The translations under genes and the position numbers were made by a program. Source: Neglectibacter sp. X58 (GTDB lineage: Bacteria > Bacillota > Clostridia > Oscillospirales > Acutalibacteraceae). From it: DNA of 54,181 nucleotides. The DNA lies in NCBI RefSeq assembly GCF_009936035.1, contig NZ_QWEO01000017.1:1-54181 (forward strand). Direction: 5' to 3'. Below the pieces are notes generated by a model. The model made no database searches. It saw only the letters and a program-made list of their open reading frames with translations, and was not told the DNA's origin. This document shows positions 1 to 54,181 of the stretch, in pieces; the stretch's first letter is position 1, and each line of letters starts with the position of its first letter.

Positions 1-336
<336 letters not shown>

Positions 337-355
337 AAATCAATAAAGCCTGAGA

Positions 356-407
356 AAGCACAAAAGGGAAGCCCCGTCCAAATGGACGGGGCTTCCCTTT
401 TGTGCTT
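356..407. terminator. Bidirectional intrinsic terminator between convergent genes
   Basis: A perfect 24-bp inverted repeat (left arm 356-379, loop AAAT, right arm 384-407) starts AAGCACAAAAGGG and ends CCCTTTTGTGCTT. It sits in the 80-bp gap between the plus-strand ATPase stop and the minus-strand permease stop, with an A-run on one side and a T-run on the other, so it can end transcripts from both directions. Confidence 0.85.
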
Positions 408-416
408 AAGGCGATT

Positions 417-1496
417 TTACAGATTCAACTCCATGTCCCCATTCTTCACCCAGCCCAGCTTGCGCAGGCCAAAGTCAATGATAAGGGAGAGCAGGGCGGG
501 TAGGATAAAACAAATCAGCGCAAGCCCCAGCCAGTCCATGGGAGTGATGGCTGCTTTTGTCCCGGCGGCAATGTCGCTGACCCAGCCGGAATAGACCCCA
601 ATCTGCCCTACCAAACCGCATGTGCCCATGCCGCTGGAAATAGGTGCGCCGTTCATCTGCAGGCCGAAAAGACAGGTAGCCAGCGGCCCGGTGACAGCGG
701 AGGCCAGGGTGGGGGCAATCCAGATTCGGGGATTCTTAATAATGTTGGGCACCTGGAGCATAGACGTGCCCAGGCCTTGAGCCACCAGCCCTCCCCACTT
801 GTTTTCCTGAAAGCTAATAACCGCAAAGCCTACCATTTGGGCGCAACACCCGGCTACTGCCGCGCCGCCTGCCAGCCCGGTAAGCCCCAGGGCAGCGCAG
901 ATAGCCGCGCTGCTGATAGGCAGGGTGAGGGCAATTCCCACCAGTACAGAGACAAAAATTCCCATGAAGAAGGGCTGCAAATCTGTGGCCCACATAATCA
1001 GGCTGCCCACGCTGGCGGCGGCTGTGCCGATAGCAGGAGCGCAGAGATAAGCCAGGGCCGCGCCGGAGAGGATGGTGACCGAGGGTGTAACCAGAATGTC
1101 CACAGGCGTTTTTTTGCTGACCAGCTTTCCCAGCTCGGCGGAAAGAATGGCAATCAGCAGCACTGCCAGGGGGCCTCCCTCGCCGCCCAGGGTGTTGGAG
1201 GCGCTGCCCACAGCAGTCAGCGAAAAGAGCACCAGAGGCGGAGCCTTTAAGGCATAGCCAATAGCCACCGCCATAGCAGGCCCGGCCATGGATTTCGCAA
1301 AGTTTCCAATGTCCTCCAGCACCGTTAGCCCGCACTGGGCGCCGATGGTGGAAATGATAGTACCGATAAGCAGGGACGCAAACAGGCCCTGGGCCATAGC
1401 GCTCATTGCGTCCACAAAATACAGGCGGCAGTAAGCCTTTACAGTCTGCCACGCCCCGGCCCTTTTGCCGGGGGCGGCTGTCTTTTGATTTTCCAT
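417..1496 (-). CDS. PTS-type sugar permease, EIIC-2 family membrane protein
   Basis: A 359-residue polytopic membrane protein with about ten hydrophobic segments rich in Gly/Ala. It carries the loops VGSASNTLGGEGGPLA and GLQMNGAPISSGMGTCGLVG, typical of the PTS_EIIC_2 (PF13303-like) family. Such proteins are predicted carbohydrate permeases, but no EIIA/EIIB or other PTS component lies nearby, so substrate and coupling are unknown. The start at 1496 (MENQKTA) is chosen over an in-frame ATG at 1553 because GGAAAGGGG lies about 8 nt upstream of it. The gene is monocistronic: a promoter lies about 100 nt upstream and the shared terminator at 356-407 lies downstream. Confidence 0.8.
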   Translation of the reverse strand: MENQKTAAPGKRAGAWQTVKAYCRLYFVDAMSAMAQGLFASLLIGTIISTIGAQCGLTVLEDIGNFAKSMAGPAMAVAIGYALKAPPLVLFSLTAVGSASNTLGGEGGPLAVLLIAILSAELGKLVSKKTPVDILVTPSVTILSGAALAYLCAPAIGTAAASVGSLIMWATDLQPFFMGIFVSVLVGIALTLPISSAAICAALGLTGLAGGAAVAGCCAQMVGFAVISFQENKWGGLVAQGLGTSMLQVPNIIKNPRIWIAPTLASAVTGPLATCLFGLQMNGAPISSGMGTCGLVGQIGVYSGWVSDIAAGTKAAITPMDWLGLALICFILPALLSLIIDFGLRKLGWVKNGDMELNL

Positions 1497-1600
1497 ACAG
1501 GATTTTCCCCTTTCCAAAAAGGGAACGGGGGAAACATGCAGAGGCGTTTCCACCGTTCCTTCAGGCGTTTAAGTGTGGATCCGCTTCCGTACAGGTTGCG

Positions 1601-1629
1601 TATATATATTGGCTATGTTGCCTGGGCAA
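1601..1629 (-). promoter_or_regulatory. Predicted sigma-A promoter for the EIIC-like permease
   Basis: On the minus strand, TTGCCC (1629-1624), a 17-nt spacer and TATATA (1606-1601). The start site would fall near 1594, giving a leader of about 100 nt before the ATG at 1496. The -35 box is imperfect. Confidence 0.45.
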
Positions 1630-1816
1630 GAAGTCTGTTTTTGGCAGGGGAATCGCCGCCGGAGGCTTTCCGGTTTGCCTGGTCGTTCCCTTTCCCTACT
1701 GGCAGTACGCCCCGCCCGGGCCGTCTTGGGTTCAATCTATTGTAACATAAAGGCGCACACCTGGCAACCAGAATTTAGAAGTCGTACCAATAGGGCATAG
1801 CACAAATCTTTCCGGC

Positions 1817-1899
1817 AAATTTTGCAGGCTTCTGTGTTGGAAATCCTCGAAAACCGACAGGTTTTCTTGTGGTTTCCGCCTTGAAGCCCACAAAATTTT
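1817..1899. repeat. Imperfect palindrome with GACA loop
   Basis: Outer arms AAATTTTGCAGGCTTC (1817-1832) and GAAGCCCACAAAATTTT (1883-1899) are nearly complementary. The inner arms GAAAACC and GGTTTTC (1849-1855, 1860-1866) are perfect around the loop GACA. The element at 52991-53069 has the same nested design and the same loop, and shares GAAGCC and AAATTTTCT words. A dispersed palindromic element is a possible reading; the relationship is weak at sequence level. Confidence 0.4.
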
Positions 1900-1992
1900 C
1901 TCGAAAAACTTTGTACCACTCCAATCGGTACAACTTCTTACAAAAGGGAATGCCTGTTTCAGCACTCCCTTGTGAAAAAGCCGGACTTAGCC

Positions 1993-2514
1993 TTACCGCA
2001 CACGCTTCAGCTTCCCGCCGCACAGGCAGCGGTACCGCCAGGGTGCTTTCACCACCTTGCACATGCGCAGCCTTTTTATTTCCCTGCCGCAAGACTGGCA
2101 CCGCAGGACATACTTTACCTCCTCCTGCCGCAGGGGGGATAAGGCTTCCTCCACTTTCACCGTCCGCTGGATAGAGGTGCCCAAAGCCTGGTTCACAACT
2201 GCCGCATAGCTTTTCCATAAAGGCCCGTGGTTCCGGCACCCAGGGCAGGTGTGCAGCAGTTCATGGAGAAGCGTTTCCTTCAGTAGGTCTGGGGACTGCA
2301 AAATCCCGGCGGACACCTCAATGGTATACGTTCCTTCCCGGAACCGGCAGCAGCCCAGCCGCCGCTTGGCCCGGGTGTTCACTTGCACCTGCGGCAGGAT
2401 TTTGGGGGAGACAGGCACCTGCAAGTCCTGCAACTGCACCAGCAGGGCTGCCATCAGTCTGTCCAGTTCCCCATCCTGTCCGCACATTTTTAATGCCTGC
2501 GGCCCTGTTTCCAA
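1993..2514 (-). CDS. SprT-like zinc metallopeptidase-domain protein
   Basis: A 173-residue protein with the zinc-binding HELLH motif followed by a further His (CRNHGPLWK), and a C-terminal zinc-ribbon-like region (CQSCG, then CLCGG). This is the SprT/SprTN domain layout; the SprTN branch acts on DNA-protein crosslinks, but in bacteria the role is mostly unproven. The start is taken as TTG 2514, about 7 nt from the GGAGAGG site; a TTG at 2520 would be too close to it. The acetyltransferase gene ends about 15 nt upstream, so the two are probably co-transcribed. Confidence 0.8.
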   Translation of the reverse strand: METGPQALKMCGQDGELDRLMAALLVQLQDLQVPVSPKILPQVQVNTRAKRRLGCCRFREGTYTIEVSAGILQSPDLLKETLLHELLHTCPGCRNHGPLWKSYAAVVNQALGTSIQRTVKVEEALSPLRQEEVKYVLRCQSCGREIKRLRMCKVVKAPWRYRCLCGGKLKRVR

Positions 2515-2529
2515 AACCAAACCTCTCCT

Positions 2530-3594
2530 TTACAGGTCTATCCAATACCGGCGGGTTAAACGGCCCTCTTCTTCCACCCTGTTTTCCAGTTCGCCGCCGC
2601 AGTCCTCTATGGTGCTGGCAGAGGCCTGGTTCTCATCATCACAGGTGACAAGCACCCGGGCAAGGCCCCGCTCTCGGGCCTTTTCCAGGCATAGGGCCAG
2701 CATGTAGGGCGCAAGGCCCTTGCCCCGGCAGCTAGGGCGGATGCCATAGCCGATGTGCCCGGCGTAGTGCAGGAGGTAATCATTAAGCTCGTGGCGGAAA
2801 TCTATGGCCCCCAGCACGCGGCCTGCCCTATCTGCAAAGAAATAGGCGGTGGAGGGCACCAGGCCCTCCGGCGGGTTTGTGCGCATGGCAATAGTGTCCT
2901 TCAGCCACTGCTTATGGCTTCTGCCTTTCAGCTCCATAGCTGCCGGATTAAAGCCAGGCCCCTCGCCGCCCCATTCGCCATAATAAGCCATAAACGCCTC
3001 CTCGCTTACTTCCTCCGGCAAAACCAGGGCAAGCCCTGCTGCCTTGGCTCGAATCAGGCGGTATTCGGCAGCAGTCATCGAGTAAAAGCTGGCGTCCTTA
3101 TACGTGCCGTCATAAATCTGCAGGGCGCGGCGCAGTGTTCCTTCATAGGTAAACCCGCATTTTTCTATCACCCGCCGGGAACCTTCGTTGCCTACATAAT
3201 GATCAACTGTCAAAAGCTTTACACGCAGGCGCTGGAATGCGTAGTCTATAACCGCATGGGCGGCTTCCGTGGCAAAGCCCTTGCCCCAGTGCTCCTTGGC
3301 GGTGCAGTAACCCAACATGCGGCACTGGACGTTAGGGGCGCGGTGGGTATCCCTGTGCAGGCCGATGGAACCCACTACGGCACCCGTGCCCTTTTCCTCC
3401 ATGGCAAATACGACGTCCGGATAATCTTCAGCCGTCCATTTTTCCAGGATTTCTTCGGCTTCCCCCAGGCTTTCACAGGGCTTCCATCCGGCGGAAGGCC
3501 CCACGTCCGGGCTGGACGCATATAGGTAAAAGGCTTCCACATCGTCCATGTTCCAGGGCCGCAGGAGCAGGCGGTCTGTAGTCAGCGTCCTCAT
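2530..3594 (-). CDS. Tandem GNAT acetyltransferase (two GNAT domains fused)
   Basis: 354 residues holding two Gcn5-related acetyltransferase domains. The first (about 1-175) is RimJ/RimL-like: it opens with LTTDRLLLRPW and has the acetyl-CoA loop HWGKGFATEAA. The second (about 185-354) has the loop CRGKGLAPYML. The first type acetylates ribosomal protein N-termini, antibiotics or small amines; no substrate is evident here. The start at 3594 follows AAAGGAGG with 6-7 nt spacing. An in-frame TTG at 3648 only adds residues translated from the repeat element and is rejected. The ATG overlaps the stop of a small upstream ORF (ATGA). Confidence 0.85.
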   Translation of the reverse strand: MRTLTTDRLLLRPWNMDDVEAFYLYASSPDVGPSAGWKPCESLGEAEEILEKWTAEDYPDVVFAMEEKGTGAVVGSIGLHRDTHRAPNVQCRMLGYCTAKEHWGKGFATEAAHAVIDYAFQRLRVKLLTVDHYVGNEGSRRVIEKCGFTYEGTLRRALQIYDGTYKDASFYSMTAAEYRLIRAKAAGLALVLPEEVSEEAFMAYYGEWGGEGPGFNPAAMELKGRSHKQWLKDTIAMRTNPPEGLVPSTAYFFADRAGRVLGAIDFRHELNDYLLHYAGHIGYGIRPSCRGKGLAPYMLALCLEKARERGLARVLVTCDDENQASASTIEDCGGELENRVEEEGRLTRRYWIDL

Positions 3595-3707
3595 AGGCTT
3601 TTTCCTCCTTTGCCATAAAAATCGCCATGCGATACAGGATTCGCACAAAGAGCCATGATAATACAGCCTTTTGTGCCCGGTATCGTTCCTTTCTGCATAT
3701 TTTTCAC
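3591..3707 (-). CDS. Small repeat-encoded ORF, copy A (38 aa), overlapping the GNAT start
   Basis: A GTG-started frame of 38 residues opens VKNMQKGTIPGTKG, continues with MALCANPVSHGDF, and ends in TGA overlapping the ATG of the acetyltransferase gene (ATGA). It lies in the palindromic repeat at 3621-3693. Copies B and C encode clearly related peptides placed the same way. No strong ribosome site precedes the GTG. It is either a leader peptide giving translational coupling or an incidental frame of a repeat; I do not recognise the peptide. Confidence 0.4.
   Translation of the reverse strand: MKNMQKGTIPGTKGCIIMALCANPVSHGDFYGKGGKSL
3621..3693 (-). repeat. Dispersed palindromic repeat, copy A
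   Basis: A 73-nt unit that matches 8111-8184 and 46872-46943 along its whole length. It is palindromic: CGATAC near one end pairs with GTATCG near the other, and TTCGCACAAA pairs with TTTTGTGC. Read on the minus strand it ends about 27 nt before the acetyltransferase ATG. Confidence 0.85.
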
Positions 3708-3826
3708 AGTAACTTTGTGTTCACACTCAGGCGGTTAGTTGTCCTCTCCACGGGGATTCTTGGTTTTTGAGGGTTCTTAGGAAACTTGTCGAAAGCAATG
3801 TTTTGGACTTCTTTTCAAAAAGTCCC

Positions 3827-6031
3827 TTAAGTGCGGTCAATGGACAGCACACCCTTGATTTTTGACAGGCGGTCGATAATGTTCTGAAGCTGGGGCAGGC
3901 CGTTAATAGAAATGGTGGCGGAAATTACCGCGTTGATGCCGCCCTTTTCCTGGCGGGAATTTAACGAGTGGATAAAAATTTTCATATTGGAAAGCTGCAT
4001 GGTCACGTCAGCCAAAAGGCCTGCCCGGTCTTCCGCCACAATGTGCAGGGTAGATTTGAAATCGTCTTTCACATCCCCCTCCCAATAGGCGTTCACCCAT
4101 CGTTCCGGCTCGGGGCATTGGGTCAAATCCTGGGGGACGTTGGAGCAGCCCCGCTTGTGGATGGACACGCCAAAGCCCCGGGTGATAAAGCCCACAATGT
4201 CGTCTCCAGGCAGGGGGTTGCAGCACCGGGAAAGCTTTACAAGGCAGTTGTCCATCCCCTCCACCAGTACGCCGTTTGCCACCTTCTGTTTGCGGGGAAC
4301 CGCAGGAGGGGGGAGATGGGACGGATCCTCCGGGGCAGAGGCCTTGTGCAGGCGCTGGTATTCCTCTTTAATACGGGGCAGCACCTTCCAAAGCTGTATG
4401 CCGCCATAGCCGATGGCAGCGTAAAAATCCTCTTCATTAGAGCAGTTGTGGCGCTTGCCCACGCTTTCCACCATGTAGGCCATCAGCTCCGGACTGAAAG
4501 CCATGCCGCTGCGCCGGAACTCCCGTTCCAGCTCGGCCTTGCCCTCTATAATGTTCTCTTCCCGCTTCTCCTTTTTAAACCAGGCCCTTATCTTGTTCCT
4601 GGCCTCGCTGGTGCGCACCAGGGTGAGCCAGTCCCGGTTTGGGCCCTTGCCCACCTCCTTGGTGGTAAGGATTTCAATAATCTCCCCGGTTTTCACCTTG
4701 TAATCCAAAGGCACAATGCGCTTATCCACCTTGGCCCCAATCATCCGGTTGCCCACAGCGCTGTGGATGGCATAGGCAAAGTCAATAACCGTCGAACCCA
4801 TAGGCAGGTTGCGTACATCCCCCTTGGGGGTGAACACGAACACCTCTTCCGGCACAAGATCGCTTTTGATGGAGTGTACCAGGTCGGTGATATCCTCGCT
4901 TTCCGCCTGGTTTTCCAGCATCTGGCGTATCCAGGAGAGCCTGTCGTCCATAGAGCGGTTGTCGGAAGCCTTGGCAGACATGCCCAGCTTATACTTCCAG
5001 TGGGCCGCGATGCCGTATTCCGCCGTATAGTGCATCTCCCAGGTGCGGATCTGCACTTCAAAGGGCACGCCAGCCTTGTTTATCACAGTGGTGTGTAAAG
5101 ACTGGTACATGTTTGGCTTTGGCAGCGAGATATAGTCCTTGAAACGGTTGGGCAGGGGCTGGAAGGTGTCGTGGACAATGCCCAGCACGTTGTAGCAATC
5201 CTCAATGGTGTCCACAATCACCCGCAAGGCAAAAACGTCGTAAATCTCCTCAAAGATTTTCCCCTGGATGAACATCTTGCGGTAAATGCTGTAAATGCTC
5301 TTGACCCGGCCTTCAATATACACATTGGGCACTGCCTGCCCGATGCGTTCCTTTATCTGCTTTTTCATGGAAGCAATGAATTCGTCCCGGCTTTTGCTGC
5401 GGGAAGAAAGGTTTTCCAGCACCTCGTGGTATGCGGAAGGATCCAGATATTTTAAGGAGATGTCCTCCATGCATTCCTTTACGGTGCGCATACCTAAGCG
5501 GTGGGCAATAGGGGCATAAACCTCCAGGCACTCCCGGGCTTTGTCCCGCTGCTTCTGGGGGGAAACGTATTCCAGGGTGGAAAGGTTGTGCATCCTGTCG
5601 GCAAATTTGATGATAATCACCCGGATGTCCTCTGCCATGGCCATCAGCATTTTTCTAAGGTTTTCCGCCTGCTGCTCCTCCCGGGAAGAATAGGGGATTT
5701 TGTCAAGCTTTGTCACGCCGTCAATAAGCAGGGCCACCTCATGTCCAAACTGGGCGGTGATGTCCTCAATGGTGCAGTCGGTATCCTCTACCACGTCGTG
5801 GAGAAGCCCCGCCATCACAGACTGGGAGTCCATGCCCAGCTCCACCAGAATGGCTGCCACAGACAGGGGGTGGATGATATACGGCTCTCCGGAGCTGCGC
5901 CGCTGATCCCGGTGTTTTTCCTCCGCCAGCCAGTAGGCCTCCCCAATGCGCTCCCTGTCATAGTCCTTGCCGCTTTCCCCTATGATTTTTTGCAGCTCTT
6001 CATAAGAACTTATCTGGATAATGTCCGCCAT
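3827..6031 (-). CDS. rel: Bifunctional (p)ppGpp synthetase/hydrolase, RelA/SpoT family
   Basis: 734 residues, the usual length of Rel in Firmicutes. Domains in order: HD hydrolase (about 45-195, with LLHDVVEDT and LIDGVTKLDKI intact), (p)ppGpp synthetase (about 235-350, with RFKDYISLPKPN, YQSLHTT and FEVQIRTWEMHY), TGS (about 395-455, EVFVFTPKGDVRNLP), a helical/zinc-finger region with CNPLPGDDIVG, and a C-terminal ACT domain (about 660-734). It makes and destroys the alarmone (p)ppGpp in response to ribosome-sensed amino acid starvation. The ATG follows GGAGGGATGAAAA. It lies 20 bp after recJ in the same direction, so the two form an operon. Confidence 0.95.
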   Translation of the reverse strand: MADIIQISSYEELQKIIGESGKDYDRERIGEAYWLAEEKHRDQRRSSGEPYIIHPLSVAAILVELGMDSQSVMAGLLHDVVEDTDCTIEDITAQFGHEVALLIDGVTKLDKIPYSSREEQQAENLRKMLMAMAEDIRVIIIKFADRMHNLSTLEYVSPQKQRDKARECLEVYAPIAHRLGMRTVKECMEDISLKYLDPSAYHEVLENLSSRSKSRDEFIASMKKQIKERIGQAVPNVYIEGRVKSIYSIYRKMFIQGKIFEEIYDVFALRVIVDTIEDCYNVLGIVHDTFQPLPNRFKDYISLPKPNMYQSLHTTVINKAGVPFEVQIRTWEMHYTAEYGIAAHWKYKLGMSAKASDNRSMDDRLSWIRQMLENQAESEDITDLVHSIKSDLVPEEVFVFTPKGDVRNLPMGSTVIDFAYAIHSAVGNRMIGAKVDKRIVPLDYKVKTGEIIEILTTKEVGKGPNRDWLTLVRTSEARNKIRAWFKKEKREENIIEGKAELEREFRRSGMAFSPELMAYMVESVGKRHNCSNEEDFYAAIGYGGIQLWKVLPRIKEEYQRLHKASAPEDPSHLPPPAVPRKQKVANGVLVEGMDNCLVKLSRCCNPLPGDDIVGFITRGFGVSIHKRGCSNVPQDLTQCPEPERWVNAYWEGDVKDDFKSTLHIVAEDRAGLLADVTMQLSNMKIFIHSLNSRQEKGGINAVISATISINGLPQLQNIIDRLSKIKGVLSIDRT

Positions 6032-6051
6032 TTTTCATCCCTCCTCTTTAT

Positions 6052-8097
6052 TTACAGTTCCGGGCCTGCCAGCCTTTGGTACAGGGGAGAGGCGAAGATA
6101 TCCACCTTTTCCTTTGCAGGCGCCAGGGCTATATGCAGGGCCTCCCCCTTTTTCTGCCGGATGATAAGCCCCCGCTCCTCCAGCATGTCTAGAGACACCA
6201 AAAGCTTTCCCAGGCCGCTTTCCGGCTCTCCCAAGGCCCGCAACAGGGCAAGAGGGCCTGCGGGGCGGCCTTTTCTCCCTCCTAAATGCCTGTACAGCGC
6301 CGCAAGCTTTTTCCTGTCCGGGGCAAGGCTTGCTTTCTCCTCCTGTAATAAAGGCTCCCCGCAGCGCAGCCTTTCATACAGCCGCAGGCTTTTTATACAG
6401 TCCGCTGTTTCCAGCCCCGCAGGCTTCATGTCTTTTATCACAATGCTCAACTGTTCCTCTCCCCGGTATTCCCGGGCTTCCAAAGCTACAGCCAAATCCA
6501 GCAAGTCTCCCGGGGCATAGGGAAACTCTTCCGGCTTTACCCGGAAGCGCATGCACCGCACAGTCATCCCCTCCCGCGAAAAGAGCAGCCGCAGGTGCTC
6601 TCCTCCGCCCACTGGCAGAACTTCCCGCAGTTCCATCCCGTACAGGCCGAAAAGAGGCTGAGGGTTGCCGCTGCCAAAAGGCTCCAGAGGGGCAAGGGAG
6701 CGGGGGAGGGCAGGGGAAAGGATGCCGGGCCGCAGCTTGCAGTCCAACCGCAGGGTTTGGGCGGGCATAAAGGGACAGGCTTCTTTTGCGTATTCGTTTA
6801 TTTTCTCCCGGAAAGCGTCCACATTTTCCGGCGCCATGCTGGCCCCCGCCGCCATGGGGTGCCCGCCAAAGCGGGTGAGCAGCTCCGCGCAGTGAGAGAC
6901 AGCCTCAAAGAGGGAAAAGCCCTCCACGCTGCGCCCGCTGCCCCGGGCTTCCCCGCTGTCCACTGAAATGACAAAGCATGGCTTGCCATAGCGTTCTGTC
7001 ACCCGGGCCGCCACAATGCCCACCACCCCGTGGTGCCAGCCCTTGCCGCTTACCACAATCACCCTGGCATACCGCAGCCGGGGATCAGCCTCCACTGCCG
7101 CCATCACTTCCCCGCTGATTGCCCGCTCAATCTGCCGCCTGCGCTGGTTGTCCTCCGCAATCTCCGCCGCCATGCTCTGGGCAGTGTCCTCCTCCTCACA
7201 GGTGAGCAGCCGCACTGCCCGTTCCGGCGCGCCCATGCGTCCGGTGGCATTGATACAGGGGATAACGGAAAAGGCCAGGGAGGTGGCTGTAAGCCCGGTT
7301 TGTTTCCCGCATTGGGCCAGAAGGGCATCCAGCCCCAGCCGGCCCCCTTTTTCCAGCAGCCTCAGGCCAGCCTGCACAATGGCCCTGTTTTCCCCCAGCA
7401 CAGGCACCACATCGCCAATGGTTCCCAAAGCCGCCAAATCGCCATATTCGCTGACCACCTGCCCCGCATCCCCGTCCTCCAGGGCAATCAGGAGCTTTAA
7501 TACCACCCCAGCCCCGGAAAGCTCCTGGAAAGGGCTTTCATCGTCAGCCCGGTGAGCGTCCACTACGGCAGCGGCCTGGGGCAGGCGCTGGTGGGGCCTG
7601 TGGTGGTCAGTCACCACCACGTCCATGCCCAGTTCCCCTGCAAGGGCCACCTCTTCTATGGAGGAGATGCCGTTATCCACTGTGACAATCAGGTTCACCC
7701 CCTGCTGGTGCAGGGCCTCCACAGCCCCCCGGTTCATACCATAGCCCTCTCCCTCCCGCTGGGGGATATAGTAGAGCACATCGGCCCCCATGGCCTGCAG
7801 ATAGGAAAAGAGCATGGCAGTGGCGGTTACGCCGTCGGCGTCATAGTCTCCGTACACCGCGATTTTTTCAAAGTCCTCCACAGCCCGCCGGATACGGGCC
7901 ACAGCCTTATCCATGTCCCGCATCTGGTAAGGATCCGCAAGCGCCTCCCCCTGGAAAAGCCCTTCGATGGCTTCCCGGGTGTGGAACCCCCGGATGTCCA
8001 GCAGGATGCCCAGGGAAGAGGGCAGGTCATATTCCTCCGAAAGCTTTGCCGCCCGCTCTTTATTGAGGGGCGCAACCTCCCATTTTCTGATATTCAA
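6052..8097 (-). CDS. recJ: Single-stranded-DNA-specific exonuclease RecJ
   Basis: 681 residues with the DHH-family motifs DYDADG (motif I), VTVDNG, TDHH and VVDAHR, the DHHA1 region (GWHHGVVGIVAAR, GGHPMAAGAS) and a C-terminal OB-like part. RecJ degrades 5' ends of single-stranded DNA in recombination and mismatch or base-excision repair. The N-terminus RKWEVAPLN fits the family start. I choose TTG at 8097: it follows a GGGGTGGGG stretch and overlaps the stop of the small ORF (TTGA). Starts at 8112 or 8235 would translate part or all of the repeat element. A sigma-A promoter lies at 8207-8235, and rel follows 20 bp downstream. Confidence 0.93.
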   Translation of the reverse strand: MNIRKWEVAPLNKERAAKLSEEYDLPSSLGILLDIRGFHTREAIEGLFQGEALADPYQMRDMDKAVARIRRAVEDFEKIAVYGDYDADGVTATAMLFSYLQAMGADVLYYIPQREGEGYGMNRGAVEALHQQGVNLIVTVDNGISSIEEVALAGELGMDVVVTDHHRPHQRLPQAAAVVDAHRADDESPFQELSGAGVVLKLLIALEDGDAGQVVSEYGDLAALGTIGDVVPVLGENRAIVQAGLRLLEKGGRLGLDALLAQCGKQTGLTATSLAFSVIPCINATGRMGAPERAVRLLTCEEEDTAQSMAAEIAEDNQRRRQIERAISGEVMAAVEADPRLRYARVIVVSGKGWHHGVVGIVAARVTERYGKPCFVISVDSGEARGSGRSVEGFSLFEAVSHCAELLTRFGGHPMAAGASMAPENVDAFREKINEYAKEACPFMPAQTLRLDCKLRPGILSPALPRSLAPLEPFGSGNPQPLFGLYGMELREVLPVGGGEHLRLLFSREGMTVRCMRFRVKPEEFPYAPGDLLDLAVALEAREYRGEEQLSIVIKDMKPAGLETADCIKSLRLYERLRCGEPLLQEEKASLAPDRKKLAALYRHLGGRKGRPAGPLALLRALGEPESGLGKLLVSLDMLEERGLIIRQKKGEALHIALAPAKEKVDIFASPLYQRLAGPEL

Positions 8098-8174
8098 CAA
8101 ACCCCACCCCATCCGCCATGCGGCACAGAATTCGCACAACAAGCCATAAAAGAACAGCTTTTTGTGTTCAGCAT
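8094..8174 (-). CDS. Small repeat-encoded ORF, copy B (26 aa), overlapping the recJ start
   Basis: The frame runs ATG 8174 to TGA 8094-8096 and reads MLNTKSCSFMACCANSVPHG then GWGGVC. It shares TK, MA-x-CAN, V and HG with copies A and C. Its TGA overlaps the recJ TTG start (TTGA). It lies wholly inside the predicted recJ leader, downstream of the promoter. No clear ribosome site precedes the ATG. The amino-terminal part seen in A and C (VKN) is not present as a start here. Confidence 0.35.
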   Translation of the reverse strand: MLNTKSCSFMACCANSVPHGGWGGVC

Positions 8175-8184
8175 CGTTTTTTGC
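8111..8184 (-). repeat. Dispersed palindromic repeat, copy B
   Basis: A 74-nt unit aligned end to end with copies A (3621-3693) and C (46872-46943). It is the most diverged copy but keeps the pattern CGCCATGCG, TTCGCACAA, AAGCCAT, TTTTTGTG and CATCG. It occupies the recJ 5' leader, ending 14 nt before the proposed TTG start. Confidence 0.8.
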
Positions 8185-8206
8185 TTTATATAGAGAATCT
8201 GTCCCT

Positions 8207-8235
8207 ATTCTATCATTTTCCCCGGGGAAAATCAA
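8207..8235 (-). promoter_or_regulatory. Predicted sigma-A promoter of the recJ-rel operon
   Basis: Minus strand: TTGATT (8235-8230), a 17-nt spacer containing TTCCCCGGGGAA, and TAGAAT (8212-8207). The start site would be near 8200, placing repeat copy B in the transcribed leader. Confidence 0.6.
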
Positions 8236-8295
8236 GTAACAGGCCGATTACAAGGCTTCCACCGCCATTTCTTTGCCCCTTCCAAAAGCCCATGA

Positions 8296-8336
8296 AAAGA
8301 AAAGGCGGGGCAGCCGGAAATCCCGGCCATCCCCGC
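8296..8336 (-). terminator. Intrinsic terminator of the acetyltransferase/PLP-enzyme operon
   Basis: On the minus strand, a GC-rich hairpin (GCGGGGATGGCCGGG pairing with CCGGCTGCCCCGC) followed by TTTTCTTTT. It lies 15 nt past the stop of the PLP enzyme. Confidence 0.75.
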
Positions 8337-8350
8337 GTGTTTTCCAAGCA

Positions 8351-9622
8351 TTACAGCCGCACCAGCCCGGCCTCCAGCATCTCCTGGGCCGCTAGCAGCA
8401 TTCCCAACTGCCCGCTGTGATAGTTCAGCCCCCCCTGCATCCAGGCGGCGTAAGGCTCCCGCAGGGGCGCGTCGGCGGAAAGTTCGATGGAGGATCCAAG
8501 GGTGAAGGCCCCTGCCGCCATAATCACCTGGCTGTCATACCCAGGCATGTCGCTGGGCTCCGGCACCACAAAGGAATCTACAGGCGCGCCCTTCTGCACG
8601 CCCTGGCAGAAAGCGATAAGGTTTTCCGGGGTTTCCAGCCGCACCACCTGGATAATGTCCGCCCGCTTTTCCTCTGGCGCAGGGGTAACGCCAAAGCCCA
8701 AAAGGGAAAACAGGGCTGAGGCAAAAGCAGCCGTTTTCAGGGCTTCCCCCGTCACATGGGGGGCATGGAAAGCGCCCATGAAAAGCTCCCGGCTGTGGCC
8801 CAGGGTGCAGCCGATTTCCCGGCCTGTGCCCGGTGTGGTCAGGCGGTAAGCGCACAGCTCTATCAGGTCATGCCGGCCTGCGATATATCCCCCTGTAGGG
8901 GCCATGCCGCCGCCGGGATTTTTAATCAGGGAGCCTGCCATAATATCTGCGCCCACAGACACCGGCTCTGCCTTTTCCACAAATTCGCCGTAGCAGTTGT
9001 CTACCATCACAATGCAGTCGGGAGCCTTCCGCTTGGCAATCTCCGCTATGCGCCCAATTTCCGCAACAGAGAGGGAGGGCCGCAGGCTGTATCCCCGGGA
9101 GCGCTGGATGTACACCATCCTGTACGCCGGGGAAATCTGTTCCTCCATGGCGGCATAGTCCGGCCTGCCGTCTGGCAGCAGATCCAACTGCTCATAGCCA
9201 ATGCCATATTCCGTCATGCAGCCAGGTTTTTCCCTGCCGGGCAGGCCGATAACCCCCTGGATGGTGTCATAAGGGGTGCCCGTCACGCACAGCATCTTGT
9301 CCCCGGGCCGCAAAAGCCCAAAAAGGGCCACAGTCAGGGTATGGGTGCCGCTGACGAAGTTCCACCGCACCAAGGCGTCCTCCGCCCCCAGGGCATAAGC
9401 ATACACCTGGTCCAGCACGTCCCGGCCCGCGTCGTCATAGCCATAGCCTGTGCTGCCGAACAGGTGCCGCTCGCTGACCCTGGCCCGGTTGAAGGCCGCC
9501 AGCATTTTCTGCTGGTTATACCGCTGGTTTTCTTCAATCTTCCCAAAGGCGGGGCAGCACAGGGCCTCCGCCTTATCCGACAGCGCCAGCAGCCTTTCAT
9601 CTATGTTAAAATATGGAAACAT
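8351..9622 (-). CDS. PLP-dependent enzyme, methionine gamma-lyase/aluminium-resistance family
   Basis: 423 residues. It matches the Met_gamma_lyase (PF06838, YnbB-like) family: the PLP lysine lies in GSLIKNPGGGMAPTGGY, the Asp that holds the pyridine ring in MVDNCYGEF, and the glycine-rich phosphate cup near NFVSGTHTL. Relatives are described as carbon-sulfur lyases or 'aluminium resistance' proteins, but most are untested. The ATG at 9622 (MFPYFNID) follows AAGGAGGACAGGC; an upstream in-frame start at 9775 lies deep inside the preceding gene and is rejected. It overlaps the end of the acetyltransferase gene by 17 nt, which implies translational coupling. Confidence 0.88.
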   Translation of the reverse strand: MFPYFNIDERLLALSDKAEALCCPAFGKIEENQRYNQQKMLAAFNRARVSERHLFGSTGYGYDDAGRDVLDQVYAYALGAEDALVRWNFVSGTHTLTVALFGLLRPGDKMLCVTGTPYDTIQGVIGLPGREKPGCMTEYGIGYEQLDLLPDGRPDYAAMEEQISPAYRMVYIQRSRGYSLRPSLSVAEIGRIAEIAKRKAPDCIVMVDNCYGEFVEKAEPVSVGADIMAGSLIKNPGGGMAPTGGYIAGRHDLIELCAYRLTTPGTGREIGCTLGHSRELFMGAFHAPHVTGEALKTAAFASALFSLLGFGVTPAPEEKRADIIQVVRLETPENLIAFCQGVQKGAPVDSFVVPEPSDMPGYDSQVIMAAGAFTLGSSIELSADAPLREPYAAWMQGGLNYHSGQLGMLLAAQEMLEAGLVRL

Positions 9623-10364
9623 GCCTGTCCTCCTTCCAAGCCGTATATATCCAGTTGTCCTCATGGACATACTGGTGCTTCCGGTAAAAAGGCCCGTTTT
9701 TGTCCTGTTCCCGGAATATGTACAAGGTTTTTCCCGGCAGGCAGGCCTCTGCTTTTTCCAGAAGCCTGCTGCCAATACCCTGGCCCCGCAGGCTTTCTTC
9801 CACTGCCAAAGCCGAAAGCACCGCGCCCCTGCGGCTGATGGCGGACACTACCGCGCAGCCTGCCAAGGCCCTGTCCTGGTACTCTGTCAGTGCCAGGGCC
9901 GTACCCCGGCGCAGCTTCAGGGATAGATCCAGATAAAACGGCTCAAAGTCCCCGGCCATGCCGCAGGCTTCCAGAAGGCCGTATATGTCCCGGATAGGTG
10001 CTTCCCCTAAGGGAAGCGCTGGTTCGCTGCCGGAAGGCAGCACCTTTTTCAGCACCTCCCCCTGCAAAGCGTGGGAAAGCCCCAGGGCCTTGGCAGCGGC
10101 TTCCGGCGCGATAACAGCCTCCGAGCCGATTGCCTGTAAAAACTCCCTTGCCTCTGTCTTGTCTCCAATTTCCCCGCAGACAATCAGAAGGCCGTCCACC
10201 AGGCAGTAGGCACAGCCGTTTTTCTCCTCCAGCCAAAAGCAGGCAAAGCCTTTGTCAAAGCCATAAGACCGGATAAGCGCCGCCATTTTACAGCCGAAGG
10301 CTGTCTCTTCGCACAGCCGGGAAAGCCTGCGCTTGTCCTCCTCTTTTTCCACAAACCGGATCAA
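9606..10364 (-). CDS. GNAT family N-acetyltransferase
   Basis: 252 residues. The C-terminal half is a GNAT domain with the acetyl-CoA loop ESLRGQGIGSRLLEKAE and the final FYRKHQYVHEDNWIYT segment. The N-terminal 120 residues are a separate alpha/beta region (a second, degenerate GNAT-like lobe is possible). The TTG start at 10364 is preceded by GGGGGGAGCAGG. It overlaps the PLP enzyme gene by 17 nt, so the two are co-expressed. Substrate unknown. Confidence 0.8.
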   Translation of the reverse strand: MIRFVEKEEDKRRLSRLCEETAFGCKMAALIRSYGFDKGFACFWLEEKNGCAYCLVDGLLIVCGEIGDKTEAREFLQAIGSEAVIAPEAAAKALGLSHALQGEVLKKVLPSGSEPALPLGEAPIRDIYGLLEACGMAGDFEPFYLDLSLKLRRGTALALTEYQDRALAGCAVVSAISRRGAVLSALAVEESLRGQGIGSRLLEKAEACLPGKTLYIFREQDKNGPFYRKHQYVHEDNWIYTAWKEDRHVSIF

Positions 10365-10384
10365 CCTGCTCCCCCCTCACACAG

Positions 10385-10413
10385 AAAAAGCGCCCCGCAG
10401 GGCCGCGGGGCAC
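10385..10413 (-). terminator. Intrinsic terminator of secG
   Basis: Minus-strand hairpin GTGCCCCGC / GCGGGGCGC around a 6-nt loop (10390-10413), followed by TTTTT (10389-10385). It lies about 40 nt after the secG stop and just upstream of the acetyltransferase start. Confidence 0.85.
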
Positions 10414-10453
10414 CAAAATCTTCAAACTGCCGGGCCTGTACGCATCCAGGCTG

Positions 10454-10702
10454 TTACTTGGTGAAATACATCACCGCATTGACAATAATCACAAAGGCAA
10501 AGAAGCCCACAGCGATGAACTTCGTCCACCGCGCCAGGAAAGCGTCTACGCTCCGTGCCTTGTGCTTGGCTAAAAAGGTGTCGGCAGCGCCTGTAACCAC
10601 GCCCACATTTTTCTGGTTGCCCTCCTGCAGCAAAACCACCAGGATAATGGCAATGGAAAAGAGCAGCAGCACAATACCGAAAATAATTTCCACAACGCTC
10701 AT
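10454..10702 (-). CDS. secG: Protein translocase subunit SecG
   Basis: 82 residues, two membrane helices (about 5-24 and 60-80) separated by the SecG signature LLQEGNQKNVGVVTGAADTFL. SecG joins SecYE in the membrane channel for secreted proteins. The ATG follows an AGGGGGAG site. It is monocistronic, with promoter at 10803-10831 and terminator at 10385-10413. A longer minus-strand frame (11072-10422) that runs through this gene in another phase is a shadow. Confidence 0.95.
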   Translation of the reverse strand: MSVVEIIFGIVLLLFSIAIILVVLLQEGNQKNVGVVTGAADTFLAKHKARSVDAFLARWTKFIAVGFFAFVIIVNAVMYFTK

Positions 10703-10802
10703 TTGGTTCTCCCCCTATAAAGGTATTTTTTGCAGCCCCGGCCCACAAGATGTGGGTGGTTTTTCCCGGAAGCCAAAACTCTGTCGCAAAATAGCATAAG
10801 AT

Positions 10803-10831
10803 ATCATACCACAGCCCGGCCTGATTTGCAA
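10803..10831 (-). promoter_or_regulatory. Predicted sigma-A promoter of secG
   Basis: Minus strand: TTGCAA (10831-10826), a 17-nt spacer, TATGAT (10808-10803). The leader to the secG ATG would be about 90 nt. Confidence 0.65.
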
Positions 10832-11117
10832 GGGAAAGGGGCGCTTTTTTAGAAATTTTTTCTTCCTGCATAATTTCTCCCCGCCTGGGCCACAATATGA
10901 CCAAGCAGCCGGCAGCGTTTGCGTGCCGGCAAAGAAGCGGGTCGTCCAAAAGGACCGGAGCCTCTGGGGGCTTTCGAGGAATCCGCCCCTTTGCAGGCTC
11001 CGGCTGCTCGCCCTCTGGCTCCTCAGCGCCGGCAGCTTTGGAGACCAGGGGGCCGATTTTTTTTGCGGGCAAAATTTTTGCAGGTACATGTCGGCGTTTG
11101 AACCCGCGCCCAGCCCC
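10832..11117. other. Gap downstream of mreB with nothing recognisable
   Basis: Together with the secG leader this is a 415-bp gene-free stretch. It is GC-rich with several short overlapping frames on both strands, none with a plausible ribosome site. No clear terminator hairpin with a T-run follows the mreB stop. Confidence 0.5.
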
Positions 11118-12143
11118 TTACCCGTAGGACACCAGGGGGTTCATCTTGCCGTGGCTGCGCCCGTCCATCTTGTCAATGTATTTGATGGCCCGCCCTGCCC
11201 CCAGCACCACGCAGTTTTCCGGGTTGTCAAAGGTGACCACCGGGATTTTCGTCTTTTTGGAAAGCAGGGTGGAAAGGCCGTAGAGGTTAGCGGAACCTCC
11301 TGTAAGATAGATGCCGTCTGTAAAGATATCTGCCAGCAGCTCTGGCGGCGTTTCCTCCAAGGTAGCCTGCACTGTGCGGACAATGGAAATGGCAGGCTCT
11401 ATAAGGGCTTCAATCATCTCGTCCGAGTTCATAATGGTGGTTTCCGGCAAGCCGTTCATGGCATTGCGGCCTTTGAGCACAAAGGTTTCCAGCCTTTTCC
11501 GGGGATAGGCGCAGCCAATAGCCCGTTTGGCCCCCTCTGCCATGCGATCCCCGATTACCAGATTGAACTTCCGGCGGACATATTTCACAATGGCGTCGTT
11601 GAAATCGTCTCCGGCAATGTGGGTGGAGTTTGCAATGGCGATGCCGTTTAAGGAGATAACCGCCATGTCTGTGGTGCCTTCCCCGATGTCCACGATCATG
11701 GTACCATGGGGGGCGGCAATGTCCACCCCCGCCCCGATAGCCGCCGCCACAGGCTCTTCGATCAGGCACACCTTGCGCACGCCGGCCGCGCCAATGGCGT
11801 CTACCACCGCCCGCTTTTCCACCTCGGTTACCCCGCAGGGGACGCTGACTACCACCCGGGGCATAAAGACCCGGCTGCTGCCCAGGCGCTTTAAATAATA
11901 GGTGATCAGGTGCTCTGCCAGGGAGAAATCGGAAATAACGCCGTTGCACAGGGGACGGGAGACAACAATGCGGTCTGAGGTGCGGCCCAGCATTTTATAT
12001 GCCTCTGTGCCGATGGCAATGACTTCATCGGTGAGGGTATCCACGGCAATAATGGAAGGCTCGCTGAGCACAATGCCCTTGCCGTCTAAGTAAACCTTGA
12101 AATTAGAGGTGCCCAGATCGATGGCGATATCGGTTCCTATCAT
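11118..12143 (-). CDS. mreB: Rod-shape determining actin-like protein, MreB/Mbl family
   Basis: 341 residues with the actin-fold ATP motifs: phosphate 1 (IDLGTSNFKVYLDGKG), phosphate 2 (VDIGEGTTDMAVIS) and the adenosine motif (YLTGGSANLYGL). It forms membrane-associated filaments that guide lateral wall synthesis. The usual mreC/mreD partners are absent, which fits the stand-alone Mbl/MreBH-type copies of Firmicutes, so the exact paralogue is unsettled. Start ATG 12143 (MIGTDIAIDLGT). A good promoter lies 160 nt upstream. Confidence 0.92.
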   Translation of the reverse strand: MIGTDIAIDLGTSNFKVYLDGKGIVLSEPSIIAVDTLTDEVIAIGTEAYKMLGRTSDRIVVSRPLCNGVISDFSLAEHLITYYLKRLGSSRVFMPRVVVSVPCGVTEVEKRAVVDAIGAAGVRKVCLIEEPVAAAIGAGVDIAAPHGTMIVDIGEGTTDMAVISLNGIAIANSTHIAGDDFNDAIVKYVRRKFNLVIGDRMAEGAKRAIGCAYPRKRLETFVLKGRNAMNGLPETTIMNSDEMIEALIEPAISIVRTVQATLEETPPELLADIFTDGIYLTGGSANLYGLSTLLSKKTKIPVVTFDNPENCVVLGAGRAIKYIDKMDGRSHGKMNPLVSYG

Positions 12144-12302
12144 ACTTCATTCTCATCCTTACTCTTCATTCGGGGGCGCCCCGCTGGAAAGCTTTATTAT
12201 GTATTTCCCTGCCCCGCAGGCTGGAAAATGCATGGACAATTTTTCTCCGGTTCGGGGCGGCCCATTCCATTTGCACAATTTGCCTGTACTTATACAACAT
12301 AT

Positions 12303-12331
12303 AGTATACACCAAAGTTCCCGCTTTTTCAA
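12303..12331 (-). promoter_or_regulatory. Predicted sigma-A promoter of mreB
   Basis: Minus strand: TTGAAA (12331-12326), 17-nt spacer, TATACT (12308-12303). Start near 12295, leader about 150 nt. It is one of the best matches in the window. Confidence 0.75.
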
Positions 12332-12471
12332 CAAGAATCTTTTGGCGGGATGTTCAGGGCCGGCTTTCCCGTTATTAAGCTTTTTCAGGGAAAGAGACGC
12401 GGCACTTTTTGAAGCTGCAGCGCTTGTTTTGGAGATGCCACTTGATATAAATAAAAACAACAAAAAATCTC

Positions 12472-12500
12472 TTGCCAAAAAGCGGAAAACCATGTAAAAT
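12472..12500 (+). promoter_or_regulatory. Predicted sigma-A promoter of the Gfo/Idh oxidoreductase
   Basis: TTGCCA (12472-12477), 17-nt spacer, TAAAAT (12495-12500). It is divergent from the mreB promoter within the same 433-bp gap, which otherwise holds nothing I recognise. Confidence 0.6.
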
Positions 12501-12576
12501 GAGAACAAGCATCCAGATGCCATGTGCGGTGCCCGGATGTTGGGCAGTATACATAAATTAAAGGGAGGTTTTTCAT

Positions 12577-13701
12577 ATGATAGACGGGAAGGTTGCTGTA
12601 GCTGTTGTGGGCTGCGGCGGTATGGGCGGCGGCCATGCTGTGGCCATTTCCACTGGCAGCGGGCAGGCCCTTTGGATGACAGACGGCTCTAAAGGCCGGG
12701 AACTGGCCCCTGGCGATACAGATCTGAAAACCAAAATGGTGCTGGCAGGCACCTATGACGTAAAGGAAGAGCGCCAGGAGTGGGCCAGAAACCAGGGCTT
12801 CCATACGTATGACAGCTTCGAGCAGATTTTGGAGGATCCCCAGGTGGACGTGGTGCTGGTAGCCACACCGAATGACAGCCACAAGGATCTGTCCATCCGG
12901 GCTATGCAGGCAGGCAAAAACGTGCTGTGTGAAAAGCCCGTTATGATGAACAGCAAGGATCTGGAGGATGTGCTGGAGGTTGCCAAGGAGACTGGCAAGG
13001 TGTTTTATCCCCGGCAGAACCGCCGCTGGGACAAGGACTACCTGATTATGAAAAAGCTTTATGAGGAAAAGGCCTTGGGGGATATTTTCCACATCGAAAG
13101 CCGTTACCATGGCTCCCGGGGCATTCCCGGCGACTGGCGGGGCGTGAAGGCCCAGGGCGGCGGCATGATGTTTGACTGGGGCGTACACCTGCTGGATCGC
13201 CTAGTGATGATGATCCCGGAGAAAATCAAGACTGTATACGCCAAAATGACCCACGTCACCAATGACGAGGTAGACGATGGCTTCATCATGCAGATGACCT
13301 TTGAAAGCGGCTTGACTGCCACTGTGGAAGTGGGTACCTGCAACTTCATCACCCTGCCTCACTGGTATCTCTGCGGCACCAAGGGAACAGCGGAAATCAA
13401 GGATTTCCGGGATCCGGGCCACATGGTTATCCTGCGGAGCTGGGAGGACAAGGATGCCACGCCTATCCTCATGGGCGAGGGCCTTTCCAAAACCATGGCT
13501 CCCCGGAACGAGGACACCATGGACGATCTGCCCTTGCCAGACATCACCTATGATCGCAACCAGCTTTATTCCAATGTGTGCGACGTGGTGCAGGGCAAGG
13601 CCGAGCAGATTGTGAAAAACGAGGAAGCCCTCCGCATTCTGCGCCTGATGGAAGCGGCGCTGGAGTCTGACGCAAAGGGCGTTGCCGTACAGTTTGAATA
13701 A
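12577..13701 (+). CDS. Gfo/Idh/MocA family NAD(P)-dependent oxidoreductase
   Basis: 374 residues. The N-terminal Rossmann fold starts VAVAVVGCGGMGGGHA and carries the family EKP motif (LCEKPVMMN). The C-terminal alpha/beta domain has the catalytic-type GVHLLDR region (FDWGVHLLD). Members oxidise or reduce hydroxyls of sugars and inositols; the substrate cannot be read from the sequence. The ATG follows AAAGGGAGG. It has its own promoter and terminator. Confidence 0.9.
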   Translation: MIDGKVAVAVVGCGGMGGGHAVAISTGSGQALWMTDGSKGRELAPGDTDLKTKMVLAGTYDVKEERQEWARNQGFHTYDSFEQILEDPQVDVVLVATPNDSHKDLSIRAMQAGKNVLCEKPVMMNSKDLEDVLEVAKETGKVFYPRQNRRWDKDYLIMKKLYEEKALGDIFHIESRYHGSRGIPGDWRGVKAQGGGMMFDWGVHLLDRLVMMIPEKIKTVYAKMTHVTNDEVDDGFIMQMTFESGLTATVEVGTCNFITLPHWYLCGTKGTAEIKDFRDPGHMVILRSWEDKDATPILMGEGLSKTMAPRNEDTMDDLPLPDITYDRNQLYSNVCDVVQGKAEQIVKNEEALRILRLMEAALESDAKGVAVQFE

Positions 13702-13717
13702 AATCTTTTGCTGCTCC

Positions 13718-13754
13718 AAAAGCCTCCGGGTTGTGACGAACCGGAGGCTTTTTT
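13718..13754 (+). terminator. Intrinsic terminator of the Gfo/Idh gene
   Basis: Hairpin AAAAGCCTCCGG (13718-13729) / CCGGAGGCTTTT (13741-13752), continuing as TTTTTT. Confidence 0.85.
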
Positions 13755-13812
13755 GCGCCTCTGCAGCTTGAGACAGGTAGACATAATTTTTGCGCATATT
13801 TCTCCATACTTC

Positions 13813-13841
13813 TTGACAGGCATATGAGAACCATGATACAC
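13813..13841 (+). promoter_or_regulatory. Predicted promoter of the secreted protein gene
   Basis: Perfect TTGACA (13813-13818), 17-nt spacer, ATACAC (13836-13841; TACACT with an 18-nt spacer is equally good). The leader to the GTG at 14010 is about 160 nt. Confidence 0.6.
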
Positions 13842-14009
13842 TAAATTTACAACATAGTGGGCAATTATTTATACAATAATTCCTTAAACCGAATCAAACG
13901 ACGCCTGTTAAAGGTGCCGGAAGCCGCCATTTTTTCTTTATGGAATCGTTTAACCCCACTGTACAAAATGTATGATGGAGACGGGATGATATGGAAGGAG
14001 GATTTATCT

Positions 14010-14711
14010 GTGAAAAAAGTATGTATGGCCTTGCTGGTAAGTGTATTCGCCGTTGTTTTTGCAGCAACAGCCTATGCTGCTGATACGCAGAAAGAGCAGG
14101 CATATGAGGCGGAAAGCGATAAGATTTATCAAGCCACTTCTCAACGCGTCCGTGCCTATCTGGCAGAGGAGGCAGGTGTTTCTAAAGAGCGGGCTGGCGC
14201 GGTGAAACTCAGAGGGGCACAGTGTCAGGAAATCGGCCGCGCCATTGACCAGATTATGCGGGAAGAGTATGAAAAGGCGGGCTGGACAGAGGTTATATCT
14301 GGCGCCAGAACTGCCCAGGAGGTATATGAAATTGTATCTCAGGATGTAGACGAGAGAGCGGTTAAACTGGCCTATATGGATTTAGATAATACGCCGGCTG
14401 AGCTGCACGACTATATCCTTTCTGCCCGCCGGGAAATTATCTACCGGTTTTCCTGGTCTGCCGACTACGTTGCAGGAGAGCTTGGCTATGGAAGCGCGGA
14501 AAATCCGGATGACCGCACCTTTGAGATTTCTCCCAGGTTCAGCGATCTGTTCCCCGGCTGGTATGAGCCAGAGCTGGAATTGGAACTGCCGGACTGGAAG
14601 GATGCGCCGAACCCTAGTGTGGATACTGCGGGAAAAGGGCCTCTGGCTGCTGCACTGGTTTCTTCGCTGTCTGAGTCAGCCAGGCTTCATCAGTGTTTGT
14701 ATAGAGGGTAA
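14010..14711 (+). CDS. Secreted protein of unknown function
   Basis: 233 residues with a classical signal peptide (VKKVCMALLVSVFAVVFAA, cleavage near TAYA-AD). The mature part is acidic and mostly helical (Glu/Lys/Arg-rich), with no cysteine-rich or repeat motifs that I recognise. GTG 14010 is preferred over the ATG at 13857 because GGAAGGAGG lies 8-10 nt upstream and the signal peptide begins exactly there. It has its own promoter and terminator and no functional neighbours. The function is not inferable. Confidence 0.7.
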   Translation: MKKVCMALLVSVFAVVFAATAYAADTQKEQAYEAESDKIYQATSQRVRAYLAEEAGVSKERAGAVKLRGAQCQEIGRAIDQIMREEYEKAGWTEVISGARTAQEVYEIVSQDVDERAVKLAYMDLDNTPAELHDYILSARREIIYRFSWSADYVAGELGYGSAENPDDRTFEISPRFSDLFPGWYEPELELELPDWKDAPNPSVDTAGKGPLAAALVSSLSESARLHQCLYRG

Positions 14712-14779
14712 ACTGCAATATGTATTTATAGGAAGCTGGCGGCTTCCAGAAATCTAACCTGTGCATTTCTGTACAGAAG

Positions 14780-14828
14780 GCCCTTGCTGCGGCAGCCCTT
14801 AAACGGGCGCTGCAGCAAGGGCTTTTTT
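14780..14828 (+). terminator. Intrinsic terminator of the secreted protein gene
   Basis: Long hairpin GCCCTTGCTGCGGCAGCCC / GGGCGCTGCAGCAAGGGC followed by TTTTTT (14823-14828). It occupies the first half of the 331-bp gap before the PHP gene; the rest of that gap holds only the promoter below. Confidence 0.88.
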
Positions 14829-14901
14829 ATAATACAGATTCTTTTTCTCCTACAGGCGATGCCGCTTAAAGCGACAGCCATGAATTGTGCGGTATTGCCT
14901 G

Positions 14902-14930
14902 TAGACAGCCCTCCTAAAACATGGTAGAAT
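14902..14930 (+). promoter_or_regulatory. Predicted promoter of the PHP-domain gene
   Basis: TAGACA (14902-14907), 17-nt spacer, TAGAAT (14925-14930). Leader about 105 nt. Confidence 0.5.
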
Positions 14931-15042
14931 AAGGCTGAAAAGACCATGGTCCGGCGGTTCTGAAAAGCGGAAAAAGTCTGCGGCGTGCCTGGGCCGGGGG
15001 AGAGAGGGACTACAATAATACGAAAGAAAAGAGGGAGACGCT

Positions 15043-16014
15043 ATGAAGCTGGAAGACAGAGTCCTGCTGCCGGAGGAGGGTTTTTACAAAGCGAACCTCC
15101 ATTGCCACACCACTATTTCCGATGGAGAACTGACGCCTGAGGAGATTAAGGCGGCCTATAAGGGCCAGGGGTATTCCATTGTGGCCTTCACAGACCACGA
15201 GCAGTATCGCTGGCACAAGGAGCTGGACGATGAAAACTTTCTGGCTCTGGCAGCTTATGAGACAGAGATGTGCGGCTTTGAAACCGGCCCTGGCTGCTGG
15301 CCGGATTTGAAAACCTATCACTTGAACCTGTTCGACACAGATCCCACGGAAAAGCAGGAGATAAAGGCCCAAAGCCTGCGCCCGCCCCGGCGGTATGGGG
15401 ATATGGCTTCCCTGAATGAGTACGTCGCCGCCATGAACGAGCTGGGGTTTTTAGTCTGCTATAACCATCCTTACTGGTCGCTGCAAACCTACGAGGACTA
15501 TAAGGATCTCCGGGGCCTATTTGCCATGGAGATTTATAATTACGGCTGCGAGCATGACGGGCTGTACGGATTCCATCCCCAGTCTTATGACGAGATGCTC
15601 CGCTCCGGGCAGAAGCTTTTTGCCCTGGCTACAGACGATAATCATGACCGCGTGCCCTTTACAAATCCGCTTAACGATTCCTTTGGGGGCTTTGTGATGA
15701 TAGCCGCTGAAAAGCTTACCTATAAAAGCGTAATCCGGGCGCTGCGGGCAGGACGGTTCTACTGGTCTATGGGGCCAGAGCTGAAAGGGGTTTCCATTCA
15801 GGACGGCGTGCTGCGGGTGAAAACCTCCCCTGTAGAAAAAATATTCGCCATCCAGAAGGGCCGGGACTGCTACAAGCAGTTAGCCCCCCGGGGTGAAACC
15901 ATTACAGACGCGGAGTTCCCCCTCACAGGCAAGGAAGGCTGGCTGCGTATAGAGGTGCGTGACGGAAAAGGCCTGTATGCAGGGACAAACGCCTATTTTG
16001 TAGAAGATCTGTAA
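15043..16014 (+). CDS. PHP-domain metal-dependent phosphoesterase
   Basis: 323 residues. The PHP metal ligands are clear: NLHCHTTISDG (HxH and D), FTDHE, the central YETEM, YNHPYW and ATDDNHD. Family members hydrolyse phosphoesters (histidinol phosphate, nucleotides, sugar phosphates). This stand-alone form with a short C-terminal beta domain is of the type usually annotated only as 'PHP domain protein'. The ATG follows AGAGGGAGACGCT. Monocistronic. Confidence 0.87.
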   Translation: MKLEDRVLLPEEGFYKANLHCHTTISDGELTPEEIKAAYKGQGYSIVAFTDHEQYRWHKELDDENFLALAAYETEMCGFETGPGCWPDLKTYHLNLFDTDPTEKQEIKAQSLRPPRRYGDMASLNEYVAAMNELGFLVCYNHPYWSLQTYEDYKDLRGLFAMEIYNYGCEHDGLYGFHPQSYDEMLRSGQKLFALATDDNHDRVPFTNPLNDSFGGFVMIAAEKLTYKSVIRALRAGRFYWSMGPELKGVSIQDGVLRVKTSPVEKIFAIQKGRDCYKQLAPRGETITDAEFPLTGKEGWLRIEVRDGKGLYAGTNAYFVEDL

Positions 16015-16050
16015 AGGCCTGCCCAGCGCCTTAGAAAGTCTGTAAAACGG

Positions 16051-16098
16051 AAAGGAACAGCGGCGTGCTGTAAAGCAGCACGCCGCTGTTCCTTTTTT
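16051..16098. terminator. Bidirectional intrinsic terminator between convergent genes
   Basis: A 17-bp perfect stem GGAACAGCGGCGTGCTG / CAGCACGCCGCTGTTCC around TAAAG, flanked by AAA and TTTTTT. It ends the PHP gene and, on the other strand, the SLH glycosidase gene. Confidence 0.88.
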
Positions 16099-16117
16099 AA
16101 TAAGCGCCTAAAGCCTG

Positions 16118-17821
16118 TTATTTCTTGCTGAAAACAATCATATTGGTAAGCTTGCGGCCCGGGCTTGCAAGCCAGGATCCGTTTACATACAGGGTGGAGG
16201 AACCGCCGCCGTCCAGGTTCATGGCAGTCTCGCAGCCAAGGGCTGCCATCACCTTGGAAAGGGCGCCCAGGGTGCAGGTGCAGCTGACAATCACCACAGT
16301 GCCGTCGGTTTTTACGCCAAGAGCCATCCGGGCCCGGGAGCCGCCTGTGAAGCTGGTGTCCAAAAAGCCTTCGTTTTTGTAGGTGGTGGCGTTGCCGTAT
16401 GCCTTGCCGTTTTTCACAACCGTAGGCCCGGCGCTGAGGGAGGTCTGGATGTCCTGGACGGCAGAGCCTTCATAGGCCACATCCACCCGCAGGGTGTCGC
16501 CGGGCTTGGCATCGGTGAAAAGCTTTTCCTCCACCTGGCGTTCGGCCCTCTCTATCAGCAGGAAGCCGCTGCTGGGGATGGGCACATTGCTGGCGTTGCT
16601 GTAAACATTGGTAACCTTTCCGTTCCCGTCTACAGCCAGGCCGCGGAAAATCTTGCCGTCCAGGACGCTTTTGCCAAAGGCCCGGGTATAGATCATTCGG
16701 GTGGCGTCCGGGGCACGCACAGGCCGGTTCGTGCTCACCCTATCAAAGGAAGCGTATTTTTTTCCGTTTTTTTCCAGGGTGACAGTCTGGTTGATCGTCA
16801 TAAACTGGATGGATGCCTTGCCGTTTTTGTCCACCACAAAGGCGGGCTTGGGATCCACTGGATTATTGTACACCCGCACTACCTTGCCGCCGCTGACAAT
16901 GCCGCTGGAGGTACTGAGGTCACTTCCGGAATTGAAGTCGGCGCCGTTTACAGCTACATAGCCGTTGTTGTTCTTGATGATATTGGAAGCAGTGTCATTT
17001 TTATAGAACTGGTTCCCCGCCAGCACAGCCTTGGCGGCATATCCCTTAGAGGGGTCAAGCTCCACGCCCCGCACAGACACGCCTGCCACCGTTTTCCTGA
17101 AGGTGACGGGGGCCTTAAACACCGGCTCCGGAGGCTTGGGAGGCTCGGGAGGCTCGGGAATCTGATCGCCCTCAAAGGGAGCAATATCTGCCAGGCGGCA
17201 CAGCATGGCGGCGGCCTGGTGCCGGGACGCCTTGCTGCCGGGGGCGAAGGTGCCGTCCGTATTGCCGTTTATAATACCGGCCTTCTGGCAGGCGGCTACG
17301 TCCTCTCTGGCCCAACTGGCGATTTTATCCTGATCCTTAAAAGTTATAAGGGGTTTTTTCTCGGTCAAATCTATCTTGTCAGGATAGGCCTTGGCAGCCC
17401 GCACCATAAAAGCGGCGGCTTCCTGGCGGGTTACAGGCCCGTTGGGGTCAAACCTCCCGTCGCTGCCGTTGGCAATGCCATGCTGGGCGGCCCAGTTTAC
17501 ATAAGGGTCATACCACTGGCTGGAAGGCACGTCGGTAAACAGGTTCATGCCCTTATACTGGTCAATTTCGCTTTGGGGCACAAGGGAGGCTGCCAGCATT
17601 TTGACAAACTCCGCCCGGCTTACAGAAATATTAGGCGCAAAGGTGGTGTCGCTGGTGCCTTTGATAATGCCCTTGTCTGCCATGGCATACACATAGCCGG
17701 CATACCACTCTTTCTTGGGAATATCATGGAACACGCGGCCCGCAGCGGAAGCCGTAGCGACGGGCAGGGCGCTGGCCATAAGGATACAGGCCAGCAGGAA
17801 GGAACAAACTCTCTTTTTCAA
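16118..17821 (-). CDS. SLH-anchored phosphodiester glycosidase family protein (NAGPA domain)
   Basis: 567 residues, secreted: signal peptide MKKRVCSFLLACILMASALP with cleavage near ASA. Three S-layer-homology repeats follow (about 28-215; each has the FxDxPxxxWY...GI/GxxDGxFxPxxxxxR pattern), then a Pro-rich linker (PEPPEPPKPPEP) and a NAGPA domain (about 235-567) ending with the characteristic AMNLDGGGSSTLY. SLH repeats bind pyruvylated wall polymer. The NAGPA domain cleaves N-acetylglucosamine phosphodiesters in the animal enzyme; bacterial roles are mostly unproven. It lies 92 bp after glycerate kinase on the same strand. Confidence 0.88.
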   Translation of the reverse strand: MKKRVCSFLLACILMASALPVATASAAGRVFHDIPKKEWYAGYVYAMADKGIIKGTSDTTFAPNISVSRAEFVKMLAASLVPQSEIDQYKGMNLFTDVPSSQWYDPYVNWAAQHGIANGSDGRFDPNGPVTRQEAAAFMVRAAKAYPDKIDLTEKKPLITFKDQDKIASWAREDVAACQKAGIINGNTDGTFAPGSKASRHQAAAMLCRLADIAPFEGDQIPEPPEPPKPPEPVFKAPVTFRKTVAGVSVRGVELDPSKGYAAKAVLAGNQFYKNDTASNIIKNNNGYVAVNGADFNSGSDLSTSSGIVSGGKVVRVYNNPVDPKPAFVVDKNGKASIQFMTINQTVTLEKNGKKYASFDRVSTNRPVRAPDATRMIYTRAFGKSVLDGKIFRGLAVDGNGKVTNVYSNASNVPIPSSGFLLIERAERQVEEKLFTDAKPGDTLRVDVAYEGSAVQDIQTSLSAGPTVVKNGKAYGNATTYKNEGFLDTSFTGGSRARMALGVKTDGTVVIVSCTCTLGALSKVMAALGCETAMNLDGGGSSTLYVNGSWLASPGRKLTNMIVFSKK

Positions 17822-17913
17822 AAATCTTCATCCTTTCTTCCGCCCCGGTGTAAAAAGGGGCAGTCTCTTTATGTAATAAGGCTTTGGGGCAGGGATATGC
17901 CCCGGGGCCTGAT

Positions 17914-19146
17914 TTATTGCACCAGCCCCACTGCCACATCGTTGACATTGGTGCCGGTAGGCCCGGTCATCAGCAGGCCCCCGCATTTTTGCAGGGCGTG
18001 ATAGGCATCGTTGTCCCGCAGCACAGAGGGGATATCCACTCCGGCTTTTTCCAGTGCCGCCGCAGTGCCGCCGTCTGCATAGCCTCCGGCAGCGTCTGTA
18101 GGCCCGTCGGTGCCGTCGCTGCCTAGGGAGAACACCGCCGCGTGAGGCAGTCCCGCGATAAGGGGAGCCGCCGCCAGGGCCAGCTCCTGGTTGCGCCCTC
18201 CCAGGCCCTTTCCGGTGAGATGCACCACTGTTTCGCCTCCGGCGATAAAGGCCGTTGGCCTGCCCTGCCCGGCATGGGTTTTCAAAATGCTGCCCAGGAA
18301 ACTGCCTGCCTCCCGGGCCTCGCAGCACAGCCGGTCTGTGAGGATAACCGGGGCATACCCCAGCTTTTCGCATTCCGCCGCGGCATGGGCGCACAGCTCC
18401 CGCACGCTGCCGGTAATCCGGGTTTCCACATTTTCCAGGAACTTGGGGGTTTCCTCCTCCAACAGGGCCAAAGCCTTGGGAGAAAGGCGCAGGCCATACC
18501 TTTTTACAATCTCCAAAGCCTCCTCCCGGGTGCTGGAATCCGGGTAGGCAGGGCCGCTGGCAATCATGTCCAGGGGATCCCCGATAATGTCGCTGAGCAC
18601 AATGCTGAACACCCGGGCCGGGGCGCAGTGCAGGGCAAACCGCCCGCCCTTTACCCCGGACAGCCGCTTGCGCAGGGTGTTCATCTCCACAATGCCCGCG
18701 CCGCTTGCCAGAAGCTGGTTTGTGATATCCTGCAGCTCCCCGCCGGGGATGAGGGGCTTTTCAAACAGGGCGCTGCCCCCGCCGGAAAGCAGGAACAGCA
18801 CCGTATCCTGCTCTGAAAGCCCGGCTGTCAGCTCCAGCGCCCGCCGTGTGGCGGCAAAGCTGTTTTCATCCGGCACCGGGTGCCCGCCTTCCAGGCATTC
18901 CACCCCAGGAATATCTCCCAGCACGTGCCCGTATTTTGTGACCACCACGCCGCCGTCCACCCGGCCCAAAGCGTCCGCAGCGGCTTTGGCCATCTGCCAG
19001 GCCGCCTTGCCTGCGGCCACCAGCAGGGTTTTGCCACCCCTGGGCCTGAAATCCCCCAAAGCCCGCCTTACAGCCTCGTCCGGCAGCACTGCCCGCAGGC
19101 TTCCTTGGATAATCTGCTGCGCGTTTTGAAACAGGGAACTGTCCAT
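17914..19146 (-). CDS. Glycerate 2-kinase (MOFRL/GckA family)
   Basis: 410 residues with the type-2 glycerate kinase layout: N-terminal DUF4147 domain (LLVAAGKAAWQMAKAA, LFLLSGGGSALFEKP, NTLRKRLSGVKGGRFA) and C-terminal MOFRL domain (FIAGGETVVHLTGKGLGGRNQ cut to key residues GGET and GGRNQE, then SLGSDGTDGPTDAAGG). It phosphorylates D-glycerate to 2-phosphoglycerate, feeding serine, glyoxylate or tartrate breakdown into glycolysis. Start ATG 19146, divergent from the amidohydrolase operon. A palindromic operator candidate overlaps its start site. Confidence 0.92.
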   Translation of the reverse strand: MDSSLFQNAQQIIQGSLRAVLPDEAVRRALGDFRPRGGKTLLVAAGKAAWQMAKAAADALGRVDGGVVVTKYGHVLGDIPGVECLEGGHPVPDENSFAATRRALELTAGLSEQDTVLFLLSGGGSALFEKPLIPGGELQDITNQLLASGAGIVEMNTLRKRLSGVKGGRFALHCAPARVFSIVLSDIIGDPLDMIASGPAYPDSSTREEALEIVKRYGLRLSPKALALLEEETPKFLENVETRITGSVRELCAHAAAECEKLGYAPVILTDRLCCEAREAGSFLGSILKTHAGQGRPTAFIAGGETVVHLTGKGLGGRNQELALAAAPLIAGLPHAAVFSLGSDGTDGPTDAAGGYADGGTAAALEKAGVDIPSVLRDNDAYHALQKCGGLLMTGPTGTNVNDVAVGLVQ

Positions 19147-19183
19147 TTGCCTCCCGTCCTTTCCCGGGCGTATACCCCGCCCA

Positions 19184-19231
19184 TCCTAAATGATTTAGGA
19201 CAATTATACCACAACCATTGCCCTATGGCAA
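19184..19231 (-). promoter_or_regulatory. Promoter plus operator-like palindrome for glycerate kinase
   Basis: Minus strand: TTGCCA (19231-19226), 17-nt spacer, TATAAT (19208-19203), then the perfect palindrome TCCTAAATGATTTAGGA (17 nt, one central base; 19184-19200) across the expected start site. The position suits a repressor operator; the regulator is not encoded next to it. Confidence 0.65.
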
Positions 19232-19249
19232 GATTTCACAAAAACCCTC

Positions 19250-19278
19250 TTGCAATGGGCCGGGGAAATTGGTATTAT
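19250..19278 (+). promoter_or_regulatory. Predicted promoter of the amidohydrolase operon
   Basis: TTGCAA (19250-19255), 17-nt spacer, TATTAT (19273-19278). It is divergent from the glycerate kinase promoter, about 20 bp apart at the -35 boxes. Confidence 0.6.
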
Positions 19279-19371
19279 TAAGAAAAGTCTTAGGGCAGCG
19301 CCGCTGGCGCCTTATACTGCTTAGCATGATGCGGTATCGCCTTAACTATTTTCTTTTGTGGAGGTTTTACC

Positions 19372-20541
19372 ATGCTTTTAATTAAGAACGGGCTTATCAG
19401 GCCCATTGATGGGGAAGACATCCCCGGCGGACAGGTTTTAATTGACAACGGCAAAATCCTGGCAGTGGGCAAGACAGTGGAAGCACCTGCCGGCGCGGAA
19501 ATCCTTGACGCTTCCGGGTGCCTAGTGGCCCCGGGCTTTGTGGAGGGCCACTGCCACATCGGCTTGGACGAAGAAGCCATCGGCTTTGAAGGGGCGGACT
19601 ACAACGAAAGCACCGACCCGGTCACCCCCCACATGCGGGGTATCGACGGCCTGAATCCCATGGACGAGGCTCTTTTCGATGCCTACAGCCACGGGGTGAC
19701 CACCGCCGTCACCGGCCCCGGCAGCGCTAACGTGGTGGGGGGCACTTTCCTGGCTGTGAAGCTTTGCGGCAGGCGGGTGGACGACATGGTGGTGAAGAAC
19801 CCTGTAGCCATGAAAATAGCCTTTGGGGAAAACCCCAAGCGCTGCTATGGCGGAAACAACAAAAAAGCCCCCATCACCCGTATGGGCACTGCCGCCTTGC
19901 TGCGGGAAACCCTGCAAAAGGCGCAGAACTATAAGGAAGCCTTGGATGCCTGGGAGAAGGATCCCAAAGAAAACAAGAAGCCGGACTTTGATATGAAGCT
20001 CCATGCCATGCTGCCGGTAATGCGGGGGGAGATTCCCCTGAAAAGCCACGCCCACCGGGCAGACGATATCTTCACCTCCCTGCGCATAGCAAAGGAATTC
20101 GGGGTGGGTATCACTCTGGATCACTGCACCGAGGGCCATCTCATTGCCGAAGAGCTGGCGGCAGAGCAGCGCCCCTGCCTGGTGGGGCCAACTTTTGGCA
20201 GCAAGAGCAAGTTCGAGCTGAAAAACAAGTGCTGGGACACCCCCAGGGCCTTGGTGGAGAAGGGATTGAAGGTTGCCATCATCACCGACGCCCCGGTTAT
20301 CCCCCTGAAATACCTGCCCCTGTGCGCGGGCCTTGCCATGGAAGCCGGGCTGGAGGAAAAGGAAGCCTGGAAGGCTGTCACCCTGAACCCGGCGGAAATT
20401 ACAGGTATCGCCCACCGGGTAGGGAGCCTGACCCCCGGCAAGGACGCGGACGTGGTCATTTACAAAGGGGATCCCTTAAAGGACATGCAGTGCAAAACCC
20501 TTGTCACCATTATCGACGGAAAAATCGTGTACAAGGCCTGA
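19372..20541 (+). CDS. Metal-dependent amidohydrolase (imidazolonepropionase-like)
   Basis: 389 residues. Amidohydrolase-superfamily features: the composite beta-sandwich at both ends (GKILAVGKTVEAPAGAEILD and GKDADVVIYKGDPL), the HxH pair in VEGHCHIGLDE, a metal His in KSHAHRADD, a second in TLDHCTEGH and the catalytic Asp in IITDAPVIP. It probably hydrolyses a cyclic amide or imide; substrate unknown. The ATG follows GTGGAGGTTTT. The NusG-II and Gx genes follow within 15 bp. Confidence 0.87.
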   Translation: MLLIKNGLIRPIDGEDIPGGQVLIDNGKILAVGKTVEAPAGAEILDASGCLVAPGFVEGHCHIGLDEEAIGFEGADYNESTDPVTPHMRGIDGLNPMDEALFDAYSHGVTTAVTGPGSANVVGGTFLAVKLCGRRVDDMVVKNPVAMKIAFGENPKRCYGGNNKKAPITRMGTAALLRETLQKAQNYKEALDAWEKDPKENKKPDFDMKLHAMLPVMRGEIPLKSHAHRADDIFTSLRIAKEFGVGITLDHCTEGHLIAEELAAEQRPCLVGPTFGSKSKFELKNKCWDTPRALVEKGLKVAIITDAPVIPLKYLPLCAGLAMEAGLEEKEAWKAVTLNPAEITGIAHRVGSLTPGKDADVVIYKGDPLKDMQCKTLVTIIDGKIVYKA

Positions 20542-20550
20542 CGTTCTTTT

Positions 20551-20937
20551 ATGGAAACAAAAAAGCTTATAGCGCCCCGGGACGGGCTGCTTCTGCTGGG
20601 ACTGCTTCTCCTTGCCAGCATCCTTTTCCTGGTGCTGGGAAACCGGCCCCAGGGGGCTGCCGCCATAGTAGAACGGGACGGAGAAATCCTCTGCCGGCAG
20701 GAATTGTCTGCCCTTGCAGCCCCTATGGAGCTGGAGTTTGAGGGGGAGGGGGGGCACCGGGCCACCCTGCGGATTTCGCCGGAGGGCGGGTGTTTTCTTG
20801 CGTCCACCTGCCCTGATCAAACCTGCGTGCGCACCGGGGTTATCTCCCGTGCCGGAGAAACAGCCCTTTGCCTGCCTGCCCGGCTGGTGCTCCGGCTGGA
20901 AGGGGCAGCGGGAGAGGCAGACGCGGAAACCTATTAA
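20551..20937 (+). CDS. NusG domain II-containing membrane-anchored protein
   Basis: 128 residues: a short cytoplasmic N-terminus, one membrane helix (about 12-30, LLLLGLLLLASILFLVLG) and an extracytoplasmic NusG-II-like beta domain containing CPDQTCVRTG. The family is regularly found just before Gx-transporter genes, as here (13-bp gap), and near FMN-binding or Rnf-type proteins. Its role is not established. Confidence 0.8.
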   Translation: METKKLIAPRDGLLLLGLLLLASILFLVLGNRPQGAAAIVERDGEILCRQELSALAAPMELEFEGEGGHRATLRISPEGGCFLASTCPDQTCVRTGVISRAGETALCLPARLVLRLEGAAGEADAETY

Positions 20938-20950
20938 AGGAGACGGTGGT

Positions 20951-21505
20951 GTGAAAAACAGTCGAGACAGGGGGGGCGCAGCGGTTTTTACGAAGCAGAA
21001 AGTTGCCCGGGTGGCCTTTACGGGCATATTGGGGGCCTTGGCCCTGTCCCTTTCCTTTCTGGAAAGTCTGCTGCCCCCTTTGCCTATGCTGCCTCCGGGC
21101 GCAAAGCTGGGGCTGTCCAATATTGCCGCCATGTACGCTGCTGGCAGCATGGGCCTGCCCTGCGCCCTGTTCCTGGCTGTGCTCAAAGGCGGGTTTGCCT
21201 TTTTGGGCAGGGGGCTTGCCGCCGGGGCCATGAGCCTGTCCGGCGGCCTGCTTAGCACCCTGGCGGCCTGCTTCCTTTTGCGCCGCACCAGGTGCTCCCT
21301 GATGGGGGTGGGGGTTTCAGGGGCGCTTACCCATAATGCCGCCCAGTTGGGAACAGCATGGCTGCTCACCTCCCAGGCAGTCCTGTCCTATGTGCCCGGC
21401 CTGATTCTCTTTGGAACCCTTACCGGGCTTTTAACGGGCCTGGCCTTAAAGCTTGTCCTGCCGCCCCTGAAAAAGCTGGGAACAGGGCTGGGGGTCTGGC
21501 TGTAA
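20951..21505 (+). CDS. Gx transporter family protein (heptaprenyl diphosphate synthase component I-like)
   Basis: 184 residues, about five membrane helices, with the family motif GAKLGLSNIAAMYAAG and GLAAGAMSLSGGLLST. The Pfam name (Hpre_diP_synt_I) is historical; the fold resembles small-molecule S-component transporters. GTG 20951 follows AAAGGAGACGGTGGT. It ends about 30 bp before the Trp T-box promoter. Confidence 0.82.
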   Translation: MKNSRDRGGAAVFTKQKVARVAFTGILGALALSLSFLESLLPPLPMLPPGAKLGLSNIAAMYAAGSMGLPCALFLAVLKGGFAFLGRGLAAGAMSLSGGLLSTLAACFLLRRTRCSLMGVGVSGALTHNAAQLGTAWLLTSQAVLSYVPGLILFGTLTGLLTGLALKLVLPPLKKLGTGLGVWL

Positions 21506-21533
21506 GAAGCTGGAAAAAGTTTGGCCCAGACAC

Positions 21534-21562
21534 TTGACAACCTGGACGCTTTGTGCTATACT
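21534..21562 (+). promoter_or_regulatory. Sigma-A promoter of the trpB2 T-box transcript
   Basis: Perfect TTGACA (21534-21539), 17-nt spacer, TATACT (21557-21562). Confidence 0.85.
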
Positions 21563-21568
21563 GCAAGA

Positions 21569-21860
21569 CAAGAAATAAATACTTGCAAAACCGATGAGCA
21601 GGAGTAGTACCGTTTAGCAGAATGCGTTTCAAGAGAGTCCCGGCAGGTGGAAGCGGGGCAGCGCAGGCAGGCGGGAATGGACCTGTGAGGGCCTGCCCGA
21701 AGAAAGTTTTCTTTCCTTAGGGGGGACGGAAGTCTGCCGTTATAAAGGATAGCGTATGGAAGTACGCGAAAGAGGTGCGTCCCCCAAAGGGATGAATTTA
21801 GGTGGTACCGCAGATGCAAGCGCATTTGTCCTAAGAGATTTAGGATGAATGCGCTTTTTG
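21569..21860 (+). promoter_or_regulatory. T-box leader, tryptophan specifier
   Basis: Stem I carries AGAGAG and the specifier segment GAATGGACCTGTGAG, reading TGG (Trp). The T-box core GGTGGTACCGCAG is at 21801-21813. The terminator is the hairpin at 21820-21854 (GCGCATTTGTCCTA / TAGGATGAATGCGC) followed by TTTTT. Uncharged tRNA-Trp would pair with TGG and with the core UGGU, favouring the antiterminator and expression of the gene at 21970. Confidence 0.93.
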
Positions 21861-21969
21861 GTTTTACGGAAAACCCTGCCTTTTGCAGGATTTCCTATGC
21901 GGTTATGCAAAATCTTGCGGAATTCCCGCAGGTTTTTATATAGATAAATTCAGGAAAGGAAGAGAGACA

Positions 21970-23340
21970 ATGGAACAGAAAATCCCTTACAAGATCTTTT
22001 TAGACGAAAGCGAGATGCCCAAGGCCTGGTACAACCTGCGGGCAGACATGAAGAATAAGCCTGCCCCCCTGCTGAATCCCGGTACCTTGCAGCCCGTCAC
22101 ATTTGAGGAGCTTACTCCGGTTTTCTGTGACGATCTGGTGCGCCAGGAGCTGGACACAGACACCCGCTTCTTTGAAATCCCGGAGGAAATCCGGCAGTTT
22201 TACAAGATGTACCGGCCGTCCCCACTGGTGAGGGCCTATTTCCTGGAGAAGGCCCTAGATACCCCTGCCAAAATCTATTATAAATTCGAGGGGAACAACA
22301 CCTCCGGCTCCCATAAGCTGAACTCTGCCATTGCCCAGGCCTATTACGCCAAAAAGCAGGGCCTTAAGGGCGTTACCACAGAGACAGGGGCCGGGCAGTG
22401 GGGCACAGCCCTTTCCATGGCCTGCTCTTATTTTGATTTGGACTGCAAGGTGTACATGGTAAAAGTTTCCTACGAGCAGAAGCCCTTCCGCCGGGAAGTT
22501 ATGCGCACCTATGGCGCTTCTGTAACCCCTTCCCCTTCGGAAGAAACGGCAGTGGGCCGGCGGATCCTGGAAGAGCATCCCGGCACTTCCGGCAGCCTGG
22601 GCTGCGCCATTAGCGAGGCTGTAGAGGTGGCGACCTCCACGCCGGGTTACCGCTATGTGCTGGGCTCTGTGCTCAACCAGGTGCTCTTGCACCAGTCCAT
22701 TATTGGCCTGGAAGCAAAGGCGGCCCTGGAGAAGTACCATATCAAGCCCGATGTCATCATCGGCTGCGCCGGAGGCGGCTCCAACCTGGGCGGGCTTATC
22801 TCTCCCTTTATGGGCGAAAAAATCCAGGGCAAGGCCGATTACCGTTTTATCGCGGTGGAGCCTGCTTCCTGCCCCTCCCTCACCCGGGGCAGATACGCCT
22901 ATGATTTCTGCGACACAGGCATGATGTGCCCCCTCTCTAAGATGTATACCCTTGGTTCCGGCTTCATTCCTTCCGCCAACCACGCCGGGGGCCTGCGGTA
23001 TCATGGCATGAGTTCTGTGCTGTCCCAGCTCTATGATGACGGCCTGATGGAGGCTGTGTCTGTAGAGCAGACCGCCGTGTTTGAGGCCGCCAAGCTGTTC
23101 GCCAGGGTGGAGGGCACCCTGCCAGCGCCGGAGTCCAGCCATGCCATCCGGGCGGCTATAGACGAGGCTGTTAAATGCCGGGAAACCGGGGAGGAAAAGA
23201 CGATTCTCTTTGGCCTGACAGGCACTGGGTATTTTGATATGACCGCCTATCAGAAGTTTAATGACGGCGTTATGGGCGACTATATTCCCACAGATGAGGA
23301 AATTGCAGAAAGCCTTGCAAAGCTTCCCAAGGTTGACTGA
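21970..23340 (+). CDS. trpB: TrpB2-type tryptophan synthase beta-like PLP enzyme
   Basis: 456 residues, the length of the TrpB2 class (classical TrpB is about 400). The PLP lysine is in SGSHKLNSA; further motifs are ETGAGQWGTALS and the phosphate loop CAGGGSNLGG. It joins indole (or indole-derived precursor) and serine to give tryptophan. No trpA or other trp gene is adjacent, typical of TrpB2, which may salvage free indole. Control by a Trp-specific T-box supports a biosynthetic role. ATG 21970 follows GGAAAGGAAGAGAGACA; the ATG-like start at 21883 lies in the leader and is rejected. Confidence 0.92.
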   Translation: MEQKIPYKIFLDESEMPKAWYNLRADMKNKPAPLLNPGTLQPVTFEELTPVFCDDLVRQELDTDTRFFEIPEEIRQFYKMYRPSPLVRAYFLEKALDTPAKIYYKFEGNNTSGSHKLNSAIAQAYYAKKQGLKGVTTETGAGQWGTALSMACSYFDLDCKVYMVKVSYEQKPFRREVMRTYGASVTPSPSEETAVGRRILEEHPGTSGSLGCAISEAVEVATSTPGYRYVLGSVLNQVLLHQSIIGLEAKAALEKYHIKPDVIIGCAGGGSNLGGLISPFMGEKIQGKADYRFIAVEPASCPSLTRGRYAYDFCDTGMMCPLSKMYTLGSGFIPSANHAGGLRYHGMSSVLSQLYDDGLMEAVSVEQTAVFEAAKLFARVEGTLPAPESSHAIRAAIDEAVKCRETGEEKTILFGLTGTGYFDMTAYQKFNDGVMGDYIPTDEEIAESLAKLPKVD

Positions 23341-23360
23341 GGTGCATAAGCATAATAGTG

Positions 23361-23396
23361 AAAGGCCCTGTCTGCGTCCAGCAGGCAGGGCCTTTT
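23361..23396. terminator. Bidirectional terminator between trpB2 and the polyol dehydrogenase
   Basis: Hairpin AAAGGCCCTGTCTGC / GCAGGCAGGGCCTTT; the arms continue outward as TAATAGTG / CACTATTA. It sits between convergent stops at 23340 and 23413. Confidence 0.8.
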
Positions 23397-23412
23397 ACTA
23401 TCACTATTAAGA

Positions 23413-24996
23413 TTATTTCATGGTTACATATTTATGGAGCGTCTCCCGCACAGCGCCCGGGCCTGCGTACAGTTCCGCTGTCATGGATTCTATCCGCTCT
23501 CCCAGCCCCGCAGCGTAGAGATCCACTCCGAACACGTCCGCCCGGCTGAACAGCGCTTTCAGGCAGGACATGTCCTGCTGTCCCTTTTTCACTTCCAGCG
23601 GGGCAACAATGGCCTGCAGTTCCTCCAGCAGGGGATCCGGGGAGGGGGTAAAGGGCGCGCCCGTATCGTCCACGCCCTTGATGTACCGGGCATAGCCTGC
23701 CAGCACCAGGGGGATCAGCAGCAGGCTGTCCAGGGAAAGCCCTTGGGCCTGATAGGCCTTGATGGTTTCCCCAAAGCGGACAGGAAGCTTCTGGGAGGTG
23801 TCAGTAGCAATGCGCTGGGGCGCGTCGGGCATGAAGGGGTTGGGCAGGCGGCGGGTGAGCACTGCGTCTATAAAGTCTGCGGGCTTTAGCACCCCTGGAT
23901 CCACCACCACAGGCATGGCCTCCTGATAGCCCAGCTTGGTAACAAGGCCCCGGATGTCCTCATCCTGCATTTCAGCGGAGATCAGCTCGTATCCCAGCAT
24001 ACAGCCAAAAATGGACATGGCGGTGTGCAGAGGGTTCAGGCAGGTGCAAACCTTCATTTTTTCCACCTTATCCACAGTGCCCCTGTCTGTAAAGAGCACG
24101 CCTCCCAGTTCCAGCGGTGGGCGGCCGTTAAGGAAGCTGTCCTCTATCACCAGATACTCCGTCTCCTCCGCGTTGACAAAAGCGGCGGTATAGGTGTTCT
24201 TTTCCGTCAGGATTGTCCCGCTGTCTGCAAAGCCCTGGGCTTCCAGCATTTCACGCACTTTCCCGTCAGGCCGGGGAGTGATTTTATCAATCATGCTCCA
24301 GGGGCAGGAAACCTTGCTTTCATCCTGCAAGTAGGACAGGAAAGCCTCCGGCACCAGCCCTGCCTGCACCCAGGCTTTGCCATAGGCCAGCAGGGCCTCC
24401 CGCAGCTTGTCCCCGTTATGGGAGCAGTTGTCCATGCTTTGCAAGGTAATAGGGCAGGCCCCGGCGCGGTAGCGCTCTAAAAGAAGCAGAGCGGCCTTTC
24501 CCATCAGTGCTTCCGGGGCCAGACCCCGCTGCAGGTCGGCAGGGGAGAGGGCATAGCCCTTTTCCGTAATGGTAAAGCTTACCATCTGCAGGGAGGGGGC
24601 GCGGAAGATTTCTATAAGCCTCTCCCAGTCCTGGGGGAACTGAGGGGAGGCCTTCAGGCTCTCCGTAACGGAAGCCACCACCTGTTTTTCCATGGAACCG
24701 TCCGCCTTCAGCACCACCAGCAGGCTCAGATTGTCAAAAGGGCGGTAAGCCCGGTCGATAATTTCATAGTCAAAGCCCTCCGCCACAATCACGCCTTTGT
24801 CATACTGCCCAGCGTCCAGCAGCCGCTGCAGCACTGCGGCGGGAAAAGCCCGGAAAATATTGCCCGCCCCGAAGTGCAGCCAGGCAGGCTCTTTCCTGGT
24901 GTTCTCCCGAACCCTTTCCAGGTTAAACCTGGGCAGGGCAATGCCGGCCTGTTCCCAGGGGGCCTTGTCCCGTATGCCGTCAAAATGCAGTTTCAT
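23413..24996 (-). CDS. Mannitol dehydrogenase/fructuronate reductase family oxidoreductase
   Basis: 527 residues of the long-chain polyol dehydrogenase family: N-terminal NAD-binding domain (FGAGNIFRAFPAA), the conserved MDNCSHNGDKL motif near the middle, and the C-terminal domain with FPNP-like RLPNPFMPDAPQR. Family members interconvert mannitol/fructose, mannonate/fructuronate, tagaturonate/altronate. The low conservation of the start region points to the uronate branch, but this is not certain. Start ATG 24996 behind GGGAGGGAAAGCGC; own promoter. Confidence 0.87.
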   Translation of the reverse strand: MKLHFDGIRDKAPWEQAGIALPRFNLERVRENTRKEPAWLHFGAGNIFRAFPAAVLQRLLDAGQYDKGVIVAEGFDYEIIDRAYRPFDNLSLLVVLKADGSMEKQVVASVTESLKASPQFPQDWERLIEIFRAPSLQMVSFTITEKGYALSPADLQRGLAPEALMGKAALLLLERYRAGACPITLQSMDNCSHNGDKLREALLAYGKAWVQAGLVPEAFLSYLQDESKVSCPWSMIDKITPRPDGKVREMLEAQGFADSGTILTEKNTYTAAFVNAEETEYLVIEDSFLNGRPPLELGGVLFTDRGTVDKVEKMKVCTCLNPLHTAMSIFGCMLGYELISAEMQDEDIRGLVTKLGYQEAMPVVVDPGVLKPADFIDAVLTRRLPNPFMPDAPQRIATDTSQKLPVRFGETIKAYQAQGLSLDSLLLIPLVLAGYARYIKGVDDTGAPFTPSPDPLLEELQAIVAPLEVKKGQQDMSCLKALFSRADVFGVDLYAAGLGERIESMTAELYAGPGAVRETLHKYVTMK

Positions 24997-25039
24997 GCGC
25001 TTTCCCTCCCAAAATCAGCAGAAAATAATGTCTATCTGG

Positions 25040-25068
25040 ATTTTATCATGTTTTCACTGCCTTGTAAA
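25040..25068 (-). promoter_or_regulatory. Predicted promoter of the polyol dehydrogenase
   Basis: Minus strand: TTTACA (25068-25063), 17-nt spacer, TAAAAT (25045-25040). Confidence 0.6.
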
Positions 25069-25156
25069 GACGGCCTGCTGGTAATGGGTTTATCATTTCG
25101 CCTGTAAACAAACCCAACTGTGCATAAAACATGCCAGGAAAATCATAATTTTTATA

Positions 25157-25185
25157 TTGACAAATGCTTTTAAGTGGAGTATACT
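25157..25185 (+). promoter_or_regulatory. Sigma-A promoter of the BlaI/BlaR1-type operon
   Basis: Perfect TTGACA (25157-25162), 17-nt spacer, TATACT (25180-25185), followed by ACAAACAG. The region AGTATACTACA contains the ACTACA half-site typical of BlaI/MecI operators, but no complete dyad is evident. Confidence 0.8.
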
Positions 25186-25273
25186 ACAAACAGACAGATG
25201 CACAACTGTTTCATTTGGTGTGGACAGGTATTTGTGAAGTTCTGCTTAAAACAGGTTGAAAGGAGGTGGATGT

Positions 25274-25693
25274 ATCAAAAGGATAGTGCTGACCAAGCGC
25301 GAAGATGAGCTGATGAACTTTCTGTGGGACGCTGGAAAGCCGCTTTTAGTGGAAGAAATGCTGAACACAGGCGGGGAACATGCCTGGAATGAGACATATC
25401 TTCGTGCCATGTTGAAATCTTTGGAAAAGAAGGGCGCTGTAGAGTGCTGCGGGTTCCTGTTGCGCAGCAAGCTGTATGCCCGGCAGTTCAAGCCGAAAAT
25501 TTCCAAAGAGGAGTTCTATATGCAGCTTGCCCTTGACAGAGGCGCAAAGGCGGAAACGCTGTTCCAGGTTGCAGCGGCTGCGGTTATGAAAAGCGGGAAT
25601 GAAAACCCAGACAAAGTCAAGCAAAGGCTGGAGGAGATCCTGGAAAAGGAGATCCGGGAAAATGTTAGAACAGGGACTGACGGAGAGAAATGA
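25274..25693 (+). CDS. BlaI/MecI/CopY family transcriptional repressor
   Basis: 139 residues (shown from the first residue that aligns with the family). The N-terminal winged helix reads LTKREDELMNFLWDAGKPL and YLRAMLKSLEKKGAVE; the C-terminal part is the dimerisation helix pair. BlaI repressors bind TACA/TGTA dyads and are cleaved when the membrane protease partner senses a signal. The ribosome site AGGAGG (25261-25266) points to codon ATC at 25274 as the start, matching the family's first residue (MKKI... versus IKRI...). The nearest in-frame usual starts are TTG 25256, upstream of the site, and GTG 25286, 19 nt away. The stop overlaps the next ATG (ATGA). Confidence 0.85.
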   Translation: MKRIVLTKREDELMNFLWDAGKPLLVEEMLNTGGEHAWNETYLRAMLKSLEKKGAVECCGFLLRSKLYARQFKPKISKEEFYMQLALDRGAKAETLFQVAAAAVMKSGNENPDKVKQRLEEILEKEIRENVRTGTDGEK

Positions 25694-26925
25694 ACATAGA
25701 AGTAAGTTTTTTCTCAGTATGTATGGGGATTCTTTTTAGTTCATTTTTTATCGTTGCTGTCCATTTGTTGCGGAATAATAAGGCTTTTTTGAAGGGCTTT
25801 GGCGTTATTACAGTGCTGGTGCTGCACGTACTGTCTCTTTGCAGAATGTTGTTGCCTGCAGATTTCCCGTTTACTGAACCCATTCGTGTGGAAAAGATAT
25901 ATAATGACATATATTTGTTTCTCGCGAAGTCCTGTGGAAGCATAGCTGGCAGAGAGTTTAGCATTCTGGATATTCTTCTATGGATATGGTTCTTTGTAAG
26001 CGGAGTCTGTCTTGTCTACTGGATGTTTTCTTATTGCAGAAACATGCATCATTTTGGCAGATTTCGGAATAACCGTAACCTGCTGGGCGAGGAGATTCTA
26101 AAAGTAGTGCAGAAAGAAACAGGCCGGAAAATGAAAATCCATTTGATGGTTTATCCCACTTTGGATGGCCCGAAGAGTATTGGCTTGTTTAAGAAAATAA
26201 TTCTTTTACCTGCTAAGGATTACTCAAATGAAGAGTTGTTTTCCGTACTTGTACATGAATACGCACATTTTCTTAACCATGATTTATGGATAAAGTTTCT
26301 TGCGAAGCTGTTCCAATGCCTTTTCTGGTGGAATCCCTTAATAATTTTGTTACAGCACGACTTAAGCCAGATACTAGAAATCAAATGCGATTTCACGGTT
26401 AGGCAAGTGTTTTCAAAATTCAAGAAGACGGCATACATGCAGACGCTTATTCGGGTTTATGAAGATGAGAGTAAGCCTAAAGAAAATACGCACAAAGGGA
26501 TAATTGTCCGCATACTTTCTTTTTTCTCCCTTAAATTGTTTCATGGCAAGTTTAAAAACTTGTGGCGGCCTTTTTGGAAGCGCGAGAAGCCGCCAGAGAA
26601 AACGGAAATTTATGAACGATTCGATATGCTGAGCAATCCTGGAAAGCCTGTAACACTTTTCGCGCAAATTCTTTTCTATATTCTTTGTGCGATAGTAATT
26701 GTGTGGTCATATTCATTTGTTTTTCAGCCGTTTTATGAACCGCCTAGAGAGGATATATACACGGATAATTTGACTTCTGTAGCTGCTGTTTTTAATGGAT
26801 ATATATTAAAACATAAAGATGGTACATTTTCAGTAGTAGAGGCAGATGGTTCAACATATGAAATTATGCAAGACACAGTTGATGTGTTTAAAAAATTAGG
26901 ATATGCAATCAAGGAGGAGCAGTAG
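25690..26925 (+). CDS. BlaR1-type M56 membrane metallopeptidase (sensor lacking the penicillin-binding domain)
   Basis: 411 residues. Several membrane helices lie at the N-terminus (about 5-25, 33-52, 93-115). The zinc site HEYAHFLNHDLW follows VLVHE, and ELK/DLSQILEIKCD supplies the third ligand. A further helix lies at about 325-345. Classical BlaR1 continues with a ~250-residue beta-lactam sensor; here only ~70 residues remain outside, so the ligand is not a beta-lactam by this route. It should cleave the adjacent repressor on stimulus. Lower GC and AT-rich codons than its surroundings suggest acquisition. A small ORF follows within 3 bp. Confidence 0.88.
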   Translation: MNIEVSFFSVCMGILFSSFFIVAVHLLRNNKAFLKGFGVITVLVLHVLSLCRMLLPADFPFTEPIRVEKIYNDIYLFLAKSCGSIAGREFSILDILLWIWFFVSGVCLVYWMFSYCRNMHHFGRFRNNRNLLGEEILKVVQKETGRKMKIHLMVYPTLDGPKSIGLFKKIILLPAKDYSNEELFSVLVHEYAHFLNHDLWIKFLAKLFQCLFWWNPLIILLQHDLSQILEIKCDFTVRQVFSKFKKTAYMQTLIRVYEDESKPKENTHKGIIVRILSFFSLKLFHGKFKNLWRPFWKREKPPEKTEIYERFDMLSNPGKPVTLFAQILFYILCAIVIVWSYSFVFQPFYEPPREDIYTDNLTSVAAVFNGYILKHKDGTFSVVEADGSTYEIMQDTVDVFKKLGYAIKEEQ

Positions 26926-26928
26926 ACT

Positions 26929-27057
26929 GTGGATGGTATTATGCCTTTAAGAGATGAGATCTTAATTTATACAAGGGTTTATAATGGTAAATTCCAATAT
27001 CGTCGTTGGAATGCAACACGTAATTATTGGGTAGATCCATATTGGATTGATGGTTGA
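26929..27057 (+). CDS. Unannotated 42-residue peptide after the BlaI/BlaR1 pair
   Basis: The GTG 26929 start is 9 nt after the perfect site AAGGAGGAG, which lies in the last codons of the BlaR1-like gene. The peptide begins VDGIMPLRDEILIYTRVYNG and ends ARNYWVDPYWIDG-like: the exact tail is RRWNATRNYWVDPYWIDG. It is very rich in aromatic residues (Trp, Tyr), has no Cys and no signal peptide or membrane helix. The ATG at 26941 has no ribosome site. Position and site strength suggest it is translated as the third gene of the operon. I do not recognise the family. Confidence 0.65.
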   Translation: MDGIMPLRDEILIYTRVYNGKFQYRRWNATRNYWVDPYWIDG

Positions 27058-27096
27058 TTATTTGCAATATAGAAAATTCACTGCATGAAGCAGTTT

Positions 27097-27137
27097 CAGG
27101 CGGGATACCTTCCGGTAACCCGCCTGCTTTCTGTTTT
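27097..27137 (+). terminator. Terminator of the BlaI/BlaR1/small-peptide operon
   Basis: Hairpin CAGGCGGGATACC / GGTAACCCGCCTG (27097-27126) followed by CTTTCTGTTTT. It lies 40 nt past the small peptide stop, which places that ORF inside the transcript. Confidence 0.75.
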
Positions 27138-27144
27138 AATCCTA

Positions 27145-27690
27145 TTATAATGTAAAATAATAGGGATCTATTTCATCCCATGGCTCTGGTTGTTCCCGCA
27201 TGTCCGCCAGATTGATTACAGGCACGCCTTGCTGCTGGGCGTATTTCACCGTATAGGCAGTGCCGCCGCTGGCTTTGCCTGGCTGTAAGTAACACATGCA
27301 ATACCCGCTGTGATCCACCATATACCGATTGCGTTGAAACATGCAAGAATGGGTATAGTGTTCGGAAACATAAATGACCTGATCGGCCTGTTCGAGAATT
27401 TTATAGTATATCTCAGAGTTTTTCTGGCTCCAGCGGGCATTTTGTTCACGACAGGGCAGTGCCAGAATCAGTTTGAGGTGCGGGAATTGTTTCTCTCTGG
27501 CCCATAAAACCGCCTGGGCGGCCATGGTGTCAAACCCCAGGGCACCACCAGCCATAAAGGCTTTAACCCCTTTCCTGGCCGCTAGGGAGGTGATTTCGCT
27601 CTGGAGTTTTTGCCGCAGAAGCGTGAGATGTCCACTTTCTATACGTCTATGCCCTGTGAAACAGCAGCATTCTTCCCGGTTGATATTCAT
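27145..27690 (-). CDS. SLOG-superfamily DUF1273/YpsA-like protein
   Basis: 181 residues with the Rossmann-like SLOG features CCFTGHRRIE at the start, FMAGGALGFDTMAAQ and ILALPCREQN. Relatives of B. subtilis YpsA are thought to bind nucleotide-derived ligands; YpsA affects cell division, but the activity is unknown. ATG 27690 follows AAGGGGATGTTT. The 6S-like RNA ends about 25 nt upstream, so this gene may be read through from it or have a weak promoter of its own. Confidence 0.82.
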   Translation of the reverse strand: MNINREECCCFTGHRRIESGHLTLLRQKLQSEITSLAARKGVKAFMAGGALGFDTMAAQAVLWAREKQFPHLKLILALPCREQNARWSQKNSEIYYKILEQADQVIYVSEHYTHSCMFQRNRYMVDHSGYCMCYLQPGKASGGTAYTVKYAQQQGVPVINLADMREQPEPWDEIDPYYFTL

Positions 27691-27714
27691 AAACATCCCC
27701 TTACGCAGCAAAAT

Positions 27715-27921
27715 AAAAAAGCAGCCCGCCCGACCGTATTGTGCATCTCAATAACCTGCTACAGAAAAAGCAGGTGGGTGCCCTCCCATTTGGTTCTCGC
27801 TCCCTTCGTCCAGCAACGGTCAACGCCGCGCCGGGAGGTCTGCAATCCGCAAGCGGAGACAAGGCTCCCAATATGAGGAGTGTAGGGTTATATGTGCACA
27901 GTCCGCGAATCGGGCAGGCTG
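27715..27921 (-). ncRNA. ssrS: Structured RNA, probably 6S RNA
   Basis: The minus-strand sequence folds as a closed rod of about 200 nt. End stem CAGCCTGCCCGA (27921-27910) pairs with TCGGGCGGGCTG (27733-27722), directly followed by TTTTTT. Inward, TGTGCA pairs with TGCACA and ATAACC with GGTTAT. Then comes an open region whose 3' side reads GGGCACCCACCTGC, loop, GCAGGTTAT: a small hairpin bordering a bubble. That layout (long closing stem, bubble with 3' hairpin, no ORF, intrinsic terminator) matches 6S RNA, which binds RNA polymerase. The assignment is by architecture, not by alignment; another structured RNA (for example a leader of the SLOG gene) is the alternative. Confidence 0.65.
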
Positions 27922-27982
27922 TTTTACACAAAAGCCAGCCTGCCGCGCCCAAAGGCGCAGTATTCAATTTCGTGAAAAGATT

Positions 27983-28285
27983 TTATTCGTCCTCAGGCTC
28001 GTCGAAATAGGCTTCATTAAAGCGGGTTTCAAAAATGTCTGCCAGCTTATCCAGCAGCTCGTCATCATCAACTTCCTGAAGCTGTTCCTCGCCGTCCTCT
28101 TCGACAACCTCAAAGATGTAGTAGGTTTCCGCGTCAGAGGAGATGTCCTCCGGATCCTGCTGGGTGGGAACCAGCGCCATATAGTGACCGTCATCGTTAT
28201 CTAGCTCGTCGATGATTTCGAATTCATGCTCCTGCCCTTCATCGTCGATTAGGGTAATCAGGTCGGCCTCATAACCGTTATCCAT
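27983..28285 (-). CDS. DUF1292 family small acidic protein
   Basis: 100 residues, strongly acidic, with the family core ITLIDDEGQEHEFEIID and a YYIFEVVEE strand. The family is common in Clostridia and Bacilli near yrrK/holliday-resolvase clusters; its function is unknown. The ATG lies behind GGAAAGGAGCGC. A GC-rich hairpin after its stop (GCGCCTTTGGGCGC near 27945-27960) and a further palindrome (GGCAGGCTG / CAGCCTGCC) lie between it and the 6S-like RNA. Confidence 0.85.
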   Translation of the reverse strand: MDNGYEADLITLIDDEGQEHEFEIIDELDNDDGHYMALVPTQQDPEDISSDAETYYIFEVVEEDGEEQLQEVDDDELLDKLADIFETRFNEAYFDEPEDE

Positions 28286-28532
28286 AAGCAGTTTGCGCTC
28301 CTTTCCGAAAGCATGATGAGCTTTCTCTGAAACACATTGTACATAAAAATGGGGCTAAAGTCAAGAGCGAATCGGCAAAAACCACCGGATATCCGTTTTT
28401 TTCACGAGGCTTTCACCTCTTTCCGCTTCTATAGCCTGCCCGTTTCCCTGCCCTTTAATGCCCGCAAAGTAATCATATGCCGCAGGCTTGTAAAAAACGC
28501 AAAGATTTTTTCAAAAAAGTTTAAAAAACCTA
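28286..28532. other. Gap between DUF1292 and the large RNA promoter
   Basis: No gene seen. AT-rich towards 28500-28530 (A/T tracts just upstream of the -35 box at 28533), which could act as an UP element. Confidence 0.5.
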
Positions 28533-28561
28533 TTGACAAGCTCCTGGTTTAGTAGTATACT
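28533..28561 (+). promoter_or_regulatory. Consensus sigma-A promoter of the large noncoding RNA
   Basis: TTGACA (28533-28538), exactly 17 nt, TATACT (28556-28561). An A/T-tract region (TTTTTTCAAAAAAGTTTAAA) precedes it. This is among the strongest promoters in the window, yet no protein gene follows for 1 kb. Confidence 0.88.
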
Positions 28562-28567
28562 ATAGCC

Positions 28568-29361
28568 AGAGACAAGGGAATAAGAAAAACTAAAGTCTCA
28601 AAGGCGCATTCGCAAACCGGAAGTAGGCAAGGCAAAAGCTAAGCATGAAAACGGTGAGGAGAGAGTAAAAAGAACTGCAAAGCCTGATTTGACAAAGAAA
28701 AAATAGCTGCAACCAAAGCTAAAAAGGCAGACAGGTTTTAGTAAACAGAAAAAGTAACTGCAAAGGAGCAGCGAAGGGATTTTCTGAACAGCAAGCAGTT
28801 CTGGAAGAGGAGACAATGCGAAGCGCGAAAATCATGAAAGAAAGGCGGGTGAGTCCGATGGATACAGTTGAATCACAGCACCAGGTCTGCGGACTCATAG
28901 TCCGCAGATAATAAAAAATCGGGAGAAACGAGAAAACTGAAAGAGGGGTACACCCACTGAAGCATTCTCAAGCATGTAAAAGGCCAATAAAGCACGGGAC
29001 TGCTTAACAACGTCTGGTTATAAGCTTCTTTAAGCGGATAATTTACATAAACATAAAGATAGACGGAAGGCATTAAGCGGCAATGATGTGCTGGAAAAAG
29101 AAAGAGGTACACTTCCGGTGTACAGTTTCAAAAGTTGGCGGATTGACTAAACAATGTGTCACAGGAAGTTTCCTTAAATAAAAGAGGAAACCTTAATCGG
29201 AAAATATTAAGCGCTGTGATGAATGTTGTGATAGAAATCGCATGAGAGACTATATCGAATTGCTAACACAATAAACAGGGATTCGGTTTTAACAGTTCAC
29301 TCATACGTTAATCTCTCGTAATGAGAGGGGCTTTCAAGGAGCACTTGGAAGCCCCTTTTTG
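28568..29361 (+). ncRNA. Candidate large structured noncoding RNA (~794 nt; ROOL/GOLLD-like size class)
   Basis: This transcription unit is bounded by a consensus promoter and a perfect terminator, with no protein gene on either strand. The sequence is purine-rich with many local hairpins: GAGAC/GTCTC at the 5' end, TCTGCGGACT-CAT-AGTCCGCAGA (28887-28909, 10 bp), GTACAC/GTGTAC around TTCCG (~29107-29123), GTTTCCT/AGAGGAAAC (~29168-29190) and CTCTC/GAGAG before the terminator. Its length and gut-Clostridia setting match the giant RNA classes ROOL (~580 nt) and GOLLD (~800 nt), but I cannot assign it to either by sequence. One 31-codon ORF (28816-28911, RBS GAGGAG) has no recognisable product. 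Confidence 0.7.
29327..29360 (+). terminator. Intrinsic terminator of the large noncoding RNA
   Basis: 12-bp stem GGGGCTTTCAAG / CTTGGAAGCCCC (one G-U pair), loop GAGCA, then TTTTT. No coding sequence ends upstream of it. Confidence 0.88.
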
Positions 29362-29450
29362 ATATTGTGCCATGCATATCCATTTGTAAGATACATTTAT
29401 AACAAGCCTTGCCTGAGAATTGATGAATTTCCATTTTCAAGTGCGTTCAA

Positions 29451-29487
29451 TAGAGAAGCCCCCCGGTTTTACCGGGGGGCTTCTCTA
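29451..29487 (-). terminator. Strong palindrome, likely terminator of the SLH surface protein
   Basis: Perfect stem TAGAGAAGCCCCCCGGT / ACCGGGGGGCTTCTCTA (29451-29467 / 29471-29487). It lies about 70 nt past the SLH gene stop, but no long T-run follows on either strand, so termination efficiency is uncertain. Confidence 0.6.
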
Positions 29488-29556
29488 TACATCAAGAAAC
29501 TTGCAGACAGTTTCTGAAAGGCTGTTTTCCCAAAGAACTAAGATAGAGGCTTATCC

Positions 29557-32500
29557 TTACGCCAGGAAATTCATAAGCATCTGGGCCACTTCGGCCCGGG
29601 TAGCAGTTCCAGTAGGATCCAGGCGGTTGTTCCCTTTGCCTCGAACAATCCCGTTCTGCACAGCCCAGCGCAGGGCAGGCAGGGCATATTCGCTGGCCTT
29701 GCCTGCGTCAGTGAAAGAGGAGAGAGCGCTTTTCTTGGCCTTTGGTTCCCCGGCATACCGCCAGAGAATAGTGGCAAGCTGCTCCCTGGTAACAGAATCG
29801 TTAGGGCCAAAGTGGGTTCCGTCATATCCCATTACATAGCCCTTCTGGGCCGCCCAGTTGACAGCGTTTGCATACCATTCCTTGGCAGGTACGTCAGTGA
29901 AAGAGCTGCCGCCGCTCACCCAAGGCCTGCCCTCCTTGTTGTAGAGGATTTGCGCCAACTGCGCCCGGGAAAGCTTCTGGTTGGGGGAAAAGACAGTTTT
30001 GCTGTCTCCCTGCATCAGGCCGTTCAGTTCTGCAAATTCCACAGCCCCATAGAACCAGTCGCCTTTACGCACGTCGTTAAAGGGATTTTTCCATTGGATA
30101 GCGGAGTCAAAGCCCACAAAATAGAGGGAGAAATGGCTTGTGGTATAAGTGGCGGCTTTTTCCACCTGGCTGTACCGGGTCGGGCAGGCCGAGGCTTTCC
30201 CTTTCTCGTCCAGATAGTATACAGTGATGCCCGCAGCCGACTGCCCCGGCTTTAAGGTGTAGGGCAGGGAAACCGTGGCTTTGCCTTTGCCGAAATCGGT
30301 AATGGCGGCATTGCCCTGAAGGCTTAAATCAAAAGCAGGAGCTGTGCCGATGGACTCCAGTTGCCCAGGCGTTAAATCATGCCGATCTTTTGCAAGAATT
30401 TTCAGCGTCACCTTGCTGCCTGCCTGCTTCTGAATGGAAGCCAGCGCGGCGGCATCAAAGGAGACGGAGCCTGTGGAGAGCTTCAAAGACAGCCCCTCCA
30501 CATCGTTGCCCTGGGCCTGGGCCGCGGCGGCAATTTCCCCAATAGCAGCGCCGGGCAGCTCTACTGTGTCAATCTCCTGCTCCAGGCCGGAGAAATCAAT
30601 CAGCACCATGCCGGTGTCCACCTTTTCCCCAATCACGCTGCCAAGCTGGGTGGTATCAATGGTGCTCACCACAGCGGTGGAATCTTTTATGCTGGCCACA
30701 ACCTCCACCGTTTTTTCCTCGCCGGAAACCGGGATTTTCACCTCCACAGGCGGAACAGGCACCTCTTCCACCTCGCCGAAGGCCAGCACCTTCACAACGG
30801 CATAGCTCCCAGCCTCAAACTTATCAGTTTCCTTCACACGCACGTAATAGGTTCCGGCGGGAAGCCCGGTAATGGTGTTGCCGGTGCAGTCCTTAGCGTT
30901 TGTAAAACCACTGTTTGTAGCGTATTCCATTTTATCCGTAGTGCCGCTGATTTGCCCGTCCCTGCCGTCCTTCTTGGTGGGGGAAGTAGCTTTCAGCCCG
31001 GTGGGCGCCGCAGGGGCCGCGCCCTTGCCAATGCTCCATTTTATTTCTTTTGCATCGGTGGCGCCGTCTGCCCACTGGTATTTTGTAGTATTCTGTAGGG
31101 CTGCAGTCGCGGTATACTCGCCTATCTCTGTAGCTGTGTTGCCGACCAGGGTATACCCCGTTCCTGCTTCCACGCCTGTCAGTTCTTCCCCCGTATATTT
31201 CAGCCCGGTTTTGGCAACAGGGATAGCGATGGAGGTAGGCTTACCCGGTTCTGGAGACGGAGAGGGGGACGGCGTTGGTGTGGGTGTTGGCGTTGGGGTC
31301 GGCGTTGGGGTTTCGCCGTCCGTTGGGATAGTAACAGTAAACTGCGCTTTTGGCTTTACCCCAGCCGCACAGTTAGCTGTGGGAACAGAGATAGTAAAAT
31401 TATAGGTGCCAGCCGGGATAGGTGTAACACTATTCTCCATTCTGAAAATGAAACTATCATCATAAACTTCAAAGATAAATTTGCTACCTGAATCATTCCA
31501 AGTGTAGTAATCGTTTTCGTCAGGTTCGTTATTCTGCACACATTGAGCATCTTTACTATTTATCAGCACAGTTAGACGGATAAACGAAAGAGAGGAAATG
31601 GACGCTGAATCCTCCCCAAATTCTACATCATAAGGAATTTCAACCTCTGTTTTATTATCATTTACTTTCGGCGTGTTAGCCGCCAGGCTTTTCACTAATA
31701 TCTTCTGCTCGGCCCCGGCACTGGGATCTACGACTTTCCAGTTTCCGCTTCCATCATTTTGGATAGTTAGTTTTAACTGATCTGCGGTGCTTTTCGGAAG
31801 AAAGGAAAAGGAGGTGGAAGTGGACTTAGGAGCTGAGATGAGAAGCTGATTGACCGAGACACTCCCGGACGAAGCATTATTAAACACACTCCCAATACCA
31901 ACCTTTGTTTTTCCGCTCACCGTACCGTTAATGGTAAGCTGCTGTTTTTCTCCCAGCACCAGCGTGCCGCCGCCAGCAAAATTACCGACTGGGGTAGTAC
32001 AACCTGTGATGTTCAGTTCGGCTCCAGAACGGACGGAGAGTTCTTGTTCATCCCGGAAGCTGCTGTTTGCGCCCATAATCAGCTTGCCCGCCTCAACTGT
32101 CAAGCTGGAAATATCCTTAAAAACGCATGTTGGCGTGGAGTTTGGGCTTGCACTGTACACCACTTTCGTCTTTGTAGCGCCAGCGCCGTCCACGTCGGGA
32201 AGTGCATTTGTCCCCTTAATAGTAACAGTGCCATTAACCTTGTATTTATCCGGATTTGCAGTTATTTCTTTCCCGGCAGTTGCTCCCTGGGGTGTCCGAT
32301 TCTGTCCGCCTCCAGCATAAATGTTTCCTAAAGAGTCCTTGTCAGAACGATCCTCAATGTTAATGGTAACATTGCCGTTGAATGTACTGGACTTACCATC
32401 GCCTTCTTCTCCAACATTTACGCCAAATTTTCCTATTGACAGATTACCCGCAAAAATATTGGCAGGCCCCAAAGGATCAGGATGGTCGCCCTGAAGCTTT

Positions 32501-32988
32501 GTTTTTCCTTTGATATTGATAATTCCTGCTGTACCAGGGGAGGGAACAGTATATTTATCCTGGTCTGCTTTTTCCAGCGTACCGCCAAAGAGATTGATAG
32601 AAAAATTACCCGCGGTTACGGTGTCTAGCGTTAGGCTGTGCCCGTTAGCAATAATCGCATTGCGTCCATCCGCACTTGTAAGGTTCAATTTCATATTTTT
32701 GAACGTCACATCTGCATTTAACAGAATACCAGGTGCCCGGATTATAACAGTATGGCCTTGCCCGTCAATAGTTATATTCTTTCCGATAGTCCACGGGGAA
32801 GCTACTGTATCAGCGTTGACTTCAGCATCGCCATCTAAAGTAATCGTGCCTCCAGTAGTAGCGCTGTCGACTAAGTTTTTTAAGTCAATGAAGCCAGCTT
32901 GTTCATCGCTTCCCGCCGCTCCCGCTGCCAGGGGCAGGGCGTATAGGGGGATTGCCAGTGCCAGTAAAAGGCTGATAATTTTTTTCAT
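29557..32988 (-). CDS. Large SLH-anchored surface protein
   Basis: 1143 residues. Signal peptide MKKIISLLLALAIPLYALP, cleaved near AAGAAGS. Residues ~25-400 form a repetitive beta-strand (beta-helix-like) region rich in NIKGKTKL, TVTIKGTN, GAELNIT steps. A Thr-Pro/Ser-Pro linker follows at about 570, then small Ig-like or YDG-type domains (GLKYTGEELTGVEAGTGYTL-like), and three SLH repeats at the C-terminus (~965-1143: FNDVRKGDWFYGAV, FTDVPAKEWYANAV, FTDAGKASEYALPAL). It is displayed on the wall; an adhesion or structural role is likely but not proven. ATG 32988 follows GGAGGAGTATAT; the longer start at 33021 is rejected. Confidence 0.87.
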   Translation of the reverse strand: MKKIISLLLALAIPLYALPLAAGAAGSDEQAGFIDLKNLVDSATTGGTITLDGDAEVNADTVASPWTIGKNITIDGQGHTVIIRAPGILLNADVTFKNMKLNLTSADGRNAIIANGHSLTLDTVTAGNFSINLFGGTLEKADQDKYTVPSPGTAGIINIKGKTKLQGDHPDPLGPANIFAGNLSIGKFGVNVGEEGDGKSSTFNGNVTINIEDRSDKDSLGNIYAGGGQNRTPQGATAGKEITANPDKYKVNGTVTIKGTNALPDVDGAGATKTKVVYSASPNSTPTCVFKDISSLTVEAGKLIMGANSSFRDEQELSVRSGAELNITGCTTPVGNFAGGGTLVLGEKQQLTINGTVSGKTKVGIGSVFNNASSGSVSVNQLLISAPKSTSTSFSFLPKSTADQLKLTIQNDGSGNWKVVDPSAGAEQKILVKSLAANTPKVNDNKTEVEIPYDVEFGEDSASISSLSFIRLTVLINSKDAQCVQNNEPDENDYYTWNDSGSKFIFEVYDDSFIFRMENSVTPIPAGTYNFTISVPTANCAAGVKPKAQFTVTIPTDGETPTPTPTPTPTPTPSPSPSPEPGKPTSIAIPVAKTGLKYTGEELTGVEAGTGYTLVGNTATEIGEYTATAALQNTTKYQWADGATDAKEIKWSIGKGAAPAAPTGLKATSPTKKDGRDGQISGTTDKMEYATNSGFTNAKDCTGNTITGLPAGTYYVRVKETDKFEAGSYAVVKVLAFGEVEEVPVPPVEVKIPVSGEEKTVEVVASIKDSTAVVSTIDTTQLGSVIGEKVDTGMVLIDFSGLEQEIDTVELPGAAIGEIAAAAQAQGNDVEGLSLKLSTGSVSFDAAALASIQKQAGSKVTLKILAKDRHDLTPGQLESIGTAPAFDLSLQGNAAITDFGKGKATVSLPYTLKPGQSAAGITVYYLDEKGKASACPTRYSQVEKAATYTTSHFSLYFVGFDSAIQWKNPFNDVRKGDWFYGAVEFAELNGLMQGDSKTVFSPNQKLSRAQLAQILYNKEGRPWVSGGSSFTDVPAKEWYANAVNWAAQKGYVMGYDGTHFGPNDSVTREQLATILWRYAGEPKAKKSALSSFTDAGKASEYALPALRWAVQNGIVRGKGNNRLDPTGTATRAEVAQMLMNFLA

Positions 32989-33037
32989 ATATACTCCTCC
33001 TGATCTATGATATGCCTGCACATGAAACCGCGAGCCG

Positions 33038-33083
33038 AGGGGAAGCTTCCCCTGCCCAGAAAAGCGGGAATCCCCGCTTTTCT
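33038..33083 (-). promoter_or_regulatory. Two perfect hairpins in the SLH gene leader
   Basis: AGGGGAAGCTTCCCCT (33038-33053, 16-bp perfect palindrome) and AGAAAAGCGGG / CCCGCTTTTCT around a 4-nt loop (33058-33083). Both lie between the SLH start codon and a probable promoter (TAGACT, 18 nt, TACACT at 33116-33087 on the minus strand). They could stabilise the long mRNA or act as attenuator or operator. Confidence 0.5.
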
Positions 33084-33187
33084 AATAGTGTATCATACTC
33101 CCTGTATAAAAGTCTACATAAAACTTTTCAAAATAAAAAAAATTTATGCCCAGTCCCGCCCAAACAAAAATAAGAGTGATTTTCATC

Positions 33188-33216
33188 TGGACATAAACGG
33201 CGCTCCGTGGTACAAT
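33188..33216 (+). promoter_or_regulatory. Predicted promoter of the hemerythrin-receiver gene
   Basis: TGGACA (33188-33193), 17-nt spacer, TACAAT (33211-33216); leader about 85 nt. Confidence 0.6.
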
Positions 33217-33305
33217 AATTTCAGTGGGCTGGCAGGCTTTGGCAGCACGCGCCGGCCCTGGAATTTTTAGAAAGGATATTGTACGCAAAGAGGAGGAAGC
33301 TCATC

Positions 33306-34676
33306 ATGGAAAATCAACTGGAATGGCTGGACGAGTATAACATTGGCGTTGAGGTGATTGACAAAGAGCACCAGCGGCTCTTTAAAATTATCAAAAAACT
33401 TATGGGTTTCAGTGAGGAAGAAAAGAAAAACCAGCGGGCCTGCCAGGAGGGCGTCAAATACTTTAAAGGCCATACCGTGAAGCATTTTGCCGAGGAGGAG
33501 GCTTATATGGCCTCTGTGGGCTATGAAGGGCTGGAAAGGCACAGGAAAATACATACAGGCTTCCGGGTGAACACCCTGCCCGCCCTGGAGCAGGAGCTGG
33601 AAGCGGCGGAGTATGCCCCGGACGCAGTGGATCACTTCCTGGGCGTGTGCGCCGGATGGCTTATCGGCCACACCCTCACAGAGGATCAGGCCATTGTTGG
33701 CGGGGCTGTCAGCAAGTGGGAGGGCCTTCTGCCGGAAGAAGAGCTGGCGGCCATGAAAAAGCTGATTGTCCAGTTGGTGTTCGATATGTTCCATCTGGAG
33801 TCCCAGGTGATCAGCGACACCTACGGCGGGGAAAAGTTTGGCCGGGGCGTATATTACAGGCTGACCTACGGCGCGCCCAAAGAGGAAAAAAAGCAGGAAG
33901 TCCTGTTGATTTTTGAGGAAAAGCTGCTTATCAATACAGTTGGAAAGGCCATGGGCCTTAAAACCAATAAGCTGGACACTAGGCTGGTTCACGCCGCCCG
34001 GTATACAGCCCGGCAGTTTGTGGGCCGGGTGCTGGAGAACTTCCCGGAGGCCTCCCGTTACGAGCTGAAGGATGAAAACCTGCTGACGTATGAACAGTTC
34101 CAGCAGGTGTTCGACCGGGAAAAGCCCCAGGTAAGCCTGCTGTTCAATACAGGCGGGGCAGGGTATTTTGCCTATTGCATGATTGCCCCCCGCCTGCTGG
34201 AAAAGGGCGTGGGCACCTCCCTGGAGGCAGATAACGCCTTGGAAGAGGTGGAGAAGTTTCTGTCCAGGCGGGAAGAAGCGGTTGCGGAGGAGGAAAGCAA
34301 CCCCAAGCCTAAAGTGCTGGTGGTGGACGATTCCGCAACCATCCGCACCGGCATGAAAACCCTGCTGGGGGAGGACTATGATGTGCTGGTGGCAGAGTCC
34401 GGGATATCCGCCATCCGGGCCATCACCCTGGATAAGCCGGATCTGGTTCTGCTGGACTATGAAATGCCGGTTTGCGACGGCAGGCAGACCCTGGAAATGC
34501 TGCGTTCCGTAAAGGAATTTGCCAGCCTCCCGGTAGTTTTCCTCACAGGCAGGAGCGATCCGGAAAGCGTGCGCAAGGTCATGGCGCTGAATCCAACCGG
34601 CTATCTGCTGAAATATTTAAAGCCTGCGGAGCTGAAGCAGAAAATTGACGCCTTCGTTGCCGCCGCAAAGAAATAA
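33306..34676 (+). CDS. Hemerythrin / uncharacterised middle domain / response-regulator receiver fusion
   Basis: 456 residues in three parts. (1) Bacteriohemerythrin, about 1-130: His/Asp/Glu ligands in IDKEHQRLF, KHFAEEEAYM, ERHRKIHTGF and WLIGHTLTEDQ, binding a di-iron centre that senses or carries O2. (2) About 140-320, an alpha/beta region (DTYGGEKFGRGVYYRLTYG) that may be CheC/CheX-like; I am not certain. (3) Receiver, about 335-456: VLVVDDSATIRTGM, phospho-acceptor Asp in LVLLDYEMPVCDG, FLTGRSD, and the switch Lys. No histidine kinase is adjacent. ATG 33306 follows AGAGGAGGAAGC. It probably couples oxygen exposure to a phosphorelay or chemotaxis. Confidence 0.85.
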   Translation: MENQLEWLDEYNIGVEVIDKEHQRLFKIIKKLMGFSEEEKKNQRACQEGVKYFKGHTVKHFAEEEAYMASVGYEGLERHRKIHTGFRVNTLPALEQELEAAEYAPDAVDHFLGVCAGWLIGHTLTEDQAIVGGAVSKWEGLLPEEELAAMKKLIVQLVFDMFHLESQVISDTYGGEKFGRGVYYRLTYGAPKEEKKQEVLLIFEEKLLINTVGKAMGLKTNKLDTRLVHAARYTARQFVGRVLENFPEASRYELKDENLLTYEQFQQVFDREKPQVSLLFNTGGAGYFAYCMIAPRLLEKGVGTSLEADNALEEVEKFLSRREEAVAEEESNPKPKVLVVDDSATIRTGMKTLLGEDYDVLVAESGISAIRAITLDKPDLVLLDYEMPVCDGRQTLEMLRSVKEFASLPVVFLTGRSDPESVRKVMALNPTGYLLKYLKPAELKQKIDAFVAAAKK

Positions 34677-34776
34677 GCTTTTTGCATATGTTTTTCTGCA
34701 CATATTTCCAGGCGCCTGTTTATGTGCAGACAGCTTTTAAAACAGCCGGAACGCCTGCTGCCTTAGCAGAAAAATC

Positions 34777-34805
34777 TTGACAAAACAGGCGGGGTGGGCT
34801 ATAAT
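34777..34805 (+). promoter_or_regulatory. Consensus sigma-A promoter of the leuA T-box transcript
   Basis: TTGACA (34777-34782), 17-nt spacer, TATAAT (34800-34805): a perfect match to consensus. Confidence 0.9.
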
Positions 34806-34811
34806 CTTAGA

Positions 34812-35092
34812 AAAAATAGAGAGAATGACAGTGACGGGAAGAAGACGCTGCAAGCGGCGTTTCAGAGAGCCTGCGGGTGGTGAAAGCAGGTGCGCGGCCC
34901 AGTGTGTATGCTGATCCCCGAGTCGCCCCCCTGAAAGCCTGTGCCGTAGGGAGGGTCGTGCGGCGGCGTTATCCGCCAAGCCTTGTCAGAGGCCTGAAGG
35001 GCGCGTCCCGCGCCGAAACCGGGTGGTACCGCGTAAATACCCTTGAGATTTTCGCCCCGGATACAGAAGCAGTTCTGTATCCGGGGCTTTTT
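34812..35092 (+). promoter_or_regulatory. T-box leader, leucine specifier
   Basis: AGAGAG and GGTGGTGAAAGCAGG mark stem I. The specifier segment ATGCTGATCCCCGAG reads CTG (Leu) in the same register as TGG in the Trp leader. T-box core GGGTGGTACCGCG at 35021-35033. Terminator GCCCCGGATACAGAA / TTCTGTATCCGGGGC (35054-35087) then TTTTT. The core UGGU fits an A discriminator, as in tRNA-Leu. Confidence 0.92.
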
Positions 35093-35131
35093 CTGCCTCT
35101 GGGCAAACCCTATGGAAAGGACGGATTCCTC

Positions 35132-36841
35132 ATGAAGCAAAGCTATAAAAAATACAAGCCCTTCACCCCCCAGCCCCTGCCTGACCGTACCTGGCCCGAC
35201 AAAGCCCTTACAAAGGCCCCAATCTGGTGCAGCGTAGATCTCCGGGACGGCAACCAGGCCCTTGTAAACCCCATGAACCTGGAGCAGAAGCTGGAGTTTT
35301 TCCAGATGCTGTGCAAAATCGGCTTTAAGGAGATTGAGGTGGGCTTCCCGGCAGCATCGGAGACGGAATATGAAATCCTCCGGGCGCTGATAGACCAGGG
35401 GCTTATCCCTGACGATGTATCGGTGCAGGTGCTGGTGCAGGCCCGGGAGCACCTCATCCGCAAAACTTTCGAGGCCATCCGGGGCGCAAAAAACGTCATT
35501 ATCCATTTCTATAATTCCACCTCGGAATTACAGCGCCGGGTGGTATTCGATACGGACATGGCCGGAGTGACGGAAATTGCTGTGGAAGGGGCAAGGCTTA
35601 TCCGCCGCCTGACCCAGGAGCTTATGGCAAAGGAGCCTGTAAACGTCCGCTATGAATATTCCCCGGAAAGCTTTTCCGGTACAGAGATGGACAACGCTGC
35701 CATGATTTGCGACCGGGTGCTGGAAGAACTGGGGGCCACGCCGGAAAACCCGGCTATTATCAACCTGCCCAATACAGTGGAGTTGTGTACCCCCAACACC
35801 TATGCCGACCAGGTGGAATACTGCTGCCGGAAAATGAAGCGCCGGGACTGCGCCATTATCAGCCTCCACGCCCACAACGACCGGGGCACAGGTACAGCCG
35901 CCACAGAGTTGGGCCTGATGGCAGGGGCGCAGCGGGTGGAGGGCACACTGTTCGGCAATGGGGAGCGCACAGGCAACGCGGACATTATGAATGTGGCCAT
36001 GAACCTGTATGCCCAAGGGGTGGATCCGGCCCTGGACTTTTCCAACATGAAGCATATCCGCAAGGTATACGAGGAGTGTACCCAGATGCAGGTACACCCC
36101 CGCCATCCCTATGCCGGGGAACTGGTGTTCACAGCCTTTTCCGGCTCCCACCAGGACGCTATCAGCAAAGGGGTAAACTACATGGCAAAGCACAGCTCCC
36201 CCTATTGGGAGGTGCCTTACCTCGCCATTGACCCGGCAGATTTAGGCCGGCAGTACGAGCCGATTATCCGCATTAACAGCCAGTCCGGCAAGGGGGGCGC
36301 CGCCTTTGTCATGCGGCAGAACTTTGGCTATGTACTGCCCAAGGCCATGCACCCGGAGTTTGGGGCCAAGGTTAAGGAAGAATGCGACCGCCTGGGTCGG
36401 GAGATAAGCGCCGGGGAAGTGTTCGCCATTTTCCGGCGGGAATATTTGGACGTGAAAGAGCCATACCACCTGATGGCCTACAAAATCTTTGAAGAGGACG
36501 GGGGCCAGGGCCAAGTGGTGGTGGATTTTGAAGGCACCTTGCGTTTTGACAACCACGCCCAGTTTATCTCCGGCAAGGGCAATGGCCCTCTGGACGCGTT
36601 CTTCAACGCTTTGCGCACAGTGGGGCTTACAGAATATGAATTTATCTCCTACAGCGAACACGCTGTTTCCGGCGGCGCAGACTCCAAGGCTGTGTCTTAC
36701 ATTCAGCTCCGCCATGGGGGAGAGATTATTTTCGGCGTGGGCATGGACAATAACATCAGCGTTGCCTCCATCAAGGGCATCCTCTGCGCCATCAACAGGC
36801 AGCGTGCCGCTGCACCTCCTCGTGAAAAAACTGGTATATGA
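35132..36841 (+). CDS. leuA: 2-isopropylmalate synthase, LeuA type 2
   Basis: 569 residues, the ~560-residue LeuA2 form. Motifs: SVDLRDGNQALVNP near the start, the metal-binding SLHAHNDRGTGTAAT, GAQRVEGTLFGNGERTGN, and a C-terminal allosteric domain (about 430-550). It condenses acetyl-CoA with 2-oxoisovalerate, the first step of leucine synthesis; the C-terminal domain binds leucine. ATG 35132 follows AAAGGACGGATTCCTC; an earlier in-frame start at 34877 lies in the T-box. The last ~15 residues (QRAAAPPREKTGI) look unlike the family end and lead directly into the fragment zone, so the natural terminus may have been replaced. Confidence 0.93.
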   Translation: MKQSYKKYKPFTPQPLPDRTWPDKALTKAPIWCSVDLRDGNQALVNPMNLEQKLEFFQMLCKIGFKEIEVGFPAASETEYEILRALIDQGLIPDDVSVQVLVQAREHLIRKTFEAIRGAKNVIIHFYNSTSELQRRVVFDTDMAGVTEIAVEGARLIRRLTQELMAKEPVNVRYEYSPESFSGTEMDNAAMICDRVLEELGATPENPAIINLPNTVELCTPNTYADQVEYCCRKMKRRDCAIISLHAHNDRGTGTAATELGLMAGAQRVEGTLFGNGERTGNADIMNVAMNLYAQGVDPALDFSNMKHIRKVYEECTQMQVHPRHPYAGELVFTAFSGSHQDAISKGVNYMAKHSSPYWEVPYLAIDPADLGRQYEPIIRINSQSGKGGAAFVMRQNFGYVLPKAMHPEFGAKVKEECDRLGREISAGEVFAIFRREYLDVKEPYHLMAYKIFEEDGGQGQVVVDFEGTLRFDNHAQFISGKGNGPLDAFFNALRTVGLTEYEFISYSEHAVSGGADSKAVSYIQLRHGGEIIFGVGMDNNISVASIKGILCAINRQRAAAPPREKTGI

Positions 36842-37053
36842 CGGTGAGGCTTCCGGCCCGGAAGGAACTGGGAGAAGCGTTCAAAGGTTCCAATCTTGCG
36901 TACTGCTCTGCCCGTCGCATTCCCGGTGTGGGAAGGAACTATCTGGTTGGTTCCGAAAGAGGTGGAGAATCCTATAGACAGTTGCAGAAAAAGCAGCAAG
37001 GCGCAGAAGGTGCCCAAAAGACGGGAATATATAACTCTCTAAGCTACAACTAA
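36838..37053 (+). CDS. 71-codon ORF of unknown origin at the edge of the fragment zone
   Basis: The ATG overlaps the leuA stop (ATGA). It encodes a basic peptide (MTVRLPARKELGEAFKGSN, ending KTGIYNSLSYN) with no family that I recognise, no good ribosome site, and lies in the stretch of broken mobile-element genes. It may be a scrambled remnant rather than a gene. Confidence 0.25.
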   Translation: MTVRLPARKELGEAFKGSNLAYCSARRIPGVGRNYLVGSERGGESYRQLQKKQQGAEGAQKTGIYNSLSYN

Positions 37054-37070
37054 ACTATTGTAGTTATAAT
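37044..37070 (+). promoter_or_regulatory. Orphan promoter with CTACAA/TTGTAG dyad
   Basis: Inverted repeat CTACAA (37044-37049) / TTGTAG (37058-37063) directly upstream of TATAAT (37065-37070), then AGGAGTGATGTATC and the ATG of a truncated response regulator. A CTACA/TGTAG dyad is the kind of site bound by BlaI/CopY-type repressors. Confidence 0.5.
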
Positions 37071-37092
37071 GGATAGATAGGAGTGATGTATC

Positions 37093-37158
37093 ATGAAACT
37101 TCTATATGCAGAAGATGAGAAAAGTATGTCGGAAGCCGTAGTGGATATTCTTATGTAA
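37093..37158 (+). pseudogene. OmpR-type response regulator, first 21 codons only
   Basis: MKLLYAEDEKSMSEAVVDIL is the N-terminus of an OmpR-family receiver (acidic pocket ED). It is cut off after 21 codons by TAA at the junction with a VirB4 fragment. Promoter, dyad and ribosome site are intact, so only the gene body was lost. Confidence 0.75.
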
Positions 37159-37519
37159 GACACTCAACAATCACAAGCGTTCTCTGAAAGCTGCCTTTTA
37201 CACAGCCATACAGCCAAAGCTGCTGATCTTCCTTTCTTTCCTCAACCAGCGGGCCGATATGGAGGAGTACCAGAAGTCCATCCATATCCCAGAGCAGGTG
37301 GACGCATTTAACGGCATCCGGCGGGAGTATTCGGGGATGCTCAAAGGCCAGCTTGCCAGGGGGAACAACGGCCTGACAAAGACCAAGTACATCACCTTTG
37401 GCATTGAAGCGGACAGCCTGAAAGAAGCAAAGCCCCGCCTGGAACGCATCGAAGCCGATGTGCTGGCGAATTTCAAGGTGTTGGGAACCCGCGTCCACTC
37501 GTTAGACAGCTATAGTTGA
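37157..37519 (+). pseudogene. VirB4/TraE-like conjugation ATPase, internal fragment
   Basis: About 118 residues beginning KTLNNHKRSLKAAFYT and including EQVDAFNGIRREYSGMLKG and ITFGIEADSLKEAKPRLERI, as in VirB4-like ATPases of Gram-positive integrative conjugative elements. It lacks both the N-terminus and the Walker motifs. It ends at VHSLDSYS in a stop at the junction with the integrase remnant. Confidence 0.78.
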
Positions 37520-37994
37520 TTGCTACTTTCGGTAGCCCGTTCCGATTGAGGAATAAGAAATTGCTGTAACCGCCGACAATCAATTTGTCTGCCCGTCCTC
37601 TGCCATTCAGCACACGCTTGAACGCTTCATAGACTTTGGTACTCATTGGGATTTGTCTGATACCGCTTTTTGTCTTTGGCGTTTCAACATGATAACCAAT
37701 ACCCGATACTTTCAAAAGCTGGTAGTCTATGTTGATTAGCTTATGCTCAAAGTCAATGTCGCTTTCAGTCAATCCGCAGAGTTCAGAAATGCGTAGCCCT
37801 GTTCCTAACAGTATGATAATCTCGTCGTAATACTTCTGATAGGTTTTATCATTCTGCACAAAGGACAGGAAAGACGCTTCCTGTGTTGGGGATAAAGGTA
37901 CCTTTGGTTCGGTGTTATCTTCTAAAACGGTGTTCAACTGGAAGTCAAAGGGATTTTTCCTAATGCAATCGTCCTGCCCGGTCATACTCACCAC
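37515..37994 (-). pseudogene. Tn916-type tyrosine integrase, internal fragment
   Basis: About 155 residues from the catalytic domain: [13 protein letters not shown], the first catalytic Arg in LLGTGLRISELCGLTESD, and PKTKSGIRQIPMS. The arm-binding N-terminus and the C-terminal HxxR and Tyr nucleophile are missing, so it cannot recombine. It is oriented against the neighbouring fragments. Confidence 0.85.
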
Positions 37995-38339
37995 GCGGCG
38001 GACATTCTTTTACGGCATCCTTTTCATGGTTCCGGCACTATTCCTTTTCGATTTTGAAGTCGGGCTGGAACGGTTTGGGGTATGACGTATTTACTCAATA
38101 TCCTGTATCTTGGGCTGGGGGCATCCGCACTCTGCTTTGTCACATGGAACCTTGCGGTAAAGGTGCTTGGCGCAGTCAAGACCAGCGTCTATATTTACAT
38201 GGTTCCCGTCATAACGGTGGTGACTTCCGTGCTACTGAAGGAGCCGGTGACATGGGTTTCCGTTATGGGGACGGTTTTGGCGGTTGCAGGGCTTTTTCTT
38301 TCTGAATATAACGGGAAGGGGAGTGGGAACAGTGAATGA
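37989..38339 (+). pseudogene. EamA/DMT-family transporter, C-terminal fragment with frameshift
   Basis: Two frames together give the C-terminal half of a drug/metabolite transporter: [19 protein letters not shown] in one frame, then after a shift at about 38080, [17 protein letters not shown] and [20 protein letters not shown]. The N-terminal half is absent. Confidence 0.75.
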
Positions 38340-38565
38340 GCCTGCGATAAGGACAGAGGAGCAGATCATCAGCCTGTTCCCCGACAGGGAAACTTTAATC
38401 TGCCGGGGATGGGTGCTGAAAAGAATGGAAATCCCGATTTTCATATAAGCGGTTTTGCAACGGGGGAAGGACTGCTTGCGGCAGGAACCGGTTTTGACAT
38501 TATCTTCCTTGACATACAGATGGATGGCATGGGCGGTAAAGAAGCAGAAGGAGACCGCCAATTCC
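38331..38565 (+). pseudogene. LytTR-type response regulator receiver, broken
   Basis: [15 protein letters not shown] resembles the receiver start (DDEPAIR). After a frameshift comes FHISGFATGEGLLAAG and the phospho-acceptor strand DIIFLDIQMDGMGGKEAE. Output domain absent; it fuses into the phage fragment. Confidence 0.6.
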
Positions 38566-38757
38566 TTAGAACTGGTGGTGCATAACAAAAAGCGTTACCA
38601 GCTCACCCACCTTCTGGAGAAGGGCCATGCCAAGCGTGGCGGCGGTAGGGTGCGGGCATTCCCCCATATCGCCCCTGCGGAACAGGCGAGCATCCGGGAA
38701 CTGGAGGAAGGCATCAAAAGCAGGCAAGAAACCTGCAAGCGGCAAAAAAGGAACTGA
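38541..38757 (+). pseudogene. Phage HK97 gp10-like head/tail protein, C-terminal fragment
   Basis: ANSLELVVHNKKRYQLTHLL then EKGHAKRGGGRVRAFPHIAP is the conserved C-terminal region of HK97 gp10-family morphogenesis proteins. The N-terminus is missing, and the frame ends in a stop after running into the VirB4 remnant. Confidence 0.7.
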
Positions 38758-39117
38758 AAAAAGAAAAGTCTGACTTAAAGGCCACCCTGCGCTTGACCCC
38801 GGATGCGAAACTGAGCAGCCGGGACAAACGGCGGCTTTCGGCATCAGTCAGCAAGGCAAAACGGGACGGTAGGCTCCCCAAGACCGCCCAGCAGACCATC
38901 CCCTACCAGGAAATGTGCCGGACGGTATCTGCATCATTGGCGACCGGTATTTCACCAAGCAAATCCAGTTTTACGATGTGAACTACCAGCTTTTGCCCAG
39001 AACGAGGACAAGAACCTGATTTTTGAGAACTACTGCGATTTCCTCAACTATTTTGACAGCTCCATCAAAGTCCAGCTTGAAAATCGGTACAGCCCGATTT
39101 TCAAGTTGAGCGGCTGA
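38715..39117 (+). pseudogene. VirB4/TraE-like ATPase, N-terminal fragment with two frameshifts
   Basis: Pieces in three frames: LQAAKKELKKEKSDLKATLR and KTAQQTIPYQEMC; then DGICIIGDRYFTKQIQFYDV; then QNEDKNLIFENYCDFLNYFD. They are consecutive in VirB4-like proteins of conjugative elements. This N-terminal part lies after, not before, the internal VirB4 fragment at 37157, so the two do not come from one simply interrupted gene. Confidence 0.75.
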
Positions 39118-39151
39118 GCCGGTGGTTCTTCGAGCTAAAGCGACAAACAGA

Positions 39152-39185
39152 AGCGGCGTACCCACCTGGGTGCGCCGCTCTTTTT
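39152..39185 (+). terminator. Terminator at the end of the fragment zone
   Basis: Stem AGCGGCGTACCCA / TGGGTGCGCCGCT (one G-U pair) followed by CTTTTT. The minus-strand TSUP gene stops right beside it (39187), so it may serve both directions. Confidence 0.75.
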
Positions 39186-39186
39186 A

Positions 39187-39999
39187 CTATATGCAGAAAA
39201 CCATGCTTTGCAAGGCCTCCACGCCATAGGCCCCCACATTGTAGACGTTAATCAGGATAATCACCAGCATCAGGGCCAGCAGCAGCTTTTCCACGGCTTT
39301 GTTGTCCATCCTTTTGGCAAGCTCTGCCCCCAGCAGCGCGCCGCCCACGCCGCCCAGGGCCATCAGCACCAGTTGGGGCCAGGAAAACCCCGGCACATTT
39401 CCCTGGGCAAGGGCGCTGAGCAGGCTGGCAATTTGAGAGAGCATGATGATGAAGATAGAATTTTTAGCGGCTTCCTTTGCTTCCATGGAGAAGCAGAAAA
39501 ACAGCAGGGCCATGTTCAGCGGCCCGCCCCCAATGCCCAGAAAGGCAGACACCACCCCCAGCATTCCGCCGGCAAACAGGCACGCTCCTGTGCCTTTCAG
39601 ATGATAGGAAGGGAGCTTGTCCTTTTTCAGGGTGTAGAAAAACACCAGTACCGTGGTTATCAGCAGCACCAGGGACTGCACCGTGCCCAGAATGGCTTCG
39701 TTGGAACGGGCTTTCACCAGCTCGAACAGCCACTTGCCCAGCAGCCCTCCTGCCGCCGCGCCCACCGCCAGAGGGGCTGTGGTGGCAATGCGCAGCTTCA
39801 CCCCGTTTCCCCGGCTGCGCAGCAGGGAAGCTACAGACATGCACAGCACCGTGCAGCCTGACAGAAAGCTGATGGTGGAAACGGGCAGGATGTGCAAAGC
39901 GTCCAGCACAGGCTTGATGATAACCCCGCCGCCGTAACCGGCTACTGCCCCCACGCAGGAGGCCAGCAGGCACACGGCAAACATGATGAAGGCTGTCAC
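39187..39999 (-). CDS. TSUP/TauE-SafE family membrane exporter (sulfite/sulfonate type)
   Basis: 270 residues, eight predicted membrane helices, with the duplicated TSUP motif: AGYGGGVIIKPVL near the N-terminus and GIGGGPLNMALLFF near the middle. Family members move sulfite, sulfonates, sulfoacetate or similar anions across the membrane. GTG start at 39999 overlaps the stop of the sulfatase maturase gene (GTGA), so the two are translationally coupled. Its placement next to sulfatase genes suggests export of sulfate/sulfite released by desulfation. Confidence 0.88.
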   Translation of the reverse strand: MTAFIMFAVCLLASCVGAVAGYGGGVIIKPVLDALHILPVSTISFLSGCTVLCMSVASLLRSRGNGVKLRIATTAPLAVGAAAGGLLGKWLFELVKARSNEAILGTVQSLVLLITTVLVFFYTLKKDKLPSYHLKGTGACLFAGGMLGVVSAFLGIGGGPLNMALLFFCFSMEAKEAAKNSIFIIMLSQIASLLSALAQGNVPGFSWPQLVLMALGGVGGALLGAELAKRMDNKAVEKLLLALMLVIILINVYNVGAYGVEALQSMVFCI

Positions 40000-41135
40000 A
40001 GCAGTCCGCCCCCTCTCTGGGATGCTCCCAGCACCCGGGCTATTTCCCGCAGGCGGGGCAGGGCATAGGCAAAAAACGCCTTATAGGCAGGGCAGAAATA
40101 GTTTTCCTGCGTCCCGCCCCCTTGGAGCGGCTCCCTGTCCCGGCGGCACCCGCCCCGGCAGAGGAAGAAATAGGGGCAGTCCCGGCAGGCGTCTGCCAGG
40201 CTTTTGGAGGAGGAGATAAACGCCAGGGCCTTTTCCTTTTGGGAGAGGGCAGGGAAACCATCCTCCTGCACAGTACCCAGCTTCCACTGATCCAGGCAGT
40301 AAAAATCGCAGGGGTATACAGAGCCGTCCGCCTCCACCACGTGCTGCACCGTACACTGGCCTGAAAGGCCGCAGCTTTCCGGAGGGCGGCCCAGCAGCAT
40401 CCCCACAAGGTTTTCAAAATACCGGATGTAGATAAAGTTCCCGGCTGTCACATCCCTGTACCAGAGATCGAAAAGGGTTTTCAGGAATTTCCCATACTGG
40501 GCCGGGGTGAGGGAATAAAGGGATGCGCCCCGGGGAGCCCCCAGGGGATCCAGGCAGGGGATGTACTGCTGGTACAGCAGGCCGCTGCGGCGGAAAAAAT
40601 TGTAGATTTTCGTGATGGAGTGGGCTGTTTTCCCTGTCACCACTGTGAGGATGTTAAAGTCTGCCTGGTGGGCTGTGAGGATTTGGGCAGCCCGCAGCAC
40701 CCGGCTGTAGGTGCCCTTCCCTTCTGGATCCAGGCGGTTTTCATCGTGTATGTCCTTGGTGCCGTCTAAGGAAAGGCCCACAAGGAAATGGTTGTCGTGG
40801 AAAAACCGCGCCCAGCTTTCATCTATGAGCAGGCCGTTTGTCTGGATGGCGTTTGCCACCTGGGCGCCATGGATATTATATTTTTTTTGCAGGGCCACAG
40901 CTTTTTGAAAGAATTCCAGGCCCCGCAGGGTAGGCTCGCCTCCCTGGAAGCCGAAGGAGCAGTTCTGGGTGGCATAGGAAAGGGCCTTCTGGATGAGGGC
41001 TTCCAGGGTTTCCTCGGACATAAGCCCGTAGGAATAGGTGCCGCGGTTCTGCTGCTCGTCGGCATAGAAGCAGTACCGGCACCGGACGTTGCAGCCGCCG
41101 GAGGCGGGCTTTATCAGCAGGCTGAGGGATGGCAT
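39996..41135 (-). CDS. Anaerobic sulfatase-maturating radical SAM enzyme
   Basis: 379 residues. Radical SAM cluster CNVRCRYC (Cys15, 19, 22), the SAM-binding GGEPTLRGLEFF, and a SPASM-type C-terminal Cys set (CGLSGQC, CDFYCLDQW, CRDCPYFFLCRGGCRRD, FCPAYK). anSME converts a Cys or Ser in CxPxR of sulfatases to formylglycine without oxygen, in the cytoplasm. The two sulfatases at 49.9-53 kb both carry Cys in this motif, so they are the expected clients. The histidine kinase gene ends 25 bp upstream, in the same orientation. Confidence 0.93.
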   Translation of the reverse strand: MPSLSLLIKPASGGCNVRCRYCFYADEQQNRGTYSYGLMSEETLEALIQKALSYATQNCSFGFQGGEPTLRGLEFFQKAVALQKKYNIHGAQVANAIQTNGLLIDESWARFFHDNHFLVGLSLDGTKDIHDENRLDPEGKGTYSRVLRAAQILTAHQADFNILTVVTGKTAHSITKIYNFFRRSGLLYQQYIPCLDPLGAPRGASLYSLTPAQYGKFLKTLFDLWYRDVTAGNFIYIRYFENLVGMLLGRPPESCGLSGQCTVQHVVEADGSVYPCDFYCLDQWKLGTVQEDGFPALSQKEKALAFISSSKSLADACRDCPYFFLCRGGCRRDREPLQGGGTQENYFCPAYKAFFAYALPRLREIARVLGASQRGGGLL

Positions 41136-41159
41136 GGCATAACATTCCTTTCTGGGTTC

Positions 41160-43001
41160 TTATAGTTCTTCCTGCTCCGGCAGGGCAGGATATTCCGGGG
41201 GCGCGGCAGGGATGCGGATGTCCACCTGGGTGCCGTTGGGGTTGCTGAACAGGCTGATGCCATAGCTTTCCCCATATACCAGCTTAATGCGGCGGTTGAT
41301 GTTATAAAGCCCCAGGCCAAAGGGAGAGGCCTCCTGAATGGACTCGGAAAAGCTGCGGCCCAGGTTTTCCTGGATTTTCTGCAGCTTCTCCCGGGGAATC
41401 CCCGCGCCATTGTCGATGATGTTGAACACCAGTTCCCCATCCTCCCTGCGCCCGTAAATGCGGATGGCAGGCCGCTTGTCTGTGCCGTTGTAGGCGTGGA
41501 GCATGGCGTTTTCCACAGTGGGCTGGATGATCATTTTCAGGATGCGGCAGTCTAAAAGCGGTTCCTCAATGTTCAGCTCATAGTCCAGCTTCCCGTCATA
41601 CCGGATTTTATAAATGGACAAATATTGGCAGATAATGCCCACCTCCTCGGCGCAGTCCACAAAGGTGCCGGGGTGGATGGAATATTTAAACACATCGGAC
41701 ATGGCCAGGGCAATCTCCTGGATATCCCGGGTGCGGCCCATGGCGGCAAGGCCGCAGATGCACTGGAGGGTGTTGTAGAGGAAATGGGGATTCACCTGGC
41801 TTTGCAGGGCGTAAAGCTCCGCCTCCTTGGTGCGCAGCTCCGTTTCATACAGGGTGTTCTGGGTCAAGAGGATCTGCCGGGTGGCGCACTTGATTTTGTC
41901 AATCATCCGGTTGATATCCACAATGATAGCGTCAATTTCCCCCACGCCGGAATAGGCGATATGCTCGGAAAGGTTTTCCCCCTGGTATCCTGCAAGCTGG
42001 GAAATGGTGCCGGAAATGGGGCGCAGGATATAGCGCCTGGTGAACTGAACGAGGAGGATGAGAAACAGGGTGACTGCCAAAAAGCAGCAGCCTCCAAACA
42101 GCAGCATCAGGCCGGAGCCGCCCTGAACCTGCCCCAGGGTGGCGGCCCCCCGGAGGGTCAGCCCGCCCCGGGCTAGGGGGATTTCCTGGATGAGGGTGTT
42201 TGGCCCAGGCTCCGGCGGGACGGGGGAGCTGCTGAAAACGCAGTCATCCCCCTGGTACAGGGCGAAATATTCATAAGAAAGGGCGGTGTCTGTCATCAGC
42301 AGCCGGGAAATCCTGCTTTTGTTGCACAGCAGCAGGCCTGTGGCTACCTTCTGGGAGTCGCTGGGCCAGGAATTCAGGTTTAAGATAGGCACGCTGTATA
42401 CAAAGTACACATTGCTCCACTGGCTTTCCGGCGGGAAGAAATGGAAGCTGCGCTCCAGGGCATAAGGGTCGTGCAGCTCCTCCTGGGAAGTGATCTCCGA
42501 GATGATATTGTAGTCCACCCCGGAAAAATAGCTTTTCCCCAGGCCGTTGATGTCCACAATCATCACGTCTGCAATGGAGGTTTCAATGCTGCACAGCAGG
42601 GACATGAGCTGGTGGGAGTTTGCCACAGCGCTGCCCACTTCCGTCGGATCTTCCCCGGAGTAGACATTGATAACCGACCAGTTGGAGGAAACGCCGAAGC
42701 CCAGCTTTTCCAGGGACATAAAGTATTCGTCAATATTTTCCCCCATAATGGTCAGGGTTGCGCCCAGATGCTCCTCCAGGGCCTTGCGCTGTGAGGAGGC
42801 AAACCACCAGCAGGCCGCCGCCAGCAGGCATAAAAACAGCAGGCAGGCCGTTAAAAACAGGTGCAGAAGGCTTTTCTGGATGCTTCTGCAGCCGGGCGCG
42901 TCAGGAGCCGGGCTTTTCCCAGCGGGAGGCCGCCAGCTTCCTGTAGACCCCGGGAGACATGTTTTCCGCTTTTTTAAAAACCTTGCTGAAATAAAACTCA
43001 T
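41160..43001 (-). CDS. Two-component sensor histidine kinase, YesM/LytS class
   Basis: Up to 613 residues. A first membrane helix lies near 45-68 (LLHLFLTACLLFLCLLAAAC), then an extracellular sensor of ~230 residues, a second helix (LLFGGCCFLAVTLFLILLV), HAMP, the His_kinase phospho-site QVNPHFLYNTLQ and an HATPase with ENAMLHAYNG, DNGAGIP and FGLGLYNI. It phosphorylates the adjacent AraC-type regulator in response to an external ligand. The start is uncertain: the ATG at 43001 overlaps the regulator by 101 nt, and no usual start codon lies between the regulator's stop and the first helix. Confidence 0.85.
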   Translation of the reverse strand: MSFISARFLKKRKTCLPGSTGSWRPPAGKSPAPDAPGCRSIQKSLLHLFLTACLLFLCLLAAACWWFASSQRKALEEHLGATLTIMGENIDEYFMSLEKLGFGVSSNWSVINVYSGEDPTEVGSAVANSHQLMSLLCSIETSIADVMIVDINGLGKSYFSGVDYNIISEITSQEELHDPYALERSFHFFPPESQWSNVYFVYSVPILNLNSWPSDSQKVATGLLLCNKSRISRLLMTDTALSYEYFALYQGDDCVFSSSPVPPEPGPNTLIQEIPLARGGLTLRGAATLGQVQGGSGLMLLFGGCCFLAVTLFLILLVQFTRRYILRPISGTISQLAGYQGENLSEHIAYSGVGEIDAIIVDINRMIDKIKCATRQILLTQNTLYETELRTKEAELYALQSQVNPHFLYNTLQCICGLAAMGRTRDIQEIALAMSDVFKYSIHPGTFVDCAEEVGIICQYLSIYKIRYDGKLDYELNIEEPLLDCRILKMIIQPTVENAMLHAYNGTDKRPAIRIYGRREDGELVFNIIDNGAGIPREKLQKIQENLGRSFSESIQEASPFGLGLYNINRRIKLVYGESYGISLFSNPNGTQVDIRIPAAPPEYPALPEQEEL

Positions 43002-43650
43002 CTTTAAAGCCTACCTTTTCCGCTATTTCCAACTGCTTGAGGTTTGTATGGGACAGGTAGAACTTGGCCTTTTCCAGGCGGGCGCTTGTGAGGTATTGGG
43101 AAAAGGTTACGTCCAGGTGCTTTTTAAACAGGGCGCAGATGTACGTCCTGTTTAGAAAAAAGGTATCACTAATGGATTGCAAAGTCAAGTGCTGGTGGAG
43201 GTTCGCGTCGATATAGGCAAGGATTTCCTCGAAGCGCCCGGCAGGCAGCGTCTCGCCGGGGGACAGGTTGTGCTCCTCGTCCAGGGTGGCCTTGATGGAG
43301 GAAAACAGGGTGGTAATTTCCCCGGGATGGATGGGCTTCAAATAATAGTCCACCACGTCCAGGCGCAGGGCGGCCTTGGCATAGTCGAAATTCCGGTGGG
43401 CGGAGAGGATGACAAAGCGGCTGGTGCAGCCGTCAAACTGGGCCTTGCGGATAAGCTCCAGGCCGTCCAGCACAGGCATGGAGATGTCGGTAATCACCAC
43501 GTCGGGGGGATCGGCGCAGATGGCCCGCAGGGCTTCCATCGGGTTTGTGTACAGCCTGTCTATATAGAACCCCAGTTCCTTCCAGTCAATGCTTTCCTTT
43601 AAAACGGCGGCGCTCCATGGCTCGTCGTCAATCAATACAATGCGGTACAA
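42901..43650 (-). CDS. AraC-family response regulator, YesN class
   Basis: 249 residues: receiver (YRIVLIDDEPWSAAV, phospho-acceptor in VVITDISMPVLDG, switch K in YYLKPIHP) joined to a C-terminal AraC double helix-turn-helix (LNRTYICALFKKHLDVTF and VGFKDEFYFSKVFKK). TTG 43650 is preferred: GGGGGTGAG lies 4-8 nt upstream and the family N-terminus begins exactly here. It is divergently placed from the ABC importer genes and most likely activates their promoter. Confidence 0.9.
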   Translation of the reverse strand: MYRIVLIDDEPWSAAVLKESIDWKELGFYIDRLYTNPMEALRAICADPPDVVITDISMPVLDGLELIRKAQFDGCTSRFVILSAHRNFDYAKAALRLDVVDYYLKPIHPGEITTLFSSIKATLDEEHNLSPGETLPAGRFEEILAYIDANLHQHLTLQSISDTFFLNRTYICALFKKHLDVTFSQYLTSARLEKAKFYLSHTNLKQLEIAEKVGFKDEFYFSKVFKKAENMSPGVYRKLAASRWEKPGS

Positions 43651-43817
43651 AGTCTCACCCCCATAAGTATTTTGAGCAGGCAGTTGGTCTATAACCACTC
43701 CAATCATAGCAAAAACATATAAAAAGTCAAGTCAAAGCAAAGGGTGTTTTGGTGAATATATGAATAAATTGCAAACGAACCTGAATATTTTACATGTTTT
43801 CATACCCTCTTACCAAC

Positions 43818-43959
43818 TATAATAAAATCACGGCGCAAGGCCGAAGCCCTCAAACCGGGCGGAGCTGAAAAAAGCTTTTCCGTGTTTTCCCCGCCGGCAG
43901 GCGGGGAAAACACACGGGAAGCGGCTTTCGGGATGTACGTCCGCTCCCAAACCGGGCGG
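43818..43959 (+). promoter_or_regulatory. Activator-dependent promoter and leader repeats of the importer operon
   Basis: TATAAT at 43818-43823 has no good -35 box, as expected for an AraC-type activated promoter. The leader carries the direct repeat CAAACCGGGCGG at 43851-43862 and 43948-43959, flanking a perfect 14-bp stem GTGTTTTCCCCGCC / GGCGGGGAAAACAC around GGCA (43882-43913). The repeats or the stem could be regulator sites or an mRNA stabiliser. Confidence 0.5.
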
Positions 43960-43998
43960 GGCCTTGGGACACGAACATAACTTTTAGGAGGCATGAAC

Positions 43999-45738
43999 AT
44001 GAAGAAAAGAAAGCTGAGCGCCCTGCTGGCGCTGGTGCTGGCGCTCCTGCTGGCGCTGTCCGGCTGCTCCGGCGGCACAGGCGGCTCCTCGTCCGCATCG
44101 TCCAAGGCAGACGCACCGGAAAGCTCCAAAGCGGAAGCCCCCGTAAGTTCCAAAGCGGAAGAGCCTGCTTCTTCCGCGGAAGAAAGCGAACCGGAAGCCC
44201 AGGGCACTGCCACGGGCGGCACCCTGCGCATGGGCGCTTACGTGCTGGACACCCAGATGTCCAACAAAAGCCCCTTTGCCACCTCCGGCACCTTTACGGA
44301 CATGCTGGACATCCTTTACGAGCCGCTGTTCACCTTTAACGAGAAGAAGGGCGAGCTGGAGCCGGCCCTTGCCACGGAATACAGTTGGAACGACGGCTTT
44401 ACAGAACTGACCTTCACCATAAATCCCGATGTGAAATGGCACGATGGCACCGCCTTCTCCGCGGAGGACGTGGCCTGCACCATGCAGATTCTCAAAGACG
44501 TGCCCACCTTCGACCAGTACGCCCTGTGGGACAAGCTGTCCGATGTAAAGGCGGACGGGGACAAGGTTGTGTTCACCTGCAGCCAGCCCTTCACCGCCCT
44601 GCCCCGGTATCTCACCAAGGTAAAGATTGTGCCCAAACACATCTGGGAAAACGAGGACGCGGAAAACTTTATTAACGAAACCCCTGTAGGCACCGGGCCT
44701 TTTGCCTGGGACAAGTACACAGTGGGCACCTCTGTAGAGCTTACCGCCTTCAAGGATTACTGGAACGGCGCCCCCAAGGTGGACAAAATGCTTATTGTGC
44801 TCTACAACACCTCTCCCAACACCACCCTGGGCCTCTTAAACGGGGAAATCGACTGCACCACCGGCACCATCGCCATGTCCAGCATTCCGGAGTTCACCTC
44901 CAAGGAATTTGCCCAGATGGATATTTACGCTGGCCTTGGCAACTTCTCCGTGCTGATAAACCATGAAAATGAGCTGCTCTCCGATGTGGCCGTGCGCAAG
45001 GCCATGGCCATGGCCATCAACCAGCCGGAGCTTATCTCCCGCGGCGAGTATAACGGCGTGCTGCCCACCAGCATCGGCTGGCTGCCGGATCTCTTTGGCG
45101 ACTATGTAAGCGAGGAAGCCAAAAACTCCCTGGCCTTTGATCTGGAAGCCGCCCAGAAGGTGCTGGAGGACGCGGGCTACACCAAGGGCGACGACGGCAT
45201 CTACCAGAAAGACGGCAAGCGCCTGTCCTTTACCTATCACAACGCTTCCGGCGCCCCTGCCCAGCAGATGGAAGCCGGCATGATTCAGCAGTGGCTTTTG
45301 AACCTGGGCGTGGAGATTATCCCCAAGCTGGCCACCTGGCCCGAACTGACCTCCCTGGCCCAGACAGGCAAATATGACCTTCTGCAGATGGGCATCAACT
45401 TCCCGCCGGATCCTTACGCGGCCCTGAATAGCTGCTTCAACTCCTCCATGACCGCCCCCGCCGGCGAGAGCACCCCCGGCCTGAACTATTTCCGCTACCG
45501 CAGCGATGAGATGGACGGCCTTCTGGAGCAGGCTTCCGCCGAGACGGACGAGGAAAAGCTGAAGGATCTCTACTACCAGATGCAGGATCTGCTGGCAAAG
45601 GATTACGTGTTCCTGCCCATGTATAACTCCAGCGGACACATCCCCTACTATGACGGCGCCGCCGTTACAGGATGGACGGATTACGAGGCGTCTGTCAAGA
45701 GCAACCGCAACCTTATCAACGTGCGGCCCGTAGGCTGA
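43999..45738 (+). CDS. Extracellular solute-binding lipoprotein, family 5 (ABC importer)
   Basis: 579 residues. Lipoprotein signal with lipobox LALSGC (Cys23), then a Ser/Ala/Glu-rich tether (~30-70) and an SBP_bac_5 domain with YEPLFTFNEKKGELEPALA, WHDGTAFSAEDV and the C-terminal LYYQMQDLLAKDYVFLPMY. It captures peptides or small glycosides outside the membrane and delivers them to the permease pair. ATG 43999 sits 7 nt after AGGAGG; an ATG at 43993 is too close. First gene of the operon, just downstream of the putative activated promoter. Confidence 0.92.
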   Translation: MKKRKLSALLALVLALLLALSGCSGGTGGSSSASSKADAPESSKAEAPVSSKAEEPASSAEESEPEAQGTATGGTLRMGAYVLDTQMSNKSPFATSGTFTDMLDILYEPLFTFNEKKGELEPALATEYSWNDGFTELTFTINPDVKWHDGTAFSAEDVACTMQILKDVPTFDQYALWDKLSDVKADGDKVVFTCSQPFTALPRYLTKVKIVPKHIWENEDAENFINETPVGTGPFAWDKYTVGTSVELTAFKDYWNGAPKVDKMLIVLYNTSPNTTLGLLNGEIDCTTGTIAMSSIPEFTSKEFAQMDIYAGLGNFSVLINHENELLSDVAVRKAMAMAINQPELISRGEYNGVLPTSIGWLPDLFGDYVSEEAKNSLAFDLEAAQKVLEDAGYTKGDDGIYQKDGKRLSFTYHNASGAPAQQMEAGMIQQWLLNLGVEIIPKLATWPELTSLAQTGKYDLLQMGINFPPDPYAALNSCFNSSMTAPAGESTPGLNYFRYRSDEMDGLLEQASAETDEEKLKDLYYQMQDLLAKDYVFLPMYNSSGHIPYYDGAAVTGWTDYEASVKSNRNLINVRPVG

Positions 45739-45796
45739 TTATAAGGGGTTCGGGCAAGTCTTTTGGGAAAAAATAAATACAGGTAAAAAATAAAGC

Positions 45797-45834
45797 GGAG
45801 GATATTCCTGGTAGCTGGGAGTATCCTCCCTTTT
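45797..45834 (+). terminator. Intergenic hairpin, partial terminator/attenuator after the binding protein
   Basis: Stem GGAGGATA / TATCCTCC (45797-45804, 45822-45829) with inner pairing, then CTTTT. It lies between the binding protein and the permease genes. Such a hairpin commonly lowers downstream expression so the binding protein is made in excess. Confidence 0.55.
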
Positions 45835-45852
45835 AAAAAGGAGGAGGAAAGC

Positions 45853-46839
45853 TTGAAAGGCATCACGGTAAAATATGTATGCAAAAGGTTTATAAGCGCT
45901 TTGTTCACCCTGTGGGTGGCGCTTACCTTCAACTTCCTGCTGCCCCGCATGATGGGCGGCGACCCGGCGGAATACCTGGCGTCCCAAAGCGCCCTTGGCT
46001 CTGCCGAGTATGCCCAGCAGGTGCGGGAGCAGTTCGGCCTGGACAAGAGCATCTTTGAGCAGTATGCGCGCTATCTGGGCGGGCTTTTTCAGGGGGATCT
46101 GGGGGTGTCCTACACAAACTTCCCCATCCCTGTCAGCGATATCATCACCCAGGCCATCCCCTGGACCCTGCTGGTGGTCATCATCTCCACCCTGCTGTCC
46201 TTTTTGATTGCCTGGATCATCGGCACCCTGGCGGCCCTGAAAAAGGGATCCTGGTTTGACAACCTGGCAGTGGGCACGTCCTTCTACATCCAGTCCATCC
46301 CCTATTTCTGGGTGGGCATGCTGCTGGTCATGGGCCTGGGGTATTACCTGGGGTGGTTCCCCATGGGCCACGCCATGACCCCCGGGGCAGAGCTTGGCAA
46401 TTTCTGGGCCAAGGCGGGGAACATCGCCTACCACGCCTGCCTGCCGGTGCTGTCGCTGGTGATTGTGTCCCTTGCCGGGCGCATGATTATGATGCGCAGC
46501 AACATATTGCAGGTGTTCTCTGAGGACTACATTGTGCTGGCCCAGGCAAAGGGGCTGCGGCGCAGCAAAATCCTGACGAAATATGCCCTGCGCAACGCAC
46601 TGCTCCCTTCCTTCACCGGGCTGATGCTCAGCCTGGGCCAGGCGGTGGGCGGCGCCATCGCCACGGAGATTATCTTCTCCTATCCCGGCATTGGCCTAAC
46701 CATTATGAACGCCATCCTAAGCCACGATTATCCCCTGGTGCAGGGCTGCTTTGCCATCATTGCCCTGAGCGTGGTGGCCATCAACTTCCTGGCGGATTTA
46801 ATTTACCCGCTGATAGACCCCCGGGTATCCCTGGACTGA
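45853..46839 (+). CDS. ABC importer permease, DppB/OppB type
   Basis: 328 residues, six membrane helices, with the EAA cytoplasmic loop SEDYIVLAQAKGLRRSKILT and the family start KYVCKRFISALFTLWVALTF. TTG 45853 follows AAAAAGGAGGAGGAAAGC. It pairs with the DppC-type permease downstream to form the channel. Confidence 0.92.
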   Translation: MKGITVKYVCKRFISALFTLWVALTFNFLLPRMMGGDPAEYLASQSALGSAEYAQQVREQFGLDKSIFEQYARYLGGLFQGDLGVSYTNFPIPVSDIITQAIPWTLLVVIISTLLSFLIAWIIGTLAALKKGSWFDNLAVGTSFYIQSIPYFWVGMLLVMGLGYYLGWFPMGHAMTPGAELGNFWAKAGNIAYHACLPVLSLVIVSLAGRMIMMRSNILQVFSEDYIVLAQAKGLRRSKILTKYALRNALLPSFTGLMLSLGQAVGGAIATEIIFSYPGIGLTIMNAILSHDYPLVQGCFAIIALSVVAINFLADLIYPLIDPRVSLD

Positions 46840-46856
46840 GAAAGGAGCGCGGGCGT

Positions 46857-46952
46857 GTGAAAAATATCAAAGAAAGGACGGTACCGGGCACAAAAGGGCA
46901 TAGCGTTATGGCTTTTTGTGCGGATTCCGTATCGCGTGGCGATTACTTATGA
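46857..46952 (+). CDS. Small repeat-encoded ORF, copy C (31 aa), overlapping the DppC-type start
   Basis: GTG 46857 is 8-10 nt after AAAGGAG, a normal ribosome site. The peptide reads VKNIKERTVPGTKGHSV then MAFCADSVSRGDYL and ends in TGA overlapping the ATG of the next permease (ATGA). That permease has no other recognisable ribosome site, so coupling through this ORF may be required for its translation. Related peptides occur at 3591 and 8094. Confidence 0.5.
   Translation: MKNIKERTVPGTKGHSVMAFCADSVSRGDYL
46872..46943 (+). repeat. Dispersed palindromic repeat, copy C
   Basis: A 72-nt unit on the plus strand, homologous to copies A and B on the minus strand. It is palindromic: GGCACAAAAGGGCATA pairs with TATGGCTTTTTGTGC, and GGTACC lies opposite GTATCG. 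Compared with copy A the match also extends upstream through GTGAAAAATAT. It is inserted exactly between the two permease genes, 5 nt before the ATG. Confidence 0.85.
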
Positions 46953-47836
46953 AAAAAGAAAAGGCGGCAAGGCAGAAGTCCGACGGCTACTTGATGCTGG
47001 AAAAATACCTTTTGAAAAATACCCGGGCCAAGGTGGGGCTTTTCATCCTCCTGTTCTTCGCCCTGGTGGCAGTGTTTGCCCCCCTGATAGCCCCGTACCA
47101 GCCCAAGGATATCAGCTTCATGCCCTGGGAAAAGCCTTCCCTGGCCCACCCCCTGGGGGTGAACAGCTATGGGCAGGACATCTTCTCCCAGGTGGTGTAC
47201 GGCACCCAGGTCACCATGTCCGTAGGCGTGCTGGCTGGGCTGCTCACCAGCTTCATCGGCATTTTCGTGGGGCTGCTGGCAGGCTATAAGGGCGGGCGCA
47301 CAGGAGAAGTGCTGATGCGCATTGTAGACGTGTTCCTGGTGGTGCCCACCCTGGCCTTTATGATTGTGCTGGCGGCGTTTTTGCCCAGCATGGGCATCTG
47401 GAACCTGATTATCATTATCGGGGGCCTCAACTGGCTGTGGATGGCCCGCAGCATCCGCTCCCAAACCCTGTCGGAGGCCCGCCGGGAATATGTGGACGCG
47501 GCAAAGGTGCAGGGCATGGGCACTTTGGAAATCATGTTCCGGGAAATCCTGCCCAACATTATCCCTGTGGTCACAGCCAACATGGTGATGGTGATAACCT
47601 CCGCCATGCTTACGGAAGCCACCCTGAGCTTTTTGGGCCTGGGCGACCCTTCCCTCATAAGCTGGGGCCAGATGCTCTCCGTGTCCTTTGACAACAACGC
47701 CATTTTATACAACGCCTGGTGGTGGATGCTGCCCCCCGGCCTATGCATCGCAACCTTAGGCTTCAGCTTTATGCTTATCGGCAACTCGTTCCTGGATATC
47801 TACGCAAACGACCGGGGCGGCGCCGTGAAGCTGTGA
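46949..47836 (+). CDS. ABC importer permease, DppC/OppC type
   Basis: 295 residues, six membrane helices. N-terminal cytoplasmic segment, first helix VGLFILLFFALVAVFAPLIA, EAA loop RREYVDAAKVQGMGTLEIM, and the family motif TEATLSFLGLG. ATG 46949 is chosen because the family's N-terminus fits and the upstream in-frame TTG at 46916 only adds repeat-derived residues. Immediately upstream is the repeat with its overlapping small ORF; no independent Shine-Dalgarno is visible. Confidence 0.9.
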   Translation: MKKEKAARQKSDGYLMLEKYLLKNTRAKVGLFILLFFALVAVFAPLIAPYQPKDISFMPWEKPSLAHPLGVNSYGQDIFSQVVYGTQVTMSVGVLAGLLTSFIGIFVGLLAGYKGGRTGEVLMRIVDVFLVVPTLAFMIVLAAFLPSMGIWNLIIIIGGLNWLWMARSIRSQTLSEARREYVDAAKVQGMGTLEIMFREILPNIIPVVTANMVMVITSAMLTEATLSFLGLGDPSLISWGQMLSVSFDNNAILYNAWWWMLPPGLCIATLGFSFMLIGNSFLDIYANDRGGAVKL

Positions 47837-47855
47837 CGGGGAAAGGATGGAAACC

Positions 47856-48836
47856 ATGGAAAACCGGGAAATCGTATTGTCTGTAAAAAATCTCAATGTC
47901 CGCTACACAGCGGACAGAGGGGAGGTGCAGGCCGTAACGGACGTAAGCTTTGACATCCATAAGGGCGAGTTCTTCGGCCTTGCCGGGGAGTCCGGCTGCG
48001 GGAAATCCACAGTGGCCTTCTCCATCATGCAGCTTTTAAAGGGCGCGGCCCACATATCAGGCGGAACCATTGCGTTCAACGGCAAAAACGTGCTGGCCTT
48101 TACCAAGGAGGAGCTGCGCACCTTCCGCTGGGAAAAATCCTCCATGGTGCTGCAAAGCGCCATGAACAACCTGAACCCTGTGGTCACCATTGGCAGCCAG
48201 TTGATGGACGCCATCCTGGCCCACGAAAAGCTTCCCCGCAAGGCGGCCCTGGAGCGGGCCGGGGAGCTTTTAAAGCTGGTGAATATCGACCCCGCCCGCA
48301 TTAAGGCATACCCCCACGAGCTTTCCGGCGGTATGCGCCAGCGGGTGGTTATCGCCATGGCCCTGGCATTGCAGCCGGACCTGGTGATTTTTGACGAGCC
48401 TACCACAGCCCTGGACGTGGTGGTGCAGTATAACATCATCCGCAGGATACAGGAGCTGAAGGAAAAGATGGGCTTCTCTGTGCTGTTCATCACCCACGAC
48501 CTGCCCCTGATGCTGGAAATGTGCGACCGCATTGCCATTATGTATGCCGGGCGCATGGCGGAAATCTCCCCTGTGGGAGAGCTGCTCCAGGGCGGGGCGC
48601 ACCCCTACACCAGCGGGCTTTTGCAGGCCTTCCCCTCTTTGGTGGGGCCTCGCAAGGAACTGAGCGGCATCCCCGGCAGCGTGCCGGATTTAATCACCCC
48701 GCCCCCGGGCTGCCTGTTCTACCAGCGCTGCACCCGCCGCCAGGAGGACTGCCTGTCAGCCCCGCCGGCGCTGGAGGATTTGGGGCGCGGGCATAGCTGC
48801 GCCTGCTACCACAGGCTTACAAAGGAGGTAGGGTAA
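47856..48836 (+). CDS. ABC importer ATPase, DppD/OppD type
   Basis: 326 residues with Walker A GESGCGKST, signature LSGGMRQR, Walker B LVIFDEPTTALD, and H-loop FITHD, plus the C-terminal oligopeptide-transport extension with Cys cluster (PGCLFYQRCTRRQEDC). ATG 47856 is 9 nt after AAAGG; the ATG at 47847 lies on that site. It powers import together with the DppF-type ATPase. Confidence 0.93.
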   Translation: MENREIVLSVKNLNVRYTADRGEVQAVTDVSFDIHKGEFFGLAGESGCGKSTVAFSIMQLLKGAAHISGGTIAFNGKNVLAFTKEELRTFRWEKSSMVLQSAMNNLNPVVTIGSQLMDAILAHEKLPRKAALERAGELLKLVNIDPARIKAYPHELSGGMRQRVVIAMALALQPDLVIFDEPTTALDVVVQYNIIRRIQELKEKMGFSVLFITHDLPLMLEMCDRIAIMYAGRMAEISPVGELLQGGAHPYTSGLLQAFPSLVGPRKELSGIPGSVPDLITPPPGCLFYQRCTRRQEDCLSAPPALEDLGRGHSCACYHRLTKEVG

Positions 48837-49853
48837 ATGGAAAATGTGGCGGTAAAGTTTGACCATGTAAAGAAATATTTCGTCAAGCGCCAGGGCCTTT
48901 TCGGCAAGGCCAGCCTGAAGGCTGTGGACGATGTGAGCTTTGAGATACGCAAGGGGGAAATCCTGGCGGTGGTGGGAGAGTCCGGCTGCGGGAAGTCCAC
49001 CATGGCGAAAATGCTGTGCAAGGTGTATGAGCCTACAGAGGGCAGCATCTCCGTAAACGGCATGGACGTGACCGGCCACACAGGGAAAAAGGATGTGAGC
49101 CGCTTCCGCAAGGAGGTGCAGATGATTTTCCAGGATCCCTTCGGCTCTTTAAACCCCGCCCATAAGGCGGGCCGCATTGTGGGCCGGGCGGTGGAGCTGC
49201 ACTATCCGGAACTGAGCACGGCCCAGGTGCGGGAGAGGGTGGTGGAGCTGTTTGAAACCGTAGGCCTCACCCCTGCCGCTGACTTCATGGAAAAGCACCC
49301 CAACCAGCTTTCCGGCGGCCAGCGCCAGCGCATTGTCATTGCCCGCGCCCTGGCGGTGAAGCCCTCCATCCTGGTGGCAGACGAGCCTACCTCCATGCTG
49401 GACGTGTCCATTGGCATTGACATTATGAACCTGATGCTGGACTTACAGAAAAAGGAAGGCCTCACCTATCTCTACATCACCCACAACCTGGCCTCTGCCC
49501 GGTATATGGCAAACCGCATGGTGGTCATGTATGCCGGCAACTGCGTGGAGCAGGGCGGCACAGACGATATCATCCAAAGCCCCCTGCACCCCTACACCGT
49601 CCTGCTGCTTTCCAGCACCCCGGAGCCTTTCCGGGAGGAAAAGCTGGAGATACACGCCAGCGAGGATTTGCCGGACTTGGCAGGGGACATGAAGCAGTGC
49701 CCTTTTGCAAGCCGCTGCCCCAGGGCTACGGACCGCTGCCGGAAGGAAAAGCCGGAAAACTATGTGATAGGCGACAGGCAGGTAAAATGTTTTTTGTATG
49801 AGCACGCCAAAGAGGGGGACGGCCCCCTGGTGGACGTGTCCATCTACCGCTGA
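48837..49853 (+). CDS. ABC importer ATPase, DppF/OppF type
   Basis: 338 residues with GESGCGKST, LSGGQRQR, LVADEPTSMLD and YITHN, and the C-terminal Cys-rich extension (CPFASRCPRATDRC). The ATG directly follows the stop of the DppD-type gene (TAAATG), with AAAGGAGG upstream. The local order binding protein, two permeases, two ATPases is a complete importer. Confidence 0.93.
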   Translation: MENVAVKFDHVKKYFVKRQGLFGKASLKAVDDVSFEIRKGEILAVVGESGCGKSTMAKMLCKVYEPTEGSISVNGMDVTGHTGKKDVSRFRKEVQMIFQDPFGSLNPAHKAGRIVGRAVELHYPELSTAQVRERVVELFETVGLTPAADFMEKHPNQLSGGQRQRIVIARALAVKPSILVADEPTSMLDVSIGIDIMNLMLDLQKKEGLTYLYITHNLASARYMANRMVVMYAGNCVEQGGTDDIIQSPLHPYTVLLLSSTPEPFREEKLEIHASEDLPDLAGDMKQCPFASRCPRATDRCRKEKPENYVIGDRQVKCFLYEHAKEGDGPLVDVSIYR

Positions 49854-49868
49854 AAGGAGACGGAAGCT

Positions 49869-51209
49869 TTGGCTAAAAAACCGAATTTTATTGTCATTAT
49901 GACAGATGATCAGGGATATGGGGATCTGTCCTGTATGGGCAGCAAGGACTTTGTCACCCCTCACATTGACGGGCTGGCAGCCTCCGGCGCGCGGTTTACC
50001 GACTGGTATTCCGGCAGCCCTGTGTGCTCCCCTTCCCGGGCCTGCCTGCTCACAGGCCGCTATCCCGGCAATGCCGGGGTGCGGGCCATTCTGGCAGGGC
50101 ACAGGAAGGCTTCGGGCCTGACCCCCAAGGTGCCCACCATTGCCGCGGCCTTAAAGGGCCAGGGATATAAAACCTCCCTGGTGGGCAAATGGCACCTGGG
50201 GCTTAAAGATGAGTGCCGCCCCAACCAGAACGGCTTTGATGATTTTTACGGCTTCATGGCTGGGTGCGTGGATTATTACTCCCACATTTTCTACTGGGGC
50301 ATGGCAGACGGCCACACCGACCCCACCCACGACCTGTGGGAAAACGAAAAAGAGGTGCGGGAGAACGGCCGCTACATGACAGAGCTTATTACGGAAAAGG
50401 CAGTGGAGAGCATCCGGGGCCACGCGGGGAAGCAGGAGCCTTTCTTCCTCTATGTGGGTTATAATGCCCCCCATTACCCCATGCACGCCCCGGAAAAATA
50501 TATGGCCCGCTTTTCCCACCTGCCCTGGGACAGGCAGGTGATGGCCGCCATGATTGCGGCGGTGGACGACGGCGTGGGGGAGATACTAGACGAACTGAAG
50601 CGCTGCGGGGAATATGAAAACACCTGCATTTTCTTCCAAAGCGACAACGGCCCCTCCCGGGAGTCCCGCAACTGGCTGGACGGCACCCCCGACCCCTATT
50701 ACGGCGGGCAGACCGGCGGCTTTAAAGGCCATAAATACAGCCTCTTTGAGGGGGGTGTCCGGGTGCCGGGCATCTTCTCCTGGCCCGGGGTTATCCCCGC
50801 CGGGCAGGTTATCAAAGAGCCTTGCGGCGCTATGGATGTGTTCCCCACCCTGCTGAGCTGGGCCGGGGGCGATCCGGAAGCCTACACCCTGGACGGCGCT
50901 TCTCTGCAGGAGGTGCTCACCCAGGGCGCGGAAAGCCCCCACGAAGATATTTTCTGGGAAATGGACGGGCAGACCGCTGTACGCCACGGCAGGTATAAGC
51001 TGGTTTTAAACGGCGTGCTGGTGGAAGGGGAGCCTGTGCAGGCCCCTGTGTTCCTGTCCGATTTGGAAGCCGATCCCGGCGAAACCCGCAACCTGGCGGA
51101 GGAGCTGCCGGAGCTTACAAAAGAGCTGACGGAAAAGGCCCTCAGGTGGCGGGAAGCCCTGGAGAAGAACTGGGACGAGAACTTTGCCGCCAATTACAGT
51201 CTGGCGTAG
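49869..51209 (+). CDS. Cytosolic sulfatase with Cys-type formylglycine motif (arylsulfatase A-like)
   Basis: 446 residues. Metal-binding DD in IVIMTDDQGYGDLS, formylglycine site CSPSR (Cys53 in GSPVCSPSRACLLTGRYP cut to key residues), LVGKWHLG, and the C-terminal SDNGPSRE. No signal peptide, so it acts inside the cell. It hydrolyses sulfate esters after anSME activates Cys53. TTG 49869 follows GGAGACGGAAGC. It lies 15 bp after the importer ATPase gene, so it is in the same operon, which implies the substrate is imported sulfated. Confidence 0.9.
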   Translation: MAKKPNFIVIMTDDQGYGDLSCMGSKDFVTPHIDGLAASGARFTDWYSGSPVCSPSRACLLTGRYPGNAGVRAILAGHRKASGLTPKVPTIAAALKGQGYKTSLVGKWHLGLKDECRPNQNGFDDFYGFMAGCVDYYSHIFYWGMADGHTDPTHDLWENEKEVRENGRYMTELITEKAVESIRGHAGKQEPFFLYVGYNAPHYPMHAPEKYMARFSHLPWDRQVMAAMIAAVDDGVGEILDELKRCGEYENTCIFFQSDNGPSRESRNWLDGTPDPYYGGQTGGFKGHKYSLFEGGVRVPGIFSWPGVIPAGQVIKEPCGAMDVFPTLLSWAGGDPEAYTLDGASLQEVLTQGAESPHEDIFWEMDGQTAVRHGRYKLVLNGVLVEGEPVQAPVFLSDLEADPGETRNLAEELPELTKELTEKALRWREALEKNWDENFAANYSLA

Positions 51210-51478
51210 AAGCTGTTGGAAAGCTGGGCCAACATCCGGCGTTCCCCGTTTCCGGCCAAAAACAACAATATGGTTACAAAGATGACAATCCGTTTACAAA
51301 ACAGCGGGTTTGCAGCGAACAGTTTTGTAATTTAATTGTTTGTTCACATTTGGGTTGTGAGCATCCATCACCAAAATGCAAGCCCTGCGCAAAAATCCTG
51401 CATTTTCCCATCTTCAGGCAAAGCCTAAAGAAAAACCGGAATTAAGACGATAAACACATTAAAGAGAGGAGGAGCTAT

Positions 51479-52951
51479 ATGCGCGCAATCATGGTTATGT
51501 TCGATTCCCTCAACCGCCACATGCTGGAAGCATACGGCTGCACAGAATCCTTAACCCCCAATTTCCTGCGCTTGCAGCAGCGCTCGGTGCAGTTTGAAAG
51601 CTGCTACGCGGGCAGCCTGCCCTGTATGCCTGCCCGCCGGGAGCTGCACACCGGGCGGTACAATTTCCTGCACAGAAGCTGGGGGCCTATAGAGCCTTTT
51701 GACGACTCCATGCCCCAGATCTTATGGCAGAACGGCATACATTCCCATCTCATCAGCGACCACGGGCACTACTGGGAGGACGGCGGCGGCACCTACCACA
51801 CCCGCTATGCCACCTGGGAAAACTTCCGGGGCCAGGAGGGGGATCGCTGGAAGGCGGTGATAGGCGGGGTGGAGGATAAAGATCCCAACCTTATCAGCTT
51901 TGACGGCTACCGGGGGATGCTCTACCGGCAGGACGTGGTGAACCGCCGCTTTATGCAGCAGGAGAAAGATCACCCCCAGGTGAAATGCTTTGACGCGGGG
52001 ATTGCGTTTTTGCGGCAGAACAGGGACGCGGACAAGTGGTTCCTGCAAATTGAGTGCTTTGACCCCCACGAGCCTTTCTTCACCTATGACAAATATAAGG
52101 AGCTGTACCCCACAGAGTACGCGGGCAAGCGCTTTGACTGGCCCGACTATGCCATGGTGAAGGAATCCCCGGAGGAGGTGGCAGAGGGCAGGCGCAGCTA
52201 TAAAGCGCTGCTGTCCATGTGCGATGCCCAGTTAGGCCGGGTGCTAGACGTGATGGACGAGCAGGACATGTGGAAGGACACCATGCTCATTGTCAACACA
52301 GACCATGGCTACATGCTGGGAGAGCATGGCTATTGGGCTAAAAATTACATGCCCCTGTACGAGGAAGTGTCCCATATCCCCCTGTTCATCTGGGATCCCC
52401 GCTGCGGGATAAAGGGGGAGCGGCGGGAGGCCCTGGTGCAGACCATCGACCTGCCGGTAACCCTCTTACGCTTCTTCCAGATTCCTGTGCCCAAGGACAT
52501 GCTGGGCACAGACCTGGGCAAGGTTCTCCAGAAGGAACAGCCTGTGCGGGAGGCGGCCCTTTTCGGCATACACGGGGGCATGCTCTGCTGTACAGACGGG
52601 CGGTATGTGCTGATGAAGGCCCCGGCCGCCCCGGAAAACCAGCCCCTTTACGAATACACCATGATGCCCACCCATATGGCAAGCTTCTTTAGTGAAGAGT
52701 CCCTGCAGTCCATGAAGTGGCACACGCCTTTCTCCTTTACAAAGGGCGCGCCTGTTATGCAGATGGAGCCTGACGGGAATTTTGGCGGCGGGCATGGCTA
52801 TGGGGATCTGCTCTTCGATTTGCAGGCAGACCCTTCCCAGGAGCACCCCATAGAGGATGAAGCCCAGAAGGCCCGGCTGGAAGGGCTGATGGCAGCGCTG
52901 CTGAAGGAAAACGACGCGCCTCCGGAGCAGTTTGAGCGCCTGGGGCTGTAG
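51479..52951 (+). CDS. Second cytosolic sulfatase, CxPAR type
   Basis: 490 residues. N-terminal metal site MVMFDSLNRHML, formylglycine site CMPAR (Cys49, SLPCMPARRELHTGRYN cut), TDHGYMLGEHGYWAKN, and a long C-terminal region. No signal peptide. It differs clearly from the upstream sulfatase, so the two probably cleave different positions or sugars. ATG 51479 follows GAGAGGAGGAGCTAT. The 269-bp gap before it holds no clear promoter or terminator, so it is likely still part of the operon. Confidence 0.9.
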   Translation: MRAIMVMFDSLNRHMLEAYGCTESLTPNFLRLQQRSVQFESCYAGSLPCMPARRELHTGRYNFLHRSWGPIEPFDDSMPQILWQNGIHSHLISDHGHYWEDGGGTYHTRYATWENFRGQEGDRWKAVIGGVEDKDPNLISFDGYRGMLYRQDVVNRRFMQQEKDHPQVKCFDAGIAFLRQNRDADKWFLQIECFDPHEPFFTYDKYKELYPTEYAGKRFDWPDYAMVKESPEEVAEGRRSYKALLSMCDAQLGRVLDVMDEQDMWKDTMLIVNTDHGYMLGEHGYWAKNYMPLYEEVSHIPLFIWDPRCGIKGERREALVQTIDLPVTLLRFFQIPVPKDMLGTDLGKVLQKEQPVREAALFGIHGGMLCCTDGRYVLMKAPAAPENQPLYEYTMMPTHMASFFSEESLQSMKWHTPFSFTKGAPVMQMEPDGNFGGGHGYGDLLFDLQADPSQEHPIEDEAQKARLEGLMAALLKENDAPPEQFERLGL

Positions 52952-53285
52952 AACCTGTATCCACAACCTGTAACCACCGTCTAAGCGGCCTTTTTGAAGC
53001 CACTCTATGTTAAATTTTCTTGCAAGGCGACAGCCTTGCAAGAAAATTTGCCTTGATTGGCTTCAAAAATTCCCGCTCATCCGGCAATTTCGATTATGAA
53101 TACAGGTTCTAAAGGGTTTGACATAAGCTTTACGCCTTTTTGGAAATCCCCTGCTTACAGGCGGGGGATTTCCCTTAGCGGGAAAGGCCCCGCTTCTGCC
53201 CTGGTTTTCATAAAGTTCACGGGGTGTTTACAAAATCGAAACGGAAATGTCAAGAGTAAATGCGAAAAAATTTGAAATATTTTTT
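52952..53285. other. Gap between the sulfatase operon and IS30 remnant
   Basis: It holds the nested palindrome above and a second hairpin GGAAATCCCC / GGGGATTTCC (53142-53151, 53164-53173). From about 53230 the sequence becomes AT-rich (GAAAAAATTTGAAATA), consistent with the end of an insertion sequence. No gene seen. Confidence 0.55.
52991..53069. repeat. Nested perfect palindrome with GACA loop
   Basis: Outer arms TTTTTGAAGCCA (52991-53002) and TGGCTTCAAAAA (53058-53069); inner arms AAATTTTCTTGCAAGGC (53012-53028) and GCCTTGCAAGAAAATTT (53033-53049), loop GACA. The inner 17-bp stem is perfect. It could terminate the sulfatase operon or be a palindromic mobile element related to 1817-1899. 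Confidence 0.7.
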
Positions 53286-53462
53286 TCAGAGGGCGGCGAC
53301 GGCTTCACGGAAGAGCATTTCAGACGTTTTCCAACCTAAAATTTTACGTGGATAGTTGGCAATCCAGCTTTCCGCGCGCTTTACTTCTGCGGCGGTCACT
53401 TTCCCGAAGTCCGTTCCTTTCGGGAAGTGCCGCCGTATTATTTTGTTTTCGTTTTTGCGTGC
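53286..53462 (-). mobile_element. IS30-family transposase, C-terminal remnant
   Basis: About 58 residues: NENKIIRRHFPKGTDFGKVT and WIANYPRKILGWKTSEMLF are the conserved C-terminus of IS30 transposases. The DDE catalytic domain is missing. The upstream end joins the phage gene directly at about 53455-53465, with no intact insertion sequence. Confidence 0.85.
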
Positions 53463-54181
53463 GTGTTGATCTTGCTGGAAAAGCTCAATGTTTCGGCGTA
53501 TTGTTCCAGCTCCGACGCGCCCCGCTCCAAGAGGCACGCCAAATATTCCGCGTCCGTGCGCGTGATCTCCGTTTGCGCGCTGTCCGTGTAAACCTTCGTA
53601 ATGTCCGTTGCATTCACAAAGATTTCTTCACGGTCAAGGCCGGACGCGCCGCCGCCTACTTCGGCCACAACCCGCGGTTCTACCTCTTCGCCGCCTACAT
53701 AGGCGGTTGTTTTCAGGTTTTCAACGCTGTTTGTGTATTCCTGCTCTGTGATGTTGTCGAATTCCTGCGAAAAGATACAAGGCGGGTTTTCCGTCTGATC
53801 CGCGGTCAGGTTGCGGCCAGCGTAGACGCTGAAATAGTGCTTGCCCGTGCGCACATCAGAACGGGAACGGAAGCCCAGCTTTGCCGCTTTCGCCGCCGTT
53901 TCCACGGCCAGAAGCGCATTTATGAAGGCTTCGGACGTGTAGTTGATCCTGCCGCTTCCTGTGTCCACGTCCAGCGGGTCAAGAAGAATATTCGGAATGC
54001 GGCGGGCGGCAACCCGCGGGGAAATGATATTTTCACGGACGATCCGGTATAGAATATCCTGCGTCCCGCTCGTTGCCGTGATCTGATCGCGCACAATGCG
54101 TTTTCCGATCCATTGCGTGATAAATTTGCCCTGCACTTCGATTTCTTCAAGGCCCTGCGAATTCTTGCTTATGTTCACATA
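53438..54181 (-). CDS. Siphovirus Gp37-like tail protein, 5'-incomplete and C-terminally truncated
   Basis: The frame is open to the window edge. The 246 visible residues contain EVQGKFITQWIGKRIV, LLDPLDVDTGSGRINYTS-type segment, GRNLTADQ, the FSQEFDNITEQEYTNSVEN block and GLDREEIFVNATDI, matching the 'siphovirus ReqiPepy6 Gp37-like' tail family. The native C-terminus is replaced by a short tail (KTKTK) where the IS30 remnant begins. GTG 54178 is an apparent start, but the homologous protein should extend further upstream, beyond the window. Probably a prophage edge. Confidence 0.75.
   Translation of the reverse strand, partial: YVNISKNSQGLEEIEVQGKFITQWIGKRIVRDQITATSGTQDILYRIVRENIISPRVAARRIPNILLDPLDVDTGSGRINYTSEAFINALLAVETAAKAAKLGFRSRSDVRTGKHYFSVYAGRNLTADQTENPPCIFSQEFDNITEQEYTNSVENLKTTAYVGGEEVEPRVVAEVGGGASGLDREEIFVNATDITKVYTDSAQTEITRTDAEYLACLLERGASELEQYAETLSFSSKINTHAKTKTK

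What the first reader, a model, noticed from the sequence alone, without database searches (positions are those of the whole stretch)
28533..29361. A ~795-nt promoter-to-terminator unit with no protein gene: candidate giant noncoding RNA
A consensus promoter (TTGACA, 17 nt, TATACT) and a perfect 12-bp terminator with TTTTT bracket about 795 nt in which neither strand has a credible gene. The interval contains a perfect 10-bp hairpin (28887-28909), several other local hairpins and a purine-rich composition. The length and a gut Clostridia host fit the known giant RNA classes (ROOL ~580 nt, GOLLD ~800 nt), which form large symmetric assemblies of unknown function. I cannot assign it to either by eye, so it may be a divergent member or a new class.
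Basis: partly seen in the sequence, partly recalled or inferred. Interest (0 to 1): 0.9.

Follow-up and report, generated by a model that had tools for sequence, protein, structure and literature searches.

The report
Giant RNA with embedded micro-ORF
A roughly 800-nucleotide stretch between genes of a gut bacterium looks like a real, previously unlisted large RNA gene, and it seems not to be purely noncoding: it carries an unusually strong ribosome-docking site and a 17-codon mini-gene whose counterparts occur in related bacteria.

Summary
In detail: consensus promoter, about 795 nt, terminator, no long gene. It is more than chance. A model of its 3' domain matches 23 of 29 genus genomes, own genome included. 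The 21 complete units extracted are 431-1248 nt long, beside a divergent DUF1292 gene. Helices covary. Rfam 15 has no match, so it is neither ROOL nor GOLLD by model.

'No protein gene' needs correction. GAAAGGCGGGUGAGUCC, near-complementary to the 16S rRNA 3' end, precedes a 16-24-codon ORF in 21 of 21 units; in the window 28858-28911, MDTVESQHQVCGLIVRR. Like start sites occur in other genera of the family (18 of 57 loci, 0 of 57 reverse-complement control) and in another family. Some relatives repeat the site, six times by pattern and about nine by eye in one; later copies often have minimal ORFs. Stops within three codons: 39 of 63 in frame, 11 and 12 in the other frames.

Best reading: a new family of large structured RNA that engages ribosomes. 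Expression, translation and function are untested.

The parts
28505..28532 (+). A/T tract (UP-element-like) directly upstream of the promoter
   Evidence: Similar A/T tracts upstream of the promoter in the 23 genus loci printed; role as UP element is inferred
28533..28561 (+). sigma-70-type promoter TTGACA-17-TATACT
   Evidence: same place in 23 genus loci
28567..28599 (+). 5' hairpin (CAGAGAC...GTCTC) near the presumed transcript start
   Evidence: sequence; similar 5' hairpins by eye in relatives; not tested statistically
28616..28661 (+). 5' domain: ACCGGAAGTA (28616-28625) and GAAAACGGTGAGGAG (28647-28661), ACCG paired with CGGT
   Evidence: conserved motifs; closing pair standard in 19 of 20 units scored, shuffled mean 15.2, p 0.003 (in G012, G019 and G042 the pattern may have taken a wrong partner; G041 not scored)
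28840..28856 (+). extended Shine-Dalgarno-like motif GAAAGGCGGGTGAGTCC, near-complementary to the 16S rRNA 3' end
   Evidence: A1 alignment; duplex median -21.0 kcal/mol over 21 genus sites against -10.8 for the best start of each of 57 six-frame ORFs of 200 codons or more in the window, not all of them genes; 16S tail read from the own genome
28858..28911 (+). 17-codon micro-ORF MDTVESQHQVCGLIVRR, stop TAA
   Evidence: open ORF of 16-24 codons in 21 of 21 genus units, starts ATG 19, GTG 1, TTG 1; open >=14 codons in frame 0 21/21, frames 1 and 2 11/21 and 9/21
28886..28908 (+). 10-bp hairpin inside the 3' half of the micro-ORF
   Evidence: covariation of an 8-bp version: 11 cells changed on both sides against 2.9 shuffled, 0/500
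28991..29133 (+). 3' structured domain (AGCACGG ... GATGTGCT closing helix; GCTT/AAGC hairpin)
   Evidence: covariation 34 cells against 12.2 shuffled, 0/500; model R1 matches 23 of 29 genus genomes
29100..29126 (+). second start-like site (GAAAGAGG...GTGTAC); AUG plus 1-3 codons plus stop in most relatives, without a near stop in the window
   Evidence: 14 of 21 units by pattern
29327..29360 (+). intrinsic terminator, 12-bp stem, TTTTT
   Evidence: terminators 429-1246 nt after the promoter in 21 units

Best explanation
28562-29360 is a gene for a large structured RNA that is meant to be met by ribosomes: a dual-function (structured plus micro-coding) RNA. Its most conserved element is a very strong, start-proximal ribosome-binding site followed by a 17-codon ORF whose second half folds into a hairpin. 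A ribosome initiating there would occupy the centre of the RNA, unfold the hairpin, and terminate just behind it. My committed mechanism (inferred) is that ribosome occupancy is the RNA's input: free 30S subunits or initiating ribosomes are captured by the site, which reports on or buffers ribosome availability and keeps this long transcript stable, while the covarying 3' domain does the output work. In relatives, repeats of the site with minimal ORFs multiply the docking points. Shown computationally: the conserved unit, the covarying helices, the conserved start site and ORF, the frame-specific stops. Inferred: transcription, translation, capture of ribosomes, output.
For: Model R1 matches 23 of 29 genus genomes, once each, including G007 and G014, which were not in the model. 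Covariation in the 3' domain and the ORF hairpin. ORF in 21 of 21 units with three different start codons. Duplex with the 16S tail stronger than at the best starts of the window's long ORFs. In the family, 18 of 57 DUF1292 loci carry a class-I start 60-760 nt upstream against 0 of 57 on the reverse complement. Order-wide pattern: 61 of 394 genomes, 72 matches listed against 2 for the reversed pattern. Of 26 of these loci that I read, from two families (f1 and f13), 22 have 15-19 codons after the start in frame 0, against 2 and 4 with 15-20 codons in frames 1 and 2. Stops within 3 codons: 39 of 63 copies in frame 0, 11 and 12 in the others, random positions mean 15.0, maximum 25 in 2000 draws. 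Precedent: ribosomes on mini-ORFs can protect transcripts (PMC8708949, passages), and S. aureus uses extended start-proximal SD pairing (PMC13009471, passages and one section).
Against: No RNA-seq, Ribo-seq or peptide evidence was available. Fifteen of 55 family motif copies have AAG where AUG should stand, yet 14 of these 15 have an in-frame stop within 5 codons; plain initiation does not explain that. UGAGUCC departs from perfect complementarity to the 16S tail by a bulged G that is kept, so something else may select it. The second halves of the peptides are read in different frames in different clades, so the peptide itself may not matter. The second site lacks a near stop in the window. 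The other-genera loci of the family do not show the UGAGUCC:GGACUC pairing above chance (2 of 16 with 7 bp or more, null 1.7). Thirty-nine of 57 family DUF1292 loci lack a class-I start by the pattern used, and three genus genomes keep DUF1292 without the unit.
Confidence: 0.5

Rival explanations
1. Ordinary small mRNA: the gene's product is the micropeptide (M[DG]xxE[PST]Q[HQ]...), and the rest is long untranslated sequence.
For: Strong ribosome-binding-like site, open ORF in 21 of 21 units, similar acidic N-termini across genera.
Against: The C-terminal half is read in different frames in different clades while the hairpin is kept. The ORF is about 7% of the transcript, and strong covariation lies outside it. 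Relatives carry ORFs of two to four codons that are unlikely to encode a useful peptide.
Confidence: 0.2
2. Purely noncoding ornate RNA of the GOLLD/ROOL/OLE kind (a homomeric RNA assembly), with the ORF a coincidence of conserved sequence.
For: Length, conserved structure, own promoter and terminator, gut Clostridia host (titles).
Against: No Rfam match to any of these. Start codon variants and frame-specific stops in 63 motif copies fit translation.
Confidence: 0.1
3. Decoy for a trans-acting small RNA that recognises UGAGUCC between SD and start codon: the RNA soaks up a regulator of translation starts.
For: UGAGUCC is more strictly kept than SD complementarity needs. The same start motif precedes an HD-domain gene in G356 and, by eye, what look like other genes at L215, L220 and L225.
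Against: No partner RNA found: GGACTCA/GGGCTCA is absent from the loci holding tmRNA, RNase P RNA and the 16S gene. Other RNAs were not searched. In the window the complement is in the RNA itself.
Confidence: 0.1
4. Cis-acting leader or attenuator of a neighbouring gene.
For: Micro-ORF plus hairpin resembles attenuators; an HD-like ORF lies downstream in several genus relatives (sequences, by eye).
Against: Terminators end the 21 units. In the window the next gene (29557-33021) is on the opposite strand. 6S was found beside only 2 of 19 order loci scanned, so location varies.
Confidence: 0.05

Closest known systems
   Same: Similar length; elaborate conserved structure; gut/rumen setting (the last recalled)
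   Different: No covariance-model match; no tRNA gene in the window; carries a conserved micro-ORF with a strong ribosome-binding-like site; length varies 431-1248 nt in one genus
Dual-function regulatory RNAs such as RNAIII with delta-haemolysin, or SgrS/SgrT (recalled, no call)
   Same: One RNA with conserved structure plus a short ORF
   Different: No sequence relation known; some relatives carry arrays of minimal ORFs; base-pairing targets unknown
Minigenes / mini-ORFs (axe-txe mg2, LEE4 leader; PMC8708949, passages)
   Same: SD followed by a start codon and a stop within a few codons; ribosome occupancy can protect RNA
   Different: Those lie in leaders of protein genes; here they lie in a stand-alone, terminator-ended structured RNA and in some relatives are repeated

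Membership tests
GOLLD / ROOL | match to the Rfam covariance model | tested here: not met
   No match at gathering in the whole window; neither listed at E up to 5 on 28400-29520; none in 13 loci, of which 3 genus and 10 other-genus
GOLLD / ROOL | homo-oligomeric RNA cage | not testable with these tools
   Needs native gel or cryo-EM; cages described in PMC12286853 (passages)
any Rfam 15 family | gathering-score match inside 28533-29361 | tested here: not met
   only 6S at 27719-27923; of the 15 sub-threshold hits none lies wholly within 28540-29323
tmRNA / RNase P RNA | this unit would be the genome's copy | tested here: not met
   Both found elsewhere in the genome over cut-off
dual-function RNA (kind) | conserved short ORF with start site in a structured RNA | tested here: met
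dual-function RNA (kind) | ORF shown to be translated | not testable with these tools
   No Ribo-seq or peptide data available
dual-function RNA (kind) | RNA-level activity independent of the peptide | not tested
   Covariation outside the ORF only suggests an RNA role

The most novel reading that the evidence does not exclude
A categorically new kind of bacterial RNA: a stand-alone giant RNA evolved as a ribosome decoy or sensor, carrying one to about nine super-strong ribosome-docking sites, each followed by a micro- or minimal ORF, spread through an order of gut Clostridia and acting on translation as 6S RNA acts on RNA polymerase.
Probability: 0.2. Interest if true: 0.95.

Novelty: new variant of a known kind. 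Interest (0 to 1): 0.75.

Why it matters
Large structured bacterial RNAs are few and their functions mostly unknown. This one offers a handle on function: a conserved start codon, stop codon and ribosome-binding-like site that can be changed one at a time. If the repeated minimal ORFs bind ribosomes, these bacteria would have an RNA that regulates or senses the translation machinery. Even in the modest reading it is an unlisted RNA gene of most genomes of the genus, found once in each of the 23 with a match.

Tried and rejected
ROOL, GOLLD and all other Rfam 15 families: no match in the unit or, apart from 6S, in the related loci scanned. tmRNA or RNase P in disguise: both lie elsewhere. Viral origin: one strict motif pattern had 0 hits in viral contigs; no looser search was made. 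Model R1 outside the genus: 4 of 394 order genomes, all same genus (stricter filters). On 29 other-genus DUF1292 loci the best score was 19.4 bits, E 0.02, not claimed. Initiator-tRNA mimicry by the hairpin loop was considered from memory and not tested. GUG of GUGAGUCC as the start codon was considered; its spacing to the SD looked too short. One inner helix of the 3' domain pairs in only 63.5% of cells in my alignment and is not claimed. The long-range helix UGAGUCC:GGACUCA is nearly always possible in the genus (96.4% of cells) but covariation is weak (5 cells against 2.1; 6 of 500 shuffles). Complementarity of UGAGUCC to the ORF, 7 bp or more: genus 17 of 21 (null 1.5), order loci 20 of 22 (null 2.4; 18 of the 22 are from one family), other-genera family loci 2 of 16 (null 1.7).

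Rows dropped: six of 27 genus regions were left out of the 21-unit alignment: L059 and L074 are cut by contig ends; L064 lacked the core motifs by pattern although R1 finds its domain; L066, L071 and L073 lacked the unit. Three of 29 genus genomes had no DUF1292 match. Of 60 other-genus regions fetched, L162 and L197 were left out of the 58 analysed, and one more was too short for the 57. The 63 motif copies come from 71 sequences, 13 of them chosen because they matched the motif pattern; that choice fixes A(U/A)G but not the stop. Other-genera class-I ORFs were selected for 8 codons or more. Of the 72 order matches I read 26 new loci, all in families f1 and f13; matches in other families were not read, and two of the 26 (L239, L240) are starts of long ORFs. 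The window's own motif does not fit that pattern (three bases between AAAGG and GUGAG). The Burkholderiales hit (L091) was not examined. Relatedness means that none of the shuffle counts is a true probability.

Literature: the searches listed nothing that I recognise as this RNA. Only open-licence papers were searched, of which I saw listings and, for five papers, passages or one section. PMC11109978 names none of three taxa tried in its main text. Supplementary tables (for example those of PMC8040213, 3161 candidates) were not read, so an unnamed entry there cannot be excluded.

Full report
What was checked. The interval has the promoter and terminator described and no ORF of 40 codons or more on its own strand within 28562-29358. 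A promoter-like string by itself is at chance level here. A lax search against all 4227 Rfam families over 28400-29520 lists neither ROOL nor GOLLD, and the only Rfam match at gathering in the window is 6S RNA at 27719-27923 on the minus strand. The folded transcript is more stable than 20 shuffles (z -6.57).

It is a conserved unit. blastn finds it in 15 of 29 genomes of the genus, own genome included. Eleven of 12 contigs found by a pattern have the lengths of contigs of these genomes, and titles among them name Acutalibacter, Neglecta and other gut Clostridia. The unit sits upstream of a DUF1292 gene (Pfam), divergently. Of 27 genus regions fetched, 21 gave complete units of 431 to 1248 nt. 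Promoter and A/T tract recur in 23 loci. A covariance model of the 3' domain, built from 21 sequences, matches 23 of 29 genus genomes, once each, including two that were not in the model (G007, E 4.7e-6; G014, E 7.2e-15; E-values are rough). In the order it matched 4 of 394 genomes, all of the same genus. 6S RNA lies nearby in 12 of 13 loci scanned.

It is structured. In the 3' domain 34 cells show changes on both sides of a kept pair against 12.2 in shuffles, 0 of 500 reaching it. The 5' pairing of ACCG with CGGU keeps its variable closing pair in 19 of 20 units scored, some rows being doubtful.

It is probably not purely noncoding. The stretch GAAAGGCGGGUGAGUCC is followed one base later by AUG (19), GUG (1) or UUG (1), and by an ORF of 16-24 codons in 21 of 21 units. 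Frame 0 is open for 14 codons or more in 21 of 21, frames 1 and 2 in 11 and 9. The motif pairs with the 16S 3' tail, read from this genome, at a median of -21.0 kcal/mol. The best start of each of 57 six-frame ORFs of 200 codons or more in the window (not all of them genes) has a median of -10.8 and a best of -18.5. Most peptides begin M[DG]xxE[PST]Q[HQ]; their second halves follow the hairpin and are read in different frames in different clades.

It extends beyond the genus. In other genera of the family the DUF1292 locus carries the same kind of start site: 18 of 57 loci against 0 of 57 on the reverse complement. Some have it repeated: six copies each in G472 and G449 by the pattern, about nine in G472 by eye. 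A pattern for the site gave 27 matches against 0 reversed controls in 120 family genomes, 21 with a match. In 394 order genomes it gave 72 matches against 2, 61 genomes with a match. Of 26 of these loci read, in two families, 22 have 15-19 codons after the start in frame 0 against 2 and 4 (15-20 codons) in the other frames, e.g. MVTEETSYSFAGLAAAL. Of 63 copies in family sequences, 39 have a stop within three codons in frame 0, against 11 and 12 in the other frames and a random mean of 15.0. So many copies are minimal ORFs. In the window genus a second site reads AUG plus one to three codons plus stop in 14 of the 21 units by the pattern used, plus G041, which the pattern missed; the window copy itself does not.

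How it may work. The strongest common denominator is ribosome docking. I therefore favour an RNA whose activity or stability depends on ribosomes at these sites; the 3' domain would carry the output in the window genus. The alternatives are a plain micropeptide mRNA, a ROOL-like noncoding assembly, a decoy for a small RNA, and a cis-acting leader. AAG copies (15 of 55) and the kept bulged G in UGAGUCC are not explained by my reading.

Novelty. No Rfam family covers it, and no paper was found that describes it (searches; open-licence papers only; supplements not read). It would work like a dual-function RNA and resembles mini-ORF leaders (PMC8708949, passages), but I file it in no family.

Noticed in passing
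window 29449-29488: Very strong G/C-rich hairpin (AGAGAAGCCCCCCGG...CCGGGGGGCTTCTCT) between the RNA unit and the opposite-strand SLH gene, perhaps that gene's terminator.
   Followed up: no
window 27719-27923: 6S RNA on the minus strand beside the DUF1292 gene; 6S was found in 12 of 13 genus and family DUF1292 loci scanned.
   Followed up: partly
L240:1499-2034: In G356 (another family of the order) an HD-domain gene (Pfam PF01966) has the AAAGGGGTGAGTCCCATG start motif; an HD-like ORF, by eye, lies just downstream of the RNA unit in several genus relatives.
   Followed up: partly
L215, L220, L225: Single copies of the start motif upstream of or at the start of what look like protein genes (by eye), so the motif may also sit in mRNA leaders.
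   Followed up: no
window 28886-28908: The hairpin with CUCAUAG in its apical part resembles an initiator-tRNA anticodon arm (recalled, untested); may be coincidence.
   Followed up: no
G004, G009, G016 (L071, L066, L073): Three genus genomes keep the DUF1292 gene but show neither the RNA unit nor a model match: apparent losses, or gaps in the assemblies.
   Followed up: partly
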